Assembly: GCF_005116675.2 (NCBI RefSeq)
Contig: NZ_CP050699.1
Coordinates: forward strand, 4,240,001-4,304,000
DNA length: 64,000 nt
Direction of reading: 5' to 3'
DNA from: Desulfosediminicola ganghwensis
GTDB taxonomy: Bacteria > Desulfobacterota > Desulfobulbia > Desulfobulbales > Desulfocapsaceae
Position 1 is the stretch's first letter; the number at the start of each line of letters is the position of its first letter. The notes below the pieces were generated by a model. The model saw nothing but the letters and a program-made list of their open reading frames with translations, did not search any database and was not told where the DNA came from. A program made the position numbers and the translations under genes. Positions 1 to 64,000 of the stretch are shown in pieces.

Positions 1-1172
1 ACTTCAACCGTTTTACGACTATAGCGCCTGAGCATTCCCTCATCCACCTCAATCCCGAATCCCGGACCGGCCGGCATTGGCGGCAGACTTCCGCCGTAAC
101 CAAACTGTTTGAGTGGGCTGACCGGATCCTCATGCAAAAGATGCAGGCCGAAACACCCTTCGGCATACCGAACCTCGGGCACAGCCGCCAATAAAATGAG
201 CTGGGCCGAAGACAGAAGAGAAGTTTCACCAACCTGAGCGCCTACCTGGATGATCATACCAGCCTCTATTGCGCGTTTGCAGCGGTTAAACGCGGCAACC
301 AGCCCACCACACTTGGAAATCCGCACATTGACCGAAGTACAGGCCTCCTGCTCGATAAGTTTTTCCAGCGATTCAGCATCATTAAGGCTTTCATCCACCA
401 TTACTTCAAGCCCCGTTTCATTAACGAGCCGCGCCAGACCACCAATATCATCTGCCGCTGTCGGTTGTTCGAACGAGCGAATACCAAACTTTGCCAGCTC
501 CTGCATAACCTCGACCGCCTCATCAATTTCCCAGGCCATATTGGCATCCACCCGGATATCGAACTTGCTGCCCAGAAGCTTTCGGCAAAATCCGGCTGCT
601 TCGACCGCATCTCTTTTTTCTACTTTTAGCTTGGCCTGACGAAAACCATACAATCTATAGACAAGCGCCATTTTTACCGCCTTCCACCCCTTCTCGGCAG
701 AAAGCACAGCACTATAGCGGATGTTATCAGCAGGTAATGCGTTGTTGGTCAGCTTGACCGGTTCAGCAAAAGCTCTACCAAACCCATCGAGCAGGGCAAG
801 ATCCACAGCGGCCCAGGCTGCAGTCTGAGGAGTCTCCGGATCAAGCCAATCAACCGGCGCTTTGCCATTGCATTCGGACAGGAAAGGAATCAACTGGGAA
901 AGCGAATCAAACTCCATGCCCAGCAATGCAGGGAGAAGAGTGTCTTGTAACAGTTTAAACGCTCCATCGCGTGTTTCGCCGGTGACATAGGATCTTGGCA
1001 GACATTCGCCATAACCGTAGTGCACTCCGGGGGAATCAGCCCCATCACCACTTTCGACAGTACACTTGAGGAAAATACTGGAACTGGTTTTCCTGCTTGC
1101 TGCCGCATGCTTGAAAGAGTGTTTAAACGGGATGTCCAGTAAAAACAGTTCGAATGATCGTATTGCAGCCAT
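1..1172 (-). CDS. Enolase-superfamily enzyme, muconate-lactonizing (MLE) subgroup, partial
   Basis: The frame is open from the ATG at 1172 to the window edge, so the C-terminus is missing. The translation starts MAAIRSFELFLLDIPFKHSF. It carries the MLE-subgroup landmarks in order: KLK (KxK base), DANMAW (first metal ligand), FEQP (second), VDES (third) and SKCGG (the second catalytic Lys). This family forms an enolate from a carboxylate substrate; members include muconate cycloisomerase, o-succinylbenzoate synthase and dipeptide epimerases. I do not see the Asp-x-Asp end motif expected of L-Ala-D/L-Glu epimerases, so the substrate is unknown. It lies 47 bases after the lipoprotein hydrolase gene on the same strand and is probably cotranscribed with it. 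Family assignment is firm, reaction is not. Confidence 0.8.
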   Translation of the reverse strand, partial: MAAIRSFELFLLDIPFKHSFKHAAASRKTSSSIFLKCTVESGDGADSPGVHYGYGECLPRSYVTGETRDGAFKLLQDTLLPALLGMEFDSLSQLIPFLSECNGKAPVDWLDPETPQTAAWAAVDLALLDGFGRAFAEPVKLTNNALPADNIRYSAVLSAEKGWKAVKMALVYRLYGFRQAKLKVEKRDAVEAAGFCRKLLGSKFDIRVDANMAWEIDEAVEVMQELAKFGIRSFEQPTAADDIGGLARLVNETGLEVMVDESLNDAESLEKLIEQEACTSVNVRISKCGGLVAAFNRCKRAIEAGMIIQVGAQVGETSLLSSAQLILLAAVPEVRYAEGCFGLHLLHEDPVSPLKQFGYGGSLPPMPAGPGFGIEVDEGMLRRYSRKTVE

Positions 1173-1219
1173 AATAGTCTTTACGCTAAATTGGAATAAC
1201 TACTCGCCCACCCTTCCAT

Positions 1220-2245
1220 TCAATGGTGGACAAATTCATCCCGTTCATTCAGCCAGTTGAGAAGGTCTGTAAAAAACCGTTGTCTCTCAGGGCTGTATTC
1301 CAGAATGTGCCGGGCATCCTCGTATGTTACCAGCGTCTTATCCGGGTATGGTATCTTGTCGAAGAATTTTTCATTTTTCCGGTTATCACCAATGCGATCT
1401 TCACCGGCCAGGGCGACAAAGAGAGGTACTTTGAGCAAGTCTACCTGACGGGTGATAAATTTTCTCGCTTCATTTACCTGATAATAAAAATCTCCCGTTG
1501 CTGCCCGCAAGGCAAGGGTGTCACTTTCAATAAACACTTCGTATTCATCCAACTCAGAGAAGAGTTCCGGCTGTAGCATTACCGGCACCAGAAAATCCCG
1601 TTCTCCGGATTTACTGAAACCGATCCTCAGGATATCGCTGAAAGGAATACTGGTCCTGGTGTAGAACGCCGGTGTAGTAAGTACCAGCGCCTGCACTTTA
1701 CCAGGATAAAGATATGCATACACCGTCGCCGGTATCGCACCGAAGCAGTGCCCGACCAGCAAATGTCGATCATAACCATGTCTGGCAAGCGCATATTCGG
1801 CGACTTCACTGATTTCTTTCGCCCATAATTTGAAATCTTTGATATCACCACGTGGAGCGGCACTTAGCCCGGAACCGCTTCGATCAAACACATAAACCGG
1901 ATGGCCACGTTCAGCCAGTAAAGACGCTGATAAAGAAAACCATGCAGAATGACTTTGCAGACCATGGGTAAAAACAACAGGATAGTTTTCTCCCTCTTCA
2001 CCAAACACCCGCACGGGAATCTGCACATTGTCATCCCGCTCAAGATATATCAATGATGACTGCTCCAGTGCCTCAATATACTCCGCCGGCGCAATGATAT
2101 TCGAACGCCAGCTTTCCTCGGTGATGGCAGGCGTATCTTTTAAGCCGAGGTTACTCTTACTGCACCCCAACAACGCAATAAGCAGGAACAGGCAGCTGCA
2201 GAACTGTATTGCTGCGGGATGTCTTTTTGCCAAGGTGCCGATCAT
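1220..2245 (-). CDS. Alpha/beta hydrolase lipoprotein with a cysteine nucleophile
   Basis: The 341-residue protein has a signal peptide ending in the lipobox LLGC (Cys28), so it should be a lipid-anchored envelope protein. The fold landmarks are the oxyanion region FTHGLQSHS (92-100), FDRSGSG (120-126), the nucleophile elbow GHCFGA (165-170), ALAGEDRIG for the acid, and DARHILE for the histidine. The elbow residue is Cys167 (codon TGC at 1747-1745) instead of Ser. Cysteine nucleophiles are known in dienelactone hydrolase and a few related hydrolases, so the enzyme may still be active. No strong ribosome-binding site marks the start. It probably leads a two-gene operon with the enolase-superfamily gene and diverges from an MltF-like lytic transglycosylase. 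The substrate cannot be told from the sequence. Confidence 0.8.
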   Translation of the reverse strand: MIGTLAKRHPAAIQFCSCLFLLIALLGCSKSNLGLKDTPAITEESWRSNIIAPAEYIEALEQSSLIYLERDDNVQIPVRVFGEEGENYPVVFTHGLQSHSAWFSLSASLLAERGHPVYVFDRSGSGLSAAPRGDIKDFKLWAKEISEVAEYALARHGYDRHLLVGHCFGAIPATVYAYLYPGKVQALVLTTPAFYTRTSIPFSDILRIGFSKSGERDFLVPVMLQPELFSELDEYEVFIESDTLALRAATGDFYYQVNEARKFITRQVDLLKVPLFVALAGEDRIGDNRKNEKFFDKIPYPDKTLVTYEDARHILEYSPERQRFFTDLLNWLNERDEFVHH

Positions 2246-2401
2246 GAACTATATTATCTCAGGTTGATATTGCCCTTTACGCCAGTCAGCCAAGGAGAGA
2301 CTACCGGTCTGATGGAAGTTGATATTCTCGTATTTTTCCTTATGCGGTAATTTTTTACTATTGTCTAAATCCACCAATTAATCCAGTTATTCGTTTCCAG
2401 T

Positions 2402-3892
2402 GTGTATATGTGTAATCACTCATTACTGAACAGGGCCTATCAGTTCATCTCTATTCTGCTGACAGCAATAACCGCAACCATGCTTATCCATCCGGCCTGT
2501 ACCATTGCCGCTTTTCCAAACGAGATAGATCATGAGGCGATTCTTCAAAAGAATATTCCCTTTACCGGTGATTTCGATAAAATTCTTGAGCGCAGACTTA
2601 TCCGCGTCCTTATTCCATACAGCAAAACATACTTTTTCTATGACGGCGCCGAACCTCGCGGGCTCAGCTATGACAGCGCTAAAAAGTTTGAAGCATACGT
2701 CAATTCAAAATTGAATAATCCCAGCCTCAGCATCTGGTTAGTTGTGGTACCCACCGCCAGGAAAGACCTTCTGACAAAACTTAATGAGGGATTCGGCGAT
2801 ATTATCATGGGGAATCTCACTATCACTGAAAATCGCCTGGAACAAGTGGATTTCAGTGATCCCTTCATGACAGACGTCAACGAAATCCTGATAACTCCCA
2901 AATCATACAAAACTCTGCATAGCGTTGAAGAAATTGCAGGGATTGAAATATATGTCAGGGAATCTTCCAGTTACTATGAGAATCTGCTGAAGCTGAACGA
3001 GCAGTTCAAGGAAAAAGGAATTGAACAGATCAATCTCACTATAGCCAACGAGAACTTTGAAGACGAAGACCTGCTGGAGATGGTAAACGCCAACATGATA
3101 CCGGCAATCGTTATGGACGATCATAAAGCAGATTTCTGGAATGAAATTTTTGATAATATCCGCCTTCATCCCGATGTAAAGGTCGGGACTGAAGGGAACA
3201 TTGCCTGGGGCATCCGTAAAAACAACCCTGAGCTTAAAAAAATAATCGACGAATTTCTGGCAACCCACAAACGGGGCACGCTCTGGGGAAACATACAGTT
3301 TGACCGCTACCTCAAAGACACCAGCTACATTACAGATGCTACCCACGCAGACAACCTGACTAAGTTCATGACGGTTGAGCCTTTTTTCGAAAAATATGGG
3401 ACGAAATACGACTTTGACCCATTACTCCTCACAGCTCTTGCCTATCAGGAATCACGACTGGACCAGAATGCTATCAGCCTTAAAGGCGCCGTCGGAATCA
3501 TGCAGATACTGCCTTCGACAGCCAAATCACAAGAAGTGGCTATCGGCAATATCAATACCTTGGAAAACAATATCCACGCAGGCACCAAATACCTGAGGTT
3601 CCTGGCAGACAGATATTTTTCCGAGTCTGAGAACATGGACCAGTTCGATCGCTGGCTGATGTGTCTGGCGGCATACAATGCCGGACCTGCCAAGATAATA
3701 CAACTCCAGAAAGAGGCAGAAAATGAGGGCCTGAACCCGAATATATGGTTTGACAATGTCGAAATTATCGCCTCCAGGCGAATAGGTCGGGAAACTGTAC
3801 GATATGTTCAGAATATCTTAAAATACTATGTTGCGTACAAAATGCTTACGGACAAGATCAAACGTAAGCGCGGCCTCACTGACGTCAAATGA
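2402..3892 (+). CDS. MltF-like protein: solute-binding domain plus lytic transglycosylase
   Basis: This 496-residue periplasmic or membrane-attached protein starts with a hydrophobic signal segment (about residues 13-37). A family-3 type solute-binding domain follows (about 60-310, with IIMGNLTITENRLEQVDFS typical of these domains). The C-terminus is a soluble-lytic-transglycosylase domain with the catalytic Glu in ALAYQESRLDQ, then GAVGIMQILPSTA and LMCLAAYNAGP. MltF proteins cut the MurNAc-GlcNAc bond of peptidoglycan to form 1,6-anhydro ends, and the binding domain modulates activity. The frame opens at GTG 2402; an ATG at 2408 is equally possible. It is single and divergent from the hydrolase/enolase pair. 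Family assignment is strong; the exact mlt class is less so. Confidence 0.87.
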   Translation: MYMCNHSLLNRAYQFISILLTAITATMLIHPACTIAAFPNEIDHEAILQKNIPFTGDFDKILERRLIRVLIPYSKTYFFYDGAEPRGLSYDSAKKFEAYVNSKLNNPSLSIWLVVVPTARKDLLTKLNEGFGDIIMGNLTITENRLEQVDFSDPFMTDVNEILITPKSYKTLHSVEEIAGIEIYVRESSSYYENLLKLNEQFKEKGIEQINLTIANENFEDEDLLEMVNANMIPAIVMDDHKADFWNEIFDNIRLHPDVKVGTEGNIAWGIRKNNPELKKIIDEFLATHKRGTLWGNIQFDRYLKDTSYITDATHADNLTKFMTVEPFFEKYGTKYDFDPLLLTALAYQESRLDQNAISLKGAVGIMQILPSTAKSQEVAIGNINTLENNIHAGTKYLRFLADRYFSESENMDQFDRWLMCLAAYNAGPAKIIQLQKEAENEGLNPNIWFDNVEIIASRRIGRETVRYVQNILKYYVAYKMLTDKIKRKRGLTDVK

Positions 3893-4196
3893 AATACCAG
3901 GACATCCCGGTTACTTTCATACTCAGTACTGGTATAGCCTTGTTGTCTCCGCCACAGCACCTTGAGCTGGCCAAAGCCTATCCTTCTCCTGCAGCCCCTC
4001 ACAATACAGAGATTTCTTTAATTTTCTCAATACAGGGCCTATACTGACTGTAGTATCAGCACACTAACAGCAGGGGACTCCACCTGTCCCGGCATACTTT
4101 CGTTTTCAGGCAGCTTGACGTCGTTCCCTCGCCGCAGATATGCATTTGCCGGATATTGTTTAACGTTCTTTCCTTTTGCCGAGCCAAAGGATTGTT
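3893..4196. other. Intergenic region before the efflux operon
   Basis: These 304 bases hold no credible gene. A short inverted repeat, ATACT-N6-AGTAT, lies at about 4041-4056 and could mark a regulator site. The promoter of the five-gene efflux operon should lie here, but I see no clear -35/-10 pair. Confidence 0.3.
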
Positions 4197-5315
4197 ATGG
4201 ATACACGGGAAACACAACAGTACAACCTGGAGAAAGTTTTTGTAGAAGCAGCTATTCGTATTGCTCTGATCGCTATATTGGCCTTTGCCACAGTTCGCAT
4301 AGTCACGCCCTTTATTATGCCATTTCTTTGGGGGGTAATTATTGCTGTCGCAGTCGCCCCGCTGATAGAAAAGCTTTCCGCGAAAGCAGCAGGTAAAAGA
4401 AAATTTTATGCAACTTTCTTTGCTCTCACGGTGATTACTGCCTTAGTTGTGCCTACGGTTATGCTGGTGGCCGAATCGGTGGAGAGTGTACAGACGTTTT
4501 CCGAACAGCTTGAAGAGGGCAACCTGCATATCCCCGCTCCACCCGAAAATATTCGCCAATGGCCGATTATCGGAGAGCCGTCATATTCGGCCTGGAAGCT
4601 TGCCTCCACAAATCTTGAATCGGCGCTGAAGCGCTTTAAACCCCAAGTGCGCTCTTTTGCAACCTTCCTGCTTGCCAAGGCAGGTTCAGGGATTCAAGGA
4701 CTTTTGATGTTTATTCTCTCCATCGCCATCTCAGCGGTGTTACTTGCCACCGCCCCAAAGGGCGCTGTGGTCATGAACAAAGTTGCCAACCGTTTTTTAG
4801 GTAACAAAGCCAAAGAAATGGTCCCTCTTGCAACCGCTACAATCAGGGGAGTTATGCAGGGAGTCATCGGCGTCGCTATCATCCAGGCAACGCTTGCTGC
4901 TATCGGCATGGTCGCGGCAGGTGTTCCCGCTGCCGGATTCTGGGCGCTCGGTGTTTTGATTCTCGCCGTAATCCAACTACCTGCGGTACTGATACTGGGC
5001 CCCATTGCCGCCTGGGTATTTACCTTTACCTCTACCGTACCGGCGGTGGTCTTTCTGATCTGGGCTCTACTGGTCAGCGGTTGCGACAGTCTTCTCAAAC
5101 CGATCCTCATGGGTCGTGGTGTTAATGCACCCATGATCGTGATCCTCATCGGGGCTCTAGGCGGTATGATTTCTTCTGGCATAATCGGGCTTTTCGTCGG
5201 GGCGGTTATCGTCGCAATAAGCTATACCCTGTTCATTGCCTGGGTGAACGATTACGATGAAAACAAATCACCAAAAGACAAGAACGAGCCACAACCAGAC
5301 AAAGTACAAAAATGA
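4197..5315 (+). CDS. AI-2E/PerM family transporter
   Basis: The 372-residue integral membrane protein belongs to the AI-2 exporter / PerM superfamily (old DUF20). Two N-terminal membrane segments (around RIALIAILAFATVRIVTPFI and FLWGVIIAVAVAPL) precede a soluble stretch (about 85-150) and a bundle of about five C-terminal segments. The stretch GVMQGVIGVAIIQATLAAIG and the late GRGVNAPMIVILIGALGG are hallmarks. Family members export small signals or act as ion antiporters, and the cargo here is unknown. I chose ATG 4197 because AAAGG at 4186-4190 sits at proper spacing; a TTG at 4176 would add seven residues. It opens an operon and overlaps the next gene by four bases, so it is probably translated together with the outer-membrane efflux gene. 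Confidence 0.85.
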   Translation: MDTRETQQYNLEKVFVEAAIRIALIAILAFATVRIVTPFIMPFLWGVIIAVAVAPLIEKLSAKAAGKRKFYATFFALTVITALVVPTVMLVAESVESVQTFSEQLEEGNLHIPAPPENIRQWPIIGEPSYSAWKLASTNLESALKRFKPQVRSFATFLLAKAGSGIQGLLMFILSIAISAVLLATAPKGAVVMNKVANRFLGNKAKEMVPLATATIRGVMQGVIGVAIIQATLAAIGMVAAGVPAAGFWALGVLILAVIQLPAVLILGPIAAWVFTFTSTVPAVVFLIWALLVSGCDSLLKPILMGRGVNAPMIVILIGALGGMISSGIIGLFVGAVIVAISYTLFIAWVNDYDENKSPKDKNEPQPDKVQK

Positions 5316-6835
5316 TCAGTCATAAAATCATATGGCCGACTCTCTTGTTGCTTATCGCCAACTGCGGTTGCAGTCCACTCGGCCCTGATTTCACAACCCC
5401 AGACGCCCCTATAGCTGATCAATGGTATTCCGACCAAAGTAACTATGCCACCCTGAGTCAGCGGGAAGAGTTATCCAGCTGGTGGCAGAAATTCAACGAT
5501 CCGGTGCTCAGCACCCTGATCACAATGGCGGCAAACCAGAACCTCTCCCTGCAGGTGGCAGGCCTTCGCATTCTTGAGGCGAGAGCAAATCTAGCCAGAG
5601 TACGCGGTAATCTCTACCCTCAGCTTCAGGAGGCCAACGGCGAACTCTTAAGGACCGGCATACCGGAGCCCGCTCAAGAGAGATATTTCACGTCACTGGG
5701 CGCAGGCCTTGATGTTGCCTGGGAACTTGACTTCTGGGGTAAATTTCGCCGTGCCATTGAATCCGCTGACAGCTCTCTCTTCTCCTCGCTGGCAGACTAT
5801 GATGATATTCTGGTGAGTTTAACTGCGGAGGTTGCTCAGACCTACATTGATATCAGAACGCTGCAGGAACGAATTGCACTCGCCCAAAAAAATGCCAAAT
5901 TGCAGCAGGAGTCTCTGCAACTTATCCAAATTCAGCTTGAGGCCGGCGTAGTCACCGAACTTGACCTATTGCAGGCAGAGACACTGCAATCCACCACCCT
6001 GGCGACTATCCCCAACCTCAAGTCATCACTTCGCACTGCTCAAAACGGGCTGGCGGTGCTACTTGGCATGCTGCCCGGAGAAATAGAGGGGCTCATTGCG
6101 GAACGGGAAGGAATCCCTGAAGTATCTGAAAAAATTGCGATTGGTGCTCCTGCAGAATTATTACGCAGACGACCGGATGTAAAGCGCTCTGAAATGCAGG
6201 CCGCCGCCCAAAGCGCTCGTGTGGGTATCGCCATAACGGAACTCTATCCAAGCTTCAGCCTGTTGGGTTCACTTGGTTATTCCACTTCTGACAGTGGCTC
6301 AGATAACTTGGGAGATCTCTTCGACTCCGACAATTTCAGTTATACCTTTGGCCCGACTTTTTCATGGAAGCTTTTCCAATACGGCAGACTGAAAAATGAT
6401 ATCCGTATCCAGGATGCCCGGCTACAGCAGGCCATAGTCAGTTATCAGGATACGGTACTCAATGCAGCCCGGGAAGTTGAAAATGCCATGAGCAGCCTGG
6501 TTCTGGCCAAAAGAGAGGCCGAATATCTGCAGCAGGGTGTGCTGACCTCACAACGCTCTACAGAACTGTCGACCCTGCAATATACAGAAGGACTTACCGA
6601 CTATCAGCGCGTACTCGATTCCATCAGGTCGCTCACCCAGAGGCAGGATCAGCACGCCCAGGCAAAGGGACGGATAGGCAGTTTTACCATAGCGCTCTAT
6701 AAAGCCATGGGCGGAGGGTGGACAGCCGACAACAGGCCTGCCGCAATCTCCCAGCTCAACATCAACGCTATGGAAGTACGAACAGACTGGGGTCAATTTC
6801 TCGATAACATCCCTGCAGCCAAGGCAACTCAATGA
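5312..6835 (+). CDS. TolC/OprM-type outer-membrane efflux lipoprotein (NodT family)
   Basis: The 507-residue protein starts with a lipoprotein signal (LLLIANCGC) and the sequence SPLGPDFTTPDAPI, typical of RND-associated NodT/OprM channel lipoproteins. Two outer-membrane-efflux repeats follow, with the family landmarks FWGKFRRAIESA, the coiled helices around LAQKNAKLQQESLQL, PAELLRRRPDVKRSE, and YTEGLTDYQRVLDS near the end. It should form the trimeric outer-membrane duct of a tripartite pump. The start ATG overlaps the stop of the AI-2E-type gene (ATGA), and its own stop overlaps the next start. The presence of an HlyD-type adaptor two genes later fits a complete pump. The C-terminal 40 residues beyond the usual end are unusual but show no motif. 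Confidence 0.92.
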   Translation: MISHKIIWPTLLLLIANCGCSPLGPDFTTPDAPIADQWYSDQSNYATLSQREELSSWWQKFNDPVLSTLITMAANQNLSLQVAGLRILEARANLARVRGNLYPQLQEANGELLRTGIPEPAQERYFTSLGAGLDVAWELDFWGKFRRAIESADSSLFSSLADYDDILVSLTAEVAQTYIDIRTLQERIALAQKNAKLQQESLQLIQIQLEAGVVTELDLLQAETLQSTTLATIPNLKSSLRTAQNGLAVLLGMLPGEIEGLIAEREGIPEVSEKIAIGAPAELLRRRPDVKRSEMQAAAQSARVGIAITELYPSFSLLGSLGYSTSDSGSDNLGDLFDSDNFSYTFGPTFSWKLFQYGRLKNDIRIQDARLQQAIVSYQDTVLNAAREVENAMSSLVLAKREAEYLQQGVLTSQRSTELSTLQYTEGLTDYQRVLDSIRSLTQRQDQHAQAKGRIGSFTIALYKAMGGGWTADNRPAAISQLNINAMEVRTDWGQFLDNIPAAKATQ

Positions 6836-7524
6836 AACAACACCGCTCAGAAGAGGCGATCAATACCAGCAGCTTTCGAAATCTGCTCGGGTTTCTGCTG
6901 ATCTATCTCTTTGGTAGTCCCTTTCTCACGCCGTATCCATCGCTTGCGATTTTTGCCCATCTTATGCTCTCGGCCATACTATTTTTCAGCATCTATTCCG
7001 TTGCCAAATATAAGCATCACCGCTCAATCGCCATAGCTCTGCTTCCTGTTGTGCTGGTTCTCTATTGGCTCGGAATTTTTGAATTTATCAGACTCAGTAA
7101 ACATGGCGCCTATGTTATGCAAATCGCCTACTTCGGGCTACTGATCTGGTCGTACGCCGGGCAGCTCAGAAAGACAGAGCGGGTAACTCTTGGAGTACTC
7201 TACGCAACCCTCTGCTTCTATCTGATTATGGGGATGTTGTGGGGTTCCGCCTACACACTTATGTATTTGCTGAGCCCCGACTCTTTCAGCGGCGCCCTGC
7301 TTGAACAAACAAGTGGAAATCATTTAATTGTTTTCAATTATTTCAGCATGGTCACCCTCACGACACTAGGTTATGGAGATATAACGCCTCAGACTCCCGG
7401 TGCCGGTGCATTGTGCCAGATGGAGGCAATTTTCGGGCAATATTTCATCGCTGTGATCATCGCCTGGCTGGTCGGTAACTACGCGGCTGACCGGAGGGAG
7501 TCTGGAGATAAGGTTCAAAAGTAA
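6832..7524 (+). CDS. Potassium channel-like membrane protein (Ion_trans_2)
   Basis: This 230-residue protein has about five to six hydrophobic segments followed by a pore loop with the filter TLTTLGYGDITP, close to the canonical TVGYGD of K+ channels, and a final membrane helix (FIAVIIAWLVGNY). No cytoplasmic RCK or cyclic-nucleotide domain is present, so gating is not evident. The start overlaps the efflux channel stop (ATGA), so it is probably translationally coupled inside the pump operon. Placement of a small K+ channel between outer-membrane duct and adaptor genes suggests compensation of membrane potential during transport, or a maintenance role; that is inference. Family assignment from the filter is firm. 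Confidence 0.85.
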   Translation: MKQHRSEEAINTSSFRNLLGFLLIYLFGSPFLTPYPSLAIFAHLMLSAILFFSIYSVAKYKHHRSIAIALLPVVLVLYWLGIFEFIRLSKHGAYVMQIAYFGLLIWSYAGQLRKTERVTLGVLYATLCFYLIMGMLWGSAYTLMYLLSPDSFSGALLEQTSGNHLIVFNYFSMVTLTTLGYGDITPQTPGAGALCQMEAIFGQYFIAVIIAWLVGNYAADRRESGDKVQK

Positions 7525-7549
7525 AAATCCTCATTCAGCTCAACAAGAT

Positions 7550-8701
7550 ATGACAGACGACAAGCAGAATACAGTTAACGGGCACTCTCAAAAGAGCAAT
7601 CAGGAGACAGAGGCAACCGCTCCTGCCGAAACCAGCCCATCATCTTCGTCAGTCAATCGCTGGATTAGGGCCGCCATTGTTCTTTGCCTGCTTATCCTTG
7701 TCTGTTATGTGCTTGCAGACAAATTCACCCCGTATACAGCCAACGCCAGACTTGAGGCCTTTGTTGTACCGATAGTACCTCAAGTATCAGGACATATAAC
7801 CGAAGTTACTGTCAGCAATAACTCACGTGTTGAAGAAAAACAAATTCTAGCTGTTGTCGACAGGGCCAACTACAACCTGGCCGTACAAAGGGCCAAGACA
7901 GAACTGCAGCAGGCAACCCAAAGCTCAGAAGCCGACGTGGCCGCAGTAACCACAGCCCAGGCAAAAGTTACCGAGGCGGAGGCAAATCTGGCCAACGCCG
8001 AGGTAAAAGGGAAGCGGATCATCGGCCTGGCAGCCAAGGGCGCAGCCTCACAATCAAGAGCAGACGATGCACGATCCAGGATTGCTGCCTCAAGAGCAAA
8101 GCTTGCCAGCGCCAGGTCGGAACTGAGTAAAGCAAAAAGCCAGCTGGGTTATGCTGGAGAAGATAACGCCAAAGTTCAATCCGCACTCATTGCACTTGAA
8201 TCTGCCCAGCTTGATCTATCGCGAAGTTACATTCGTGCCCCATCTGAAGGCATAATCACCAACCTGCTCATTGATGTAGGTCATTATGCCAGCATCGGCA
8301 CGCCGCTGATGACCTTTATCTCCACAAAATTAATCTGGATTCAGGCTAACTTCAGGGAAAACTGCCTGATGAACATCAGACCGGGCAACACGGTTGATAT
8401 TGTCCTTGATTCGGCACCGGGCCAAATTTTTGAAGGCCGGGTTATGAGCATCGGCTATGGTGTTTCCGACAACGCCGACGATCCCATTGGCGGACTTTCC
8501 ACTATTCAGCCAAGTCAGGGCTGGCTCCGGCAGGCACAGCATATGCCTGTTCTCATCACCTTCACCGATGACCGGGCCAACGACTATATGCGGGTTGGCG
8601 GCCAGGCAAATGTACTGGTCTACACAGGTGATCGGCCAATCCAGAACACTCTGGCCGGTTTCTGGATTCGCTTCATCAGCATACTCTCCCATCTCCATTG
8701 A
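7550..8701 (+). CDS. HlyD/EmrA-type membrane fusion (adaptor) protein
   Basis: The 383-residue protein has a cytoplasmic Ser/Thr/Glu-rich tail, one membrane segment (about 44-62, AAIVLCLLILVCYVLAD), a first lipoyl half (VVPIVPQVSGHITEVTVSNN), a long Ala-rich coiled-coil hairpin (about 110-220) and the second lipoyl half with SYIRAPSEGIITNLLI, then a beta-barrel domain. The arrangement matches EmrA/AaeA/YibH adaptors, which bridge an inner-membrane transporter to a TolC-type duct. It sits 25 bases after the channel gene and 9 bases before the DUF2955 gene, so DUF2955 is its likely inner-membrane partner, as AaeB-like proteins partner AaeA. The start is weakly supported by a ribosome-binding site. 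Confidence 0.9.
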   Translation: MTDDKQNTVNGHSQKSNQETEATAPAETSPSSSSVNRWIRAAIVLCLLILVCYVLADKFTPYTANARLEAFVVPIVPQVSGHITEVTVSNNSRVEEKQILAVVDRANYNLAVQRAKTELQQATQSSEADVAAVTTAQAKVTEAEANLANAEVKGKRIIGLAAKGAASQSRADDARSRIAASRAKLASARSELSKAKSQLGYAGEDNAKVQSALIALESAQLDLSRSYIRAPSEGIITNLLIDVGHYASIGTPLMTFISTKLIWIQANFRENCLMNIRPGNTVDIVLDSAPGQIFEGRVMSIGYGVSDNADDPIGGLSTIQPSQGWLRQAQHMPVLITFTDDRANDYMRVGGQANVLVYTGDRPIQNTLAGFWIRFISILSHLH

Positions 8702-8710
8702 CGGCAGATC

Positions 8711-9757
8711 ATGGATAAAGCAAGCCTGACCATATTACGGTTGGCCGTTGGCGTAACAACCTCTGTGGCGATAAGCTACGGGTTCAGTTGGCCCCTCTAT
8801 TTTATCACCCCGATCTTTACTTTCATGTTCCTCGCCATACCCATGTGGATGGGCGCCAGATCAGCAATCACCCTGCTGTTTCGTCTCGTCTTTGCTCTGT
8901 TTTGTGGAATAATCATCAGTGAGTTTTTTCTTAACTACCCCCTGGTCTGTATTCCCCTGTATACAGTTCTGTTTTTTCTCATTTATTATAATGACACACC
9001 TGCTTCGCCACCAATGGCAACACTGTTCATGACCCTTGGTGTTACTCTGGTTCCTATCTCAGCCTTTGCCGGAGCAGGTGTAGCTCCGGTAGTTGCCACC
9101 TATCTGGTTTTGAACATGGCTGGCGGACTGCTATTGGCAGGATTTTTCCATGGACTCTTATCGACTTCTCCACCAGCTGCTGCCAACTTAAAAGCTGATG
9201 CTCGTAGCCAAGCGGTTACAGTGACGGTGCCACACTCTGAACGTATCCGCCTGGCCCTGGTCAGTACCCTGGTTGCATTAGCCGCCGTAATGATCTTCTT
9301 CTTCTTCAACCTGGGCCAGTATGCCCTGGCGATGATCTACATCTGCATCATGGCCGGCACACCGAACAAGAACAGTTCGATCAAGACACTAAAAGCTAAT
9401 GCCACTGCCACCTGCATCGGCGGCATAGCAATCATTGTAAACTATAACTTGCTGGTACTTTGTCCAACCTACATTTTCCTCATCGCTGTTACATTTCTGG
9501 CCACCCTGCTCTTTGCCAGAATTATTGTAACCGGTGGGCCGATGGCACCCGCCTTCAGTTCCGGCTTTACTACTTTTCTTGTCCTGCTTGGCAGTTCCAC
9601 TCAGGTAGATGCCACAGCCAGCGCGAACTTTTATCTGCGTATCGCCCAGGTCCTCTTTGCCGGGCTCTTTACCCTGGTCGCACTCATGATTGTAGAACGC
9701 CTGACACGCCCAAAAGCGTTCAGGATACTCGCAACTATTCGCCAACTTCGCAGGTAA
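8711..9757 (+). CDS. DUF2955 (FUSC-like) membrane transporter component
   Basis: The 348-residue protein has two similar hydrophobic halves, each with about four to five membrane segments, separated by a polar loop near 155-180. The opening MDKASLTILRLAVGVTTSVA and the following GFSWPLYFITPIFTFMFLA match what I recall of the DUF2955 family, which resembles half of an AaeB/FUSC aromatic-acid exporter. It is the last gene of the operon and follows the adaptor directly, suggesting it is the inner-membrane part of the pump. Substrates of DUF2955 systems are not known to me. No signature for ATP or proton coupling can be pointed to. Confidence 0.72.
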   Translation: MDKASLTILRLAVGVTTSVAISYGFSWPLYFITPIFTFMFLAIPMWMGARSAITLLFRLVFALFCGIIISEFFLNYPLVCIPLYTVLFFLIYYNDTPASPPMATLFMTLGVTLVPISAFAGAGVAPVVATYLVLNMAGGLLLAGFFHGLLSTSPPAAANLKADARSQAVTVTVPHSERIRLALVSTLVALAAVMIFFFFNLGQYALAMIYICIMAGTPNKNSSIKTLKANATATCIGGIAIIVNYNLLVLCPTYIFLIAVTFLATLLFARIIVTGGPMAPAFSSGFTTFLVLLGSSTQVDATASANFYLRIAQVLFAGLFTLVALMIVERLTRPKAFRILATIRQLRR

Positions 9758-9951
9758 TCTCAGCCAACCGGAGGGCAGATTACCGGAAATCCCGCCCTTC
9801 ACCCCTCATTCTGTGCCGATTGGTTTTTTCTGATTTTGCATCTGTTTATCCGCCTTAACTACAGCTATTATTAGCCTTTGCAGAACAACTGCCCCCCCAA
9901 TGGTGTATTTTCAGCAAACAGGATTGGTACCAAGTTTAAGGAGGAACAAAT

Positions 9952-10950
9952 ATGCAGGATTCTCTTCAATTATTGTCTTTATCCAACGTGCTGGCAGCCC
10001 GTGAAGTGCTGCGGCCTCTTCTAAGGCCAACCCCATTACGAAGTTATACCAGCCTCAACCGATTCATAGGTACTGAGGTTTATGTAAAACATGAAAATCA
10101 AAACCTCACAGGAACATTCAAAATCCGGGGCAGCATGAACCTGATGCATACCCTCAGGCGGAAGTCGTCACCACCAAACGGAGTGATCACCTATTCCACA
10201 GGCAATCATGGTATTTCTGTTGCCACCAGCGCACACCAATCTGAGCTCCCGGCAGTTGTAGTGGTACCCGAAGGTTCTAACCCGCTCAAAATGCAAGCCA
10301 TTAGAGATGCCGGTGCAGAACTTATAGAACACGGCGCTAATTTTGAAGAAGCCGGCCAAAAGGTTAAACAGTTAGAAAATGAACGTGACCTTTACTTGGT
10401 CCATCCCGCCAACGAACCTCATCTGATCAATGGCGTCGCAACCGGTTTTTTAGAAATCCTTGAACAGGTGCCGGATCTGGATGTGCTTATCATCCCAATT
10501 GGCGCGGGGAGCGAGGCTGCGGCAGCCATCACCGTATGTAAACAGATCCGACCGCAGATTGATATTATAGGGGTCCAGGCCGAAGCTGCGCCTGCAGCGT
10601 ATTCTTCGTGGCGGGAAAAAACTCTTGTCTCAGCTCCCAACACCACCTTTGCCGGGGGAGTCGCCACCGGCATCGCCTATGAATTACCCTTTATGCTCTA
10701 TAGGGATCAATTGGCTGATTTCATTCTGCTCTCTGAAGATGAGCTTTACGAGGGAATTGCCCTGGCTGCCCACCATACCAGAAATCTGGCCGAAGGAGCG
10801 GGAGCATCGTGCTTGCGGGCGGCGATAAAAATACGTGATCGCATACAGGGCAGGAAGGTTGCCATCCAGATGAGCGGCGGCAATGCAGGGGCAGCTGAAC
10901 TGAGGCAGGCGATGTCACTCCCCTGCCTGCAAGACGGTGTGGTTGATTAG
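9952..10950 (+). CDS. PLP-dependent threonine/serine dehydratase-like enzyme
   Basis: This 332-residue fold-type-II PLP enzyme has the Schiff-base lysine in TGTFKIRGS (about residue 54), the substrate loop STGNHGIS, the phosphate-binding loop region PIGAGSEAAA and the ring-nitrogen motif SGGNAG. Threonine dehydratases deaminate threonine to 2-oxobutanoate. There is no C-terminal ACT regulatory domain, so it resembles catabolic or specialised members. The loop GAGSEA instead of the common GGGG, together with GVQAEAAPAAYSSW, resembles the branch that includes the hydroxyectoine-catabolism enzyme EutB; no ectoine genes are nearby. A strong AAGGAGG lies just before the ATG. It is convergent with pyrC and appears monocistronic. 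Confidence 0.8.
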   Translation: MQDSLQLLSLSNVLAAREVLRPLLRPTPLRSYTSLNRFIGTEVYVKHENQNLTGTFKIRGSMNLMHTLRRKSSPPNGVITYSTGNHGISVATSAHQSELPAVVVVPEGSNPLKMQAIRDAGAELIEHGANFEEAGQKVKQLENERDLYLVHPANEPHLINGVATGFLEILEQVPDLDVLIIPIGAGSEAAAAITVCKQIRPQIDIIGVQAEAAPAAYSSWREKTLVSAPNTTFAGGVATGIAYELPFMLYRDQLADFILLSEDELYEGIALAAHHTRNLAEGAGASCLRAAIKIRDRIQGRKVAIQMSGGNAGAAELRQAMSLPCLQDGVVD

Positions 10951-10990
10951 CACAATTATTTCCAGCGATATAGAGGGTGACTGGCGTCTG

Positions 10991-11992
10991 TTATTCCCCA
11001 TCCCGGTTAACAGCCCAAAACAGACGTTCACCACCATAGAATGGTCGCACCGTGCCATATAACTCAGGCACCACCCATTCTTTCTCAGTAAGTGTTATCC
11101 GTTTTTCAGGTGGTGAGATCCGGTATCGTTTGCAGGCGTTATCAGAAACAAATGATTGCAATAGATCGAGACATCCTTCCTCCGCAAAGATTTGCGCCAG
11201 GAGTGGCAAAGCCACCGGCGCCGTGAAAACACCAGCCGCGCATCCCACACACTCTTTTCTGTGTCTGGGGTGCGGGGCAGAGTCGGAGCCAAACATAATT
11301 CTGGGATTGCCTGAAAACACTGCGGATCGTAGCGCCCCACGGTCCCTTGGCGTCTTTGCTATGGGTTTGCAAAACAGATCCGGCTGCATAAAGCCACCGA
11401 CTACGTCATCGAGCGTGATCATCAGGTGATGAAGAGTGACTGTAGCCGAAACATTGTCATACCTTTCCATAAACTCCACCGAATCCGCGGTGGTAATATG
11501 CTCCATAATGATATGCAGCTTCGGGAAGTTGACCGCCAGATCTCTATAGACTTCAATAAATTCCCTTTCCCGATCCATCACGAAGCCACTGGTTTCGCCA
11601 TGCACCAGGAGCGGAATAGAGAGGTCCTGCATGTGCTGCAGGGTTTCCTCAATTTCTGAGAAATCTGTTACCCCCGCTTCGCTCTGGGTAGTGATGCCGG
11701 CCGGGTACAATTTCAGGCCGATCACCTGATCTTTCACCTTTTCAAGCTCAGCCAGCCTGTACGGTCTGAAAAACAGCGTCATATACGGTGTGAACAGCTC
11801 CTGCCCACATACTCTTTCAATATCCCTTCGATACTGAGAGAGTTTATGTTCAGAATCCACCGGGGAAATGAGATTTGGCATAACCACCGCACCAGCGAAA
11901 TCCCTGGCTGTCAGCGGTGCCACACATTGCAGCATCTCACCTTCCCGCAGATGCAGATGCATATCCAGTGGAGAATCAAGAATTATACTCAT
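10991..11992 (-). CDS. pyrC: Dihydroorotase, class II
   Basis: The 333-residue protein has the metal-binding MHLHLREGEML, the carbamylated lysine in GLKLYPAGITTQSEAG, the histidine motifs VHGET and MEHITT, and the late metal ligand in GSDSAPH. These match the E. coli PyrC type, which closes carbamoyl-aspartate to dihydroorotate in pyrimidine synthesis. Length fits the family. GAGG lies about nine bases before the ATG. It follows the gamma-carbonic anhydrase gene on the same strand after 72 bases and may be cotranscribed with it. It is convergent with the dehydratase gene, with only 40 bases between stops. Confidence 0.93.
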   Translation of the reverse strand: MSIILDSPLDMHLHLREGEMLQCVAPLTARDFAGAVVMPNLISPVDSEHKLSQYRRDIERVCGQELFTPYMTLFFRPYRLAELEKVKDQVIGLKLYPAGITTQSEAGVTDFSEIEETLQHMQDLSIPLLVHGETSGFVMDREREFIEVYRDLAVNFPKLHIIMEHITTADSVEFMERYDNVSATVTLHHLMITLDDVVGGFMQPDLFCKPIAKTPRDRGALRSAVFSGNPRIMFGSDSAPHPRHRKECVGCAAGVFTAPVALPLLAQIFAEEGCLDLLQSFVSDNACKRYRISPPEKRITLTEKEWVVPELYGTVRPFYGGERLFWAVNRDGE

Positions 11993-12064
11993 ACAGATGG
12001 CCTCTATTGAATGGGCTAAGCCCGTATTTCTTATGAGAAACCAGGGCTCATACCCGGAGCTCTG

Positions 12065-12595
12065 TCAGTGTTGCTCTATCAATTCTTCTTTATACCATCC
12101 GGCATATTTTATGTAACTGTCAGCAATCCGCTCAACTTCACCGGAGATCAGCTCTTGGCTGATATTTTTGACCTTTTTGGCAGGAACACCGGCATATATC
12201 GATCCGGATTCTACGTGGGTTCCCTTGGTTATTACCGCACCGGCTGCGATGATCGTGTTGCTCTCCACCACACAGTCATCCATGACGATAGCTCCCATGC
12301 CGATCAGTACATTGTCATGGATAGTACAACCGTGAACAATAGCGTTGTGCGCAATGGAAACATTATTGCCGATATTTGTCGGCGACTTCTGGTAGGTACC
12401 ATGGATTACCGCGCCATCCTGTACGTTCACCTTATTCCCCATACGAATATAGTGAACATCACCTCGAACCACGGTGCTGAACCAGATAGAACAGTTATCG
12501 CCCATTATGACATCACCGATGATGGTTGCGTTCTCTGCTATAAAGCAATCCTTACCAAATTGAGGAGTGTGTCCATTTAGTTCTCGAATAATCAT
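12065..12595 (-). CDS. Gamma-class carbonic anhydrase-like hexapeptide protein
   Basis: The 176-residue protein is a left-handed beta-helix of hexapeptide repeats. The landmarks RGDVHYIRMGNKVNVQDGAV, VSIAHNAIVHGC and GMGAIVMDD provide the Arg-Asp pair and the three zinc histidines of gamma carbonic anhydrases (CamH/YrdA/CaiE group). Many such proteins have weak or unproven anhydrase activity. It is separated from the upstream carboxyltransferase gene by a strong terminator, so it probably has its own promoter, yet its position beside a CO2-carrying transcarboxylase is suggestive. AAGG lies seven bases before the ATG. It could alternatively be an acyltransferase of the same fold, but the histidine set argues for the gamma-CA group. 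Confidence 0.85.
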   Translation of the reverse strand: MIIRELNGHTPQFGKDCFIAENATIIGDVIMGDNCSIWFSTVVRGDVHYIRMGNKVNVQDGAVIHGTYQKSPTNIGNNVSIAHNAIVHGCTIHDNVLIGMGAIVMDDCVVESNTIIAAGAVITKGTHVESGSIYAGVPAKKVKNISQELISGEVERIADSYIKYAGWYKEELIEQH

Positions 12596-12624
12596 GATTT
12601 CGCCTTAAATGTGAATATATGCAT

Positions 12625-12663
12625 AAAAAAACGGGTAGAATCCCTAAAGGTCTTCTACCCGTT
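12625..12663 (-). terminator. Rho-independent terminator of the propionate operon
   Basis: An inverted repeat AAACGGGTAGAA / TTCTACCCGTTT with an 11-base loop is followed, reading leftward, by a run of T. It lies between the 5S/biotin-carrier stop (12801) and the gamma-carbonic anhydrase start (12595), so it should end the prpE operon transcript. Confidence 0.85.
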
Positions 12664-12800
12664 TGCACTATTTGACCATATTTGTCAAATCAAGCAGCTA
12701 TCCTGCCGGCGACTGATCATCATCAGCCCATACCTGCTTAAGTGGAACCGGCGGATTCCAAGGCTTAATACTTCGGTCACAATGTTCGTGGAAATTCAGG

Positions 12801-14771
12801 CTAACCAATTACAGCAAGAGTCGCGCCTTTCACCACACTGTCACCCACACTAAAATTAACCGCATTAATGCTGCCGTCACAAGGTGCAACCAGGGCATTT
12901 TCCATCTTCATCGCCTCGAGAATCATAATGGTATCACCCTTTTTCACCGCATCTCCAACCTTCTTCTCAAAGCGTACGACCATCCCGGGCATCGGCGCAG
13001 TAAGCAGTGTGCCGTTGACCTCCTGGACCGACTCACCGTTTTTAGGTGCTGCCGCTGCAGTCGGTTTCGGAGCAGCCGCTGCCGGCGCTGGTGCTGCGGC
13101 ACGTACAGGAGCAGGACCGGATGCAGAAATTACCGGCGCGCCACCAACAGGATCAACATCCACCGTAAAGTACTCGTTGTCGATAAAGACATTGAAAGTC
13201 CTGGCAGCCTCTGATTTCTCCGGAGCATTTTCCGGTTTTTCAATTACTTTGCCTGCCTTGGCTTTCTTCACCAGCTCATCGCGCTCTTTCACTTGCTCCA
13301 TGGTAATCGGCTTGACGCTGTCCGGCACCTCGGCCTTGCCATACTTCCATTCCAGAAACTTCTTTCCGGTAACGGGGAAGATTGCATAGAGAATCTGATC
13401 GTCGATATCCTTTGCCAAAGATCCAATTTCTGCTTTCGCCTTCTCAAGCTCTGGCTCAAGCACCTCTGCCGGACGGCTGGTGATTGGCTCCTCACCACGC
13501 GGATACCCCTTAAGCGCCTTCTTCTGTAACTCAGGATCAATTGGAACTGCGGTTTTTCCGTACAAACCGTAGCAAAGATCTTTTACCTGACCGGTGATCA
13601 TCTTATACCGTTCTTCCGGGGTATCGTGCAGTACGTTATTTACAGTCTGCACACCAACGATCTGACTGGTCGGGGTAACCAGCGGAATCTGTCCAAGCTC
13701 TTTACGTACTCTCGGCAGCTCTTTGTACACCTCGTCGATCTTATCGAGCGCATCCATCTCCCGCAGCTGGTTCACCAGGTTAGAGAGCATACCTCCCGGA
13801 GTCTGATGCAGGAGAACGTTGATATCGATAATGGACATTTTTGAATCGTCCAGCAGATGCTTGTACTTGGGCATTACCTCTTTTTCGAGGATTTCATTAA
13901 TTACAGCCAGTTTCTTGATATCAAAGCCGGTGTCACGGTTAGTACCCAGAAGTGTCATAACCAGTGGTTCCAACGCTGCGTGGGATGTACGGTAGGCATA
14001 CGGGGTCATAACAGTATCGATAATATCAACACCCGCCTCAATTGCCTTGAGGTGCGTCATCGGCGACATACCGGAGGTAAAGTGGCTGTGCAGGTGAATC
14101 GGCGCCGTGACGTGTTTCTTCAGTTCCTTGATCAGGGCATAGGCATCATACGGGGACATCAGCCCTGCCATATCTTTCAGGCAGATAGAATCGGCACCCA
14201 TCTCTTCCAGGTCGCGGGCCTTCTTCACATAATATTCGATATTGTACACTTCACCACCCAGACGGGGTGCGGTAAGAGTGTAGCAGATACAACCCTGGAA
14301 GTGCTTACCGCACTTTTTGATCTGCTTAACTACAGTCTCAAAGTTACGGTAGTCATTCAAGGCGTCGAAGGTACGGAACACGTCCATGCCGTTTTCCGCA
14401 GCCCTGTCGACAAAAGCATAGGCAAGGTCATCAGCATAATTCCGGTACCCCACCAGATTTTGCGCCCTAAGCAGCATGGAGAACGGGGTCTTCTTAATAT
14501 ACTTCTTCAAAGTACGCAGACGCTGCCATGGATCTTCATTCAGGAAACGATGCATGGTATCGAAAGTCGCCCCGCCCCAGGTCTCGATGGCCCAGAAGCC
14601 TACCTCGTCCATGAGTTCTGCGACCGGGATCATATCTTCAGTACGCCCTCTGGTTGCAAACAGGGACTGATGTCCGTCACGCAGGGAAAGATCCATGATT
14701 TTCACAGGATTCTTTGCCGCCGGACGGTCAGCATCGTAATTCATTGCGGTCATTCTTACCTTGTCGCTCAT
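12801..14771 (-). CDS. Carboxyltransferase 5S-type subunit fused to biotin carrier domain
   Basis: The 656-residue protein joins a DRE-TIM metallolyase carboxyltransferase domain (about 20-310, with MDLSLRDGHQSLFATR and the carbamyl-lysine region SICLKDMAGLM), a conserved PycB/OadA domain, an Ala/Pro-rich linker (about 545-585) and a biotinyl domain whose target lysine is in EAMKMEN. This is the layout of oxaloacetate decarboxylase alpha, pyruvate carboxylase B and transcarboxylase 5S+1.3S proteins. In this operon it sits with a 12S-type carboxyltransferase and no biotin carboxylase or membrane OadB gene. It therefore most likely moves CO2 between oxaloacetate/pyruvate and methylmalonyl-/propionyl-CoA. 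ATG 14771 is preferred because GAGGAG precedes it; an upstream ATG at 14792 would add seven residues. Confidence 0.9.
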   Translation of the reverse strand: MSDKVRMTAMNYDADRPAAKNPVKIMDLSLRDGHQSLFATRGRTEDMIPVAELMDEVGFWAIETWGGATFDTMHRFLNEDPWQRLRTLKKYIKKTPFSMLLRAQNLVGYRNYADDLAYAFVDRAAENGMDVFRTFDALNDYRNFETVVKQIKKCGKHFQGCICYTLTAPRLGGEVYNIEYYVKKARDLEEMGADSICLKDMAGLMSPYDAYALIKELKKHVTAPIHLHSHFTSGMSPMTHLKAIEAGVDIIDTVMTPYAYRTSHAALEPLVMTLLGTNRDTGFDIKKLAVINEILEKEVMPKYKHLLDDSKMSIIDINVLLHQTPGGMLSNLVNQLREMDALDKIDEVYKELPRVRKELGQIPLVTPTSQIVGVQTVNNVLHDTPEERYKMITGQVKDLCYGLYGKTAVPIDPELQKKALKGYPRGEEPITSRPAEVLEPELEKAKAEIGSLAKDIDDQILYAIFPVTGKKFLEWKYGKAEVPDSVKPITMEQVKERDELVKKAKAGKVIEKPENAPEKSEAARTFNVFIDNEYFTVDVDPVGGAPVISASGPAPVRAAAPAPAAAAPKPTAAAAPKNGESVQEVNGTLLTAPMPGMVVRFEKKVGDAVKKGDTIMILEAMKMENALVAPCDGSINAVNFSVGDSVVKGATLAVIG

Positions 14772-14906
14772 TGTGCTGTCTCCTCTACTCATCTCAGTAG
14801 CCCTACCGAACTACCGTGAAATTCTGCAACCCCGCGCTGCCCTTTCCCTGCTTCTTCGATTCACTCTACTTTTTAAGCAGGTCACCATCAGCCGAGGCCG
14901 GCAATT

Positions 14907-15113
14907 TTATCGAAAACGATCAAAAACCCGTAACTGGACCAGGCGGCGCATAGCCATCATTTCCTGCCTGCCGCTGAAACTCCATTGACTGATCCCGACC
15001 TCAGAGGACACGGATGGCACTGCCGAGGCCTGCTGCACAGCTGCCTCTTCCTCCTGCATGTAGGCGCTCACAGCAGCCAAAGCCGCTGCCATCTTTTTCT
15101 TCTTATCTGCCAT
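14907..15113 (-). CDS. Small uncharacterised carboxylase-operon protein
   Basis: The 68-residue protein has a Lys-rich start (MADKKKKMAAALAAVSAY), an acidic/Ala helix, a variable Ser/Val linker and a C-terminal block SQWSFSGRQEMMAMRRL rich in Arg. No membrane segment is present, so it is not an OadG subunit. AAGGGTG precedes the ATG. It lies between the ABM gene and the 5S/biotin-carrier gene in the same direction. The layout (Ala-rich helix, linker, Trp and Arg-rich tail) loosely resembles the small epsilon subunits that bridge acyl-CoA carboxylase parts in actinobacteria. A role as assembly subunit of the transcarboxylase is inference; I do not recognise the family with certainty. Confidence 0.7.
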   Translation of the reverse strand: MADKKKKMAAALAAVSAYMQEEEAAVQQASAVPSVSSEVGISQWSFSGRQEMMAMRRLVQLRVFDRFR

Positions 15114-15335
15114 CTGTTCACCCTTTTATTTCGTTCATCAAACAAACTCTTCCGGGAGCCTGTCGGTGTTTGCAGATTTTTCCCCAAGCTAAGGCATCAA
15201 GTGAAAATTAGACTGACCCGTATAACCCAATATCTACGTCTCACTCCGCTCGCTTATCTGCGAGCGGTCATTCTCCCTCGATGCCGAAGATTAGGAGAAA
15301 AAAAGCACCCTTCGACAACTACCTTTTGTGGGTAA
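15114..15335. repeat. Intercistronic segment with a short GC hairpin
   Basis: Between the ABM and small-protein genes, CCGCTCGC (15246-15253) pairs with GCGAGCGG (15260-15267) over a six-base loop. There is no T run on either side, so it is more likely an RNA-processing or stability hairpin than a terminator. The rest of this gap holds no gene. Confidence 0.5.
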
Positions 15336-15614
15336 TCAGCCATATACCTCATACTCGGTCTGCTTACCGAGCAGGCTGTCAATTTCACCCTGGATTGACG
15401 CCCTGTCCGGGTTAGTAATCCAGGCGTTCCAGTCGTCCAGAGAGCGCCAGGTTGAAATCACCACACACTCACCCTCTTTGTCCATGCGTCGTAAAGTCTC
15501 ACCGGAGACATAACCGGGCTGGTTCAGCGTAAGGGTACGAAGCTGTTTCAGCAGGTTTATCAATTCAACAAGACTTGCATCGGCTACCTTACGTTTAATA
15601 AAAACCTTTACCAT
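15336..15614 (-). CDS. Antibiotic-biosynthesis-monooxygenase (ABM) fold protein
   Basis: The 92-residue protein is a single ABM dimeric alpha/beta-barrel domain: MVKVFIKRKV strand, a helix around LVELINLLKQLR, GYVSGETLRRMD, the strand ECVVISTWRSLDDWNAW and the end helix region. The W-x-SLDDWNAW pattern is typical of this fold. Such small proteins include quinone and heme monooxygenases, but many have no known activity. GGGAG precedes the ATG at good spacing. It is placed inside the propionate operon, directly after the 12S carboxyltransferase gene. Function in propionate metabolism is not evident. Confidence 0.8.
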   Translation of the reverse strand: MVKVFIKRKVADASLVELINLLKQLRTLTLNQPGYVSGETLRRMDKEGECVVISTWRSLDDWNAWITNPDRASIQGEIDSLLGKQTEYEVYG

Positions 15615-15684
15615 ATCTTGATCTCCCTGATGTATTACCTGATAATCGCGGGCATCCCAATCTCGTTTCCATACGAAAACAAGT

Positions 15685-17235
15685 CTATAGAGGAATATTC
15701 CCGTGCTTTTTCATAGGATTGGTATCCCGCTTATTCTGAAGCAACTGTAAAGCTCTGACAATACGCTCGCGTGTTCTGGCAGGTTCGATGATGTCATCGA
15801 TATAACCGCGCTCGGCTGCAACATATGGGTTAGCGACAGTATTCTGGTACTCCTGCTCCTTTTCGGAAAGAAACTTCACCGGATCGTCTGTACTGTTGGC
15901 CTGCCGGCCGTACAGTACACCAACTGCGCCTTTCGCGCCCATTACAGCTATTTCTGCAGTCGGCCAGGCATAATTGATATCACCGCGAAGATGCTTGGAA
16001 GACATTACACAATAGGCGCCACCATACGCTTTTCTGGTGATGACCGTAACCTTGGGAATTGTGGCTTCGGCAAAGGCATACAGAATTTTCGCACCGTTTC
16101 TGATCACCCCGCCATACTCCTGAACGGTACCTGGCAGAAAGCCCGGCACATCGACAAAAGTGACGATGGGAATATTGAAACAGTCGCAAAAGCGGACAAA
16201 ACGGGCACCTTTCACGGAAGAATCAATATCGAGAACCCCGGAAAGATGTGCCGGCTGGTTGGCAACCACACCCACACTCATGCCGTTATACCTGGCGAAG
16301 CCAACGATGATATTGGGGGCGAAATCTGCTTTCACCTCGAGGAAATTGCCGTCATCCACGGTGTTCAGGATTATCTCCTTCATGTCGTAGGCGGCATTGG
16401 GGTTTTCCGGAATAATCCCGTTCAACTCCTTCGTCGGACGTCCCGGAGGATCTTCACATGGAATAACCGGAGCGCTCTCCATGTTGTTTTGCGGCATGAA
16501 AGAAAGCAGTCCCTTGATATATTCAATCGCCTCAGCCTCGGAAGGCGCAGCGTAATCAGAAACACCGCTTCTGCTGGCATGCATTGCTGCACCGCCAAGC
16601 TCTTCAACCGTGACATCTTCATGGGTCACAGACTTCACCACTTTCGGCCCGGTCAGAAACATATATGACTGGTTCTGGACCATGGTTATGAAATCAGTCA
16701 GCGCCGGGGAGTAGACTGCGCCTCCTGCACATGGGCCGAAAATGGCAGAAATCTGCGGTACCACACCAGATGCCATTACGTTTCGCTGGAAAATTTCTGT
16801 ATAGCCGGCAAGGCTCTCTATGCCTTCCTGGATGCGGGCGCCACCTGAATCATTTAGGCCTATGACAGGTGCCCCGTTTTTCATGGCAAGATCCATTATC
16901 TTGCAGATCTTTTCAGCAAAGGTCTCGCTAAGAGAGCCACCAAGCACGGTGAAATCCTGGGCAAACACATACACTACCCGGCCGTTCACTGTGCCATACC
17001 CGGTAACCACACCATCACCCGGATAGACCTGGTCCTCCATGCCGAAATCCCTGCATCTGTGGGTCTTGAACATGTCGAATTCTTCGAAGCTACCCGGGTC
17101 GAGCAACATATTAATCCTCTCCCGGGCTGTCATACTGCCTTTGGCGTGCTGCTTGTCTATTCTCTCCTGACCACCACCAAGACTCGCCTTTTGCCGCAGC
17201 TCCATCAATTGGTTGAGTCTATCACCTGTATCCAT
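15685..17235 (-). CDS. Methylmalonyl-CoA carboxyltransferase 12S subunit / propionyl-CoA carboxylase beta type
   Basis: This 516-residue protein of the biotin-dependent carboxyltransferase (crotonase-like) family carries the two acyl-CoA/biotin oxyanion regions: [18 protein letters not shown] and [16 protein letters not shown] in the N-half, and [19 protein letters not shown] with [18 protein letters not shown] in the C-half. It handles the CoA side, exchanging CO2 between methylmalonyl-CoA and biotin. Together with the 5S/biotin-carrier protein it would make a transcarboxylase linking propionyl-CoA to oxaloacetate. AAGGAG precedes ATG 17235; the longer frame from 17286 has no such support. 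The end MKKHGNIPL is the usual MmdA/PccB terminus. A role in an ATP-dependent carboxylase elsewhere in the genome cannot be excluded. Confidence 0.92.
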
Positions 17236-17319
17236 GCTGTCTCCTTGCACTGAAATTCTGCTGACAATCCTCTGCACTACAGACAAACATCTGACCCTGT
17301 CCTGTATCTGCTCAGCCTG

Positions 17320-18192
17320 TTATGAAAACGCCTCCTTACAAAGACGCCCCAAATGCCCCAGATCCTTACAGACGTAGATTCCACCCTCTTCCATAGCAGC
17401 TATTTTTGCTTCTGCTGTACCTTTTCCTCCACTGACGATCGCACCGGCATGCCCCATACGCCTACCTGGAGGTGCAGTCAGACCTGCAATAAAACCCACC
17501 ACCGGTTTCTCCATGTTGGCCTTGATCCAGGCAGAAGCGTCCTCTTCAGCGGAGCCGCCTATTTCACCTACCATTACTACTGCGGTAGTCTCATTATCTT
17601 TGTTAAACTCCTCGAGACAATCGATAAATCCTGTTCCGTTCACCGGGTCACCACCAATACCTACACAGGTGGTCTGTCCCAGACCGACTTCGGTAAGCTG
17701 GTGAACGACTTCATAGGTCAGGGTTCCTGAACGGGAAACGACCCCGACCGGACCACCAGCTGTATGAATCGCACCCGGCATAATACCTATTTTGCACTGG
17801 CCAGGAGTGATAATTCCAGGGCAGTTAGGACCGATGAGCCTGCTGTTTGTCTGAGCCAGATAGTTCTTTACCTTGAGCATATCCATTACCGGCACGCCCT
17901 CTGTGATACAAACGATCAGCTCTATGCCCGCATCTGCTGCCTCGAGGATAGCGTCTGCGGCAAATGGCGGGGGTACAAAAATCATGGTGGCGTTGGCGCC
18001 TGTCGCTTTGCGTCCTTCGGCAACAGTGTTGTACACCGGTACATCATCCATTTTTTGACCGCCTTTACCCGGAGTAACACCGGCTACGACGTTTGTTCCA
18101 TATTCAATGCATTGTCTGGTGTGAAACTGCCCTTCTTTACCCGTTATGCCCTGCACCAGTAGACGGGTTGTATTATCAATAAAAATGCTCAT
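17320..18192 (-). CDS. sucD: Succinyl-CoA synthetase (ADP/GDP-forming), alpha subunit
   Basis: The 290-residue protein has the CoA-binding N-domain ([31 protein letters not shown]), the ligase motif [17 protein letters not shown], and the phosphohistidine loop [18 protein letters not shown]. The enzyme interconverts succinyl-CoA and succinate with substrate-level ATP/GTP exchange. In a propionate pathway it joins succinyl-CoA from methylmalonyl-CoA mutase to succinate. AAGGTG precedes the ATG. It lies 32 bases after sucC and 84 bases before the 12S start, so all are probably on one transcript. Confidence 0.96.
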
Positions 18193-18224
18193 GTCGCACC
18201 TTCACTTTGTTATGGTCATTACAG

Positions 18225-19382
18225 TTAGGCCACGATCCCAGCAACCTTGCCTGCAGCATCAGCCAGGTTAGTTGCATTAATCAGATTCAACCCGGATTCA
18301 GCAAGAATACGCCTGCCCTCTTCCACGTTGGTTCCTTCCATACGCACCACTACCGGCACATTCAGTTCTACCTTCTGGGCTGCCTGGACAACTCCCTGGG
18401 CCAAAACGTCACAGCGGAGAATGCCGCCAAAAATATTGATCAGGATGCCTTTTACATTCTTATCGCTTAAGATGATTCTGAAGCCATTCTCAACCATCTC
18501 TGCACTGGCCCCACCACCGACATCAAGAAAGTTGGCAGGGTTGGCCCCGGCCTGCTTGATGATATCCATAGTCGCCATAGCGAGACCGGCGCCATTGACC
18601 ATATTGCCGACATTGCCGTCAAGCTTGATATAATTGAGATTGTACTGCGCAGCTTCCGCCTCGGTCGGATCATCCTCGAACGGGTCATGCATCTCTTTGA
18701 CATCCGGATGACGATATACCGCGTTTGAGTCGATATCCATCTTGGCATCGAGGGCAATCACTTCGTTGTCTTCCGTCACTATCAAAGGATTGATTTCAAC
18801 CATTGAGCAGTCATAATCAACAAACAGGCTGTAGAGATTTTTCAGAATCTGCCCGAAGGGCTTCATCAATTCCTTCTCCAGCTCGAGACCAAACATCACC
18901 TCGCGCAAGTGATAGCCCTGTATTCCAATCAATGGATTGATAAAAACTTTGATAATGCGGTCGGGAGTGGATTCTGCCACCTCTTCAATATCCATACCGC
19001 CATCCTGACTCGCAACTATGGCAATGGAGGCTGTCTCCCTGTCTGGAATAATTGAGAGATACATCTCTTTTTTAATGCTTACACCTTTTTCTATGAGCAG
19101 TTTTCTTACCAATTGCCCAGAGGGTCCGGTCTGCTTGGTCACCAGCGTCATACCGAGGATATCCCCAGCTGCTGCTGTTAACTCATCCTGGGTTCTCGCG
19201 AGACGAACCCCACCACCTTTTCCTCTACCACCTGCATGAATCTGTGCTTTAACAGCAACCGGCAGGCCAAGTTCCGAGACAATTTTCTCTACCTGAGCAA
19301 CTTCTTCAGCCACTCCTCCCTGCGGTGTGGGAACTTTGTATTTACGGAACAGTTCTTTGGCCTGATATTCATGAATCTTCAT
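18225..19382 (-). CDS. sucC: Succinyl-CoA synthetase, beta subunit
   Basis: The 385-residue protein has an ATP-grasp domain (MKIHEYQAKELFRKYKVPTP, then VKAQIHAGGRGKGGGV), the metal/nucleotide site MVEINPLIVTEDNEVIALDA, and the C-terminal CoA-ligase domain with NIFGGILRCDVLAQGVV. It pairs with sucD directly downstream. GGGGG lies before the ATG, immediately after a 16-base-pair hairpin that separates sucC from prpE. The neighbours indicate use in methylmalonyl-CoA-based propionate metabolism rather than only a complete TCA cycle. Confidence 0.96.
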   Translation of the reverse strand: MKIHEYQAKELFRKYKVPTPQGGVAEEVAQVEKIVSELGLPVAVKAQIHAGGRGKGGGVRLARTQDELTAAAGDILGMTLVTKQTGPSGQLVRKLLIEKGVSIKKEMYLSIIPDRETASIAIVASQDGGMDIEEVAESTPDRIIKVFINPLIGIQGYHLREVMFGLELEKELMKPFGQILKNLYSLFVDYDCSMVEINPLIVTEDNEVIALDAKMDIDSNAVYRHPDVKEMHDPFEDDPTEAEAAQYNLNYIKLDGNVGNMVNGAGLAMATMDIIKQAGANPANFLDVGGGASAEMVENGFRIILSDKNVKGILINIFGGILRCDVLAQGVVQAAQKVELNVPVVVRMEGTNVEEGRRILAESGLNLINATNLADAAGKVAGIVA

Positions 19383-19397
19383 AAATACCCCCTCTGG

Positions 19398-19440
19398 GAT
19401 ACAACCGGCTCCCTCCCTCTCCAGGGGAGCCGGTTGTATC
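19398..19440 (-). promoter_or_regulatory. Perfect 16-bp intercistronic hairpin before sucC
   Basis: GATACAACCGGCTCCC (19398-19413) is exactly complementary to 19425-19440, with an 11-base loop. It lies between the prpE stop and the sucC ribosome-binding site. No T run follows, so it could act as a leaky terminator, an RNA-processing site or a 5' stabiliser that sets the ratio of prpE to sucCD. Confidence 0.6.
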
Positions 19441-19489
19441 TATGGAAATAGTGAGATTTCAGCTATGGAACATAGCTGCTTGCTTGAAA

Positions 19490-21385
19490 CTAAGCCTTTG
19501 GATAACCTATAGTTTTCAAGGTCTCGGTGATCTCGTCAAGAATTGCCGGATCATCGATGGTCGAAGGCATGTTGTACTCTTTGTTATTGGCGATTGCGCG
19601 CATGGTTCCACGTAGAATCTTGCCGGAGCGTGTCTTCGGCAAACGTGCAACCTGTGCTGAATCACGGAAGCAGGCAATCGGTCCGATCTGATCACGAACC
19701 ATCTGTACCAGCTCTTTCTTGATATCTTCCTCCTTCCTGTCAACTCCAGCCTTCAACACAAAGAGTCCGACAGGCAGTTGGCCTTTCATGGTGTCGTGGG
19801 TTCCGAATACGGCACATTCTGCAACGTCTGGATGGGCGGAAATTACTTCTTCCATGGCACCGGTGGACAGGCGGTGACCAGCAATATTAATAACATCATC
19901 CATACGTCCCATGACGTAGACATAACCTTCTTCATCCATAAAACCGCCATCACTGGTCTCATAGTAACCAGGGAAATTGGTCATATACGACTTGACGAAG
20001 CGTTCCTCGTTGCGCCACAAGGTGGTGAGGGTGCCTGGAGGCAGAGGAAGCTTAACGACAATATTACCTTCGGTATTAGGAGGTACCGGCTGGCAGTCGT
20101 TGTCTACGACCTGCACATCCCAGCCCGGCATAGCTTTGGTCGGAGAACCAACCTTAACAGGCAGCTCCTCAATACCACGGCAGTTGCCGACGATGGCCCA
20201 GCCAGTTTCTGTTTGCCACCAGTGATCTATAACAGGTACACCCAGCATATCTTTTGCCCAGTTCAGAGTATCAGGGTCTGTACGCTCGCCTGCCAGATAA
20301 AGGCACTCGAAAGAAGATACGTCATATTTCTTGTACAGCTCGCCGTTAGGATCTTCTTTCTTGATTGCCCGAAAGGCGGTAGGTGCGGTGAACAGGGCTT
20401 TGACCTTATGCTCAGAAATGACACGCCAGAATGCACCGGCATCCGGTGTTCCCACAGGTTTACCCTCATAGAAAACTGAGGTTGCTCCATAAATCAGAGG
20501 GGCATAGACGATGTAGGAATGACCTACGACCCAGCCTACGTCGGATGCCGACCACCAAACCTCGCCCGGATTAATATCATAGAGCGCCTTCATGGTGTAA
20601 TGCAGGGCTACCGCATGACCACCATTATCTCTCAAGACACCTTTCGGCATACCTGTGGTGCCGGAAGTATAGAGAATATAAAGTGGATCGGTAGCATCAA
20701 GCTCAACACAATCAGCCGGTTTGGCATCTTTCACGAAGTCCTGCCAATCGATATCCTTGCCTTCTGTCATCTCGGCAGTGATAAAATCACGCTGAAACAG
20801 CACCACGGTCTCGACCTTATGGGTCGATTGCTCAATTGCAGCATCTACCAATGGCTTGTATGCCAGTTTTTTAGCGCCTTCAAGGGCACCTGAAGCAGTT
20901 ATGATCAGCTTGGGTTGAGCATGATCGATACGAATTGCCAGTTCATGGGCCGCAAAACCTCCGAAGACTACAGAGTGGATCGCGCCAATTCGGGCACATG
21001 CCAGCATGGCAACAGCCGCTTCAGGGATCATCGGCATATAGATGATGACGGTATCCCCTTTAGTTACCCCTTGGGCCTGCAGTGCACCTGCGAAATTAGC
21101 CACCTGCTCTTGCAGCTCTTTGTAAGTGATTTTGCGGATGGTGTCGGTGACAGGGCTGTCATAAATGATTGCAGTCTGATCTGCCCGACCGTTCTCCACA
21201 TGACGATCGACAGCGTTGTAGCAGGTGTTCATTTTCCCGCCGGAGAACCACTTGTAAAACGGTGGATTTGATGAATCAAGTACTTTGTCGCACCACCTAT
21301 ACCAGGTGATACCTTTTGCAGCTTCTGCCCAAAACTCTTCTGGGTTGTTGATACTACTTTGAAAAACTGCATCAAAACTAGTCAT
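19490..21385 (-). CDS. prpE: Propionyl-CoA (acetyl-CoA) synthetase, AMP-forming
   Basis: The 631-residue adenylate-forming enzyme has the N-terminal ACAS domain (NNPEEFWAEAAKGITWYRW), the P-loop-like LYTSGTTGMPKG, the motif HWWQTETGWAIVGN, the hinge region YVYVMGRMDDVINIAGHRL and the acetylatable lysine in RSGKILRGTMRA. The stretch NTCYNAVDRHVENGRADQ and the overall length resemble PrpE more than Acs. It activates propionate (or acetate) to the CoA thioester with ATP to AMP. ATG 21385 follows GGGGAG; the longer frame to 21442 lacks such support. It leads the propionate operon and diverges from a two-component system. PrpE versus Acs specificity cannot be settled by eye. Confidence 0.88.
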   Translation of the reverse strand: MTSFDAVFQSSINNPEEFWAEAAKGITWYRWCDKVLDSSNPPFYKWFSGGKMNTCYNAVDRHVENGRADQTAIIYDSPVTDTIRKITYKELQEQVANFAGALQAQGVTKGDTVIIYMPMIPEAAVAMLACARIGAIHSVVFGGFAAHELAIRIDHAQPKLIITASGALEGAKKLAYKPLVDAAIEQSTHKVETVVLFQRDFITAEMTEGKDIDWQDFVKDAKPADCVELDATDPLYILYTSGTTGMPKGVLRDNGGHAVALHYTMKALYDINPGEVWWSASDVGWVVGHSYIVYAPLIYGATSVFYEGKPVGTPDAGAFWRVISEHKVKALFTAPTAFRAIKKEDPNGELYKKYDVSSFECLYLAGERTDPDTLNWAKDMLGVPVIDHWWQTETGWAIVGNCRGIEELPVKVGSPTKAMPGWDVQVVDNDCQPVPPNTEGNIVVKLPLPPGTLTTLWRNEERFVKSYMTNFPGYYETSDGGFMDEEGYVYVMGRMDDVINIAGHRLSTGAMEEVISAHPDVAECAVFGTHDTMKGQLPVGLFVLKAGVDRKEEDIKKELVQMVRDQIGPIACFRDSAQVARLPKTRSGKILRGTMRAIANNKEYNMPSTIDDPAILDEITETLKTIGYPKA

Positions 21386-22120
21386 AATCACTCCCCTTTT
21401 GGTCTGATGTTTTGTCCACCTGTCCACCCTAACCACTCCCACTTGTATACAGCAATGTCAGCAATACATCAACACCTTTATTAAACATTGTTACATAAGC
21501 TCAACCTTATCTTGAAGACAAGAACACACTTTACCATGATTAATCCTTTTATATTCAGCATCTTCAACCAACATGGCTTCCCAGGGAACTTTTCACCCAC
21601 AAGGGCTTCAAACAATACCGTTATTACCTTTATACCTACTGTATATACAGTAAATAACGCTATTTAATTGACACAACAGTCAAAACTTGGAATAGTTCGG
21701 ATAACATTGTTACTGTCAACTTTTTTAGTGAAATTTAATTTATGAAAACTCCAACAATTCCTTATTGTTCCAGAACAACAGCCTGTAGCAGGGAGCAAAA
21801 TATGCTGAACCCTATCCCACGGTTTTCATGTTTTTTTCATATATATGACAGGCTAGATATATTTCTTTGCACCTTGAACACCCGGCACACCGGCAACCAA
21901 ATCAGCACAAGCTGAACAAGGGCATTTCTGGACAGGAAAAATATTGTTTCACATCAATGGAAATGAATTGAACCCCTTGAAATGCATACAGGCACCAGCC
22001 AATTTTGCATGAACATTCTGTCGCGACATGGAACACTGATGAACAATTCGGACTAAAAATCGATTCACAGACAGTTGCCCAGGTCATATCTGCACTTTGC
22101 ATTCAGAATTACAGGATAAA
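21386..22120. promoter_or_regulatory. Divergent control region between prpE and the histidine kinase
   Basis: These 735 AT-rich bases hold no gene. They contain a perfect palindrome TACTGTATATACAGTA (21637-21652), a related TGTATACA (21444-21451), and TTGTTC-CA-GAACAA (21765-21778). A rightward TTGACA (21668-21673) with AATAGT 17 bases later (21691-21696) is a possible promoter for the kinase gene. No sigma-54 consensus was found here. The palindromes are candidate operators for prpE control. Confidence 0.5.
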
Positions 22121-24031
22121 ATGGTTTCTTCTACTTCAACAAAAGCTGCAAGGTCTGTACCGCACACCATTCCGGTAAAAATAATCCTGCCGGTACTGCT
22201 CTCCATGTTTCTTTTTATCGCTACTTTTTTTGGCTATATTCTGCCAAGGATGGAAGAGCAGCTCATGGAGCGCAAGCGCGAAATGATTCTGGCACTCAGC
22301 ACCTCAGCCATGAGTTCAATTCAGCACTATGCTAAAATGGCTGACGCAGGTGAACTGTCTATCAAGGATGCTCAGGCCAAAGCTATTGCACATCTGCGTG
22401 ATCTACGATATGGCCCTGAAAACAAAGATTATTTCTGGGTCAACGACACGTACCCCCGAATGATCATGCATCCGTACCGGCCTGATCTGGAGGGGCGTGA
22501 CGTTACTGATGAAACCGACCCTGCGGGCCAAAAACTCTTTCAGGACTTCCTCGCCGCCGTTAAGCAGGACGGGGCCGGTTACGTCACCTACCACTGGCAG
22601 TGGCAGGACGACCCGAATCGCATATTCTCGAAAATTTCCTACGTCCAGGAGTATAAACCATGGCATTGGATTATCGGCACCGGTGTCTATGTTGAAGATG
22701 TCCATAGCCAGATAGCCGCGATCACCCAGAATATGACGTTCTTTTTTCTGGCAGTGCTGATTGTCATTGCTTTTCTTTCGGTCTATATCATCCTGCAGAG
22801 TGCCACTGTCGAGAACAGACGAAGATTGGTAGAAATTTCTTTGAAAAAGAGCGAGACCCGATACCGGTTGCTGACCGAAACCGCTCGCGAGATGATCCTG
22901 CTGCTCGACCAGGATCTGAGGGTCAACTATGCCAATACAGCCTTCAGTAAAAACTGCAACTATCCTTTCTACATGATCCACGGCACCTCCATTCTCGATA
23001 TTCTTCCCCAGACCAGGCATCAGCCATTCCTCAGGAAAATCGATTATCTCAACAGTGATGCCAGTGACGCCTCAATACTCGAGACGTACTTCATAACCAA
23101 TGAGAGGAAGGAACTCCCCATCGAAGCGACTTTCGCCCGCATGGAATCACCTGAAGGATTACCCACTTTTCTCCTCACAGCCAGGGACATAACAGATAAG
23201 AAACGGGCAGAGGAAGAAGCCAGACTCCGACAGGAGCAGCTGATGCAAACCAGCAAGATGGTTGCTCTCGGTACCCTGGTAGCCGGCGTCGCCCACGAAA
23301 TCAACAACCCTATTTCCTCAGTTATGCTTAACTTCCAGGTATATGAACGGTTCTGGAAGGCAGCTCAGCCTGTATTGGATGAGCATTGCGAGCGAAGCGG
23401 CCAGATCGACATCGGTGGCATGAATTACCAGCAACTCAAAGAACGAATGCCAAAGCTTCTGCAATACTCCCAGGAAGGCGTCTCGCGGGTGAAACGGATC
23501 GTCGGCGAGCTTAAAGAATTTTCACGTCAACACCCGGCCGATCTGCGTGAGGCAGTCAGCCTCAACCAGGTTGTTGAAACTTCAGTGGGATTACTGGCCA
23601 GCTTCATAAAAAAGGCGACCACCAACTTCAGTGTAGAGTATGATGAAAATTTACCGACCTTCCCCGGCAACAGCCAGAGACTTGGCCAGGTGATTATCAA
23701 CCTGCTGGTGAATGCCTGCCAGGCAACAAGCAGCACCGACATGCCAATTTCTGTCCGCACCTGGTATCTCGAGGAGTCTGAAGAAATCATCCTCGAAGTG
23801 CAGGATTCAGGTATAGGTATGACCCCTGAGCTGCTTGAGAGGATAAAAGACCCCTTTTTCACCACAAAACGGGACAATAACGGAACCGGCCTTGGCCTCT
23901 CTATCTCGGATACCATTATCCGCAACCACAGGGGCTGGCTGAACTTTAAATCAGAACCCGGTCGCGGCACAACCGCCACAGTAAGGTTGCCGCGTTATGA
24001 CATGAACGAAGTTGCAGGAAGAATGATATGA
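22121..24031 (+). CDS. Cache/PAS sensor histidine kinase
   Basis: The 636-residue kinase has a first membrane helix (about 15-37), a periplasmic single-Cache domain (about 40-195, with YGPENKDYFWVNDTYPRMIM and WHWIIGTGVYVEDV), a second membrane helix (about 200-222), a PAS domain (about 245-365), and a HisKA/HATPase core. The phosphoacceptor is His392 in GVAHEINNP; the ATPase has NLLVNACQA, DSGIGM and GTGLGLSIS. Cache domains of this type often bind small organic acids. ATG 22121 follows AGGA and is preferred over a TTG at 22097. Its stop overlaps the response-regulator start, so the two form a pair. The nearby acetate permease and propionate genes suggest a short-chain acid signal; this is inference. 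Confidence 0.9.
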   Translation: MVSSTSTKAARSVPHTIPVKIILPVLLSMFLFIATFFGYILPRMEEQLMERKREMILALSTSAMSSIQHYAKMADAGELSIKDAQAKAIAHLRDLRYGPENKDYFWVNDTYPRMIMHPYRPDLEGRDVTDETDPAGQKLFQDFLAAVKQDGAGYVTYHWQWQDDPNRIFSKISYVQEYKPWHWIIGTGVYVEDVHSQIAAITQNMTFFFLAVLIVIAFLSVYIILQSATVENRRRLVEISLKKSETRYRLLTETAREMILLLDQDLRVNYANTAFSKNCNYPFYMIHGTSILDILPQTRHQPFLRKIDYLNSDASDASILETYFITNERKELPIEATFARMESPEGLPTFLLTARDITDKKRAEEEARLRQEQLMQTSKMVALGTLVAGVAHEINNPISSVMLNFQVYERFWKAAQPVLDEHCERSGQIDIGGMNYQQLKERMPKLLQYSQEGVSRVKRIVGELKEFSRQHPADLREAVSLNQVVETSVGLLASFIKKATTNFSVEYDENLPTFPGNSQRLGQVIINLLVNACQATSSTDMPISVRTWYLEESEEIILEVQDSGIGMTPELLERIKDPFFTTKRDNNGTGLGLSISDTIIRNHRGWLNFKSEPGRGTTATVRLPRYDMNEVAGRMI

Positions 24032-25479
24032 TGAACCTCAAAAATCCGTGCGACCCGATACTCGTGGTCGATGATGAAGAGTCCATTCTGCTCTCAGTTG
24101 ACACCATTCTGCAAATGGCTGGCATGAACAACGTCATTACCTGTTCAGATAGTCGACAGGTACTATCCATTGTTGAACGCAATTCACCAAGTGTAGTGCT
24201 GCTTGATCTGAACATGCCCCACGTGAACGGGGAGGCGATCATTGAAAAACTGAGTGCACACTATCCGAGAATACCGATAGTCGTCATTACAGGACGAATC
24301 GATGCCGAAACCGCAGTGGATTGCCTGAAATCTGGTGCAGCCGACTATATTGTCAAACCGGTCGACGAAGAACGGCTTTTAGCAACCATCCGAAAAACAC
24401 TGCGTTCAGGTGAATTGCGGGACAGCAAATCAGACTCGACCAGTAGCACTGGTGACAAAATTATCCGCCCGGAATGTTTTAGCCATATCATCACCCAGAG
24501 CCCGAAGCTGATAGAGATATTTGAGTACCTCGAATCTATCGCCTCCACCTCTGAACCGGTTCTCGTTCGCGGCGAGACAGGAACCGGCAAGGAACTCATC
24601 GCTCGGGCAATACATAATCTCAGCGGTCGAAAAGGTGAATTTGTCGCTGTTAATGTCGCAGGTCTTGATGACAACGTATTTTCCGATACATTGTTCGGCC
24701 ACGTCAAAGGCGCTTTCACCGGTGCTGACATACAACGCTCCGGCCTTATCGAGCGGGCAGCTGAAGGCACCCTCTTTTTAGATGAAATAGGCGACCTCAG
24801 CCCTGCCTCCCAGGTAAAACTTCTGCGCCTGCTGCAGGAGCATGAGTATATGCCACTTGGCCAGGACAGCCTCCGCCGCAGCAGCGCCAGGATAATCACC
24901 TCCACGCATGTCGACATCTGGGATCTGCAGCGCAGGAATATTTTTCGAAAAGACCTGCACTACCGGCTGCGAACCCACCGGGTCCTTATGCCGCCACTCA
25001 GGGACAGAAAGGAAGATCTGCCGCTGCTGCTGGACCACTTCATTGACAAAGCTTCGGACTCACTCCTTAAAAACCGCCCGAACAGGCCGCCGGAATTGCT
25101 CACGCTGCTTGAGACCTACACTTTTCCTGGAAATGTACGGGAACTACAGGCAATGGTCTTTGATGCCGTGGCCCAGCACAAAAACGGCACCCTCTCAATG
25201 ATTGTCTTTCGGGAACATATGGCCCGCATGAAACAGCTTGAAGCAGACGAACAGACCATACACTTCGCTGACATCACCGGAACCACGAACGAATACGCCG
25301 GCAGTCCGGCTTCATTCAAATCACTGGAGACCCTCCCGAGCATCAAACAGGCCACCAAGATGCTCATTGAAGAGGCGATGGAACGTGCGGATAACAACCA
25401 ATCCATTGCCGCCTCACTCCTCGGCATCTCCCAACAGGCACTCAGCAAACGTTTAAAGAACCTCTCCCAGGAAAAATAA
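24028..25479 (+). CDS. Sigma-54-dependent NtrC-family response regulator
   Basis: The 483-residue activator has a receiver domain with phosphoacceptor Asp60 in VVLLDLNMP, an AAA+ domain with Walker A GETGTGKELIARA, the sigma-54 contact loop GAFTGAD, the motif GTLFLDEIGDL and FPGNVRELQAMV, and a C-terminal Fis-type helix-turn-helix (NQSIAASLLGISQQALSKRL). It overlaps the kinase stop (ATGA-type). It should bind enhancer sites and open sigma-54 promoters when phosphorylated. A consensus sigma-54 promoter lies about 200 bases after its stop, ahead of the acetate transporter, with dyad repeats between. That makes the transporter its most likely target. Confidence 0.94.
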   Translation: MMNLKNPCDPILVVDDEESILLSVDTILQMAGMNNVITCSDSRQVLSIVERNSPSVVLLDLNMPHVNGEAIIEKLSAHYPRIPIVVITGRIDAETAVDCLKSGAADYIVKPVDEERLLATIRKTLRSGELRDSKSDSTSSTGDKIIRPECFSHIITQSPKLIEIFEYLESIASTSEPVLVRGETGTGKELIARAIHNLSGRKGEFVAVNVAGLDDNVFSDTLFGHVKGAFTGADIQRSGLIERAAEGTLFLDEIGDLSPASQVKLLRLLQEHEYMPLGQDSLRRSSARIITSTHVDIWDLQRRNIFRKDLHYRLRTHRVLMPPLRDRKEDLPLLLDHFIDKASDSLLKNRPNRPPELLTLLETYTFPGNVRELQAMVFDAVAQHKNGTLSMIVFREHMARMKQLEADEQTIHFADITGTTNEYAGSPASFKSLETLPSIKQATKMLIEEAMERADNNQSIAASLLGISQQALSKRLKNLSQEK

Positions 25480-25506
25480 TGTTGAGGCCCGCTATACGTT
25501 GCAGAA

Positions 25507-25550
25507 GCCCCTACAATAAAAGTTGTAACCACAACTTTTATTGTAGGGGC
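25507..25550. repeat. Perfect 20-bp palindromic hairpin, candidate UAS pair
   Basis: Bases 25507-25526 are exactly complementary to 25531-25550 around a four-base loop (AACC). The hairpin could end the response-regulator transcript, but no T run follows on either strand. Each arm also contains a TACAA-N6-TTGTA-type dyad (25512-25527; 25530-25545 with C for the first T), the same pattern seen again at 25598-25613. I therefore also read it as a double enhancer site. Confidence 0.65.
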
Positions 25551-25597
25551 CCGGAATTGCCTGGTATAAGTGGATAAACGCTTTCCTTCCCTTCCCC

Positions 25598-25613
25598 TAC
25601 AACTTTCGTTGTA
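25598..25613. promoter_or_regulatory. Third TACAA-N6-TTGTA dyad, candidate enhancer site
   Basis: TACAACTTTCGTTGTA is a dyad with arms TACAA/TTGTA, as in the two sites within 25507-25550. Its centre is about 100 bases upstream of the expected sigma-54 transcription start, the usual distance for NtrC-type activator sites. Binding by the adjacent regulator is inference. Confidence 0.5.
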
Positions 25614-25680
25614 CCCCTCACCATCACACGGAATCTGCTTTAGACCCTGATTTATCGTCTATTTTATTAATATCACCATC

Positions 25681-25696
25681 TGGCACCAAACTTGCT
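25681..25696 (+). promoter_or_regulatory. Consensus sigma-54 (-24/-12) promoter of the acetate transporter
   Basis: TGGCACCAAACTTGCT matches TGGCAC-N5-TTGCW exactly, with the GG and GC doublets correctly spaced. Transcription should start near 25707, about 66 bases before the transporter ATG. The neighbouring NtrC-family activator gene makes this a natural target. Confidence 0.85.
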
Positions 25697-25772
25697 CAAT
25701 AATTACCAACATTAGGTCACCATCAGACAGAAAGGATGGCACACATAAACCCTTATTAATGGAGAGTAAAGT

Positions 25773-26384
25773 ATGGCAGATGCAAAAGCTACCCCTATGG
25801 GAAATCCGGCAGTGGTCGGCCTGGCAGGTTTCGGTCTGACAACATTGATCCTCCAGTTCCATAACCTCGGTCTCTGTGGAATCGGCCCCGTCATCGCCCT
25901 GGGACTCATCTTCGGCGGTACGGCTCAGCTCATCGCCGGATATCAGGAGTTCAAGGTTGGAAACAATTTCGGCTACAGTGCCTTCTGCTCGTATGGCGCT
26001 TTCTGGATCGCACTCGCAATTATCCTGCTGATGAACAAGTTCGACATCTATAAGTCCAGCGGCACTGATGTTGGTTACTTTCTGGTAGTATGGACCCTGT
26101 ATACCGGCATTATGTGGGTAGCCGCTATGCGCATCCATGGTGCCATGGCATCCACTTTCACCCTGCTTCTCGCCGGCTTCATCCTTTTGGATCTGGCCCA
26201 TTTCGGCTTCCCGGCAATGACCAAAGTTGCCGCCTACGTACTTATCCTCTGTGCCCTGAATGCCTGGTACATGATGGCTCACGTCATCTTCATGCAGGTT
26301 TTCGGTCGTGACGTTCTGCCCGTCGGCAAGCCATGGATCGATCCCAAACCAGCCACAGCTGAGCTTCAATCCGCTAAAGCCTGA
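25773..26384 (+). CDS. Acetate uptake transporter, GPR1/FUN34/YaaH (SatP) family
   Basis: The 203-residue protein has six predicted membrane segments and opens with the family hallmark NPAVVGLAGFGLTTLILQFH. LIFGGTAQLIAGYQEFKVGN and SYGAFWIALAIILL are also typical. Members such as E. coli SatP carry acetate and succinate with protons. GGAG precedes the ATG. It is preceded by a sigma-54 promoter and, further up, by a two-component system, and propionate activation genes lie on the far side of that system. Uptake of acetate or propionate for CoA activation is the simplest reading. It appears monocistronic. Confidence 0.92.
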   Translation: MADAKATPMGNPAVVGLAGFGLTTLILQFHNLGLCGIGPVIALGLIFGGTAQLIAGYQEFKVGNNFGYSAFCSYGAFWIALAIILLMNKFDIYKSSGTDVGYFLVVWTLYTGIMWVAAMRIHGAMASTFTLLLAGFILLDLAHFGFPAMTKVAAYVLILCALNAWYMMAHVIFMQVFGRDVLPVGKPWIDPKPATAELQSAKA

Positions 26385-26417
26385 TACAATTTGAGCACAC
26401 AGTCGCTCATTTGACCC

Positions 26418-26459
26418 TTTCGGGAGTCAGCACCACCCACCACCCGCTGACTCCCGAAA
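26418..26459. terminator. Hairpin after the acetate transporter, probable terminator
   Basis: TTTCGGGAGTCAGC (26418-26431) pairs with GCTGACTCCCGAAA (26446-26459) over a 14-base loop. No T run follows, so it may act as a transcript-end stabiliser or a factor-dependent terminator between the convergent transporter and ABC permease genes. Confidence 0.5.
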
Positions 26460-26476
26460 CTGCTGTACAGCTCGTC

Positions 26477-26547
26477 CCTGTCAGGTGACAGCTCACTTCC
26501 ACCTGCCCTTCTTAAACCACCACCTTTTGAGATGGCCACCTGACAGG
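26477..26547. repeat. Spaced 11-bp inverted repeat
   Basis: CCTGTCAGGTG (26477-26487) recurs inverted as CACCTGACAGG (26537-26547), 49 bases apart, in the convergent intergenic region. No open frame or known element lies between the arms. Confidence 0.4.
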
Positions 26548-26639
26548 CATGAGTCCTCTTCTTATCGCCTGAGCGCACCAAACCGATTTCATTTGGCGTT
26601 ATAACAACAGTCATTGGATGAGCAGAAAATGAGCAAATG

Positions 26640-27881
26640 CTACGATTCGCGCAGGGCCTCCGCCGGATCAAGCATTGAGGCACTGTAAGCTGGATGCAGG
26701 CCAAAGACGGCACCAGTTGCCAGCGCAGACAAAGGAGCAAGCACAAAAGCCGGCGTTGAAAAGGCGATCTCCCACCCGGCATAGAGCTGTACCCCATAAG
26801 CAAGCAGCACCCCTGCCAATATCCCCCAGAGACCACCGGAGAACGTCATCACCATAGAATTCCACAAATAGAACCAGAGTATTCTTGCCCGACTCGCTCC
26901 CAAGGTCTTTCTCAAACCTATTTCCCGGGTCTGCTCCGAGACATTGGCCAACATCACATTCATCACCCCGATACCGCCAACCACCAGCGAGAGTCCGGCA
27001 ATTACTCCCATGACCAAAGAAAAAAGTCTCTGATTTTCACGGACTTCACGCATCAGACTGACCGGCACTACTAACCTGAAGTCTTCGATTTCACCATGAT
27101 TTCGACTGAGCAGATGATGAACCTGCTCGGCAGCCTGCAACACATTTTTTTCACTGCCGTCCACCAGCCTCAGCACAAAACCATCCAGACGACGGACATC
27201 ATAGATAGATTGCGATATCGGCATAGTGCTGAGCACCATCATCACACTCTTGTCAAAATTCAGGGCCGACAGACCTGTTCCTTCGGTAAGCAATCGCCCT
27301 CGAGATTTTAAAGCGCCAATGACAGTAGCTGCATATCCCCCCAGGTGGAGATGACTGCCCTGATTCAGCTTAAGTTCTCTCGCGAGTTCTGAACCAACAA
27401 TACAATAACTTTGGGCATCACGTTCATCACGGGTGTCAAACCAACGTCCCCAGCCCAGTTCCAGCTTCTCTGCCTTGAACCACTCAAGGGATACCCCCAT
27501 TAAGGTCCCTGTCATCCGTCCCTTATCAGACGAGATATGCAACTCATCACGTCGCTGGTAGCCACCAAGATACCCCCTTGACCCAAGCCAGTTTTCTAAT
27601 CTGTAAAGATCGTCGATGGTCAACCCTTTTGACAGGTTCTGAACGTTCTCGCCAGAAGCAGCAAGACTATCGGTAGAATCTTCCACACGGAGTGTATCTG
27701 TCCCAAGCGAGCTGAGTTTTTCCACAGCCTTACGCCTGGCTCCCTCACTGATCGAAAGCATCGCGATGAGGGCCGCCACACCTATGCCGATGCCAACGCT
27801 GCTTAATACAAAGCGCAGGGGGCGTCGCCGTAAACCGAGAAATGCGTCACGTATATCACACCATAATTGTCCAGCATGCAT
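26640..27881 (-). CDS. MacB-like ABC transporter permease
   Basis: The 413-residue protein has an N-terminal membrane helix (about 22-43, FVLSSVGIGIGVAALIAMLS), a large periplasmic MacB-PCD domain and three C-terminal membrane segments of the FtsX type, with the typical GGIGVMNVMLANVSEQTREIGLRKTLGA region before the last helices. It lacks its own ATPase, which is encoded just upstream; stop and start overlap (TGATG). This split arrangement is a MacAB-type mechanotransmission exporter for envelope substrates such as lipoproteins, peptides or macrolides. It is the last gene of a four-gene leftward efflux operon. Confidence 0.9.
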   Translation of the reverse strand: MHAGQLWCDIRDAFLGLRRRPLRFVLSSVGIGIGVAALIAMLSISEGARRKAVEKLSSLGTDTLRVEDSTDSLAASGENVQNLSKGLTIDDLYRLENWLGSRGYLGGYQRRDELHISSDKGRMTGTLMGVSLEWFKAEKLELGWGRWFDTRDERDAQSYCIVGSELARELKLNQGSHLHLGGYAATVIGALKSRGRLLTEGTGLSALNFDKSVMMVLSTMPISQSIYDVRRLDGFVLRLVDGSEKNVLQAAEQVHHLLSRNHGEIEDFRLVVPVSLMREVRENQRLFSLVMGVIAGLSLVVGGIGVMNVMLANVSEQTREIGLRKTLGASRARILWFYLWNSMVMTFSGGLWGILAGVLLAYGVQLYAGWEIAFSTPAFVLAPLSALATGAVFGLHPAYSASMLDPAEALRES

Positions 27882-28570
27882 CAGATCGCCCCGACGACTG
27901 CATTTTTACTCTTAAAAAGAGACAGGCGATAGCTGCCATACTTCACCGCATCCGCATCATGGGATACCATTATCACACTCCGCCCGAGCTCACTCTGCTG
28001 CCTGAGCAGCTTCAAAATTCGCCCTGAATTGTCCGCATCCAGACTCCCTGTAGGCTCATCTGCAAAAATAACCTCAGGATCCCGTACCAGTGCCCGGGCA
28101 AAGACCACCCGCTGCATCTCCCCTCCGGAGAGTGTCGCCGGGTAACGATTTTGCAGCTCAAGCATCCCTACATACTCAAGCATTTCACAGCTTCGCTGGT
28201 ATACCTTTGTACTGCCAATCCAGGCACCATACAGAAACGGTAAGGCAACATTTTCCAGCACCGTTTTGTGAGACATGAGATGGGGGGTCTGGTGAATAAA
28301 ACCAAATGATTCATTGCGCAATTGCGCAACTTTAAAATCTGAAAGCGACGCCAGGGAGGTACCACGAAACTCTACAATGCCATCGGTTGGACGGTCGAAA
28401 CCACTCAGCAGATTCAACAGGGTCGTCTTACCTGAACCGCTCGGCCCGGTGACAACCCAGAACTGGCCCGCATCCACCTCTACGTCTACAGGTTCAAGCG
28501 CCCGCACTTTTCGCCTGCCGATCGCATAATCCCTACTGATATTCTGAGCTTTGAGAATCAACTCTTCCAT
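27881..28570 (-). CDS. MacB/LolD-type ABC transporter ATPase
   Basis: The 229-residue ATPase has Walker [16 protein letters not shown]-loop region [12 protein letters not shown], the signature [15 protein letters not shown], Walker [13 protein letters not shown] and the H-loop [12 protein letters not shown] chose ATG 28570 ([10 protein letters not shown]) because the longer frame runs through the end of the upstream adaptor gene; the family starts here. The upstream ribosome-binding site is weak, and coupling to the adaptor stop 17 bases earlier is likely. It powers the permease encoded next. Confidence 0.93.
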
Positions 28571-28587
28571 TTGTAACCATCCCGGTT

Positions 28588-30036
28588 TCAATAAAGCGTG
28601 CTGCGAATACGGTCTCCTTCCTTCAAGCCCCCTACCACTTGTACCCACTGAACTCCCTGGGCACCAAGTTCGATATCGGTGAGCTCAATGGAACCACCTG
28701 CCACCTTGTACACATTGGTCGAGTCATTTTTAAAAACCACCGCCGCTGCCGGAATCACCAGAACGTCATTGACCTCCTGATGAATTATCTCCACGGTTGC
28801 AGACATTCCCACATGAACTTCCGGAATTTTCTCATCGAGCTGAATTCGTGCAAAAAACCTGCGAATGTTGGCATTTTGCCTGTCATCTTCAGCAAGTGAA
28901 GAGACGTTCTCCACTTCGCCCTGAAGTCCTACCCAGGGCATTGCATCAAGTTTGACCACCGCTCTCATTCCTGATGAAATTTTAGCGACATCCACCTCAC
29001 GAATCTGTATTTCCACCACCAGTTCATGGGTATCCGGTACCTCCAGGAAGGTCTGCCCGACCCAGATCGAGTCCCCAATCTGAATTTTGCGAGTACCATT
29101 TTCTCTTGGCACCTCTGAGTATAATAAAATTCCGTCAGCTGGTGCCCGCACTACACAATTTCGCAAATCGCCCCGGGCATTTTCCAGAAGATGCAAGCCG
29201 CTGGCTACCTTTCGCCTGGCTTTTTCAACCTGCCCGACCCTATTCTGAATCTGCAAGGCAGCAGTTCGCAGAACACGCTGCAATTCACTCCTGGAAGCGT
29301 TGACCAATAACTCGGCCTCCCTCATCATCTTTGGCCACTTGAATTCATTGAAATTTGCCAGCTCTTCCCTGGCGACATTTACCTCCTCTTTTGCTGTCTC
29401 AAACTCATCCTCTGCCTTTTCGAACTCCCTCTTGCTGGCATGTCCACGCTTCAAAAGCATCCGCATATCTTCCAGATACGACGCAGCCAACCGATGACGC
29501 CGCTCTGCCTGCATCACCTTCTGCTCAACCTGTTTTTTTTCCAGCGGGCCTGAACCATTTTTGATATTTTCAGCCTCAATTGCGGCAATCTCCACTTTTC
29601 GTTCGGCCTCTTCAATCTTGCCGTGTTCTTCCTCTTCCTGAAGCATCAGCAATTTTTCCGCAGCACCCAGGGTGGCATTGGCATCGCTGTACTGCTGCTC
29701 CAGCCTGGCCACATCATCCTGAAATGGCTTCGTATCAAAACGCGCCACCACCTGTCCCTCATTGATTCGTACACCTTCCTTCATCAGCCACACGATCTTG
29801 GCCTTGTCTGACGAAATTTCACTTTTAATCGGAGCAATTCTCGCAGGCCTTACTACCCCTCGCTCTGCGATGGTCACGTTGAATGAGGCTCTTTTCACAT
29901 CATAAATTGACTCGGGCGCCAAAGTTGCTTCTTCCTCCTGCCAGCTGCCTCGGGCCAAATACAGTGAAGCTGTTATGACAAGCCCGCCAACCAGCAGCCA
30001 ACTCATGAAAAATAATCGTGAACGTTTGGTTTTCAT
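28588..30036 (-). CDS. Periplasmic adaptor (HlyD/MacA type) of the ABC exporter
   Basis: The 482-residue protein has an N-terminal membrane anchor (LFFMSWLLVGGLVITASLYL), a lipoyl half, a very long coiled-coil hairpin (about 90-290, rich in Glu/Lys/Ala), the second lipoyl half (NCVVRAPADGILLYSEV), a beta-barrel and a membrane-proximal domain (HVGMSATVEIIHQEVNDVLV). This matches MacA-like adaptors, with an extended hairpin. GAGGTG precedes ATG 30036, eight bases after the TolC-type stop. It would dock the ABC permease onto the outer-membrane channel encoded upstream. Confidence 0.9.
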   Translation of the reverse strand: MKTKRSRLFFMSWLLVGGLVITASLYLARGSWQEEEATLAPESIYDVKRASFNVTIAERGVVRPARIAPIKSEISSDKAKIVWLMKEGVRINEGQVVARFDTKPFQDDVARLEQQYSDANATLGAAEKLLMLQEEEEHGKIEEAERKVEIAAIEAENIKNGSGPLEKKQVEQKVMQAERRHRLAASYLEDMRMLLKRGHASKREFEKAEDEFETAKEEVNVAREELANFNEFKWPKMMREAELLVNASRSELQRVLRTAALQIQNRVGQVEKARRKVASGLHLLENARGDLRNCVVRAPADGILLYSEVPRENGTRKIQIGDSIWVGQTFLEVPDTHELVVEIQIREVDVAKISSGMRAVVKLDAMPWVGLQGEVENVSSLAEDDRQNANIRRFFARIQLDEKIPEVHVGMSATVEIIHQEVNDVLVIPAAAVVFKNDSTNVYKVAGGSIELTDIELGAQGVQWVQVVGGLKEGDRIRSTLY

Positions 30037-30044
30037 AACGACTT

Positions 30045-31460
30045 TCACCTCACCGAAATACGCAGCCATTCGGTATTCAGAATTCCCATAACGTAGGCCA
30101 ACTGGATTGCCGCGTTGTTGTACTCCACCAGCGATCGTGAAGTTCCCAACTCCGCGTCGGAGAGTGCGCTCTCGGCATCCAGCATATCCAGGTTATCGCT
30201 GAGCCCCTTCGCATAGCGACTCTTGGCCAGGTCTATTGCCAACCTTGCCTGCTCGAGTTGCCTCCGGCTCACCTGATGCCGCTGCTCTGCCATCTGCAGC
30301 TCGGCAAAGCCATCTTTTATTTCCCTCCTGATCTTTCTTCTGAGCGTCTCCCCTTCACGGCGCAAACGTGACATCTCCAGCTGTTTTCGTAAAAGCGCCG
30401 ATTTTTCTGCCCTGTCATTTATCGGTGAATTCATCTGCACCTGAAATGACCAGTTCGTGTCATCCAGCTGAAGAGCCTCTTCAGCAGAATCACCTTCCCC
30501 TCGCTGCTCCACGGTAAAGCTCAGACCAACGTCGGGCAACAGGTCCCGTTCCACCTTGTACATCTCCCGCTTGGAAATCTGCACATTCATCAGATACTCC
30601 TGCCAATCCAGTCTGTTATCCAGCACGGTCCGTTCCCAGTCGGCCGGTAACACAGGCATAATTTTATCTATTCTTGCCTGCCATTCCAGTTCCGTCTCCT
30701 CAGGCAGGTGAAGCTGCTCCCTGAAATCGTCATACGCCTGTTGACGTCTGCGTTCCTGTGCTTGCAGCATACTCTCCGCATTAAGGGCAGCCAGCTCTGC
30801 CCGGTACACATCGACTTTGGAGACAAGCCCAACAGACTGCCGTGAAACAGCTGAGTCCAGGTGTTCTTTGCTTCTCACCAATGCCTGCCGGCTCTGACGC
30901 AGCAGTTGGTCTTCCAGCAGCAGGCTGTAATATTTCTGTGAAGTGGTCAATACCAGGGACTGCATCTGCCTGTCGCCATCAATGGATGTAAGTTCATTTC
31001 TCAGGCGCGCCACATCCAGATTAGTAAGGTTATATTTTCTGCCCCACCTTCTGAACAACCCCTGAGACACCCGTACAAACGCGCTGGCCGAGTTACGGTT
31101 TTCAACCACATAGTCAGTGTCTTCATCTACCCGGTTACCAACTACGCCATAGGTGATATTTGTTCCCGTTTCGACCTCCTTTCTAAACTCCACCCCAAGC
31201 TGTTGTGAGCCTGTGCCTTCGGTAAAACCTATGGATGTCAAAGGCACTATCCTGGTATCGAACTGATGTTCAGCCAGGTTGACATCTATTTCGCTTATCT
31301 GGAGCGAATCCCGCACATCCAGCGAGGTATCAGATTGGATCAATGCGACATGAACAAAGTCGAGAAGTTCATGATCGACTGAACATAGGGCCGGGATTGG
31401 CTGCAGAAACAGGGCAACCATTAGCAACATACTTCCTGTTAAGCCGTAACAACAGGACAT
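30045..31460 (-). CDS. TolC-family outer-membrane efflux protein
   Basis: The 471-residue protein has a signal peptide (MLLMVALFLQPIPALC) and two outer-membrane-efflux repeats dominated by long amphipathic helices, including SVDVYRAELAALNAESMLQA-like and the late SRYAKGLSDNLDMLDAESA. The latter is the TolC-family YxxGL-x-xLDxLDA pattern. It lacks a convincing lipobox, unlike the OprM-type protein at 5312. ATG 31460 is preferred on signal-peptide grounds, though the GAGGAG ahead of it is 12 bases away; an upstream start at 31556 is less likely. It is the first gene of the MacAB-TolC-like operon. Confidence 0.87.
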   Translation of the reverse strand: MSCCYGLTGSMLLMVALFLQPIPALCSVDHELLDFVHVALIQSDTSLDVRDSLQISEIDVNLAEHQFDTRIVPLTSIGFTEGTGSQQLGVEFRKEVETGTNITYGVVGNRVDEDTDYVVENRNSASAFVRVSQGLFRRWGRKYNLTNLDVARLRNELTSIDGDRQMQSLVLTTSQKYYSLLLEDQLLRQSRQALVRSKEHLDSAVSRQSVGLVSKVDVYRAELAALNAESMLQAQERRRQQAYDDFREQLHLPEETELEWQARIDKIMPVLPADWERTVLDNRLDWQEYLMNVQISKREMYKVERDLLPDVGLSFTVEQRGEGDSAEEALQLDDTNWSFQVQMNSPINDRAEKSALLRKQLEMSRLRREGETLRRKIRREIKDGFAELQMAEQRHQVSRRQLEQARLAIDLAKSRYAKGLSDNLDMLDAESALSDAELGTSRSLVEYNNAAIQLAYVMGILNTEWLRISVR

Positions 31461-31896
31461 GGGATTTGTTTTCTCCTCTACTCTTTCCACCCTGCCGGGT
31501 CGCTCAATAAACAGTACCTGTGAAATGAAATCATTATGCTCGCCTATGGTGGGCATGACTCATGGATGTCGAGTTCGCCACCGAAGCACTGCTATTCTAG
31601 AAATTATACAACATCACAGAGGCGTTTAAGGGCATTTGTGTGTCAGGCTTGGATTCCGTTTATCTCTTCTGTTTTTATCTTCAAACCTTTAAGACAAACT
31701 ATCCGACCTGGCAGAATACCTGGCCGGACATTGAATTGATATACTCTGTAAACAGGTTGTTACCCTGGACGCCAACAGACCCGCAGGCAAATAGCCCCAC
31801 CACAAAGTATAATGCAGCCCGCTGGAAACTTCGCTTGAGAACATCTGTTTCACTCATTATAGTACGTCGAATCCTTCATTTAACACAAATCATTTT
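31461..31896. other. Divergent intergenic region
   Basis: These 436 bases between the leftward efflux operon and the rightward LysE gene should hold both promoters. I see no credible gene, no convincing palindrome and no clear consensus promoter. Confidence 0.3.
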
Positions 31897-32544
31897 ATGG
31901 ACTTTCTTCTGCCGACAATTTTCTTTTTATCCTTTCTCACAGCGCTCTCCGGAGCAGTGATGCCCGGCCCACTGTTCTCTGTTGCTGTCACCGAGACCCT
32001 GCATCGTGGTATAAGAACCGGACCTCTTATGATAATTGGTCACACAATGCTTGAGTTAGGGCTTGTAATCTGCCTGCTGGTCGGTCTGGCACCAGTTCTT
32101 ACTAGGCCGGAAATCTTTATAACGATATCCCTGATTGGTTCTGTGATCCTTCTCTGGTTCGGTATCACCATGTTCCGTGACCTACCGAAACTCACCCTCG
32201 TAGTCGAAGCGGAGAACTACAGAAACAAAAATCTGGTCCTTACCGGTGCGTTGCTCAGCCTTTTCAATCCGTTCTGGTTGCTCTGGTGGTCCACAATCGG
32301 CCTTGGCTATTTGCTGCAGGCGCTACACTATGGCCTCGCCGGAGTTACCGTTTTTTTCATTGGCCACGCCCTGGCCGATCTTGGCTGGTATGCGTTTATA
32401 TCTTACGGGATATGTCGAGGACGCCACGTACTCAAGAACAGCCACTACAAAGTTGTGGTTGGTTGTTGCGCCGCATTTCTCCTGGCAACCTCCGGCTGGT
32501 TCTTTTACAACGGCATTCACAAATACCTATACATTTCCAAATAG
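31897..32544 (+). CDS. LysE/RhtB-family exporter
   Basis: The 215-residue membrane protein opens MDFLLPTIFFLSFLTALSGAVMPGPLFSV, and ALSGAVMPGP is the LysE-family signature around the first helix. GLLVGLAPVLTRP-like and ALLSLFNPFWLLWW segments follow, with six predicted helices. The family exports amino acids or other small solutes; the cargo is unknown. No good ribosome-binding site precedes the ATG. A small gene follows after 18 bases and is probably coupled. Confidence 0.88.
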   Translation: MDFLLPTIFFLSFLTALSGAVMPGPLFSVAVTETLHRGIRTGPLMIIGHTMLELGLVICLLVGLAPVLTRPEIFITISLIGSVILLWFGITMFRDLPKLTLVVEAENYRNKNLVLTGALLSLFNPFWLLWWSTIGLGYLLQALHYGLAGVTVFFIGHALADLGWYAFISYGICRGRHVLKNSHYKVVVGCCAAFLLATSGWFFYNGIHKYLYISK

Positions 32545-32562
32545 TTATACCGGAGCGCAAGA

Positions 32563-32769
32563 GTGAATAAAAATACTGAAAACCCTGTTCCCGAAAATTC
32601 CGCAACAGCCTCCACAAAGCCCTCATCTTCTTATGGCTGCGGTGAGTATCGTGAGGAGATGATTTTAGCAGCACTGCAACGGTCACTCCAGAATCCGGAT
32701 CTGACTGATCAGCAAAAACAGACTATCGAAAAGCAGGTGAGAGAACTCGAAATATCGATGGGACTTTAA
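32563..32769 (+). CDS. Small conserved-looking protein with YGCGEYREEM motif
   Basis: The 68-residue protein starts at GTG 32563 with GGAG ahead of it. A disordered Ser/Thr/Pro/Asn-rich half is followed by YGCGEYREEMILAALQRSLQ and a helix ending KQVRELEISMGL. I have the impression that this block recurs in small proteins of sulfate reducers, but I cannot name a family. It directly follows the LysE exporter gene and may be translated with it. Confidence 0.65.
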   Translation: MNKNTENPVPENSATASTKPSSSYGCGEYREEMILAALQRSLQNPDLTDQQKQTIEKQVRELEISMGL

Positions 32770-33304
32770 GAATATTACAATACCGCCTACAATGAATGGC
32801 CGGGAGAAGCCAGATAAAAGCGAAGGCAAGGCCAATAGCACAGGAAAGAGCAAAGCTCCTTCCTGTCTTAACCCTGCTCTGTTTTCTCATTATTCCTGAA
32901 GCCCAGCCAGAACTCGTCGGAAGTTCAACGTAACTGCGCAGGCGTATAGACTGTGAATGTAGAACTCATACACGCACTCACGGATTCAGCCATATTACAA
33001 TTCATCGCATTGTAATACCAAAACCGATTTCGAGGTAGTTTCACTCTCCCCCTTTCCAGTGTCCCTTCACAAACCTTAAGCTGAAAATCAGTTATAATCA
33101 GATTACGTTTTGCACTCTTCTGCCACTCCGAGTGAACCAAATTTTCTTTTTCTATCGCTTTATTTGTGAATTACCCTGCACATTCATATACTTTAGAGAG
33201 GCATTTCAGCCAGCTTTAACCGGAAGCAATGCCCCTCAATAAAATCCGGCACAAAACCGATACGGGAGAAAAAAAATCTCACCTTCACTTAACCCGGAGG
33301 AAGA
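32770..33304. promoter_or_regulatory. Intergenic region with a palindromic site before the acyl-CoA dehydrogenase
   Basis: No credible gene is seen in these 535 bases. An inverted repeat TATTACAAT (32992-33000) / ATTGTAATA (33008-33016) with a seven-base spacer is a candidate operator. The dehydrogenase has a good ribosome-binding site (CCGGAGG) at the right end of this region. Confidence 0.4.
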
Positions 33305-34483
33305 ATGAAGAGTGTATTGGAACTTACAGACTACATGGGGTTTCAAGGTTTACTCGATGATGAAGAAAAGCTGGTCCGTGAAACGGCCCGCACTTTTGTC
33401 AACGAACAGGTATTGCCCATCATTGATGAGCATGCCCAAAATGAAACCTTTCCCCAGCACCTCGTTCCCATTATGGGAGAGATGGGTTTTTTCGGCCCAA
33501 GTCTGCCTGTCGAATACGGTTGTGCAGGCCTCTCCAATGTAGCCTATGGCCTTCTGATGTATGAGCTTGAGCGTGGTGACTCGGCCATTCGTTCCATGGC
33601 ATCCGTACAGGGCTCGCTGGTTATGTATCCCATTTACGCCTTCGGCAGTGATGCACAGAAAAAGTACTGGTTACCAAAACTCGCTTCCGGTGAGAAAATC
33701 GGTTGCTTCGGGCTTACCGAGCCCGACTTCGGCTCTAACCCGGGGGGCATGAGGACTCACGCCGTAAAGGAAGGTAACGGACGCTGGCGAATCAATGGCA
33801 CCAAGATGTGGATCACCAATGGTTCCATCGCTGACGTAGCGTTAGTCTGGGCCAGGACTGATGAAGGTATCAGCGGATTTCTGGTACCCACCGACAGCGA
33901 TGGCTTTACTGCTCCACGCATGAAAGGCAAATGGAGTCTCAGGGCCTCGGTAACTTCCGAGCTGGTCCTGCAGGATGTCATGGTGGATGAAGAAGCGAGT
34001 CTTTTACCAGATTGCGTCGGCTTAAAGTGCCCGCTCAAATGTCTGACCCAGGCTCGTTATGGTATCGCCTGGGGTGCACTGGGAGCGGCGGACAACTGCT
34101 ATCAGACCGCACTCGAATATGCCCAGAGCCGTATCCAGTTCGACAAACCAATTGCGGGTTTTCAGCTTCAGCAGAAAAAACTCACGGAAATGGTCACGGA
34201 ACTGACCAAGGGACAGTTGCTGGCCCTGCAACTCGGACGCCTGAAAGACCAGGGGACCTTCACCCCCGCCCAGGTCAGCATGGCCAAGATGAATAATGTA
34301 AAAATTGCGCTCGATATTGCCCGTAGCGCCCGCACTATGCTGGGAGCCAACGGCATCATGGGAGAATACCCGATAATGCGGCACGCCAATAATCTTGAGT
34401 CAGTCTATACGTATGAGGGTACCCATGACATGCATACCCTGATCATCGCCGAAGCGGTTACCGGCATAGCTGCTTACAGATAA
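33305..34483 (+). CDS. Glutaryl-CoA dehydrogenase-type acyl-CoA dehydrogenase
   Basis: The 392-residue flavoenzyme has the full acyl-CoA dehydrogenase layout. The stretch IRSMASVQGSLVMYPIYAFG, the FAD motif CFGLTEPDFGSNPGGM, the middle strand KMWITNGSIADVALVWART and GKWSLRASVTSELVLQDV are closest to glutaryl-CoA dehydrogenases. The catalytic Glu is in YTYEGTHDMH. The enzyme oxidises glutaryl-CoA, with or without decarboxylation; some sulfate reducers have the non-decarboxylating form. CCGGAGG lies just before the ATG. No electron-transfer flavoprotein gene is adjacent. It is followed by a strong terminator and appears monocistronic. Confidence 0.88.
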   Translation: MKSVLELTDYMGFQGLLDDEEKLVRETARTFVNEQVLPIIDEHAQNETFPQHLVPIMGEMGFFGPSLPVEYGCAGLSNVAYGLLMYELERGDSAIRSMASVQGSLVMYPIYAFGSDAQKKYWLPKLASGEKIGCFGLTEPDFGSNPGGMRTHAVKEGNGRWRINGTKMWITNGSIADVALVWARTDEGISGFLVPTDSDGFTAPRMKGKWSLRASVTSELVLQDVMVDEEASLLPDCVGLKCPLKCLTQARYGIAWGALGAADNCYQTALEYAQSRIQFDKPIAGFQLQQKKLTEMVTELTKGQLLALQLGRLKDQGTFTPAQVSMAKMNNVKIALDIARSARTMLGANGIMGEYPIMRHANNLESVYTYEGTHDMHTLIIAEAVTGIAAYR

Positions 34484-34515
34484 GACACCAAGCACATATC
34501 AGATCCCACGACATT

Positions 34516-34568
34516 GTCTGCCGCTTGTCGAACCAGTTGTCGGGCAAGCGGCAGACGTATCTCTTTTT
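34516..34568 (+). terminator. Rho-independent terminator after the acyl-CoA dehydrogenase
   Basis: GTCTGCCGCTTG (34516-34527) pairs with CAAGCGGCAGAC (34545-34556) and is followed by TATCTCTTTTTT. It lies between convergent genes. Confidence 0.8.
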
Positions 34569-34575
34569 TCGGCTC

Positions 34576-35016
34576 TTACAGCTCCATGATCTCCTCGGCA
34601 CCAAACTCGACCACATCGCCGTCGTGGGTCAAGCCTATCCAGTTACCTTTATCATCAAGCGCTTTGACCAGACACTCGAACTGACCGCCATCGAGCAGAT
34701 CGATTCGGCACTCGCCTACCTGATCCAGGGTAACGACCTGAGCCAGAGTTCTTGCTTCGACAATCTTCTTGAACCGGGCGGTACCTTCCTCGAGCTTAAT
34801 TATCTGGGCGTATACTTCAGGATCAATTTCAGCGATGCTACCTTTCAGCTCATCCACACGATTTTTCATCTCGACGATCTTACCGATGATCTCTTCCATC
34901 TCCTGCTTCTGGTTCTCTTTCATTGAAACCAGAATGTTCTTATGCAGTTCGATATCTTTCTCGATAAAGCTTATTTTCTGCAGCACCTGCTCCACTTCTG
35001 TCGCGGCCTCAGTCAT
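34576..35016 (-). CDS. Uncharacterised coiled-coil protein
   Basis: The 146-residue soluble protein begins MTEAATEVEQVLQKISFIEK; an upstream start at 35031 adds five residues. Residues about 5-95 form a charged heptad-like coiled coil (Glu/Lys/Ile/Met-rich). The last 50 residues (VGECRIDLLDGGQFECLVKA, then WIGLTHDGDVVEFGAEEIMEL) look like a small beta barrel. I do not recognise the family. It is convergent with the acyl-CoA dehydrogenase and monocistronic. An oligomeric scaffold is a guess only. Confidence 0.7.
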   Translation of the reverse strand: MTEAATEVEQVLQKISFIEKDIELHKNILVSMKENQKQEMEEIIGKIVEMKNRVDELKGSIAEIDPEVYAQIIKLEEGTARFKKIVEARTLAQVVTLDQVGECRIDLLDGGQFECLVKALDDKGNWIGLTHDGDVVEFGAEEIMEL

Positions 35017-35343
35017 TATCTTCACCCTCACCTACTGTAATTTCGTGGTTCATCTGCAATAATTTCAAAGAATACACTATGCCAATTGAATGGAAAAATG
35101 GCCATCACTTTCCAATCAGGTAAGCAGCTTCTGGTGCACCGTTCAGAGAAAAACCTGCACCAGGATCAGCGTTATTTCTATTCCACAACAAGATGAAATC
35201 TATTGAAATATATGCGATCATTCGACTACATTCGCCCATGGCCTTTTAACTGCCACATTGCCGGGGTCCCAAAGTTCATAGTATGTCATACTATTATTCT
35301 TTACCCCCGTCTGAACCCTAAAATCATCGCGTGAGGAGAAATC
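35017..35343. other. Divergent intergenic region
   Basis: These 327 bases separate the coiled-coil gene from the SBF-like transporter gene. Apart from AGGAG before the transporter's GTG start, I see no clear element. Confidence 0.3.
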
Positions 35344-36303
35344 GTGTCTCAGTGGTTGAAAAAAAACTGGTTCCTGCTTGGTCTGATAGGCGCAGGTGCT
35401 CTTCCTCTCATGGATATCAGCGGGATAACTGTTGATGCAGGCAGGTGGGCAAAAGCCAATCACGGTCCTGACATCATCATCGTACTGATATTTTTTCTCT
35501 CAGGCCTTGCCTTAAATACTCGCCAGATACGCGCCGGTTTCGCCGATTACCAGGGTACCTTACTGGCACTTCTGGTTATTTTTCTACTTTCTCCAATTGT
35601 GGCGATTGTATTTTCTTTCCTGCCACTACAGGCCGGAGTGCTGATCGGCCTGCTGCTGGTAGCCGCAATGCCTACAACGCTGAGCAGCGGAGTGGTTATG
35701 TCCGGCAGTGCCGGCGGCAATATGGCACATGCGCTTCTTATCACTATAATTGCCAACAGCCTTGCTGTGATAACAATTCCTTTCTCTCTGGAACTTCTTC
35801 TCTCTTTTGCCGGGCATGAGCAAGAGGTTGTCATCGATCAACTGCCCATTATGTTGAAAATTGCCAAGCTGGTACTGCTACCTCTTCTCTTCGGTATCTT
35901 CATTCGCAATAACTTCGGAAAATGGGTCCAGCAGGTTCTACCCTACACCTCTATACTCAACCAGACCGGGATACTCACAGTTGTCTGGATGGCCTCCTGC
36001 CAGGGTCGCGAAGCCATAGTTGGCAGCCTCGGCTCCGTTCCACTGGTCATTGCGCTTACCTTCACCTTTCACCTCGTACTGGTGCTCCTTGCCCTCCTTC
36101 TTACAGGTTGTACCGGAATTGGCAAAGGCCGGCGGGAAAGTGTTATTCTGATGGGAGGCCAAAAGACCCTGCCGCTCTCCATCATCCTGCAGGTCTCACT
36201 TTTCCCAGAGTATGGTCTGGCGCTGGTAGTCTGTGTGCTTCACCACATAACGCATTTGGCAATGGATGGATTTCTGGTACAGTACCTCAAAGAAAAACAG
36301 TGA
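35344..36303 (+). CDS. SBF-like (YfeH/SLC10A7-type) transporter
   Basis: The 319-residue protein has about ten membrane segments and the family block AAMPTTLSSGVVMSGSAGGN followed by ALLITIIANSLAVITIPF. That pattern marks the SBF-like branch of the bile acid:sodium symporter superfamily. The substrate of bacterial members is unknown. It starts at GTG with AGGAG in front and ends 31 bases before the DUF2156 gene, so the two probably form an operon. Confidence 0.87.
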   Translation: MSQWLKKNWFLLGLIGAGALPLMDISGITVDAGRWAKANHGPDIIIVLIFFLSGLALNTRQIRAGFADYQGTLLALLVIFLLSPIVAIVFSFLPLQAGVLIGLLLVAAMPTTLSSGVVMSGSAGGNMAHALLITIIANSLAVITIPFSLELLLSFAGHEQEVVIDQLPIMLKIAKLVLLPLLFGIFIRNNFGKWVQQVLPYTSILNQTGILTVVWMASCQGREAIVGSLGSVPLVIALTFTFHLVLVLLALLLTGCTGIGKGRRESVILMGGQKTLPLSIILQVSLFPEYGLALVVCVLHHITHLAMDGFLVQYLKEKQ

Positions 36304-36334
36304 TCAAAAGTCAATTTGAAAGAGAACTTCAGCC

Positions 36335-37201
36335 ATGAACAGTATCCCGCTCTATCCGGATTCCTGCAGCCTCTCGATGCAACTGCGGCCTGTTCTGCAC
36401 GATCGTCTGCGCCTGCTGCCCGAGGGCATATCCGAATTCACCTTTGCGAATCTCTACCTGTTTCGGGAAAAGCACCAGTATACGCTTTCCCGTCTGGTCA
36501 ATGGGCAGCTCATAATTCTTGGAAATGATAACGGGGCAGACTTTTTCATGCTGCCATTCGAACTGCCCGACCAAAAGACCCTGAGCCAGCTCTTCAAAGA
36601 GCATAGCTCAATGAAATGTGTCTCAGAACCGCAGGCGAGCCAACTCGAAGCCATGGGGTTTACAACGACAGAGGACAGGGATAATTTTGACTACCTCTAT
36701 TCACGCCAGGAATTAGCCGAGCTGAAAGGCAGAAAATTTCACAAGAAACGTAACCTGATAAAAGCCTTTATCAACAACAACGAATACCTCGCTCAGCCCC
36801 TGCTGGACGAACATATAGCTGATGCCCTGCAGATTCTTGAGCTATGGCATAACGAAAATATCGAGAGGGGTGCTAAAGATTACAATGCCGCCCGTGAAGC
36901 CCTGGAGCAATCCTGGGATTTGCAGCTCTGTGGAGGGATTTACTTCGTTGACGGTCAGCCGGCTGCTTACAGCCTGGGTGAAGAACTCGCCAACGGAACC
37001 AGCTTTGTCATCCATTTCGAAAAAGCGGTGGGCGGTTTTAAGGGCCTCTATCAGTTCATCAATCAGACTTTTGCCGCCATCCTGCCCAGTTTTTACATGA
37101 CCATCAACAGAGAACAGGATCTGGGTGATCCCGGTCTTCGCCAGGCCAAACACAGCTACAAGCCCATTGGCTATGTAAAAAAATACAGGGCAAGCCTGTA
37201 A
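36335..37201 (+). CDS. DUF2156 (GNAT-like lysyltransferase C-terminal) protein
   Basis: The 288-residue soluble protein has two GNAT-like halves. The connecting block DNFDYLYSRQELAELKGRKF followed by HKKRNLIKAF is typical of DUF2156, the catalytic domain of phosphatidylglycerol lysyltransferases. GIYFVDGQPAAYSLGEEL and HFEKAVGGFKGLYQFINQ come later. There is no membrane flippase domain, so it is a stand-alone form and may use another acceptor. It follows the SBF-like transporter gene closely. The end DLGDPGLRQAKHSYKPIGY is the usual terminus of this group. Substrate unknown. Confidence 0.82.
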   Translation: MNSIPLYPDSCSLSMQLRPVLHDRLRLLPEGISEFTFANLYLFREKHQYTLSRLVNGQLIILGNDNGADFFMLPFELPDQKTLSQLFKEHSSMKCVSEPQASQLEAMGFTTTEDRDNFDYLYSRQELAELKGRKFHKKRNLIKAFINNNEYLAQPLLDEHIADALQILELWHNENIERGAKDYNAAREALEQSWDLQLCGGIYFVDGQPAAYSLGEELANGTSFVIHFEKAVGGFKGLYQFINQTFAAILPSFYMTINREQDLGDPGLRQAKHSYKPIGYVKKYRASL

Positions 37202-37260
37202 GCGGCCGGCCCTGTACAATGGAGCTATCTCAAACTGGTGCACATTGCAGCACCTGTCGA

Positions 37261-38676
37261 CTACATCAGCTTTTCCTTCAAATTCGAAGCAGTACTGATT
37301 TCGATATATGACGGACCATGACTGGCACCGAAGCTGCCGGCCAACACGATAATCAGGTCATCATCCTTGAACTGTTTCTCATCCAGCAGTCTGCAGATTG
37401 ACTTTCGGAGCGGCTCTGCAGAACTCTCCTCCCGGGATATGGTCTCTGCGTAAACTCCGTACGAGAGTGACAGGCGACGCATCACCTGCTCATCATAAAC
37501 CTGTCCGTAAATAATATTGCAGCCCCGATATGCTGCAAGCTCCAGGATTGAGTTACCAGTCTGGGAGTCTGCAACAATGGCCTGGGTCTCAAGCCGCATT
37601 GAGGCTTTTACCGCGGCTTTGGCCAGGTAGGCGGCGATCCTGTTTTCATGGCTGTAAGCGACATCCAGGGGATTTCGCTTTTGCTCTTCCACCTCTTTGA
37701 TTACTTTGGCCATGGTTCGCACTGCCTCCTCAGGATATTTGCCGTTGGCAGTCTCTCCTGAGAGCATCAGTGCGTCGGCGTGGTCGAGGCAGGCATTTGC
37801 TACATCTGACACCTCGGCCCTGGTCGGCCGTGGCGATTCGATCATGGTATGAAGCATCTGAGTTGCGACGATCACCGGGCTGCGCCTTTCAACGCAGGTT
37901 TCAATAATCCGTTTCTGAATGAGTGGGATTTTCTCCGTAGGCACTTCCACCGCCAGGTCGCCACGCGCTACCATGATCCCGTAGGCGTGATCGAGAATCT
38001 CGTCAATATTTTCCACCCCCTGAGAGTTCTCAATCTTGGCGATAATCTTGATCGGCGAGTTCATCTCACCAAGTATCTCAGAGACTGCCAGCACATCTTC
38101 TTTATTTCTGACAAAAGAGTGGGCAATGAAATCAAGATTGTTTTCCGCTGCAAAGCGAATGAACCCCTTGTCTTTCTCGCTCAAGGCGGGCAATTTCACA
38201 TGAACTGAGGGGATATTGATGCTTTTATGTTTTTTGATAACACCATCATTTTGCACAATACAGGAGAGATAGCTGTCGTCTTTGGCGGTAACGGTGAGCC
38301 CCACCAGACCATCATCAATCATGATCGAGCTGCCCACAGGAATATCTTCGACGAATTTATCGTAATTGACACATATCACGTCATCATGGGAGTCCTCGTC
38401 CGGCGCGCCCTTGAAGCGGATGATATCATCCACCTTGACGTTCAGAGATTCTGCCATGTCACAGGTCCTGATTTCCGGGCCTTTGGTATCAAGCAGCAAT
38501 CCGATCTTGCTGGAAACAGCCCTGGTGTTGCTGATTACCTCCAGGGCATCGTCGTGGGTCATATGCGCGGTATTGAGGCGAACCACGTTCACCCCCGCAT
38601 CATAGAGCCGTTTGATAAATGGTACAGAGCAGTTCAGGTTGGAAATTGTCGCTACAATTTTTGTCTTTTTCTGCAT
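37261..38676 (-). CDS. pyk: Pyruvate kinase
   Basis: The 471-residue enzyme has LLDTKGPEIRTCDMA, the metal site MVARGDLAVEVP, the active-site helix ATQMLHTMIESPRPTRAEVSD and LSGETANGKYPEEAV, plus a C-terminal domain. It makes ATP and pyruvate from phosphoenolpyruvate. The N-terminal motif usually reading NFSHG is here NTAHM, so one monovalent-cation ligand Ser is Ala, while the Glu of GPEIRT is kept. ATG 38676 follows GGAAGG; a frame from 38733 adds 19 residues. It is convergent with the DUF2156 gene. Family assignment is strong. Confidence 0.93.
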   Translation of the reverse strand: MQKKTKIVATISNLNCSVPFIKRLYDAGVNVVRLNTAHMTHDDALEVISNTRAVSSKIGLLLDTKGPEIRTCDMAESLNVKVDDIIRFKGAPDEDSHDDVICVNYDKFVEDIPVGSSIMIDDGLVGLTVTAKDDSYLSCIVQNDGVIKKHKSINIPSVHVKLPALSEKDKGFIRFAAENNLDFIAHSFVRNKEDVLAVSEILGEMNSPIKIIAKIENSQGVENIDEILDHAYGIMVARGDLAVEVPTEKIPLIQKRIIETCVERRSPVIVATQMLHTMIESPRPTRAEVSDVANACLDHADALMLSGETANGKYPEEAVRTMAKVIKEVEEQKRNPLDVAYSHENRIAAYLAKAAVKASMRLETQAIVADSQTGNSILELAAYRGCNIIYGQVYDEQVMRRLSLSYGVYAETISREESSAEPLRKSICRLLDEKQFKDDDLIIVLAGSFGASHGPSYIEISTASNLKEKLM

Positions 38677-38812
38677 GATTGTGACCTTCCTTGTACAAGG
38701 GGTAAGCTTTAAATGCCGTACTCCCGGCCGCAATAATTACAACGAATACAGCCACGGTTCACCAGAAGTATGGCATAAAATCCTCGTCCGTTCCACGCAG
38801 AAACCAACCTGT

Positions 38813-39172
38813 TTATCCTCCGGCCAGCTTCACCGTGAACCCTTTTTTCTTCAGGCACTCCACCAGGGCCTGTCGATGATCTCCCTGAATCTCGATAATA
38901 CCGTCTTTCACTGTGCCGCCGGTACCACTGTTCTGCTTCAGTTCTTTAGCCAGCTTTTTGAGTTCTGCCCCGACCAGAGGTACTCCGCTAACCAGCGAAA
39001 CCCCGCTTCCCTTGCGTCCTTTGGTCTGGCGGCTCACCCTGACCACGCCGTCATTCGGCACATCCTGCCGCTTTGGAGCACAACGACACTTCTTTAATTG
39101 TTGCCCGCAATCGGGACATCGCCCACCAGTCTCGGTTGAATAGACCAGGGTGGAATCACCTGATTTTCTCAT
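38813..39172 (-). CDS. SUI1/YciH-family translation factor
   Basis: The 119-residue protein starts MRKSGDSTLVYSTETGGRCP and has a Cys cluster (CPDCGQQLKKCRC) that could bind zinc. Then comes the SUI1 core: VRVSRQTKGRKGSGVSLVSG, ELKKLAKELKQNSGTGGTVK and DGIIEIQGDHRQALVECL. The family is related to eIF1. AGGAG precedes ATG 39172; a frame from 39238 would overlap topB. It follows topB after 34 bases on the same strand and is probably cotranscribed. The role in bacteria is only partly known. Confidence 0.88.
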   Translation of the reverse strand: MRKSGDSTLVYSTETGGRCPDCGQQLKKCRCAPKRQDVPNDGVVRVSRQTKGRKGSGVSLVSGVPLVGAELKKLAKELKQNSGTGGTVKDGIIEIQGDHRQALVECLKKKGFTVKLAGG

Positions 39173-39206
39173 GTTCTCAATTTCTCCTGATTCTCTTCCT
39201 GTTTCA

Positions 39207-41585
39207 TCAAGCCTGATCAGCCGCATCTTTTTTTGCAACAGTCGGATTTTGGGCCGGACGCTGCTGCTGGCGGTTATCTCCCCGTCGCTGATCGAAATTC
39301 ATAATATCACCCGGCTGGCCATTGTTATCATGCCGTAAGGGGTGACTTGCGTTTTCACATTTCCAGAAATAGAAATTGGCATTCTTCATGGAACGTATTC
39401 GCGTCATCTGTTTTTTGCACCCCTCAGCAGGACAAGGCACCTTGGCTGCGTTGGGATCGATGAGCGGCTCACCCGGTGTACCATTTTCATCCCGCAAAAG
39501 AGGACATTTCCCTTCCTTTCCTGTGGAACATGCCCAGAAGTAACTGCCCATTCTTCTGTTGCTTTCATAACGGATGAGATAGCCTTTTTCACAGTGAGGA
39601 CATTTCGGCCCTGTCTCAGGCCTATCCATAAAAGCAGCGCCGGGGGCACCATTGTAGTCCGAACGAAGCGGACAACCTTTCTCCTCACCAGCGTCACACA
39701 CCCAGAAAAATCGCCCTTTCTTGGTTTTCGACTCCAGCCTGGAAAGTCGACCGCCGCAGAGGCATCTGTATATCTTGCCGGTAACCTTTTCGGAGAACCT
39801 GGTAGCAAGGGCATAACGCACCATGTTCAACATTCGCCGGGTGAGTTCAGCCATAAACGCCTCCCGGTCAAGATCTCCCTCACAAATTCTGTTAAGAGCA
39901 TCCTCCCAGATTGCCGTCATGCCTGGATTCTTCAGCGACGGGTGGATTTTATCAATCAGTTCCCGGCCAAGGGGTGTGGAAATGAGCACCTTACCCTTCT
40001 TCTCCAGATAGGTGCGGTTCTGCAACTCACCGATAATATTGGTTCTGGTAGCAGAGGTGCCAATCCCCGAGTTTTCCTTGAGGCGTGCCTTGATCACAGG
40101 GTCATCCACATATTTATGTACCTCGGTCATAGCAACCTGCAGAGATGCCTCGGTGAATCTGCTGGGTGGTTTGGTGAACTTCTGTTCCTTTTCCACCTGC
40201 TCTATGCCAACAGGATCACCTTTTTTCACTCGAGGCAGCAATTTCTCTTTGGTCTGCTGATCGTTCAGCACCATCCACCCCTTATCCTTGATGGCAATTC
40301 CGCTGCCCTTCCACAGCTCTTCTTCGACCTCTGCCACTATCGAGCTGGAGTAGTACTGATAATCCGGGTAGAACTGTTTCAGAAATCTCTTTGCCACCAG
40401 CTGGTATATGTTCCACTCTTCTTCAGTGAGACGCGGCGGTTTCACCTCTGTGGGAATTATTCCATGATGGGCCTCGGCACCTTGCTTTTTCGTGTTCCAG
40501 GCCGGGGACTGAATTGTGGGATCTGCCTCATGCGCCCCTTCCATATTCTGGGCTCGCAAAGTGGCCAGAACACGTGGTGCATCCTCAAACATTTCGTTGG
40601 GCAAATACCTGCACTCTGTACGCATATAGGTAAGGACTTTATGCTTCTCATACAACCCCTGGCCAATATCCAGGGTTTGCTTAGGCGAGTAGCCGAACTT
40701 GTCTTCCGCTTTTTTCTGCAAATCTGAGAGCAGAAACGGCAAGGGCGGGCTCTTCCGCTTGAGGGTATCTTTTTTACTTTTTACGACTCCATCTTTACCG
40801 CTGACCTTGGCGATTACCTGCTCTGCCACTGCCGGGTTGACCAACCTGCCCTCTGCATCTAGCCCGGAAGTTAATTCGTCCGGTTCCCAGGTTGCGACAA
40901 AATTGCCTTCAGGATGCTGGACAGTAGCCCGTAATACCCAATAGGGTTTCTTGGTGAACTGCTCGATTTCCCGGTCCCGGTCCACCACCAGCGCCAGGGT
41001 CGGCGTTTGCACCCTGCCAGCTGAGAGTACATTGTTCTGGCCGGCTGCCAGGGTAAGGCCACGGGTGACGTTGATACCCACCAGCCAGTCAGCATTTGAG
41101 CGACAGATGGCGGCATCTTTGATATTTCTGAACTCGTTATTGTCTTTGAGGCTCTTGAATCCTTTTTCGATAGTCCGCACATCAAGCGCCGAGATCCAGA
41201 GCCGATCCGCCGGGCCGGTGTATCCCAGGTAATCGAGAACTTCGTCTATGATCAGCTGCCCTTCCCTCTCGGGATCTCCGGCATTGATCACCTTGTCGGA
41301 ATTTTTCAAAAGACCTTCAATTATAGCCAGCTGTTCCCTGGAACGTGGAATTGGCTCGAGTATCCATTCATCCGGAATTATCGGCAGATCGTCAGCACGC
41401 CACCGCTTGAATCTGGGGTTATAGACATGCGGGTCGGCCTGCTCAAGGATGTGGCCTACGCACCAGGTGCAGACAATATCCCCCTTGCATTTGTAGTAAC
41501 CTTTGCCACGGCCCACGATTCCCAGGTAACTGGCGAGATCCTTACCAACACTTGGTTTCTCTGCTATAAGCAGCGTTATTCCCAT
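39207..41585 (-). CDS. topB: DNA topoisomerase III with three C-terminal zinc ribbons
   Basis: The 792-residue type IA topoisomerase opens with the Toprim domain (LLIAEKPSVGKDLASYLG, NAGDPEREGQLI). It has the nucleophile tyrosine in KVLTYMRTECRYLP and the family block NSGIGTSATRTNIIGEL. Three Cys-type zinc ribbons follow (CLCGGRL..., CPHCEKGYL..., CPAEGCKKQ...), which E. coli TopB lacks; that explains the greater length. The enzyme decatenates and relaxes DNA. AGGAG precedes ATG 41585. SUI1/YciH follows in the same transcript. Confidence 0.95.
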   Translation of the reverse strand: MGITLLIAEKPSVGKDLASYLGIVGRGKGYYKCKGDIVCTWCVGHILEQADPHVYNPRFKRWRADDLPIIPDEWILEPIPRSREQLAIIEGLLKNSDKVINAGDPEREGQLIIDEVLDYLGYTGPADRLWISALDVRTIEKGFKSLKDNNEFRNIKDAAICRSNADWLVGINVTRGLTLAAGQNNVLSAGRVQTPTLALVVDRDREIEQFTKKPYWVLRATVQHPEGNFVATWEPDELTSGLDAEGRLVNPAVAEQVIAKVSGKDGVVKSKKDTLKRKSPPLPFLLSDLQKKAEDKFGYSPKQTLDIGQGLYEKHKVLTYMRTECRYLPNEMFEDAPRVLATLRAQNMEGAHEADPTIQSPAWNTKKQGAEAHHGIIPTEVKPPRLTEEEWNIYQLVAKRFLKQFYPDYQYYSSSIVAEVEEELWKGSGIAIKDKGWMVLNDQQTKEKLLPRVKKGDPVGIEQVEKEQKFTKPPSRFTEASLQVAMTEVHKYVDDPVIKARLKENSGIGTSATRTNIIGELQNRTYLEKKGKVLISTPLGRELIDKIHPSLKNPGMTAIWEDALNRICEGDLDREAFMAELTRRMLNMVRYALATRFSEKVTGKIYRCLCGGRLSRLESKTKKGRFFWVCDAGEEKGCPLRSDYNGAPGAAFMDRPETGPKCPHCEKGYLIRYESNRRMGSYFWACSTGKEGKCPLLRDENGTPGEPLIDPNAAKVPCPAEGCKKQMTRIRSMKNANFYFWKCENASHPLRHDNNGQPGDIMNFDQRRGDNRQQQRPAQNPTVAKKDAADQA

Positions 41586-41987
41586 CAATAAAACTCCTGA
41601 CAGCTAAAGGCGTAAAAACATACTGATAACATAGTTGACCCTCCCCAGCATAAACCGGTAACAATAAATTAGCAGACACTATCCTAAGAAATTCTAAAAA
41701 AAATAGTTGGGGTGAGATGAATTTTCGCGGGTTGCGAATGTACCATGGAAGAGATGATAATCACAACCGCTATTGAAAGTTTCTGACGGGGATCATGCTG
41801 CTGCCCCACGCTGAGTCCGCAGGATGTGGTAAGAATAAATAATTTTAGAGGGTGATTGTTACTCGCACTGAGGTTGCCTTATATAAAGAGAGGACAAACG
41901 TTCTCACCAATGGACTATTACCGGCAAAAATGGTAAACAGTGCTCCGTAAACTCGATATACGCTCCCATACCAATCACAAGTAACTC
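41586..41987. other. Divergent intergenic region
   Basis: About 400 bases separate topB from the phosphatidyltransferase gene. There is an AT-rich TATATAAAG near 41881-41889 but no clear -35 element at proper distance, and no gene. Confidence 0.3.
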
Positions 41988-43322
41988 ATGGGAGTTCAAG
42001 ACATACAAAGAGAAAATATGGAAAGAGTACTCGTCATTATCATCGCTTCCCTTATCGGAACCTCGTTTTATATCTGGATTGCCCGCATGGTGCAGAGGCC
42101 ATCGTTCAGGGAACTGATCTATTCACACCAGTGGCTGCTTCACCCCAACTCAATCTGCTATTGGCGTACAGCCATGGCGGTGGTCGGTTTTTTTCTTTAT
42201 TTCTTCAGCCCGTTCCAGTCACTATCCATAATCATCTTCACCTTTGCCGCAATCATGGACGGTGTAGACGGAGTTGTGGCCAGGGGCGCTAACCTCGGCA
42301 CCAAATGGGGGGAATGGCTTGATCCGTTATGCGACAAACTCACCTACTTGCCACCGTTACTGGGCTTTGCCTATATGGGCATAATTTCAGTAAAGCTTGT
42401 CTGGATATTGATCGTTATCGAATTCTTCGGGCAGTTCCTCGCCCGCCATGTGCTCAACCTGCTGAAAACCTCCGGTGCCGCCAATAACTTCGGCAAAATT
42501 AAGGCGATTATCTGTTTTGCACTGGTGATCTTTTGCGCCCTGCTGGATGCCAACCCTGCACTTATCAACCTTGGCAATGAGATACTCATCGCCTGCATCA
42601 TTTTAGCGGCTGCCTCTATTGTCTTTAAGTTTATTCCAAACCGCCTCTATGCAGACCTGCTCTCTACCATGAACTTCTGCTGCGGTGTCGCAAGCCTCTA
42701 CCTCGCTCACAATTATCTTTTTTCCTGGGCAATCTGCATCATAATCATGGGTCAGCTTTTTGATCTCTTTGATGGCAGAATGGCAGAATTACATGGTGGT
42801 ACCAAATACGGGCCCTACCTTGATGATATCGCAGACTTCGTCAGCTTCGGGCTAGCTCCTGCCTATATGCTGATCATACTGGGCGGTAATTTCGCCTGGC
42901 TTTTTGCCGCCATATACCTGGCTGGTGTGGCTTTCAGGCTTATCCGGTTCGTCACTGTAGACAAGATGCGTAATGACCTGCCCGAGGGTATTTTCAACGG
43001 CCTGCCAAGCCCCGCCGGAGCCCTGTTCGTGCTGGGCGCGACCCTTGTCTGCCCACCTGTTCTCTTGCTGGGCATGGCTGGACTTTCCACCGCTTTCATG
43101 GTGAGCCATATCCGATTCGCCCATTTTGGACGCGTAATCATGAAGCAGATTCCCCGTCCTGTCTTTTTTGTTATCAGTTCCTCAATAATTGTTATGCTGG
43201 CATACATTCTTAAGACAAAAAATATCGAGATGTTCGGTTATCTCATATTGGGTTCTGTACTGCTCTATATGGTAACCGGCAGAATGTGGCTCCCAGCTGC
43301 GAACCCGCCTCCCAAGGCATAG
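41988..43322 (+). CDS. Tandem CDP-alcohol phosphatidyltransferase fusion (PgsA-like plus PssA-like)
   Basis: The 444-residue membrane protein contains two CDP-alcohol phosphatidyltransferase domains. The first has the complete motif DGVDGVVAR...G...D...D (about 85-111, ending WLDPLCDK), closest to PgsA-type enzymes. The second (about 225-400) has DLFDGRMAELHGGTKYGPYL with DDIADFVSFGLAPA and later FNGLPSPAG, closest to phosphatidylserine synthase PssA. In the second motif the usual AR is AE and the spacing to the next Gly is one residue shorter, so its activity is uncertain. The domains attach head groups to CDP-diacylglycerol. An alternative start is ATG 42018. The gene is followed by a terminator. 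Confidence 0.85.
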   Translation: MGVQDIQRENMERVLVIIIASLIGTSFYIWIARMVQRPSFRELIYSHQWLLHPNSICYWRTAMAVVGFFLYFFSPFQSLSIIIFTFAAIMDGVDGVVARGANLGTKWGEWLDPLCDKLTYLPPLLGFAYMGIISVKLVWILIVIEFFGQFLARHVLNLLKTSGAANNFGKIKAIICFALVIFCALLDANPALINLGNEILIACIILAAASIVFKFIPNRLYADLLSTMNFCCGVASLYLAHNYLFSWAICIIIMGQLFDLFDGRMAELHGGTKYGPYLDDIADFVSFGLAPAYMLIILGGNFAWLFAAIYLAGVAFRLIRFVTVDKMRNDLPEGIFNGLPSPAGALFVLGATLVCPPVLLLGMAGLSTAFMVSHIRFAHFGRVIMKQIPRPVFFVISSSIIVMLAYILKTKNIEMFGYLILGSVLLYMVTGRMWLPAANPPPKA

Positions 43323-43340
43323 CTTCAGTTATCGATTCCA

Positions 43341-43386
43341 GGGCAGTTCTTTCTAAAACTACTGCCCCGGAAAATTCGCTTTTTTA
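43341..43386 (+). terminator. Terminator after the phosphatidyltransferase fusion
   Basis: GGGCAGT (43341-43347) pairs with ACTGCCC (43361-43367), and a run of T follows at about 43380-43385. The stem is short but the location right after the stop fits. Confidence 0.5.
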
Positions 43387-43548
43387 CCCCATCATTTCGA
43401 TATATTACAATACATTCTCTAATTTTTACGTGACAGCCTGTACGTATGTCTTACAATTTACCTGATAAAGATTATTAAGATCAATACCATTACAGGAGAG
43501 AGCGCTTACCTGATTGATCGTGATCAGATTTTATGCCTCATTTTTGTC

Positions 43549-43881
43549 ATGTTCCAACCATTAGATACACCACAACCAAAACAGCTTCCGCGCACTGTCG
43601 AGGAGGTTGTCACCATCCTGCTAAACGACCTGCCGCTTCGAGACAGAGTTGTACTTTCCACACTCAGCGAAGAAGAACTCGATACCTCTGTTTACCTTGC
43701 TCTCGCCAAATCCATTCGCGAAGAGTTCGGTCTTTACAACGGTAACGATTCTCTTATCGCCTCCTGCAACTCGTTTCTCGGTGTGGAGTACGACAGCTAT
43801 GAAGACCCGGCGATGGTTATCATCAAAGAACTCTGGAAAAAGATCAAAGGAAACCATCGCCTGAGAGTCATCAAAGGCTGA
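43549..43881 (+). CDS. Small protein resembling DUF6794
   Basis: The 110-residue soluble protein reads MFQPLDTPQPKQLPRTVEEV then VTILLNDLPLRDRVVLSTLS, SIREEFGLYNGNDSLIASC and EDPAMVIIKELWKKIKG. The P-x-T-xEEV start, IREEFGL block and late ALW-type helix resemble what I recall of DUF6794. No catalytic motif is visible. No strong ribosome-binding site marks the ATG. It stands alone, convergent with the next small gene. Confidence 0.65.
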   Translation: MFQPLDTPQPKQLPRTVEEVVTILLNDLPLRDRVVLSTLSEEELDTSVYLALAKSIREEFGLYNGNDSLIASCNSFLGVEYDSYEDPAMVIIKELWKKIKGNHRLRVIKG

Positions 43882-43936
43882 GTCGGTACCTACTCTCACC
43901 ACACGTAGCCCCTGTCCCTGGTGGTGCCTGCTGGTG

Positions 43937-44308
43937 CTACATCCTGATCTTTGCTTCAGTCTTGCTTGGATTTTTCAATAGATGCGTATATCTATTGCAT
44001 GCCGCTGCCGCAAACCTGTCGAGTATATTACTCAGATCTGAAGCGTTCCAGATAGTTTCGAAGTCGGAATTTGAAGTGATTGTATCGCTGAAGTTGAACT
44101 TACAGCTACTCTCCGGGGGAGTGGTATTGAGGGAGATATCCTCATAGCCTGGTCTCAACTTATCTTCGGAAGCCCGGTTGATAAGTTCCATAATTGTGTG
44201 AACAAAGAATTTTTTCACATCCTCTGTTGATTCCGCCGAGCCAATCTGTTGCCTGAATGCCGGCAGGAGTTCTTTCTCAATCTTGGAAAATGAATGCTGT
44301 ACAGTCAT
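43937..44308 (-). CDS. Uncharacterised small protein
   Basis: The 123-residue protein starts MTVQHSFSKIEKELLPAFRQ. AGGAGGAG lies just before ATG 44308, a very strong ribosome-binding site. The middle (STEDVKKFFVHTIMELINRA) is helical and amphipathic, the later part Ser/Asn/Thr-rich (SSCKFNFSDTITSNSDFETI), and the end basic. No signal peptide, membrane segment or known motif is visible. A TTGACA promoter candidate lies upstream. Gene reality rests on the strong translation signal. Confidence 0.65.
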   Translation of the reverse strand: MTVQHSFSKIEKELLPAFRQQIGSAESTEDVKKFFVHTIMELINRASEDKLRPGYEDISLNTTPPESSCKFNFSDTITSNSDFETIWNASDLSNILDRFAAAACNRYTHLLKNPSKTEAKIRM

Positions 44309-44429
44309 GTACACTCCTCCTGATTACCACAAAGCTGTTGTGTTTGGATAACTTCAACCAGAGCTGACTTGAACTGTCAATCTCCTGACAATTTGTCCAG
44401 TTTCCTTCTAAAATTACCCCTACTCAAGA

Positions 44430-44458
44430 AATCTAGGATTTGATTATCCGACTGTCAA
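44430..44458 (-). promoter_or_regulatory. Candidate sigma-70-type promoter of the small gene at 44308
   Basis: Reading leftward, TTGACA (44458-44453) is followed after 17 bases by TAGATT (44435-44430), four of six matches to TATAAT. It lies 120 bases upstream of the ATG. The remaining 44459-44717 holds no credible gene. Confidence 0.35.
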
Positions 44459-44717
44459 TGACCCGCAGTGTCCTCGGCGAATTCCTCCGGACCCATTGCA
44501 ATCACAACTCTTGTCTTTTTTTCCTTAAGGACACACAATGAAGTGATAGCCTCACCGGATAGAGGCTCGAGATGCGTTGATTTCAAGTTGACCACAGCAA
44601 TAGAACAACCTCATCTTCCCGCCTCATCGTCGCAAGCCGGGTTGCATCCCATAATGTAATGAAGATATAGAGAATTATACATTCTCAGGGATTGATCCTG
44701 CCTGCCAGGAAAGAAAC

Positions 44718-45179
44718 ATGAAAGTACTGACATCTGCCATTTTCATGCTTGGCCTCCTCACATTCCCCTCGACTTCAATGAGTGCATGGGATTGCAATGG
44801 CCCCTGGAAAGTAATGAGAAACAGTAAAACTTCGCCCTGCAAAACACTTGGTTTAAACAGCAGGACCGCAAACTGCCGCGCCGGTGATAAGTATGAGGTA
44901 TTCTGTGATGACGACAAAGGAGGAAAATACCGGATCTGCCAAGGCACTCGCCGATGTCCTTCAGCGCGTAAAAATGATCATGACTGCACCTATTGGGATT
45001 ATAACAACGACCGCCCCTGCCCTCCTGGCTACAGAAATAACGACTGTTATGGCGACTGTAGTTCCTACCGGAAAGAAAAACACTACTATAACTGCCGGGA
45101 CTGGGATTACTATTATGATCGCCCGTGTCCCAATGGATTTAAAAATTATGACTGCCGTGGCGGTTGCGAACCCAGATAA
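44718..45179 (+). CDS. Secreted Cys-rich protein with two C-terminal repeats
   Basis: The 153-residue protein has a signal peptide (MKVLTSAIFMLGLLTFPSTS, then MSA). The mature part has about 18 cysteines. Two similar repeats of roughly 27 residues lie at the end: DCTYWDYNNDRPCPPGY followed by RNNDCYGDC, and NCRDWDYYYDRPCPNGF followed by KNYDCRGGC. They are Tyr/Asp-rich with conserved Cys and a WDY-x(3)-DRPCP core. GGAAAG precedes the ATG. The spacing suggests disulfide-linked or metal-binding modules in the envelope. I do not recognise the family. Confidence 0.75.
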   Translation: MKVLTSAIFMLGLLTFPSTSMSAWDCNGPWKVMRNSKTSPCKTLGLNSRTANCRAGDKYEVFCDDDKGGKYRICQGTRRCPSARKNDHDCTYWDYNNDRPCPPGYRNNDCYGDCSSYRKEKHYYNCRDWDYYYDRPCPNGFKNYDCRGGCEPR

Positions 45180-45297
45180 TGGCTACTAATTACCACAATC
45201 TCCCAGCTTCACTCAGCAAAACGTGAGGGGTAAGAGTAAGGTATTAGGGAATAGGTGTTAGGAATAACAGCTTAAAGCAAAAAGAAAAAAGAAAATT

Positions 45298-45400
45298 CCC
45301 GGCAACTCGATGCGATGATTCGAGTAGCCGGGAGGGCTACCTGTCAATTTGCCATGCCTTTCATATCTCACCTTCCGCCGCAGCTTTTCGTGCTGAAGGT
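45298..45400. repeat. Two-hairpin structured element of unknown type
   Basis: CCCGGC-A-ACTCGA (45298-45310) pairs with TCGAGT-A-GCCGGG (45320-45332) with a symmetric A/A mismatch and nine-base loop. About 40 bases on, ACCTT (45370-45374) and CAGC (45381-45384) pair with GCTG-AAGGT (45392-45400). The element lies in a convergent gap, without T runs. It looks RNA-like, but I could not match it to a riboswitch class I know. Confidence 0.45.
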
Positions 45401-45429
45401 ACGTGTGATCACATTCGTTTTAACTACCA

Positions 45430-45461
45430 AAACCCGTTCACCATACCAGGAGAACGGGTTT
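45430..45461. terminator. Bidirectional terminator between the Cys-rich gene and sodA
   Basis: AAACCCGTTC (45430-45439) pairs with GAACGGGTTT (45452-45461) over a 12-base loop. T-rich sequence follows on the rightward strand (TTTCTTTGG) and A-rich sequence precedes it. It lies between convergent genes. Confidence 0.65.
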
Positions 45462-45510
45462 CTTTGGTTCTGAGTAAATGTATGTAGCAACACCCTGCTA
45501 CACCATGTAA

Positions 45511-46110
45511 TTATCCTGCTTCGAAATATTCATTCACCTTTTCCCAGTTCACTATCTGCCAGAACGCTTCAATATACTCAGGTCTGCGATTCTGGTACTT
45601 CAGGTAGTACGCATGCTCCCACACATCAATTCCGAGCACCGGCTTTCTGCCTAGACTCAGCGGATTATCCTGGTTGGCCGTGGTTACTATGGTGAGCCCG
45701 TTTTCCTCTTTCACCAGCCAGGCCCAACCGCTGCCGAAGAGCAGTGCAGCAGCATTGGAAAATTGATTTTTGAAATTCTCGAAGCTGCCGAATTGGGCAA
45801 TAATAGCCTCAACTGCGGGGCCTTGCGCTGGTACGTCTTTCTTTAATAGCGGCCAGAAGAATGAATGATTGGCATGACCACCTCCGTGGTTGCGAACTGC
45901 TCCCCGAATTGCATCCGGCACCTGATCGAGGTGAGCAATCAACTCTTCTGCGCTCTGCCCTCTAAGATCATCATGACCCTGCAGAGCTGCATTCAGTTTA
46001 TCAACATACGTCTGATGGTGCCTGCCATGATGAATCTCCATGGTTTTCGCGTCGATGAAAGGTTCCAGTGCATCATAGGCATAGGGTATTTCCGGCAGTA
46101 CGTGACTCAT
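45511..46110 (-). CDS. sodA: Superoxide dismutase, Mn-type
   Basis: The 199-residue protein has the metal ligands in [22 protein letters not shown] and [20 protein letters not shown]. The pair GGGHANHS and ANQDNPL (Gln in the second position) is the manganese-type pattern, as in E. coli SodA; cambialistic use cannot be excluded. It removes superoxide during oxygen exposure. GGAGG precedes ATG 46110; the longer frame from 46164 is not needed. It is monocistronic with a terminator downstream. Confidence 0.94.
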
Positions 46111-46446
46111 ATAGACCTCCAGCTCTGTATGTAAACGGGCAAACACATCGCCCGATTCAATCAACAGCTCAATGGTGATATGTGAATAACTCCTGGATCA
46201 CGGTCAGCATTGAGTTGCCACCTCCATCCGACATTCTTCGACATTTTGTCAACGCTTGCCGAACGTTACAACTACCACATTGTGATCTGGAAACCTTTTT
46301 GTCAAGCACTGCAGCTACCGATTTTTCTATGTAATTTCAAGTCCCAAAGTAGCAATTTCAGAAAAATCTGAAGCTGACTGCTGGAGAGACTCATTTCACG
46401 TGCATTTTTCTCCATAGCGCGAGTTTACTTTCAGCCGCGCCGGCCG
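46111..46446. other. Intergenic region upstream of sodA
   Basis: These 336 bases should carry the sodA promoter. A TTGACA-like sequence is present reading leftward at 46252-46247, but no good -10 follows. No gene is visible. Confidence 0.3.
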
Positions 46447-46487
46447 AAAAAAAAGGCAGCATCTCCATATGCTGGAGATGCTGCCTT
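46447..46487 (-). terminator. Strong terminator of the DUF3683/FAD/Fe-S dehydrogenase gene
   Basis: GGCAGCATCTCC (46455-46466) pairs with GGAGATGCTGCC (46474-46485). Reading leftward it is followed by eight T. It lies 45 bases after the dehydrogenase stop. Confidence 0.9.
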
Positions 46488-46531
46488 GTAATACGACAAC
46501 AACTATCTTGATTATAATATATAAGACAGGA

Positions 46532-49500
46532 TTAAAACGTCACTTTCTCTGTTTTGGCCACCAGCTTGTCAAAATCGATTGCCCAGGCTTCTCCGCCAAG
46601 GGACTTGGCAAGGATAACTGCCATGTGCTGAGGCTTAACACCAAGATCACGGTTGCGTCCAAGCCCTGAAATACAGGAAGGACAATTCGTCACGATAGTG
46701 GGTTCACCGTAAACACCTTTTTTCGCCTCTTCGATGGATTCACGCTTTCTCTGCATCATCTTAAAGCTGATGTCAGGCCGGGAGATAGCAAGCGTTCCGG
46801 CTTCGGAACAGCAATTTGCCACAGGACGAACTTCCTCCGCAATCTGTCGTGCCAGCATTACCCCCTCACCATCAAAAGAATCATGACACGGAGCGTGATA
46901 AAGCACCGTTTTCATCTTACGCTCAGAGAAGTTCAGAGCACTGTTCTCCAGGACAAAGCTGCTCACATCCTCTACCCCGCAGCCGAAGATCTCTTCTGCA
47001 CCGATTTCATGAAGAGACTCGCGACAGGTACCGCAACTCACCACAAACTTATCAAATACGATATAGCCCAGCATCTCACGAATCTGGCTGAGAATAATCG
47101 AATTTCTAAGGGTGATCTCGTCATGCATTTCCTTCTTGGCATTCACCTGGGCAGGGAAACCACAACAGAGGTACGGTGGCGGCAGGATAACCCTGATATT
47201 GCTCTTCAGCATCACATAGATCGCAGCCATTGAGATATCTGAGTAGAGACGTTCAGAACCACAGCCAGGAAAGTAGAACACGGTTTTAACCGGCTTCCCT
47301 TCCGGTAGCAGCATCAGCGCCTCGTTGGCAGAACATTCAGGCAGGTTAGCCCAGAGGTCCTTTCCGGGTGCGGGCATCATGGGTGATTTGAGCATGGTGA
47401 CATACTGCCAGTCCTTCTCCTGTAACTTGACTGGCGCCATCTTCAGCGCTTTCACTCCAATCTGCTGGGCTGCACTACCCCACTCCAGAACACCTTTTCG
47501 GAATACAGAGTTAAAGGTTTTGTTACGATTTTTAAGAAATGTAAGGGACAACCTGGTAGCGGGCGCGGTATGTTTATACCCGAGATCACTCAGGATTTCT
47601 CGTTCAAGGACACTCACTTCAGCAGTATCGATATTCACCGGGCACGGGCTGAGACATTTACCGCACATGGTACAATGATCGGCAATCTCTTCCAGGTTCT
47701 TCATCTGGGTGAAACGCGGCTGATGGGAACGCTGAATATCATAGAGCAGAGCCTCGATCAGGGAGCCAATCACCATGTTTTTATTGCGTGGATGCATGAA
47801 GATATTGGAACCGGGATAATAGACACAGCATCCCACCATGCACTTTCCGCAACGGACACATTTGGAAATCTTGGCAGCAAGGGTTTCAAGCGAGCCATGT
47901 TGCAGAATCCTCGCTTCAAGCTCGAGCAGGTTGAAAGAAGGTGTGAATACCTTTTCAATTATCTCAGGGTCCGTCAGCATACCCGGGCTCATCAGGCCTT
48001 TCGGATCCACTTCCTGGCGGTATTTGATAAGTTCCTGGCGACGTTCCTCCTCCATGAACTTCATCTTGGTGATACCGATGCCATGCTCACCACTGACAAC
48101 GCCATCGAGCTCTACCGCTTTGGCCATTACAGCCTCGGCGGTTTTATCAGCACGTTTCATCATCTCACGGTCATTGGAGAAGACCGGGATATTCACATGG
48201 TTGTTACCATCACCGGCGTGCATATGGGTGGCGATAACAATTCTGCGCGACCGAACGTGTTTATAAATGTCTTCAATGCGTTGAGACACCTTGGCATAGC
48301 CGGAAAAGAGCTCCAGGAGATCTTTCATCAGCTGCTTTATATACGCCTCGTGCCGAACAGACTCTGTGGTTCGCAGTTCGAGCTTGGACAGGGTATCTTC
48401 ACAAAGTTCAAGCGCCTTTGGAATTTTGGCCTCCAGCCAGTCCGGGTCCTCGATCGGCTCAGCCTGACGAAGGTACCCCATCACCTTGTGAATAAACTGC
48501 TGCTTATTATAGATATCCTCGTTGATATTGTGCTCATCGACAAAACGCGTAAACTCCGCCAGTGCCGCCAGAGGCAGGACGATATCTTCATTCAGCTTAA
48601 AAGCGTTGGTACGGGCGGCAATTGCACCCAATCGCTTGCGATCACGCCAGAAACGGGCGGCCTCATCAGCATCCTGGGCAATAAACAGCTCGGTGTTACC
48701 ATAATTTTCAAGCAGTTTTATCAAACGGGACTTGCCGCTCTCGATCTGGTCTCTGTTATGACCAACCATATCGATCAGCAGTACCGCTTTCGGATGTTCG
48801 CTACGGGCCGCCTTGAATTTGTACTGGATAGCGTTGATGTACTCTTCATCAAAGTGCTCCAGGGCGATCAGGGCTTCTTCACCCTCATTTTTAAACTCAT
48901 CGGAGATCTCGACAATGACCCGGCTGGCCTCGTCCATATCTTCTCCGTAAAATTCCAGACAGTAGGTGATCTTGCGTTCATAGGCAGTGTAGAGGACGAA
49001 CTCCGCGGAGGTGATGACACCATCCACACCCTCTTTCTGCAAACCGGGAACGCCGCCCAGTACCTTGTTGGTGATATCCTTCCACAGACCTTTCTTGCGG
49101 ATATCTTCGGCGGCCAATTCGATGGTTTTCTGCACCTGCCCTCTGGCATCGGTAATTTCATAGCTGACTATGTCACCCGGCAGAATTTTGCGCATCGGGT
49201 GATTCAGGCGAGTTACTGTCAAAAGCCCACTGCCCGGCATTGCAATTTTAAACGAGAGCAGGTTATCAATGGCGGTTCCCCAGAGAACTGCGGTTTTGCC
49301 ACCGGCATTCTCTGCGATGTTGCCGCCGATAGTTGATGCCCATGAGCTTGTCGGGTCTGTTGCAAAAACAAGTTCGGAAGCCTTGGCATGAGCCATCGCA
49401 TCCGAGGTGACCACACCGGCTTCCACCTTGATTACCGGAACGTTCTTCTCCTCTTCTTCAAGATGGGCGAACTCGCGGTACTCGATGGGATAAATCTTAG

Positions 49501-50176
49501 TCAGTTTTTCGGTATTAATGATGACACAGCCGCTTGCCACCGGCACACAACCACCGGTAAGACCTGTACCGCCACCACGGGGGATAACATGCAGACCAAG
49601 TGATGCTATGGCGGTCATCAGCGGTACGACCTGACTCTCACGGGAAGGACGGACCACGGCCACCGGCAGATAAAGACGCCAGTCAGTTGCATCAGTTGCA
49701 TGACCGATCAGCGTGAACGGATCGAACCAGACGTTATCTTTGCCGAGAATTGGTGTAAGTTTTTTTAGAATCTGCGCACGATGTGCAGCGGCACCGCTGA
49801 TCTCGGTCTTCATCTGCTCTAATCGCTCACGGCAGATACGAACCAGGCTGAGGACCTTGCCGGAACCTTCGGAATCACCCTGCCAGGAACCTGCAGCTTT
49901 TTCGATAAGAGAGAGATCCTCTTCTGCGGTATCAAAGAATTGCTGACGACGGGACGACGAATCGATGAGTTCCTGATACAAAAAGGGGTTTCTGCGGAGA
50001 ATAAAAAGGTCTCCCATGAAACGCATCACCAGACGGGCAGACCGACCGGTAATACGCTGGCTGCGCAATTCCTGTAAGTCCTCCCAAACCTCCTGCCCGA
50101 ACAGGTGGTTGATGATGAGCCGATCATCGGCCGAGGTAAAGTTATAGGGAATTTCCCGATAATCTTCTTTCTGCAT
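46532..50176 (-). CDS. DUF3683 / FAD-linked oxidase / Fe-S / CCG-domain dehydrogenase
   Basis: The 1214-residue fusion has a DUF3683-like N-terminus (REIPYNFTSADDRLIINHLF, LRSQRITGRSARLVMRFMGD), a FAD-binding-4 domain (PRGGGTGLTGGCVPVASGCV), a FAD-oxidase C-terminal domain (HMHAGDGNNHVNIPVF, SGEHGIGITKMKFM), two 4Fe-4S motifs (CVRCGKCMVGCC; CTMCGKCLSPCP) and two CCG cysteine domains (YLCCGFPAQVN; HAPCHDS). It joins GlcD-like and GlcF-like functions and probably oxidises a 2-hydroxy acid such as D-lactate, passing electrons through Fe-S to a membrane or soluble acceptor. The substrate is inferred. ATG 50176 is preferred over a TTG at 50200. Single-gene transcript. Confidence 0.9.
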   Translation of the reverse strand: MQKEDYREIPYNFTSADDRLIINHLFGQEVWEDLQELRSQRITGRSARLVMRFMGDLFILRRNPFLYQELIDSSSRRQQFFDTAEEDLSLIEKAAGSWQGDSEGSGKVLSLVRICRERLEQMKTEISGAAAHRAQILKKLTPILGKDNVWFDPFTLIGHATDATDWRLYLPVAVVRPSRESQVVPLMTAIASLGLHVIPRGGGTGLTGGCVPVASGCVIINTEKLTKIYPIEYREFAHLEEEEKNVPVIKVEAGVVTSDAMAHAKASELVFATDPTSSWASTIGGNIAENAGGKTAVLWGTAIDNLLSFKIAMPGSGLLTVTRLNHPMRKILPGDIVSYEITDARGQVQKTIELAAEDIRKKGLWKDITNKVLGGVPGLQKEGVDGVITSAEFVLYTAYERKITYCLEFYGEDMDEASRVIVEISDEFKNEGEEALIALEHFDEEYINAIQYKFKAARSEHPKAVLLIDMVGHNRDQIESGKSRLIKLLENYGNTELFIAQDADEAARFWRDRKRLGAIAARTNAFKLNEDIVLPLAALAEFTRFVDEHNINEDIYNKQQFIHKVMGYLRQAEPIEDPDWLEAKIPKALELCEDTLSKLELRTTESVRHEAYIKQLMKDLLELFSGYAKVSQRIEDIYKHVRSRRIVIATHMHAGDGNNHVNIPVFSNDREMMKRADKTAEAVMAKAVELDGVVSGEHGIGITKMKFMEEERRQELIKYRQEVDPKGLMSPGMLTDPEIIEKVFTPSFNLLELEARILQHGSLETLAAKISKCVRCGKCMVGCCVYYPGSNIFMHPRNKNMVIGSLIEALLYDIQRSHQPRFTQMKNLEEIADHCTMCGKCLSPCPVNIDTAEVSVLEREILSDLGYKHTAPATRLSLTFLKNRNKTFNSVFRKGVLEWGSAAQQIGVKALKMAPVKLQEKDWQYVTMLKSPMMPAPGKDLWANLPECSANEALMLLPEGKPVKTVFYFPGCGSERLYSDISMAAIYVMLKSNIRVILPPPYLCCGFPAQVNAKKEMHDEITLRNSIILSQIREMLGYIVFDKFVVSCGTCRESLHEIGAEEIFGCGVEDVSSFVLENSALNFSERKMKTVLYHAPCHDSFDGEGVMLARQIAEEVRPVANCCSEAGTLAISRPDISFKMMQRKRESIEEAKKGVYGEPTIVTNCPSCISGLGRNRDLGVKPQHMAVILAKSLGGEAWAIDFDKLVAKTEKVTF

Positions 50177-50541
50177 CGTTGTGTCCGCCTTTTCTTTCAA
50201 GGATTTCTTCAGAGATGAGCAAGCTTCTGGTCATCATTTTACGTTTTCTGTAATTTCCTATGGGGTACAGCTCTACATTCCTTTAAAAACAGCAGCGACC
50301 AGATCAGACAACAGCCTCAAATTACGAATTCCGCAGTCCCTGTTTTACAAAAAACACTGGTGCCTCAGCCGTCGTACTGACAAAAAAATCAGTTACGACA
50401 GACCAGAAAATTTAACATTTCAAAGGTCTTAAACGCGGGATTTGGAGCGAAACGCCCGACTGAACTGCTTCGGGATACTCGTCGTCATTTGCGACGAGCC
50501 TTACGAGGGCATTGGGACAACACCCTACGGACTCCGTACAA
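50177..50541. other. Intergenic region between recD and the dehydrogenase gene
   Basis: These 365 bases hold no credible gene. A hairpin CTCGTCG (50478-50484) / CGACGAG (50492-50498) lies just downstream of recD and may help end its transcript, though no T run follows. The dehydrogenase promoter should be in the left half. Confidence 0.35.
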
Positions 50542-52257
50542 TCACTGCCTTTTTTCGGTATCTCCAGCGAGCAGCATATCTGACAACCCACTGTATCTTG
50601 GATAATCGAACTGGAGAGCATACACTAAAATCTTTTTAGATGCTACTATATGTGCAAATTCTTTTGCCCGAGTAACACCAGTATAGACCAGTTGGCGGTT
50701 GAGCAGAGGTCCCTCTTCTTCGGGCAGCATGATCAGTACTTCCGAAAATTCCGACCCCTGACTTTTATGAATGGTCATACCGAATACAGTCTCACACCTC
50801 GGTATTCTGTAAGGAGGGTATTTTTTCACTGAGCCATCCGGCTTTTCAAACCACACTTTCATGGCTCCGTCGCCATCCGCAGCAATATCCGGTAAACATA
50901 TACCAATATCACCATTAAACAGCCCGAGATTATAGTCATTTGCGGTGATCATTACCGGTCTGCCCAGATACCATGGAGATTGATCGACCTCGTATCCATT
51001 TGTTTTCAGAATCTTTTCCACACCGGCATTAATCCCCTGCACTCCACGGGCACCGTGACGACCGGCACAAAGGACCTGAAATCTTGAAAATACAGCAAAA
51101 ACCTCAGCAACACCACGATGTGTCATTTGCTGAGCGACACTTCGCACCTTCTCCATATAGACGAGATACCTGGCACCGACAAAACGAAAATACGAATTCC
51201 GCAGCAGAGTGACATTGCCAAAATCATCACCGACCAGAAGCTGCCATGCCTGTTCCCCGTCTCCAGAATTAATGGCCTCGGCCAGACTCTTTATTCCCGC
51301 ATCGAATCGATAACTTTTCTTCAGCTCACCGGTATTGTCCGGCAGGCTTCTAATGCAGTCATTGAGTACTGCTCCCGACTCAACGGAGGCTAGCTGGTCT
51401 TTATCGCCAAGTAGAATAAGACGTGCGCCCGACGACAGAGCGTCCACCAGCTTGCTCATCATTGCCAGATCGATCATCGAGGCTTCGTCAACTACCACGA
51501 TATCCCAGCGCAAAGGGTTATCTCTATTATGCCTGAAACCGGGAGAGTTCTTTCTAACTCCCAGTAACCGGTGAAGAGTTGATGCAGTCGTCGGAATTCG
51601 CTCAATTATCTCTTCCCCGAAACTGATCCCCTGCAGGCTGTTGCCAATGGACTCCTGCAGACGCATTGCGGCTTTACCGGTGGGAGCGGCAAGAGCTATC
51701 CGTATTTCCAGTCCAAAGACCTCCAGCAGCAAGCCGATAATTTTTACCACCGTGGTGGTTTTCCCGGTACCGGGTCCCCCGGATATTATGCAGAGCGACT
51801 TTTTCAGGGCTACTTCAGCTGCTCTGCGCTGGTAATCAGGCTCAGTCCCTTCCACCCCGAAAACCCGATCCAGCAGTACCTGAAGATCCTCGGCTGAAAG
51901 TTGAAATTCACTATCGCTTACGCTGGAAAATGCTTTCAGCTGAGATGCCAGTCTGCGCTCATACTGAAAATAGCGCTGCAGATATAATCGTTCACCCCGC
52001 AAAACCAGAGGAGTATCGGAGGTGGCTGAAACCAGAGGTGAGCTACAGAGTAGATCAACCTCTTCTCCACTCACCTGAATACAGCTGTGACCGCTCTCCA
52101 TGGCCAGCGAAAGTTGCTGTATCAGAGTTTCAAAAGACTCTTTTTCCTTACCCACCAGGCCGGATCGTTTAGCCATAAAACGTGCGAAGTGTAGATCGAG
52201 CAGTCGCGGCTGTTTCTCTCTGGCCGGTAATGCCACGGTTTCATCAGCAGATTTCAT
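50542..52257 (-). CDS. recD: Exodeoxyribonuclease V alpha subunit RecD
   Basis: The 571-residue superfamily-1B helicase has Walker A GGPGTGKTTTVVKI, motif II VVDEASMIDLAMM, the motif LILLGDKDQLASVESGAVL and the C-terminal motif FGMTIHKSQGSEFSEVLIML. It is the fast 5'-3' motor of RecBCD. GGAAGGG precedes the ATG, and the first codons overlap the recB end by 14 bases, so the subunits are coupled. It is the last gene of recC-recB-recD. Confidence 0.94.
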   Translation of the reverse strand: MKSADETVALPAREKQPRLLDLHFARFMAKRSGLVGKEKESFETLIQQLSLAMESGHSCIQVSGEEVDLLCSSPLVSATSDTPLVLRGERLYLQRYFQYERRLASQLKAFSSVSDSEFQLSAEDLQVLLDRVFGVEGTEPDYQRRAAEVALKKSLCIISGGPGTGKTTTVVKIIGLLLEVFGLEIRIALAAPTGKAAMRLQESIGNSLQGISFGEEIIERIPTTASTLHRLLGVRKNSPGFRHNRDNPLRWDIVVVDEASMIDLAMMSKLVDALSSGARLILLGDKDQLASVESGAVLNDCIRSLPDNTGELKKSYRFDAGIKSLAEAINSGDGEQAWQLLVGDDFGNVTLLRNSYFRFVGARYLVYMEKVRSVAQQMTHRGVAEVFAVFSRFQVLCAGRHGARGVQGINAGVEKILKTNGYEVDQSPWYLGRPVMITANDYNLGLFNGDIGICLPDIAADGDGAMKVWFEKPDGSVKKYPPYRIPRCETVFGMTIHKSQGSEFSEVLIMLPEEEGPLLNRQLVYTGVTRAKEFAHIVASKKILVYALQFDYPRYSGLSDMLLAGDTEKRQ

Positions 52258-55200
52258 CCCTTCCCCCTATGGCCAGATCGAGCTGCCTGAGTATTTCATA
52301 ATCGGGCATATCGCTATAAACCCCACTCGCTGGAAACGACGGATTCATTCCACGCACAAAGAGATACATCACCCCTCCGAAATGCTGCTCATAACTATAG
52401 CCACCCAACATGTTATCAAGAAACCTGTGCAGTACCAGGCTGTAAATCCAATACTGCAGACCATAATTGTGATGGGCCATAGCTTCGGTTAACTGCTGCC
52501 CCTGATACTCCTCGGATAGTTCACCGAGGAAGTTGGTTTTGTAATCGAGTACGTAAAACCTGCCCCGATATTCACAAACCAGATCGACAAATCCCGTCAG
52601 GTATCCCTGCATTTGCCGTGGTGTCAGCGGCACCACGGCAGGTTCATGGGCCAAAAGAGTATTGAGCCGCGTGGTATCGAGATTTTTCATATGAAAATAG
52701 AACGGCATCTCCTTCATGCAGCGGCTCTCATCGAGATCAGCCAGGCTGAAGCTGTCGTCATTACCAGCTAAAGATTCAGCCCTGAGAGGTGTCTTAACCA
52801 CCGAGGCCAGAAGCTCCTGCACCCGCTCCGCCTGTACATCCACGCCATATTTTCCGGAGAGTCGTTCAATCTCCGGCTTATATTCAGGGAACTTGTCCCG
52901 TATCGCCAGTTCCGCAAAGGGAATCAGCTCCAGGCTGTCATGAATGAGATTACCAAAGTTGGCGCCGGCCGGCAGACCGCGATGCAAAATCGGCTCTTGG
53001 CTCTCCAAATCTATCAACTCCAGCGACGTTTCTGAGCCGTGGTCCTCCTGCTCACTCAGGGCGGCCATGGCCGAATAACTGGACATCTGGTAGTCGGTTT
53101 TAAACAGGCGCCCACCCGCGACCCTCGCTTTAAGCGGCTCGGCTGCCACCGGTTCGGGACTGTATTCTGCCTGCAACTCTGTATCCCAAGCTAAAATGCT
53201 GTGCTCAACCCCGGGATTGGCGGCAAGATCGGCAAACAATTCCTGCTGAACGGTAGAGCTGCAACTCCGCTTTGCGAACAAGAGGTAGCCGAGCGCGGAC
53301 TCAAAAGACTGCATTACCTTACCGTAGCTCTTTACATCGGCCCACATGGTATAACAGCGTAACTCGGCCCTGGTCAGCGCCACATACAGCAGGCGCAAAT
53401 CTTCTGCCAGCTCCTCGGCAAGGGCTCTTTCACGATGCATTTCAAAGTTATCCGAACCGATATCAACCACCAGACGGTGATCCTCATCGTGGCAACTGAG
53501 CAGTTCCTTCTGCATCTTGATCATGCCTGAGCGATACCAGAGCACCGGGCAGAACACCACCGGATATTGCAACCCCTTCGCGCTGTGCATGGTGACTATA
53601 CGAACCGCCTGCTCGTCACTTTCAAGACGCAGTTCGCGGTCTTCATCCCGCTGATCTCCGGCTACCCGTGCCTGGAGCCAGAGCAGTGTCTGATCCGGGC
53701 CGAGCTTTTCTTCCGTCTCCGCTTCCTGCACCAACTCGATGAGATGCATGATATTGGCAATTCGACGTTCGGCCAGGCTTTCCTGGGCCAGGTTCACATA
53801 AACATCTTCAGCGCTCAACAACCGGTTCATCATCGACAGAAAACCTTTGTCCTGCCAGAGTTGATAGTACTCAAGAAAGCGATTGAACCAGTTATCATAC
53901 TCTGTTTCGCTCTCCCAGATACGCTGCAACTCGTTGCCGGTATGGCTGAACCAGGAAATTGTCATCGCAGCTTTAAGCCGGTAACTGTCACCGGGCACTA
54001 CCAGTCCCTGCAGAAGACTATGAAGTTCTCTGGCCTCTGTGGTCTCAAACACTCCTGTTTTACTTGTCACTATCGCCGGCACGCCGACCCTGGCAAAAGC
54101 CTGCAGATACTCGTTTGCCTGTCTGTTGGTTCGTACCAGCACCGCAATATCCCGGGCCTGCAGTTTCCGTTCATCGACCTTACCATCCAGCACTTTACGA
54201 ACTTTAGCCGGTTGCTCATGGTGCAGTAGACGACATGTTTCGTAAATCACATACTGCTGGAATTTCTGAGCCGCTTTCCCCGAAGCCCAGCGTCCGTCTT
54301 TAGCGCTCTCCATCTCAGCCAACTGACAATAGTGCATCACACCGAGTGGCTCACCTGCAAGCAGCAAAGTACCATCATCTGCCGTTTTTGCCGGTTCTAC
54401 CGGATAAAACGGCATCTGCGTCTCATCAAAGTCAAAAGGCCTGGTGCGGGCAGAAAACAATCGATTCACTTCTTCAACCAGCTGCGGATGGGAGCGATAG
54501 TTGCGTTGCAGAGTCAATTGATCGCCGGCTTCATTTCGTGCCTTGAAATACGAGTAAATATCAGCGCCACGAAAGCGGTAAATAGCCTGCTTAGGGTCGC
54601 CGATCAGGTAGAGATAGTGTTGGTCATCGCCGAACAGCCTTGAAAAAATACGCCATTGCGCCGAATCCGTATCCTGAAATTCATCAATCAAGGCCATCTT
54701 AAAGCGTTCGCCAAGCTTGTCAGACAACAGATCATCAGCCTGATCCAGCGCTTCATCCAACCTCCTGATCAGGTCGTCGAACGACATGTAGCCCAACTCC
54801 TGCAGGCGTGTGCGCAGTTCACTCTCAAGTGTTTTGATAAGCTCGCTGCGAAAAGAGAGCAGGAGTTCAGTTGCAGCCTGGTCAAAATCATGGGGGAGAT
54901 TGCTGACAGGTAGTGGCCAGTCAGCCAGGAATGCATCCTGAACATTTTTTTTCACCTTCCTGCTGTTCAATTCCCCTTTCAGGCCGTCAACGGTAAGCCA
55001 GTTCAATGAATTAGGGAGAACAGAGGATTGGCCACCGAAAAACAATTCGGCACGCTGCCACCACTCGTCAAAACCTTCCTGCAACTTTTTCTTAAACTTG
55101 CCGTCCGCCAACGCATTCTCAAAAAACGGTCGCAGTGTATCGGCATGGGCAGCCCACCAGCGGCCCAGATCGTCATAGGATGTCTCGAAGCGGGTAATAA

Positions 55201-55822
55201 TATCGGCCAGAGGCATGAGCTGAGGCTCCAGGCAGTCATAGCCCGATGCCACGCCAAAGACACTTTTATAGAGCTGACCCGGGGTCTGGTAGTGATCGGT
55301 GAGCACACCACACACCCGGGGTGACAACGGATATACCTGGTTGCGCCAGAAATCCTGCACTACCTGCTCACGAATCCGATCAATGTCGGCCAGCAACTCC
55401 ACATCGAAGAGCTGACCGCTCTCAAGGGCCTGCTCGGTCAACATACGCTGACAAAAAGAGTGAATGGTGAAGATACCCGCCCGGTCGATATCATAAAGCC
55501 CAAGTTGCAGAAGCTTTTTCGCCCTCTCCCTGTCCTGAACAGTTTCCAGCCAACTCAGTATGGTCGCATCAGCCGTTGCCCCGCCATCGAGCAGGTCACG
55601 GGCCTGGGCAAGCCTTTGCCGGATTCTGCCACGCAACTCCTCCGTGGCGGCCTTGGTGAAAGTGACCACCAGAATCCGGTCTATGGGTATTTCAAGTTCG
55701 GTGATCGCCCGTAAAACCAGCATACCAATGGCATAGGTCTTGCCGGTGCCCGCGCTGGCCTCTATCAGGTTTATACCGGTATTGAGCTTCGATCTGGCAC
55801 TATCGAGAAATTGATCAACCAT
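52244..55822 (-). CDS. recB: Exodeoxyribonuclease V beta subunit RecB
   Basis: The 1192-residue UvrD-type helicase-nuclease has Walker A EASAGTGKTYAIGML, motif II ALIDEFQDTDSAQWRIF, LIGDPKQAIYRFRGADIYSY, the SF1 motif LYVALTRAELRCY and the nuclease core VLDYKTNFLGEL at the C-terminus (Asp-x-Lys). It unwinds 3'-5' and makes the cuts at DNA ends. ATG 55822 (MVDQFLDSAR) follows GGAG and overlaps the recC stop by eight bases; the longer frame up to 55939 lies inside recC. Both helicase and nuclease motifs are intact. Confidence 0.95.
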   Translation of the reverse strand: MVDQFLDSARSKLNTGINLIEASAGTGKTYAIGMLVLRAITELEIPIDRILVVTFTKAATEELRGRIRQRLAQARDLLDGGATADATILSWLETVQDRERAKKLLQLGLYDIDRAGIFTIHSFCQRMLTEQALESGQLFDVELLADIDRIREQVVQDFWRNQVYPLSPRVCGVLTDHYQTPGQLYKSVFGVASGYDCLEPQLMPLADIITRFETSYDDLGRWWAAHADTLRPFFENALADGKFKKKLQEGFDEWWQRAELFFGGQSSVLPNSLNWLTVDGLKGELNSRKVKKNVQDAFLADWPLPVSNLPHDFDQAATELLLSFRSELIKTLESELRTRLQELGYMSFDDLIRRLDEALDQADDLLSDKLGERFKMALIDEFQDTDSAQWRIFSRLFGDDQHYLYLIGDPKQAIYRFRGADIYSYFKARNEAGDQLTLQRNYRSHPQLVEEVNRLFSARTRPFDFDETQMPFYPVEPAKTADDGTLLLAGEPLGVMHYCQLAEMESAKDGRWASGKAAQKFQQYVIYETCRLLHHEQPAKVRKVLDGKVDERKLQARDIAVLVRTNRQANEYLQAFARVGVPAIVTSKTGVFETTEARELHSLLQGLVVPGDSYRLKAAMTISWFSHTGNELQRIWESETEYDNWFNRFLEYYQLWQDKGFLSMMNRLLSAEDVYVNLAQESLAERRIANIMHLIELVQEAETEEKLGPDQTLLWLQARVAGDQRDEDRELRLESDEQAVRIVTMHSAKGLQYPVVFCPVLWYRSGMIKMQKELLSCHDEDHRLVVDIGSDNFEMHRERALAEELAEDLRLLYVALTRAELRCYTMWADVKSYGKVMQSFESALGYLLFAKRSCSSTVQQELFADLAANPGVEHSILAWDTELQAEYSPEPVAAEPLKARVAGGRLFKTDYQMSSYSAMAALSEQEDHGSETSLELIDLESQEPILHRGLPAGANFGNLIHDSLELIPFAELAIRDKFPEYKPEIERLSGKYGVDVQAERVQELLASVVKTPLRAESLAGNDDSFSLADLDESRCMKEMPFYFHMKNLDTTRLNTLLAHEPAVVPLTPRQMQGYLTGFVDLVCEYRGRFYVLDYKTNFLGELSEEYQGQQLTEAMAHHNYGLQYWIYSLVLHRFLDNMLGGYSYEQHFGGVMYLFVRGMNPSFPASGVYSDMPDYEILRQLDLAIGGRDEIC

Positions 55823-58800
55823 CGGTCTGACTCCAAATCGGTAACAATACTGTCCGGCAGAGTTCTTCGAACTCCGAATCAAGAAAATCTGCCGGATCAC
55901 TGTTGCGTAACAACAGGGCCAGCTCTGCATCATATCCATTGTCCAGGGTTCTGTTGAGCGCTGTCAGAGCCGCCTGCAACATACCCTCACCTTTAGGCAG
56001 CCTCTTCACCCATTCGATACCGGGCTCGACCAGCAACCTGCTTGGCGATTTATTGCCTGCCACAAACAGGTCGAGCATCAGCTCAAGGTTTGGCATAAGC
56101 CCTGAGCCACCAGACAATACCCTGCGGTCATCACTACCACATACATAGGTTGTGGTAAAACTGCCCGTTACCTCCCGGTAAACGAGATGATGCAACCAGC
56201 CTTTCAACACATCTCTGCCACGCAGTTTTCCATAGCGGCAGAGCAATATCCCCTGCTCGTAGATATTGGTAAGTCGTCCCCGTAAATGGTACCCGCTAAC
56301 ATCGAGTTCGATATCAAGATCCTCAGCTCTCTCTCCCATATCAAGTTCTGAAATTGACAGGGCAAACGACTCCATTTCACTTCTCTTTCTTTCAAACTCA
56401 AGGTTACCTGGGGCACCGAGCGGCCAACGGCCTGTCGTTGTCAGTTTATTGAACCTGTCGTCCAGGCTCTCCCTGTTCAATATCGCCTCGAGTATCTCCT
56501 GATCCAACAGATACTTTTCAAGTCCATCGGCCTGAAACGGCTCACTCTCATCCACGGTCTCCGCGTCACTTCCAAGCTGAATATTCAGGCAATTCCGAAC
56601 AAACCAACGCTGTGGATTGGCATAGAAAACGAGGAGATCTGCAAAGTTTATCATTCCGTTTTCGATATCCCGGCTCCCGCTCCACCAGGCAGACCTTATC
56701 ACCCGATCACCCCGAAGATTTTCTGCCACTTTCAGATAACGTTCATCATAACTGAACAGCGTATCGGACAGACCTGAGAAGTAGTGACGGCTAAACGGAT
56801 GCAGAGGGTGCCGAACAACGAAATTCCGGCGTTGATAATAATCTTCGAGAATTTCAAGCAGCTCAGATACTACCACCGAGGGGGGAATCTCCTCATTGGT
56901 TCTGATGGACTGACCGATGTAGCTTATATAGAGCTGATCACGGGCCGCGAGCAATGCCTCCAGGAACTGGTAGCGATCATCCATCCGCCGCGATCTGTCA
57001 CCCGGTTTATGTTGAAGGGCAAGCAGATCGAAAGTTGCATGGCGGTCATTGGTCGGGAACACCGTATCGTTCATGCCGATCAGACACACCACCTTGAAAG
57101 GAATGGAACGCATGGGCAGCATTGAGCAGAAGGTTAACTGTCCCCGCAAAAACCCTGAACTGGAACGAGTTTCCCGAGCAGTATGATCCAACCAGGTTCG
57201 TACCACTTCAAAATCCACAGGACTGTTGTGAAAATGCCCCGGCCCATCGGCCAGATCAGCCAGTACTTCCTGGAGTTCCAGGAATTCCTTGGTGATAAAA
57301 CGTTCACTCTCGTCGCGGAACAGTTCACGGCAATAGTGAATAAACAGCTCAGCCCATTCTTTTAAGGTGTAACGTTTACTGAAATCTCTCTGGGCCCGTT
57401 CTATGATATCGATAAATTTGCAGAGACCACCGAGCGAGGCGGCACCGCTTCCTTCAATATCCGTGAAAGGCAGTACACCAGCCACGAACTCGTCACGGTC
57501 CATGGCATAGCCCATCAGCAACCGCTCCAGCCCGACCTGCCAGCTCCCCTCACCCATCTCAGGCAGCCCCATCTCTTTCCGTTGCCGGGCCGACAGCCCC
57601 CAACGAATACCGGCCCGCACCACCCAGTCATGGAGCTTTTCCAGATCAGCCGGAGCAAGATGCAGAGGCTCGGCAATGACCGGCTCTTTCAACAGGGTCA
57701 TGACCTCATCCCAACCGAAACGTCCCTTGAACAGAGCCAGAAACTCATCAAATGCAGCAAAGACACTATTTCGCTTACGGAGGCTTCTATCGGAAATCGA
57801 GTGCTGGATATCATCAAAAACTGAGGGAATCAGCGCTGCATACTCCTGGATATCCGGGGCCATAACCACAATATCCCGTAATTGGAGTGCAGAATCATCA
57901 TAGAGCCAGCTCTTGATATGGTCTTTGAGGATGGAGAGTTCACGCAGCCTTGAATGGCTGGATACAATACGGATGGAGTGGTCATCTTCAGGCCATTCCT
58001 CATCGCTTCTAGCCACCTCTCCCGCCAGCAGGTCGGACTGCAGCGTCTTGAGCAATGACGGTTCACCATCCTCCAGCGGGTCGTAATAACTGTCAAAGTC
58101 GAGATCGAAATCGACACCCTCAAGCAGCATCCGTTGAAAATCCCTGCCTTGCCGTCCCAAGGAAATAAGCAGAGGATGGCTTTCCGGTGTTTCTTCGATT
58201 TCCATAGGAAAGTTCGATGCACTTATATCGTTTTTCAGGCTCCTGAGCAGTACCTGCCGGCGACTTTCGATATCTCCCCAGTACTCCCGGCATGGGGAAA
58301 GCAGAAAGAGATGAACGTCGGAGTGACGGGCCAGGCCCTGAAGAAAATTCAGGAAAAGCGGCGGCATTATGGAAAGACCGAAAACCGACACTCGCTGGGG
58401 TACAATATGGCTCAGATCATCCCCCTGCTGCAAACGTGTCACCAGTCGGCCCAGTACCTGGCCACGATGGGGCATATTGCCAAGACGCGCGGCCAACCTG
58501 TTCCACAGTGCGCACTGCCAGCGCTCGGCGGGATCGCTGGACACCATCCTTTGCTCGGCCCAGGAATCTATCATCTGAGGGCGCATAAGCTGGTACTGAT
58601 CAAATACATTTGATAACTGGTCGGCAAGCTGAAAGCGCTTCAATTCCAGATTCTGCCCCTGCAGATAGTTGATGAGCGGAGAATAGACCTCGCCATCGAG
58701 GTCACGAAGGATCTCTTCCAACTGCCAGGCTACGGATTTTCTGTCATAGCCATCAGGCGTGATATCCATATCGAGACCGGCGGCAATATGGCGGAGAAAA

Positions 58801-59000
58801 CCGAGCGGCAGATGGTATTCGAAATTACAGAAGCTGGTGAAATGATCGGCCAGGGTCTGGGAGATCATACGCTCCATCCCCTGGCTCTGGATCAGGAAAC
58901 ACTCCGGGGCAAACAGATCCCGGCGCAGATCCACTTCGAACAGCTGAACCAGGTGATAAAGCAGGTTTTCCGTTCTGTTGGAAACGTGAAGATAGAGCAT
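55815..59000 (-). CDS. recC: Exodeoxyribonuclease V gamma subunit RecC
   Basis: The 1061-residue protein opens MLYLHVSNRTENLLYHLVQL, and ECFLIQSQGMERMISQTLAD and RVSVFGLSIMPPLFLNFLQG are RecC landmarks. The inactive helicase-like and nuclease-like domains typical of RecC follow (VCLIGMNDTVFPTNDRHATF; the late WVKRLPKGEGMLQAALTALN). It recognises the Chi sequence and scaffolds the complex. The Chi sequence of this organism is not known to me. It is the first gene of the operon. Confidence 0.95.
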   Translation of the reverse strand: MLYLHVSNRTENLLYHLVQLFEVDLRRDLFAPECFLIQSQGMERMISQTLADHFTSFCNFEYHLPLGFLRHIAAGLDMDITPDGYDRKSVAWQLEEILRDLDGEVYSPLINYLQGQNLELKRFQLADQLSNVFDQYQLMRPQMIDSWAEQRMVSSDPAERWQCALWNRLAARLGNMPHRGQVLGRLVTRLQQGDDLSHIVPQRVSVFGLSIMPPLFLNFLQGLARHSDVHLFLLSPCREYWGDIESRRQVLLRSLKNDISASNFPMEIEETPESHPLLISLGRQGRDFQRMLLEGVDFDLDFDSYYDPLEDGEPSLLKTLQSDLLAGEVARSDEEWPEDDHSIRIVSSHSRLRELSILKDHIKSWLYDDSALQLRDIVVMAPDIQEYAALIPSVFDDIQHSISDRSLRKRNSVFAAFDEFLALFKGRFGWDEVMTLLKEPVIAEPLHLAPADLEKLHDWVVRAGIRWGLSARQRKEMGLPEMGEGSWQVGLERLLMGYAMDRDEFVAGVLPFTDIEGSGAASLGGLCKFIDIIERAQRDFSKRYTLKEWAELFIHYCRELFRDESERFITKEFLELQEVLADLADGPGHFHNSPVDFEVVRTWLDHTARETRSSSGFLRGQLTFCSMLPMRSIPFKVVCLIGMNDTVFPTNDRHATFDLLALQHKPGDRSRRMDDRYQFLEALLAARDQLYISYIGQSIRTNEEIPPSVVVSELLEILEDYYQRRNFVVRHPLHPFSRHYFSGLSDTLFSYDERYLKVAENLRGDRVIRSAWWSGSRDIENGMINFADLLVFYANPQRWFVRNCLNIQLGSDAETVDESEPFQADGLEKYLLDQEILEAILNRESLDDRFNKLTTTGRWPLGAPGNLEFERKRSEMESFALSISELDMGERAEDLDIELDVSGYHLRGRLTNIYEQGILLCRYGKLRGRDVLKGWLHHLVYREVTGSFTTTYVCGSDDRRVLSGGSGLMPNLELMLDLFVAGNKSPSRLLVEPGIEWVKRLPKGEGMLQAALTALNRTLDNGYDAELALLLRNSDPADFLDSEFEELCRTVLLPIWSQTDG

Positions 59001-59211
59001 AGCAGCTCACAGTTGTGAAGTTCAAACCGCTGCGGAACCCTCGGCAGAGCCTGGAGAGTAAAGCGGTTGCCGAAGCGTTAGCTGAACAGGAAATTTCAAA
59101 ATCAACAGGAAAATTCAACAAACATGTCAAGCCGATACAACTCCGCCTGAATTAACCTGGTGATACCGGGAAATCTCAAGTTCCGTGTTTACACCTATGG
59201 TACAGATGGTA

Positions 59212-59502
59212 TTATTGCGTTACGCCTGCATAATCGTAAATGCCGTAGATCAGGCCTGCCATAATACCGATGGCGAAGAACAAACGTAAACGTCGATCCC
59301 AGGGCATTGTTTTGCCGCCTGCCATATATTGCAGTAGGGCAATAACAATATAGGTTATACCTGCCACATACGGTGCAGTCTGCAATATCTGCCAGCCGGT
59401 GGCCTTGGCGGTCGCCATGGCATCGCTACCCAGCCTGAGGTTAAAGAGCAGGTAGAGAACTGCTGACAATACAAAAGTAATTCTTTCCTTAATTTCTGAC
59501 AT
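59212..59502 (-). CDS. Small three-helix membrane protein
   Basis: The 96-residue protein has three hydrophobic segments (about FVLSAVLYLLFNL, APYVAGITYIVIALLQYMAG and LFFAIGIMAGLIYGIYDYAG) with a short basic loop (GKTMPWDRRLRL). I do not recognise a family. Its start codon directly abuts that of the divergent gene at 59503, so its control sequences must lie inside that gene. No ribosome-binding site is visible. Confidence 0.65.
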   Translation of the reverse strand: MSEIKERITFVLSAVLYLLFNLRLGSDAMATAKATGWQILQTAPYVAGITYIVIALLQYMAGGKTMPWDRRLRLFFAIGIMAGLIYGIYDYAGVTQ

Positions 59503-60555
59503 ATGAGCACACTAGAAGCGTTATATTTTCCCGGAACAGAACTTTACTCCGGAAGTCAGTTCCCGATTTTTCTTTTTTTGGACAAGGTTCATCTGCTTCA
59601 GCCGGTCGAGGAAGAACATGCCGCCGGCGACACCGCAGATATATTCATAACACGAGGTCTCTGTCAAGCACATACTCCGGTGGTTCTTGGCGAAAATCGT
59701 GACCGATTCTTGCGCCTTATCTCCGACATCAGGGAGCGTAAAGATGACTACGCCGCCCAGCTCAGCGGTCTGACCATAGCCTCATTATCGCAAAAAAAGA
59801 GTTCTATAGACGATAGTCAGTTTGGAATTATTTCCTCCCTCCTGGGTAGTCAGGGGGTTAAAGCACAGCCTGAGCAGGAGGATGATGTAGAACTCTGGCA
59901 GGCTCGCCTGGTATTAAAGATCGGGGAAATTCTTGACCGTGAGGATGAAGAGATAGCTATGCAGATGGCTGTTTTGGAGGACGATGAACAAGGTCTGTTC
60001 AAGGCGCTGCAGGGCGAATTTGATGATGACGAGGAATCTCTCTTCGATGAGCTGAAACAACTCAAGGAAAACATCTCCAAGCCAACCGCATCCACAATAG
60101 CGAACAGACTTTCCGCGTGGTCGAAACTTTATCGGGCAGGAGAAATCCCTTCCCGGTACATCTGGCTGACTCATTCTGAAGAAACTGGTGATACCATGCT
60201 GGAGAGGTATCAGGAGCAAACAAACATCGCGCCCGTGAAGCTGGTACAATTTACGCTGCCGGCCAATATCGGCTGGGCGCGCACAGAAGCAAGCGATGCA
60301 GCCACCGCCTTTCGCAGTCAATACCCTGAACTGATACAAAAGATTAACGAAGCCCTGCACAAAAAAGACAGCACCAGCCTGCAGGAATTGTCAGTCGAAT
60401 GGTCACAGGCACTGGAAGCACATTTCCCTGCCTCCCAAACCGGCAGAACCGAGCTTGAGTTCTATACCATCGCTGACCGGCCATGTGATGAACTTATCGG
60501 CTCTGAGAAAAAAGATTCCGGCATGCTGCTCGGCATCGTTCGCTGGAAAGAGTGA
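59503..60555 (+). CDS. Uncharacterised 350-residue acidic protein
   Basis: The protein opens MSTLEALYFPGTELYSGSQF and has no signal peptide or membrane segment. The central part (about 115-200) is strongly acidic and helical (EILDREDEEIAMQMAVLEDD; DDDEESLFDELKQLKENI). The last third has SRYIWLTHSEETGDTMLERY and RTELEFYTIADRPCDELIG. No catalytic motif is recognised. Codon use looks like the neighbours. It diverges from the three-helix membrane protein with zero intergenic bases and is followed by a strong terminator. Function unknown. Confidence 0.75.
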   Translation: MSTLEALYFPGTELYSGSQFPIFLFLDKVHLLQPVEEEHAAGDTADIFITRGLCQAHTPVVLGENRDRFLRLISDIRERKDDYAAQLSGLTIASLSQKKSSIDDSQFGIISSLLGSQGVKAQPEQEDDVELWQARLVLKIGEILDREDEEIAMQMAVLEDDEQGLFKALQGEFDDDEESLFDELKQLKENISKPTASTIANRLSAWSKLYRAGEIPSRYIWLTHSEETGDTMLERYQEQTNIAPVKLVQFTLPANIGWARTEASDAATAFRSQYPELIQKINEALHKKDSTSLQELSVEWSQALEAHFPASQTGRTELEFYTIADRPCDELIGSEKKDSGMLLGIVRWKE

Positions 60556-60604
60556 CAGGCTTTTTCCGGCCACTAGAAAGCTCAACAGCCTACAAATATG
60601 AAAA

Positions 60605-60642
60605 GGGGCTGCCCGTACATTACGGGCAGCCCCTTCTTTTTT
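60605..60642. terminator. Strong bidirectional terminator
   Basis: GGGGCTGCCCGTA (60605-60617) pairs with TACGGGCAGCCCC (60621-60633). TTCTTTTTT follows rightward, and an A-rich stretch precedes it. It ends both the 350-residue protein gene and the universal stress protein gene. Confidence 0.88.
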
Positions 60643-60667
60643 GTGAGGTCTAAACGTATTTCAGCCC

Positions 60668-61162
60668 TCACTTCTTTTCAGGTGCAATGCCACACTTATA
60701 TGGATTAATGGTTAAAACCGGACACTGGGCTGCCCGAACCACTTTGTCTGCCACACTGCCGAACATGATCTTCTCAAGCCCTTTGTAACCATGGGTTCCC
60801 ATGATGATCATATCACCTTCCACTTCTGCCACAAACTCTACAATCTGTTCAGCGACGTCGCCCATGAACACTCGACTTTCCAGTTTTGTAACACCATATT
60901 CGTCGCACTTTTTCTTAAGCTCTTTACAAAAACTCTCCATCTTATCCTCAGCACCTTCCACCAGTTCACTTTCCAGATTGGGCATGCTCATCTGGGGAAC
61001 AAAGAATCCCGAGTAATCTTCAAAGTTCTGCACAACAAAAACGAGATACATCTCGGCCTGGAACTTTCCAGCCATATAGGCCGCCGACTCTGCGATCATT
61101 TTTGAGTTATCAGAGAAATCGATAGGTGTGACAATGCGGCGAACGTCCATAATTGTATTCAT
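60668..61162 (-). CDS. Universal stress protein (UspA family)
   Basis: The 164-residue single-domain protein begins with VRRIVTPIDFSDNSKMIAES and carries the nucleotide-binding pattern MGTHGYKGLEKIMFGSVADK then VVRAAQCPVLTI (Gly-x2-Gly-x9-Gly-Ser type). Such proteins bind ATP and are induced by stress; the exact role varies. AGGAGG lies five bases before the ATG. It is monocistronic between a terminator and a divergent MOSC gene. Confidence 0.93.
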   Translation of the reverse strand: MNTIMDVRRIVTPIDFSDNSKMIAESAAYMAGKFQAEMYLVFVVQNFEDYSGFFVPQMSMPNLESELVEGAEDKMESFCKELKKKCDEYGVTKLESRVFMGDVAEQIVEFVAEVEGDMIIMGTHGYKGLEKIMFGSVADKVVRAAQCPVLTINPYKCGIAPEKK

Positions 61163-61484
61163 ACAAACCTCCTGTTGCTCCAGTCCAACTGCTTATAGAA
61201 TGATATCCCATAGAGCCGGACATCACCCAGCTGCAGCACCGGTTTAGGGTTTCGGTCTATTGTGTTAATTCTTATATTATCTCTATTTTTTCACAGCACT
61301 GTAGAATAATCAAGGGGTTATTCCACACCTGATTACCCATTCCAGAAGGAATTATCATACCACATCAATAACTGACCTGTTAACTGTTGAAAATTTGTCA
61401 TTACTGAATATTGTGTTCGGGTTATTCGAATTTATCAGACGCCCAGACAGTGAGCGTATTCTTGTATTTTTTTGGAGGAATGAG
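61163..61484. other. Divergent intergenic region
   Basis: These 322 bases separate the stress-protein and MOSC genes. A frame runs into the MOSC gene from 61395, but the GGAGG at 61474-61478 points to the later start. No clear promoter is seen. Confidence 0.3.
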
Positions 61485-62213
61485 ATGATGCGGATTAAGG
61501 CAATCTCGATCAGTGATCGTAAAGGTGTTCGAAAGAAAAATATCGATTCAGTCAAGCTGATCGAAAGTTTTGGTCTTGAAAACGACGCACATGGTGGAAA
61601 ATGGCACAGGCAGGTGAGTTTTCTTGCTGAAGAGTCCATTCAGACCATGCGCGATAAAGGCCTTGAAGTAGTGGCAGGAAACTTTGCCGAAAACATTACC
61701 ACAGAAGGTATCGATCTCTGCAATCTCCCGGTGGGTACCCATATTCGTCTCGGCCGGACTGAGCTGATTATCTCCCAGCTTGGTAAAGTCTGCCACAATC
61801 CCTGCGCAATCTACCACCAGGCCGGTGATTGTGTCATGCCGCGTGAAGGGATTTTCGGTGTGGTCATCCAAGGTGGTGAAATCTCCGTTGGTGACGAGAT
61901 AGAGGTTCTTGAAAAGCGCTCCAGTTCAGCAGCTATTATCGGCAACCGTGACAGTGAGAAACAGTTCGGTGAGCAGATCGGTGAGATTCTGGTAAACAAG
62001 TGGCAGCCGGGCTTTATCCGTTTTGACACCTTAAAGCAGAAAGAGGATAATCTGGAAGCTGTTTTAACGGATTTGATTGAGACTCAGAATGTGAGCAGAA
62101 TCGTGATATTCGACCCGAGCGGAAAGCATGCGCTGGCGCTGGCCGGAAGAACTATACCTGACAGTGTCGAACTCCACTATTGCAAGTCCATCGAAGAGCT
62201 TGAGCAGCTTTAG
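61485..62213 (+). CDS. MOSC-domain protein with a C-terminal extension
   Basis: The 242-residue protein begins MMRIKAISISDRKGVRKKNI, then has the MOSC core: GLENDAHGGKWHRQVSFLAE, AGNFAENITTEGIDLCNLPV, QLGKVCHNPCAIY (the candidate sulfur-carrier Cys region) and MPREGIFGVVIQGGEISVGD. MOSC proteins handle molybdenum-cofactor sulfur or carry sulfur and bind Moco. The last about 90 residues (SSAAIIGNRDSEKQFGEQIG, then VSRIVIFDPSGKHALALAGR) form an added alpha/beta domain I cannot name; it may resemble a MogA-like or nucleotide-binding fold. GGAGG lies ahead of ATG 61485. A DUF1820 gene follows. Confidence 0.87.
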   Translation: MMRIKAISISDRKGVRKKNIDSVKLIESFGLENDAHGGKWHRQVSFLAEESIQTMRDKGLEVVAGNFAENITTEGIDLCNLPVGTHIRLGRTELIISQLGKVCHNPCAIYHQAGDCVMPREGIFGVVIQGGEISVGDEIEVLEKRSSSAAIIGNRDSEKQFGEQIGEILVNKWQPGFIRFDTLKQKEDNLEAVLTDLIETQNVSRIVIFDPSGKHALALAGRTIPDSVELHYCKSIEELEQL

Positions 62214-62309
62214 AGCACGGCTTCTGTCCATGTGCGGTCACATCAAGCTGTCCGCACATGATCAATTACTATAAGATTCATTCATTTAACCTCCCCGGAT
62301 CACTCAAGT

Positions 62310-62621
62310 ATGACCGTATACCGCGTTCACTTCACCTGGAAAGAAAAAGAATACTCCCTGAAGGCGACCAGCCTTGACCTGACCCATCCCTATTTTGTCT
62401 GCATCAAGCATATTCTGCTGCCCGAAGAGAAAAGCTACCTGATCAATCCTGCTGACGATGAGATCCGCAAACATTTCTCTGAGGTGAGGCAGTTGATGCT
62501 GCCTTTCCAGTCTGTTTCCCTTATTGAAGAGTACCCGGAAGACCCCGACCTGAAGGGAAACGACGACAACGAATCACCTGCCGGCAAAGTAATTACCGAT
62601 CGATTTTCCAGAAAAAGCTGA
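62310..62621 (+). CDS. DUF1820 family protein
   Basis: The 103-residue protein reads MTVYRVHFTWKEKEYSLKAT, then DLTHPYFVCIKHILLPEEKS and INPADDEIRKHFSEVRQLML before PFQSVSLIEEY. This Y-x-V-x-F start, the block around the F-x-x-VE/IKHIL turn and the end PFQSV-x-L-I-E-E match DUF1820, whose function is unknown. The C-terminal 20 residues are polar. It lies 96 bases after the MOSC gene on the same strand and is followed by a terminator. Confidence 0.8.
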   Translation: MTVYRVHFTWKEKEYSLKATSLDLTHPYFVCIKHILLPEEKSYLINPADDEIRKHFSEVRQLMLPFQSVSLIEEYPEDPDLKGNDDNESPAGKVITDRFSRKS

Positions 62622-62626
62622 AACGA

Positions 62627-62657
62627 AAAAAGCCTGACGGGTAATCCCGACAGGCTT
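62627..62657. terminator. Bidirectional terminator after the DUF1820 gene
   Basis: AAAAGCCTG-A-CGGG pairs with CCCG-A-CAGGCTTTT, with a symmetric A/A mismatch, an A run on the left and T on the right. It separates convergent genes. Confidence 0.75.
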
Positions 62658-62691
62658 TTGGTGACAGATCCCACAACGACTGATTGCTGAT

Positions 62692-64000
62692 TTAATGTAA
62701 AATCTCGTTAATCAGCTTCTTATACTTCTTCTCGATTACGTGGCGCTTCTTTTTCAGCGTGTTGGTCAGCTCCTCTCCCAGCTTGAACTCATTGTCCAGG
62801 AAGGCGATGTTCTGCAATTTCTCATAGGGTTTGAACCCCTGCTTTGGCATGAGAAGACGATTCATCTCTTTTTTCACCATATCGAGTACATGGCGATCTT
62901 TGAGTAATTCTCCTTTCTCTTTCTTCAGATCGTCGTATTTTTTCTCAATAAATGTTTTCAGCTCTTCCATATCGGGGACCACAAGCGCGCCGAGTCCTTT
63001 TTTATCCTGCCCCACCAGAATTGCATCCTGCACGAAGGGGAACATGGAGATAGTATTCTCGATACGGGTAGGATCGATATTTTCACCGCTGGCAAGCACA
63101 ATAATTTCCTTGGCCCGACCGGTAATAACCAGCTCACCGCCAAGGGTCATTTTGCCCAGATCGCCGGTTCTGAAGAAACCGTCTTCGGTGAAAGATCGTT
63201 GATTCTCTTCATCCGCATTATAATAGCCGCTGGTAACCTGGGGACCTCGTACCTCAATCAAGCCTTCAGTCCCTGTGGGTACAGGCTCACCATGTTCTGA
63301 GACAATTCGTATCTCGGTTTCGGGAACTGCAGGCCCGAGAGTCCCATACACCCGACAGGTCAGGCCACGCCCGGCAATTGCCGGAGAGCATTCCGTCATG
63401 CCGTAGGCGTTGACTATGCGTACACCAACCGCGTCGATCCATTCTTCCAGATACCCCGCCAGGGTTCCACCACCAGATATGGCAAGCCTCAATCTACCGC
63501 CAAAACGTTGCTGAACAGCAGCCAGCTTCTTCTTGGCAAGCAGATAAAGTGGAAATATCAGGACAATCTTCAACGCAGCAAGAGCCATCTCAAACCACTT
63601 GGCACCAAACCATTTCTCCTCATATACCGGCAAGCGGCCAAGAAGCTTACGCTTGTTTCGACGAAAAACCGTAGAGGCCCACACCAGGGTACGAAAAATT
63701 CGGTTGGGTGTGGCACCCTTTTTACGGATAGCAGCCTGCACCCTGGAATAAAGAGATTCCCAGACCCGGGGAACAGTCGCCACCATAGTCGGTTTATAAT
63801 GTTCCAGATCCTGGGCAAAGGTTTTTACAGAGGAATAGACCAGGGTGGTCCCGCCCGCGAGGGCTACGTATTCCGCAGTACGTTCGAAAATGTGCCAGGT
63901 CGGCAAAATCGAAAGCCAGGTGTCTTCTTCGGTTAACTTGATCAGGCCCGGAATAACCCGAACATTATGCATAATATTGGCATGTGAGAGTTGTACACCT
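62692..64000 (-). CDS. Long-chain acyl-CoA synthetase (AMP-forming), 5' end missing
   Basis: The visible 436 residues lie within an open frame that runs past the window end (GVQLSHANIMHNV before the first internal Met), so the N-terminus is outside. Landmarks are the gate region LSILPTWHIFERTAEYVALA, the motif AYGMTECSPAIAGR, the ATP/AMP hinge FFRTGDLGKMTLGGELVITG followed by RAKEIIVLASGENIDPTRIE, and the C-terminal end. This matches FadD15-type long-chain fatty acyl-CoA ligases. It activates fatty acids for lipid synthesis or oxidation. Substrate length cannot be judged. Confidence 0.92.
   Translation of the reverse strand, partial: GVQLSHANIMHNVRVIPGLIKLTEEDTWLSILPTWHIFERTAEYVALAGGTTLVYSSVKTFAQDLEHYKPTMVATVPRVWESLYSRVQAAIRKKGATPNRIFRTLVWASTVFRRNKRKLLGRLPVYEEKWFGAKWFEMALAALKIVLIFPLYLLAKKKLAAVQQRFGGRLRLAISGGGTLAGYLEEWIDAVGVRIVNAYGMTECSPAIAGRGLTCRVYGTLGPAVPETEIRIVSEHGEPVPTGTEGLIEVRGPQVTSGYYNADEENQRSFTEDGFFRTGDLGKMTLGGELVITGRAKEIIVLASGENIDPTRIENTISMFPFVQDAILVGQDKKGLGALVVPDMEELKTFIEKKYDDLKKEKGELLKDRHVLDMVKKEMNRLLMPKQGFKPYEKLQNIAFLDNEFKLGEELTNTLKKKRHVIEKKYKKLINEILH

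What the first reader, a model, noticed from the sequence alone, without database searches (positions are those of the whole stretch)
41988..43322. Two CDP-alcohol phosphatidyltransferases fused in one chain, the second with a variant motif
Seen: a complete first motif (PgsA-like) and a second PssA-like domain with AE instead of AR and one residue less before the next Gly. Known: these enzymes are normally separate and dimeric, so a fusion would act as an internal dimer. The variant second site may bind but not catalyse, or may use a different alcohol.
Basis: partly seen in the sequence, partly recalled or inferred. Interest (0 to 1): 0.6.

Follow-up and report, generated by a model that had tools for sequence, protein, structure and literature searches.

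The report
Fused PG and PS lipid synthase
In a group of sulfate-reducing bacteria, one membrane protein carries two lipid-making enzymes that other bacteria keep apart, and where it occurs the two ordinary genes are usually missing, so it probably makes the precursors of both main membrane phospholipids.

Summary
Window 41988-43322 (+) encodes one chain with two CDP-alcohol phosphotransferase domains; the first motif is complete, the second has AE for AR and one residue fewer. It is not decay: in 79 distinct homologues the four Asp, the motif Gly and the Arg known to be essential in PS synthase are invariant, and the altered motif persists in homologues of 34-44% identity. A model matches PgsA (residues 48-219) and PS synthase (210-439).

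Among 58 relatives, canonical pgsA occurs in 4 of 24 tandem genomes against 32 of 34 others; pssA in 4 of 24 against 28 of 34. In 19 of 19 tandem genomes that lack pssA and have psd, psd keeps its usual place and no pssA follows. In eleven genomes the tandem is the only CDP-alcohol phosphotransferase found, yet all eleven keep psd and pgpA.

Best reading: a bifunctional PGP synthase and PS synthase that replaced two housekeeping genes. "Binds but does not catalyse" is disfavoured; the internal dimer is untested; no activity was measured. The window's own genome keeps pssA but has no pgsA over the cut-off. New variant of a known kind.

The parts
41988..43322 (+). tandem CDP-alcohol phosphotransferase gene (444 codons as first listed; probable start 42018)
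   Evidence: start codon
42018..42089 (+). residues 11-34: N-terminal helix ahead of domain 1
   Evidence: helix 3-34 in the model; Met11 conserved
42129..42644 (+). domain 1, residues 48-219, PgsA-like fold
   Evidence: aligned to PgsA 7drj, Z 17.8, 169 residues, rmsd 2.7; TIGR00560 on 53-209 below cut-off
42258..42335 (+). domain 1 motif, residues 91-116, complete DxxDGxxAR-x8-GxxxDxxxD
   Evidence: all motif residues 79 of 79
42615..43304 (+). domain 2, residues 210-439, PS synthase-like fold (a few residues overlap domain 1 in the two alignments)
   Evidence: aligned to MjPSS 7pow, Z 21.9, 193 residues, rmsd 5.1; TIGR00473 on 227-377 below cut-off
42762..42836 (+). domain 2 variant motif, residues 259-283, DxxDGxxAE-x7-GxxxDxxxD
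   Evidence: four Asp, Gly263, Gly275, Ala266, Arg264 79 of 79; position 267 never Arg
42936..42950 (+). RLIRF, residues 317-321, counterpart of Arg101, Arg104 and Phe105 of MjPSS
   Evidence: 79 of 79; pairing from the alignment; R101E abolishes MjPSS activity (PMC8633023 section 9)

Best explanation
A single-chain bifunctional phospholipid head-group enzyme. Domain 1 joins CDP-diacylglycerol to glycerol-3-phosphate (PGP synthase, the PgsA reaction, leading to PG). Domain 2 joins CDP-diacylglycerol to serine (PS synthase, the PssA reaction, leading to PE through Psd). It replaced the separate pgsA and pssA genes in many Desulfobacterota. Each site is thought to use the usual two-metal, four-Asp mechanism; in domain 2 the phosphate-contacting Arg of the motif is gone and another basic residue (R264, or K268 in most members) is the likely substitute. 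Shown by computation: the fusion, its conservation, the two fold matches, the frequent absence of pgsA and pssA, the retention of psd and pgpA. Inferred: both activities, which acceptor goes to which domain, the substitute for the Arg. In the window's own organism a canonical pssA remains, so there the tandem is predicted to be the main PGP synthase and a second PS synthase.
For: Two domains with separate best fold matches, PgsA Z 17.8 and PS synthase Z 21.9 (Foldseek). First domains fall on the PgsA side and second domains on the PssA side of a tree. Catalytic residues invariant in 79 of 79. pgsA over cut-off in 4 of 24 tandem and 32 of 34 other genomes; pssA in 4 of 24 and 28 of 34; 16 tandem genomes have neither (tabulated). 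psd in place with no pssA after it in 19 of 19 tandem genomes that lack pssA and have psd. Eleven genomes in which PF01066 finds only the two tandem stretches all have psd and pgpA, and none has a phospholipase-D-type PssA over cut-off.
Against: No activity data. The motif Arg (Arg49 of MjPSS) is lost, the serine-contacting Ser63 is Asp280 and the metal-contacting Ser65 is Ala282. Neither half reaches the cut-off of its named family. Eight of 24 tandem genomes keep pgsA or pssA, the window's among them. Some genomes counted as lacking a gene hold a below-cut-off relative: a PgsA-like protein of 92.8 bits in G046, PssA-like proteins of about 80 bits in G001 and G003. Remote tandem genomes G077, G089 and G187 also hold a separate PgsA-like protein. 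Fisher tests are not corrected for ancestry, and most genomes are drafts.
Confidence: 0.75

Rival explanations
1. Only domain 1 is catalytic; domain 2 is a pseudo-enzyme that binds CDP-DAG or acts as a fixed dimer partner.
For: Motif Arg lost and spacing shortened; CDP-alcohol phosphotransferases of known structure are dimers (PMC8633023 passages).
Against: All four Asp and the essential Arg101 counterpart invariant in 79 of 79; pssA is gone beside a kept psd in 19 of 19, so PS must come from somewhere; no other source found in the eleven tandem-only genomes.
Confidence: 0.07
2. Domain 2 is catalytic but its acceptor is not serine; PS in these genomes comes from an unknown enzyme.
For: Ser63, a serine contact in MjPSS, is Asp280 in 79 of 79; the eukaryote-type PSS search was inconclusive because no control rang.
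Against: Closest fold is PS synthase, including strands 335-337 and 376-378 around two short helices; the counterparts of the serine contacts Asp62, Asp66 and Phe105 are kept; psd is kept while pssA is lost.
Confidence: 0.1
3. Domain 1 uses another acceptor, such as inositol phosphate, and PG is made in some other way.
For: Domain 1 also matches the archaetidylinositol-phosphate synthase model (1.9e-15) not far below pgsA (1.6e-16); G3P-binding residues were not examined.
Against: Best fold match is PgsA, Z 17.8, against 12.4 or less for inositol-phosphate synthases and AF2299; the motif ends in DPxCDK, like DPLADK of PgsA in the same genomes; pgsA is mostly missing from tandem genomes while pgpA is kept in 11 of 11 tandem-only ones.
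Confidence: 0.08

Closest known systems
PgsA, CDP-diacylglycerol--glycerol-3-phosphate 3-phosphatidyltransferase (TIGR00560; structures 7drj, 7drk)
   Same: Fold, complete motif and DPxxDK ending of domain 1
   Different: Fused to a second enzyme; score far below the family cut-off; separate branch in the tree
PssA, CDP-diacylglycerol--serine O-phosphatidyltransferase (TIGR00473; MjPSS structures 7b1k, 7pow)
   Same: Fold of domain 2, SFG after the motif, RL-x-RF and the F-x-G-x-P-x-P stretch
   Different: AE or A-hydrophobic for AR, one residue fewer, Asp for the serine-contacting Ser63; fused; score below cut-off
IPCT-DIPPS bifunctional protein of Archaeoglobus (4mnd)
   Same: A CDP-alcohol phosphotransferase domain fused to another lipid-pathway enzyme
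   Different: The partner there is a cytidylyltransferase, not a second CDP-alcohol phosphotransferase
Bifunctional cardiolipin/PE synthase of Xanthomonas (Moser 2014; seen only as cited in passages of PMC11150832)
   Same: One protein serving two phospholipid classes
   Different: Phospholipase D family (recalled); does not make PGP or PS (recalled)
Other two-domain CDP-alcohol phosphotransferases met here: L027 and L030 (AR in both domains); L160-L162 and L179 (about 500 codons)
   Same: PgsA-side domain first, PssA-like domain second; pssA missing in their genomes
   Different: Second motif keeps AR; in the 500-codon type the first motif reads DGWFAAR and lacks the usual Gly, and pgsA is kept

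Membership tests
CDP-alcohol phosphotransferase superfamily (PF01066) | Pfam score over cut-off in both domains | tested here: met
   G000 74.2 and 55.1 bits, cut-off 22
CDP-alcohol phosphotransferase superfamily (PF01066) | motif DxxDGxxAR-x8-GxxxDxxxD in domain 1 | tested here: met
   79 of 79
CDP-alcohol phosphotransferase superfamily (PF01066) | same motif in domain 2 | tested here: not met
   Asp and Gly residues kept; Arg absent in 79 of 79 and spacing 7
PgsA (TIGR00560 equivalog) | curated score cut-off 109.1 | tested here: not met
   61.4 bits
PgsA | fold | tested here: met
   Z 17.8 over 169 residues, best match of domain 1
PgsA | glycerol-3-phosphate binding residues | not tested
   No readable paper on the PgsA structure was found in the library (listing)
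PgsA | PGP synthase activity | not testable with these tools
   Indirect only: pgsA mostly absent, pgpA kept
PssA (TIGR00473 equivalog) | curated score cut-off 107 | tested here: not met
   78.3 bits
PssA | PS synthase fold with two short helices and a two-strand sheet | tested here: met
   Z 21.9 over 193 residues; strands 335-337 and 376-378; description
PssA | counterparts of MjPSS Asp41, Asp44, Asp62, Asp66, Arg101, Arg104, Phe105 | tested here: met
   D259, D262, D279, D283, R317, R320, F321, 79 of 79
PssA | counterparts of MjPSS Arg49 and Ser63 | tested here: not met
   position 267 never Arg, D280 79 of 79
PssA | PS synthase activity | not testable with these tools
   Indirect only: pssA absent beside a kept psd

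The most novel reading that the evidence does not exclude
A single-chain branch-point enzyme: the two domains form a pseudo-dimer in one membrane protein that divides CDP-diacylglycerol between serine and glycerol-3-phosphate at a built-in one-to-one enzyme ratio, so the PE to PG balance is set by substrates rather than by separate gene expression; and its second site catalyses without the motif arginine thought to neutralise the CDP-DAG phosphates.
Probability: 0.35. Interest if true: 0.75.

Novelty: new variant of a known kind. Interest (0 to 1): 0.62.

Why it matters
Bacteria are expected to make PE and PG with two separate CDP-DAG-using enzymes. If one polypeptide does both in many Desulfobacterota, annotation that looks for pgsA and pssA will report gaps in these sulfate reducers, the PE to PG branch point can be studied in one molecule, and the role of the motif Arg in this superfamily can be tested in a natural variant.

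Tried and rejected
Decay of domain 2: rejected by conservation. A relaxed second domain in the window because pssA is kept: 3 deviations at 100 conserved columns among 31 rows, no more than several others. A lipid operon around the gene: the tandem was recognised in 66 of 70 loci examined and the most frequent neighbouring gene family occurs in 10 loci. Separate or common origin of the tandem types: holding window-type and AR-type domains together is not rejected (p-AU 0.39 for second domains, 0.16 for first), and not shown either. G017, whose tandem is broken inside domain 1 while pgsA is present and domain 2 is open, looked like a natural experiment; both breaks lie at or near runs of G, so sequencing error is likely and I do not lean on it (it is counted among the 24). 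Eukaryote-type PSS (PF03034): 0 of 11 tandem-only genomes, but no control rang, so inconclusive. Ten literature searches listed no report of such a fusion by title or abstract start; the library holds only open-licence PubMed Central papers.

Full report
What is there. Window 41988-43322 (+) is one open frame of 444 codons. The methionine at codon 11 is present in 79 of 79 distinct homologues and the positions before it are not conserved, so translation probably begins at 42018. Pfam finds the CDP-alcohol phosphotransferase domain twice. The first motif is complete. The second reads DLFDGRMAE-x7-G-PYLDDIAD: AE instead of AR, and seven residues instead of eight before the Gly.

Conservation. 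A scan of one genome per species (genome contigs) gave 109 relatives, of which the best 80 were kept as loci; the record titles name Desulfobacter, Desulfobulbus, Desulfopila and kin, a few only 'Deltaproteobacteria', 'delta proteobacterium' or 'proteobacterium'. From the loci then in hand I kept 93 full-length frames (400 codons or more), 79 of them distinct; dropped were repeated copies of the window, separate PssA proteins, the divergent tandems L027 and L030, partial frames, and frames cut short by my extraction. In these 79 every motif residue of domain 1 is invariant. In domain 2 D259, D262, G263, R264, A266, G275, D279, D280 and D283 are invariant; position 267 is E in 44, L in 24 and never Arg. 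In a sample of 198 genomes of the phylum, 10 have the tandem at E 1e-19 or better; the eight remote ones (34-44% identity) keep AE followed by K or R and the short spacing, for example DLFDGRAAERWGSTPKGEIFDDVAD. Two other tandem proteins, L027 and L030, have AR with normal spacing in both domains. So the variant is maintained over long distances and is not decay.

Fold. The AlphaFold2 model from 40 aligned sequences has mean pLDDT 83.8 and pTM 0.70. Residues 210-439 match M. jannaschii PS synthase (Z 21.9 over 193 residues, rmsd 5.1) and residues 48-219 match PgsA (7drj, Z 17.8 over 169, rmsd 2.7); inositol-phosphate synthases and AF2299 follow at 12.4 or less (Foldseek). The order long helix, strand 335-337, two short helices, strand 376-378 is the one described for PS synthase in PMC8633023 (abstract and passages seen, sections 8 and 9 read).

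Residues of domain 2 against PS synthase. By the alignment, Asp41, Asp44, Asp62 and Asp66 pair with D259, D262, D279 and D283; Arg101 and Arg104 with R317 and R320; Phe105 with F321; all are 79 of 79. In MjPSS changes of the four Asp reduce or abolish activity, and R101E abolishes it. Three differences stand out. Arg49, said to contact the CDP-DAG phosphates, is E or mostly a hydrophobic residue here. Ser63, which contacts the serine substrate, is Asp280. Ser65, a metal contact, is Ala282 (40 of 40 in alignment A1); the bacterial PssA proteins seen here also lack Ser there, having mostly Cys. K268, in 76 of 79 and K or R in the remote forms, could replace Arg49, but the window has Leu there, so R264 is an alternative. 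That is inference.

What it replaces. Over 58 relatives (tabulated) 24 carry a tandem: 21 of the window's type (one broken, G017; one partial, G033) and 3 of the AR type. Canonical pgsA passes its cut-off in 4 of 24 tandem genomes and in 32 of 34 others; canonical pssA in 4 of 24 and in 28 of 34; 16 tandem genomes have neither. Among the 47 genomes at least 90% complete and at most 5% contaminated the figures are 3 of 15 against 30 of 32, and 3 of 15 against 26 of 32. psd is found in 56 of 58, not in G005 and G015. Of the six tandem-free genomes without pssA, G015 also lacks psd, G011 shows no CDP-alcohol phosphotransferase at all, and G024, G038, G039 and G051 carry another two-domain protein of about 500 codons. 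Fisher tests over the 58 give 1e-9 and 7e-7, uncorrected for ancestry. Below-cut-off relatives exist and count against a clean picture: a PgsA-like protein of 92.8 bits in G046, PssA-like proteins of about 80 bits in G001 and G003.

Synteny. I examined the psd region of 44 genomes (40 stretches, four); one stretch, G018, did not hold psd. Two usual orders appear: ilvB-ilvN-psd-pssA-(asd)-rsmD-coaD and ilvB-ilvN-psd-pssA-leuA. All 19 tandem genomes that lack pssA and have psd were examined: in 19 of 19 psd is there and no pssA follows; in G013, G016 and G030 only 14 to 52 bases separate the aligned ends of psd and rsmD. The same absence holds in G024 and G038, which carry the 500-codon protein. 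pssA is in place in the 4 tandem genomes that keep it, and in 18 of 18 other genomes, which I had picked because they have both genes. So pssA seems to have been lost from its slot while the enzyme that consumes PS stayed.

Tandem-only genomes. In 11 genomes PF01066 gives exactly two stretches, the two halves of the tandem: G004, G010, G013, G021 and G026 of the window's family, G041 of the AR type, and the remote G114, G150, G178, G205 and G230 (for G004, G010 and G026 the second stretch was beyond the printed list and is placed). G114 is rated 100% complete, G010 and G026 only 87 and 85%. G054 would be a twelfth but is split over two contigs and was left out. All 11 have psd and pgpA (partial in G041); none has a phospholipase-D-type PssA over cut-off, 4 of 11 showing weak matches. 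Unless an unknown enzyme exists, the tandem must supply both PGP and PS there. The remote tandem genomes G077, G089 and G187, by contrast, also hold a separate PgsA-like protein.

Tree. Among 71 domain sequences, first domains lie with PgsA-like and second domains with PssA-like proteins (the dividing branch has 91/81, below the starred level). Window-type and remote first domains join at 81/81, second domains at 100/97. One row, named L160_DGd1, is in truth a second domain that my script mislabelled; two rows (L005, L152) have very long branches. One origin with the AR type is not rejected.

The window's own genome. G000 has five PF01066 stretches: the two here, a canonical pssA in the psd operon (L001), a PgsA-side protein below cut-off (L003) and one other (L005). 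No pgsA passes its cut-off. So here the tandem is probably the main PGP synthase and a second PS synthase; L003 is a possible alternative. Frames of like size and score also occur in genomes that have canonical pgsA, judged by score and length alone.

Known or not. Neither half of the window protein reaches the cut-off of its named family; all 40 members of alignment A1 match both pgsA and pssA models at 1e-10 or better. Ten full-text searches listed no report of such a fusion (calls named in Tried and rejected). In PMC11150832 (passages only) PG and PE synthesis in another sulfate reducer, Desulfatibacillum alkenivorans, is described as canonical.

Limits. No activity, oligomer state or lipid data were obtained. 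The co-occurrence is strong but comparative. Most genomes are drafts, though G000, G001 and G003 are single contigs.

Noticed in passing
L160 (G038), L161 (G051), L162 (G024), L179 (G039): Another two-domain CDP-alcohol phosphotransferase of 498-535 codons. The first motif reads DxxDGWFAAR without the usual Gly but with D-x3-D; the second has AR and a long insert before the Gly. These four genomes have pgsA over cut-off but no pssA over cut-off, so this protein may replace pssA alone.
   Followed up: partly
L151 (G044), frame of 512 codons: A further two-domain CDP-alcohol phosphotransferase with AR in both motifs, in a genome that has both pgsA and pssA over cut-off.
   Followed up: partly
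L003 (own genome) and L198 (G143): A PgsA-side CDP-alcohol phosphotransferase of 192-214 codons with DVLDGW(L/I)AR and VDAIADK or LDGVADK; it forms a supported pair in the tree and has no clear family.
   Followed up: partly
L192 (G001), L193 (G003), L194 (G036): PssA-like proteins of 212-233 codons whose motif has four residues more than usual between AR and the Gly (x12 instead of x8); acceptor unknown.
   Followed up: no
L159 (G017): The tandem gene of this single-contig genome is broken twice inside or just after domain 1, at or near runs of G, while domain 2 is open; sequencing error is likely.
   Followed up: partly
window 38813-39238 (-): A 141-codon frame that looks by eye like a SUI1/eIF1-type translation factor (no search made); it overlaps the end of a topoisomerase I-like frame at 39207-41588 (-).
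   Followed up: no
window 44718-45179 (+): A small protein rich in Cys and Tyr with repeated units of the kind YxCRDWDYYYDRPCPxG.
   Followed up: no
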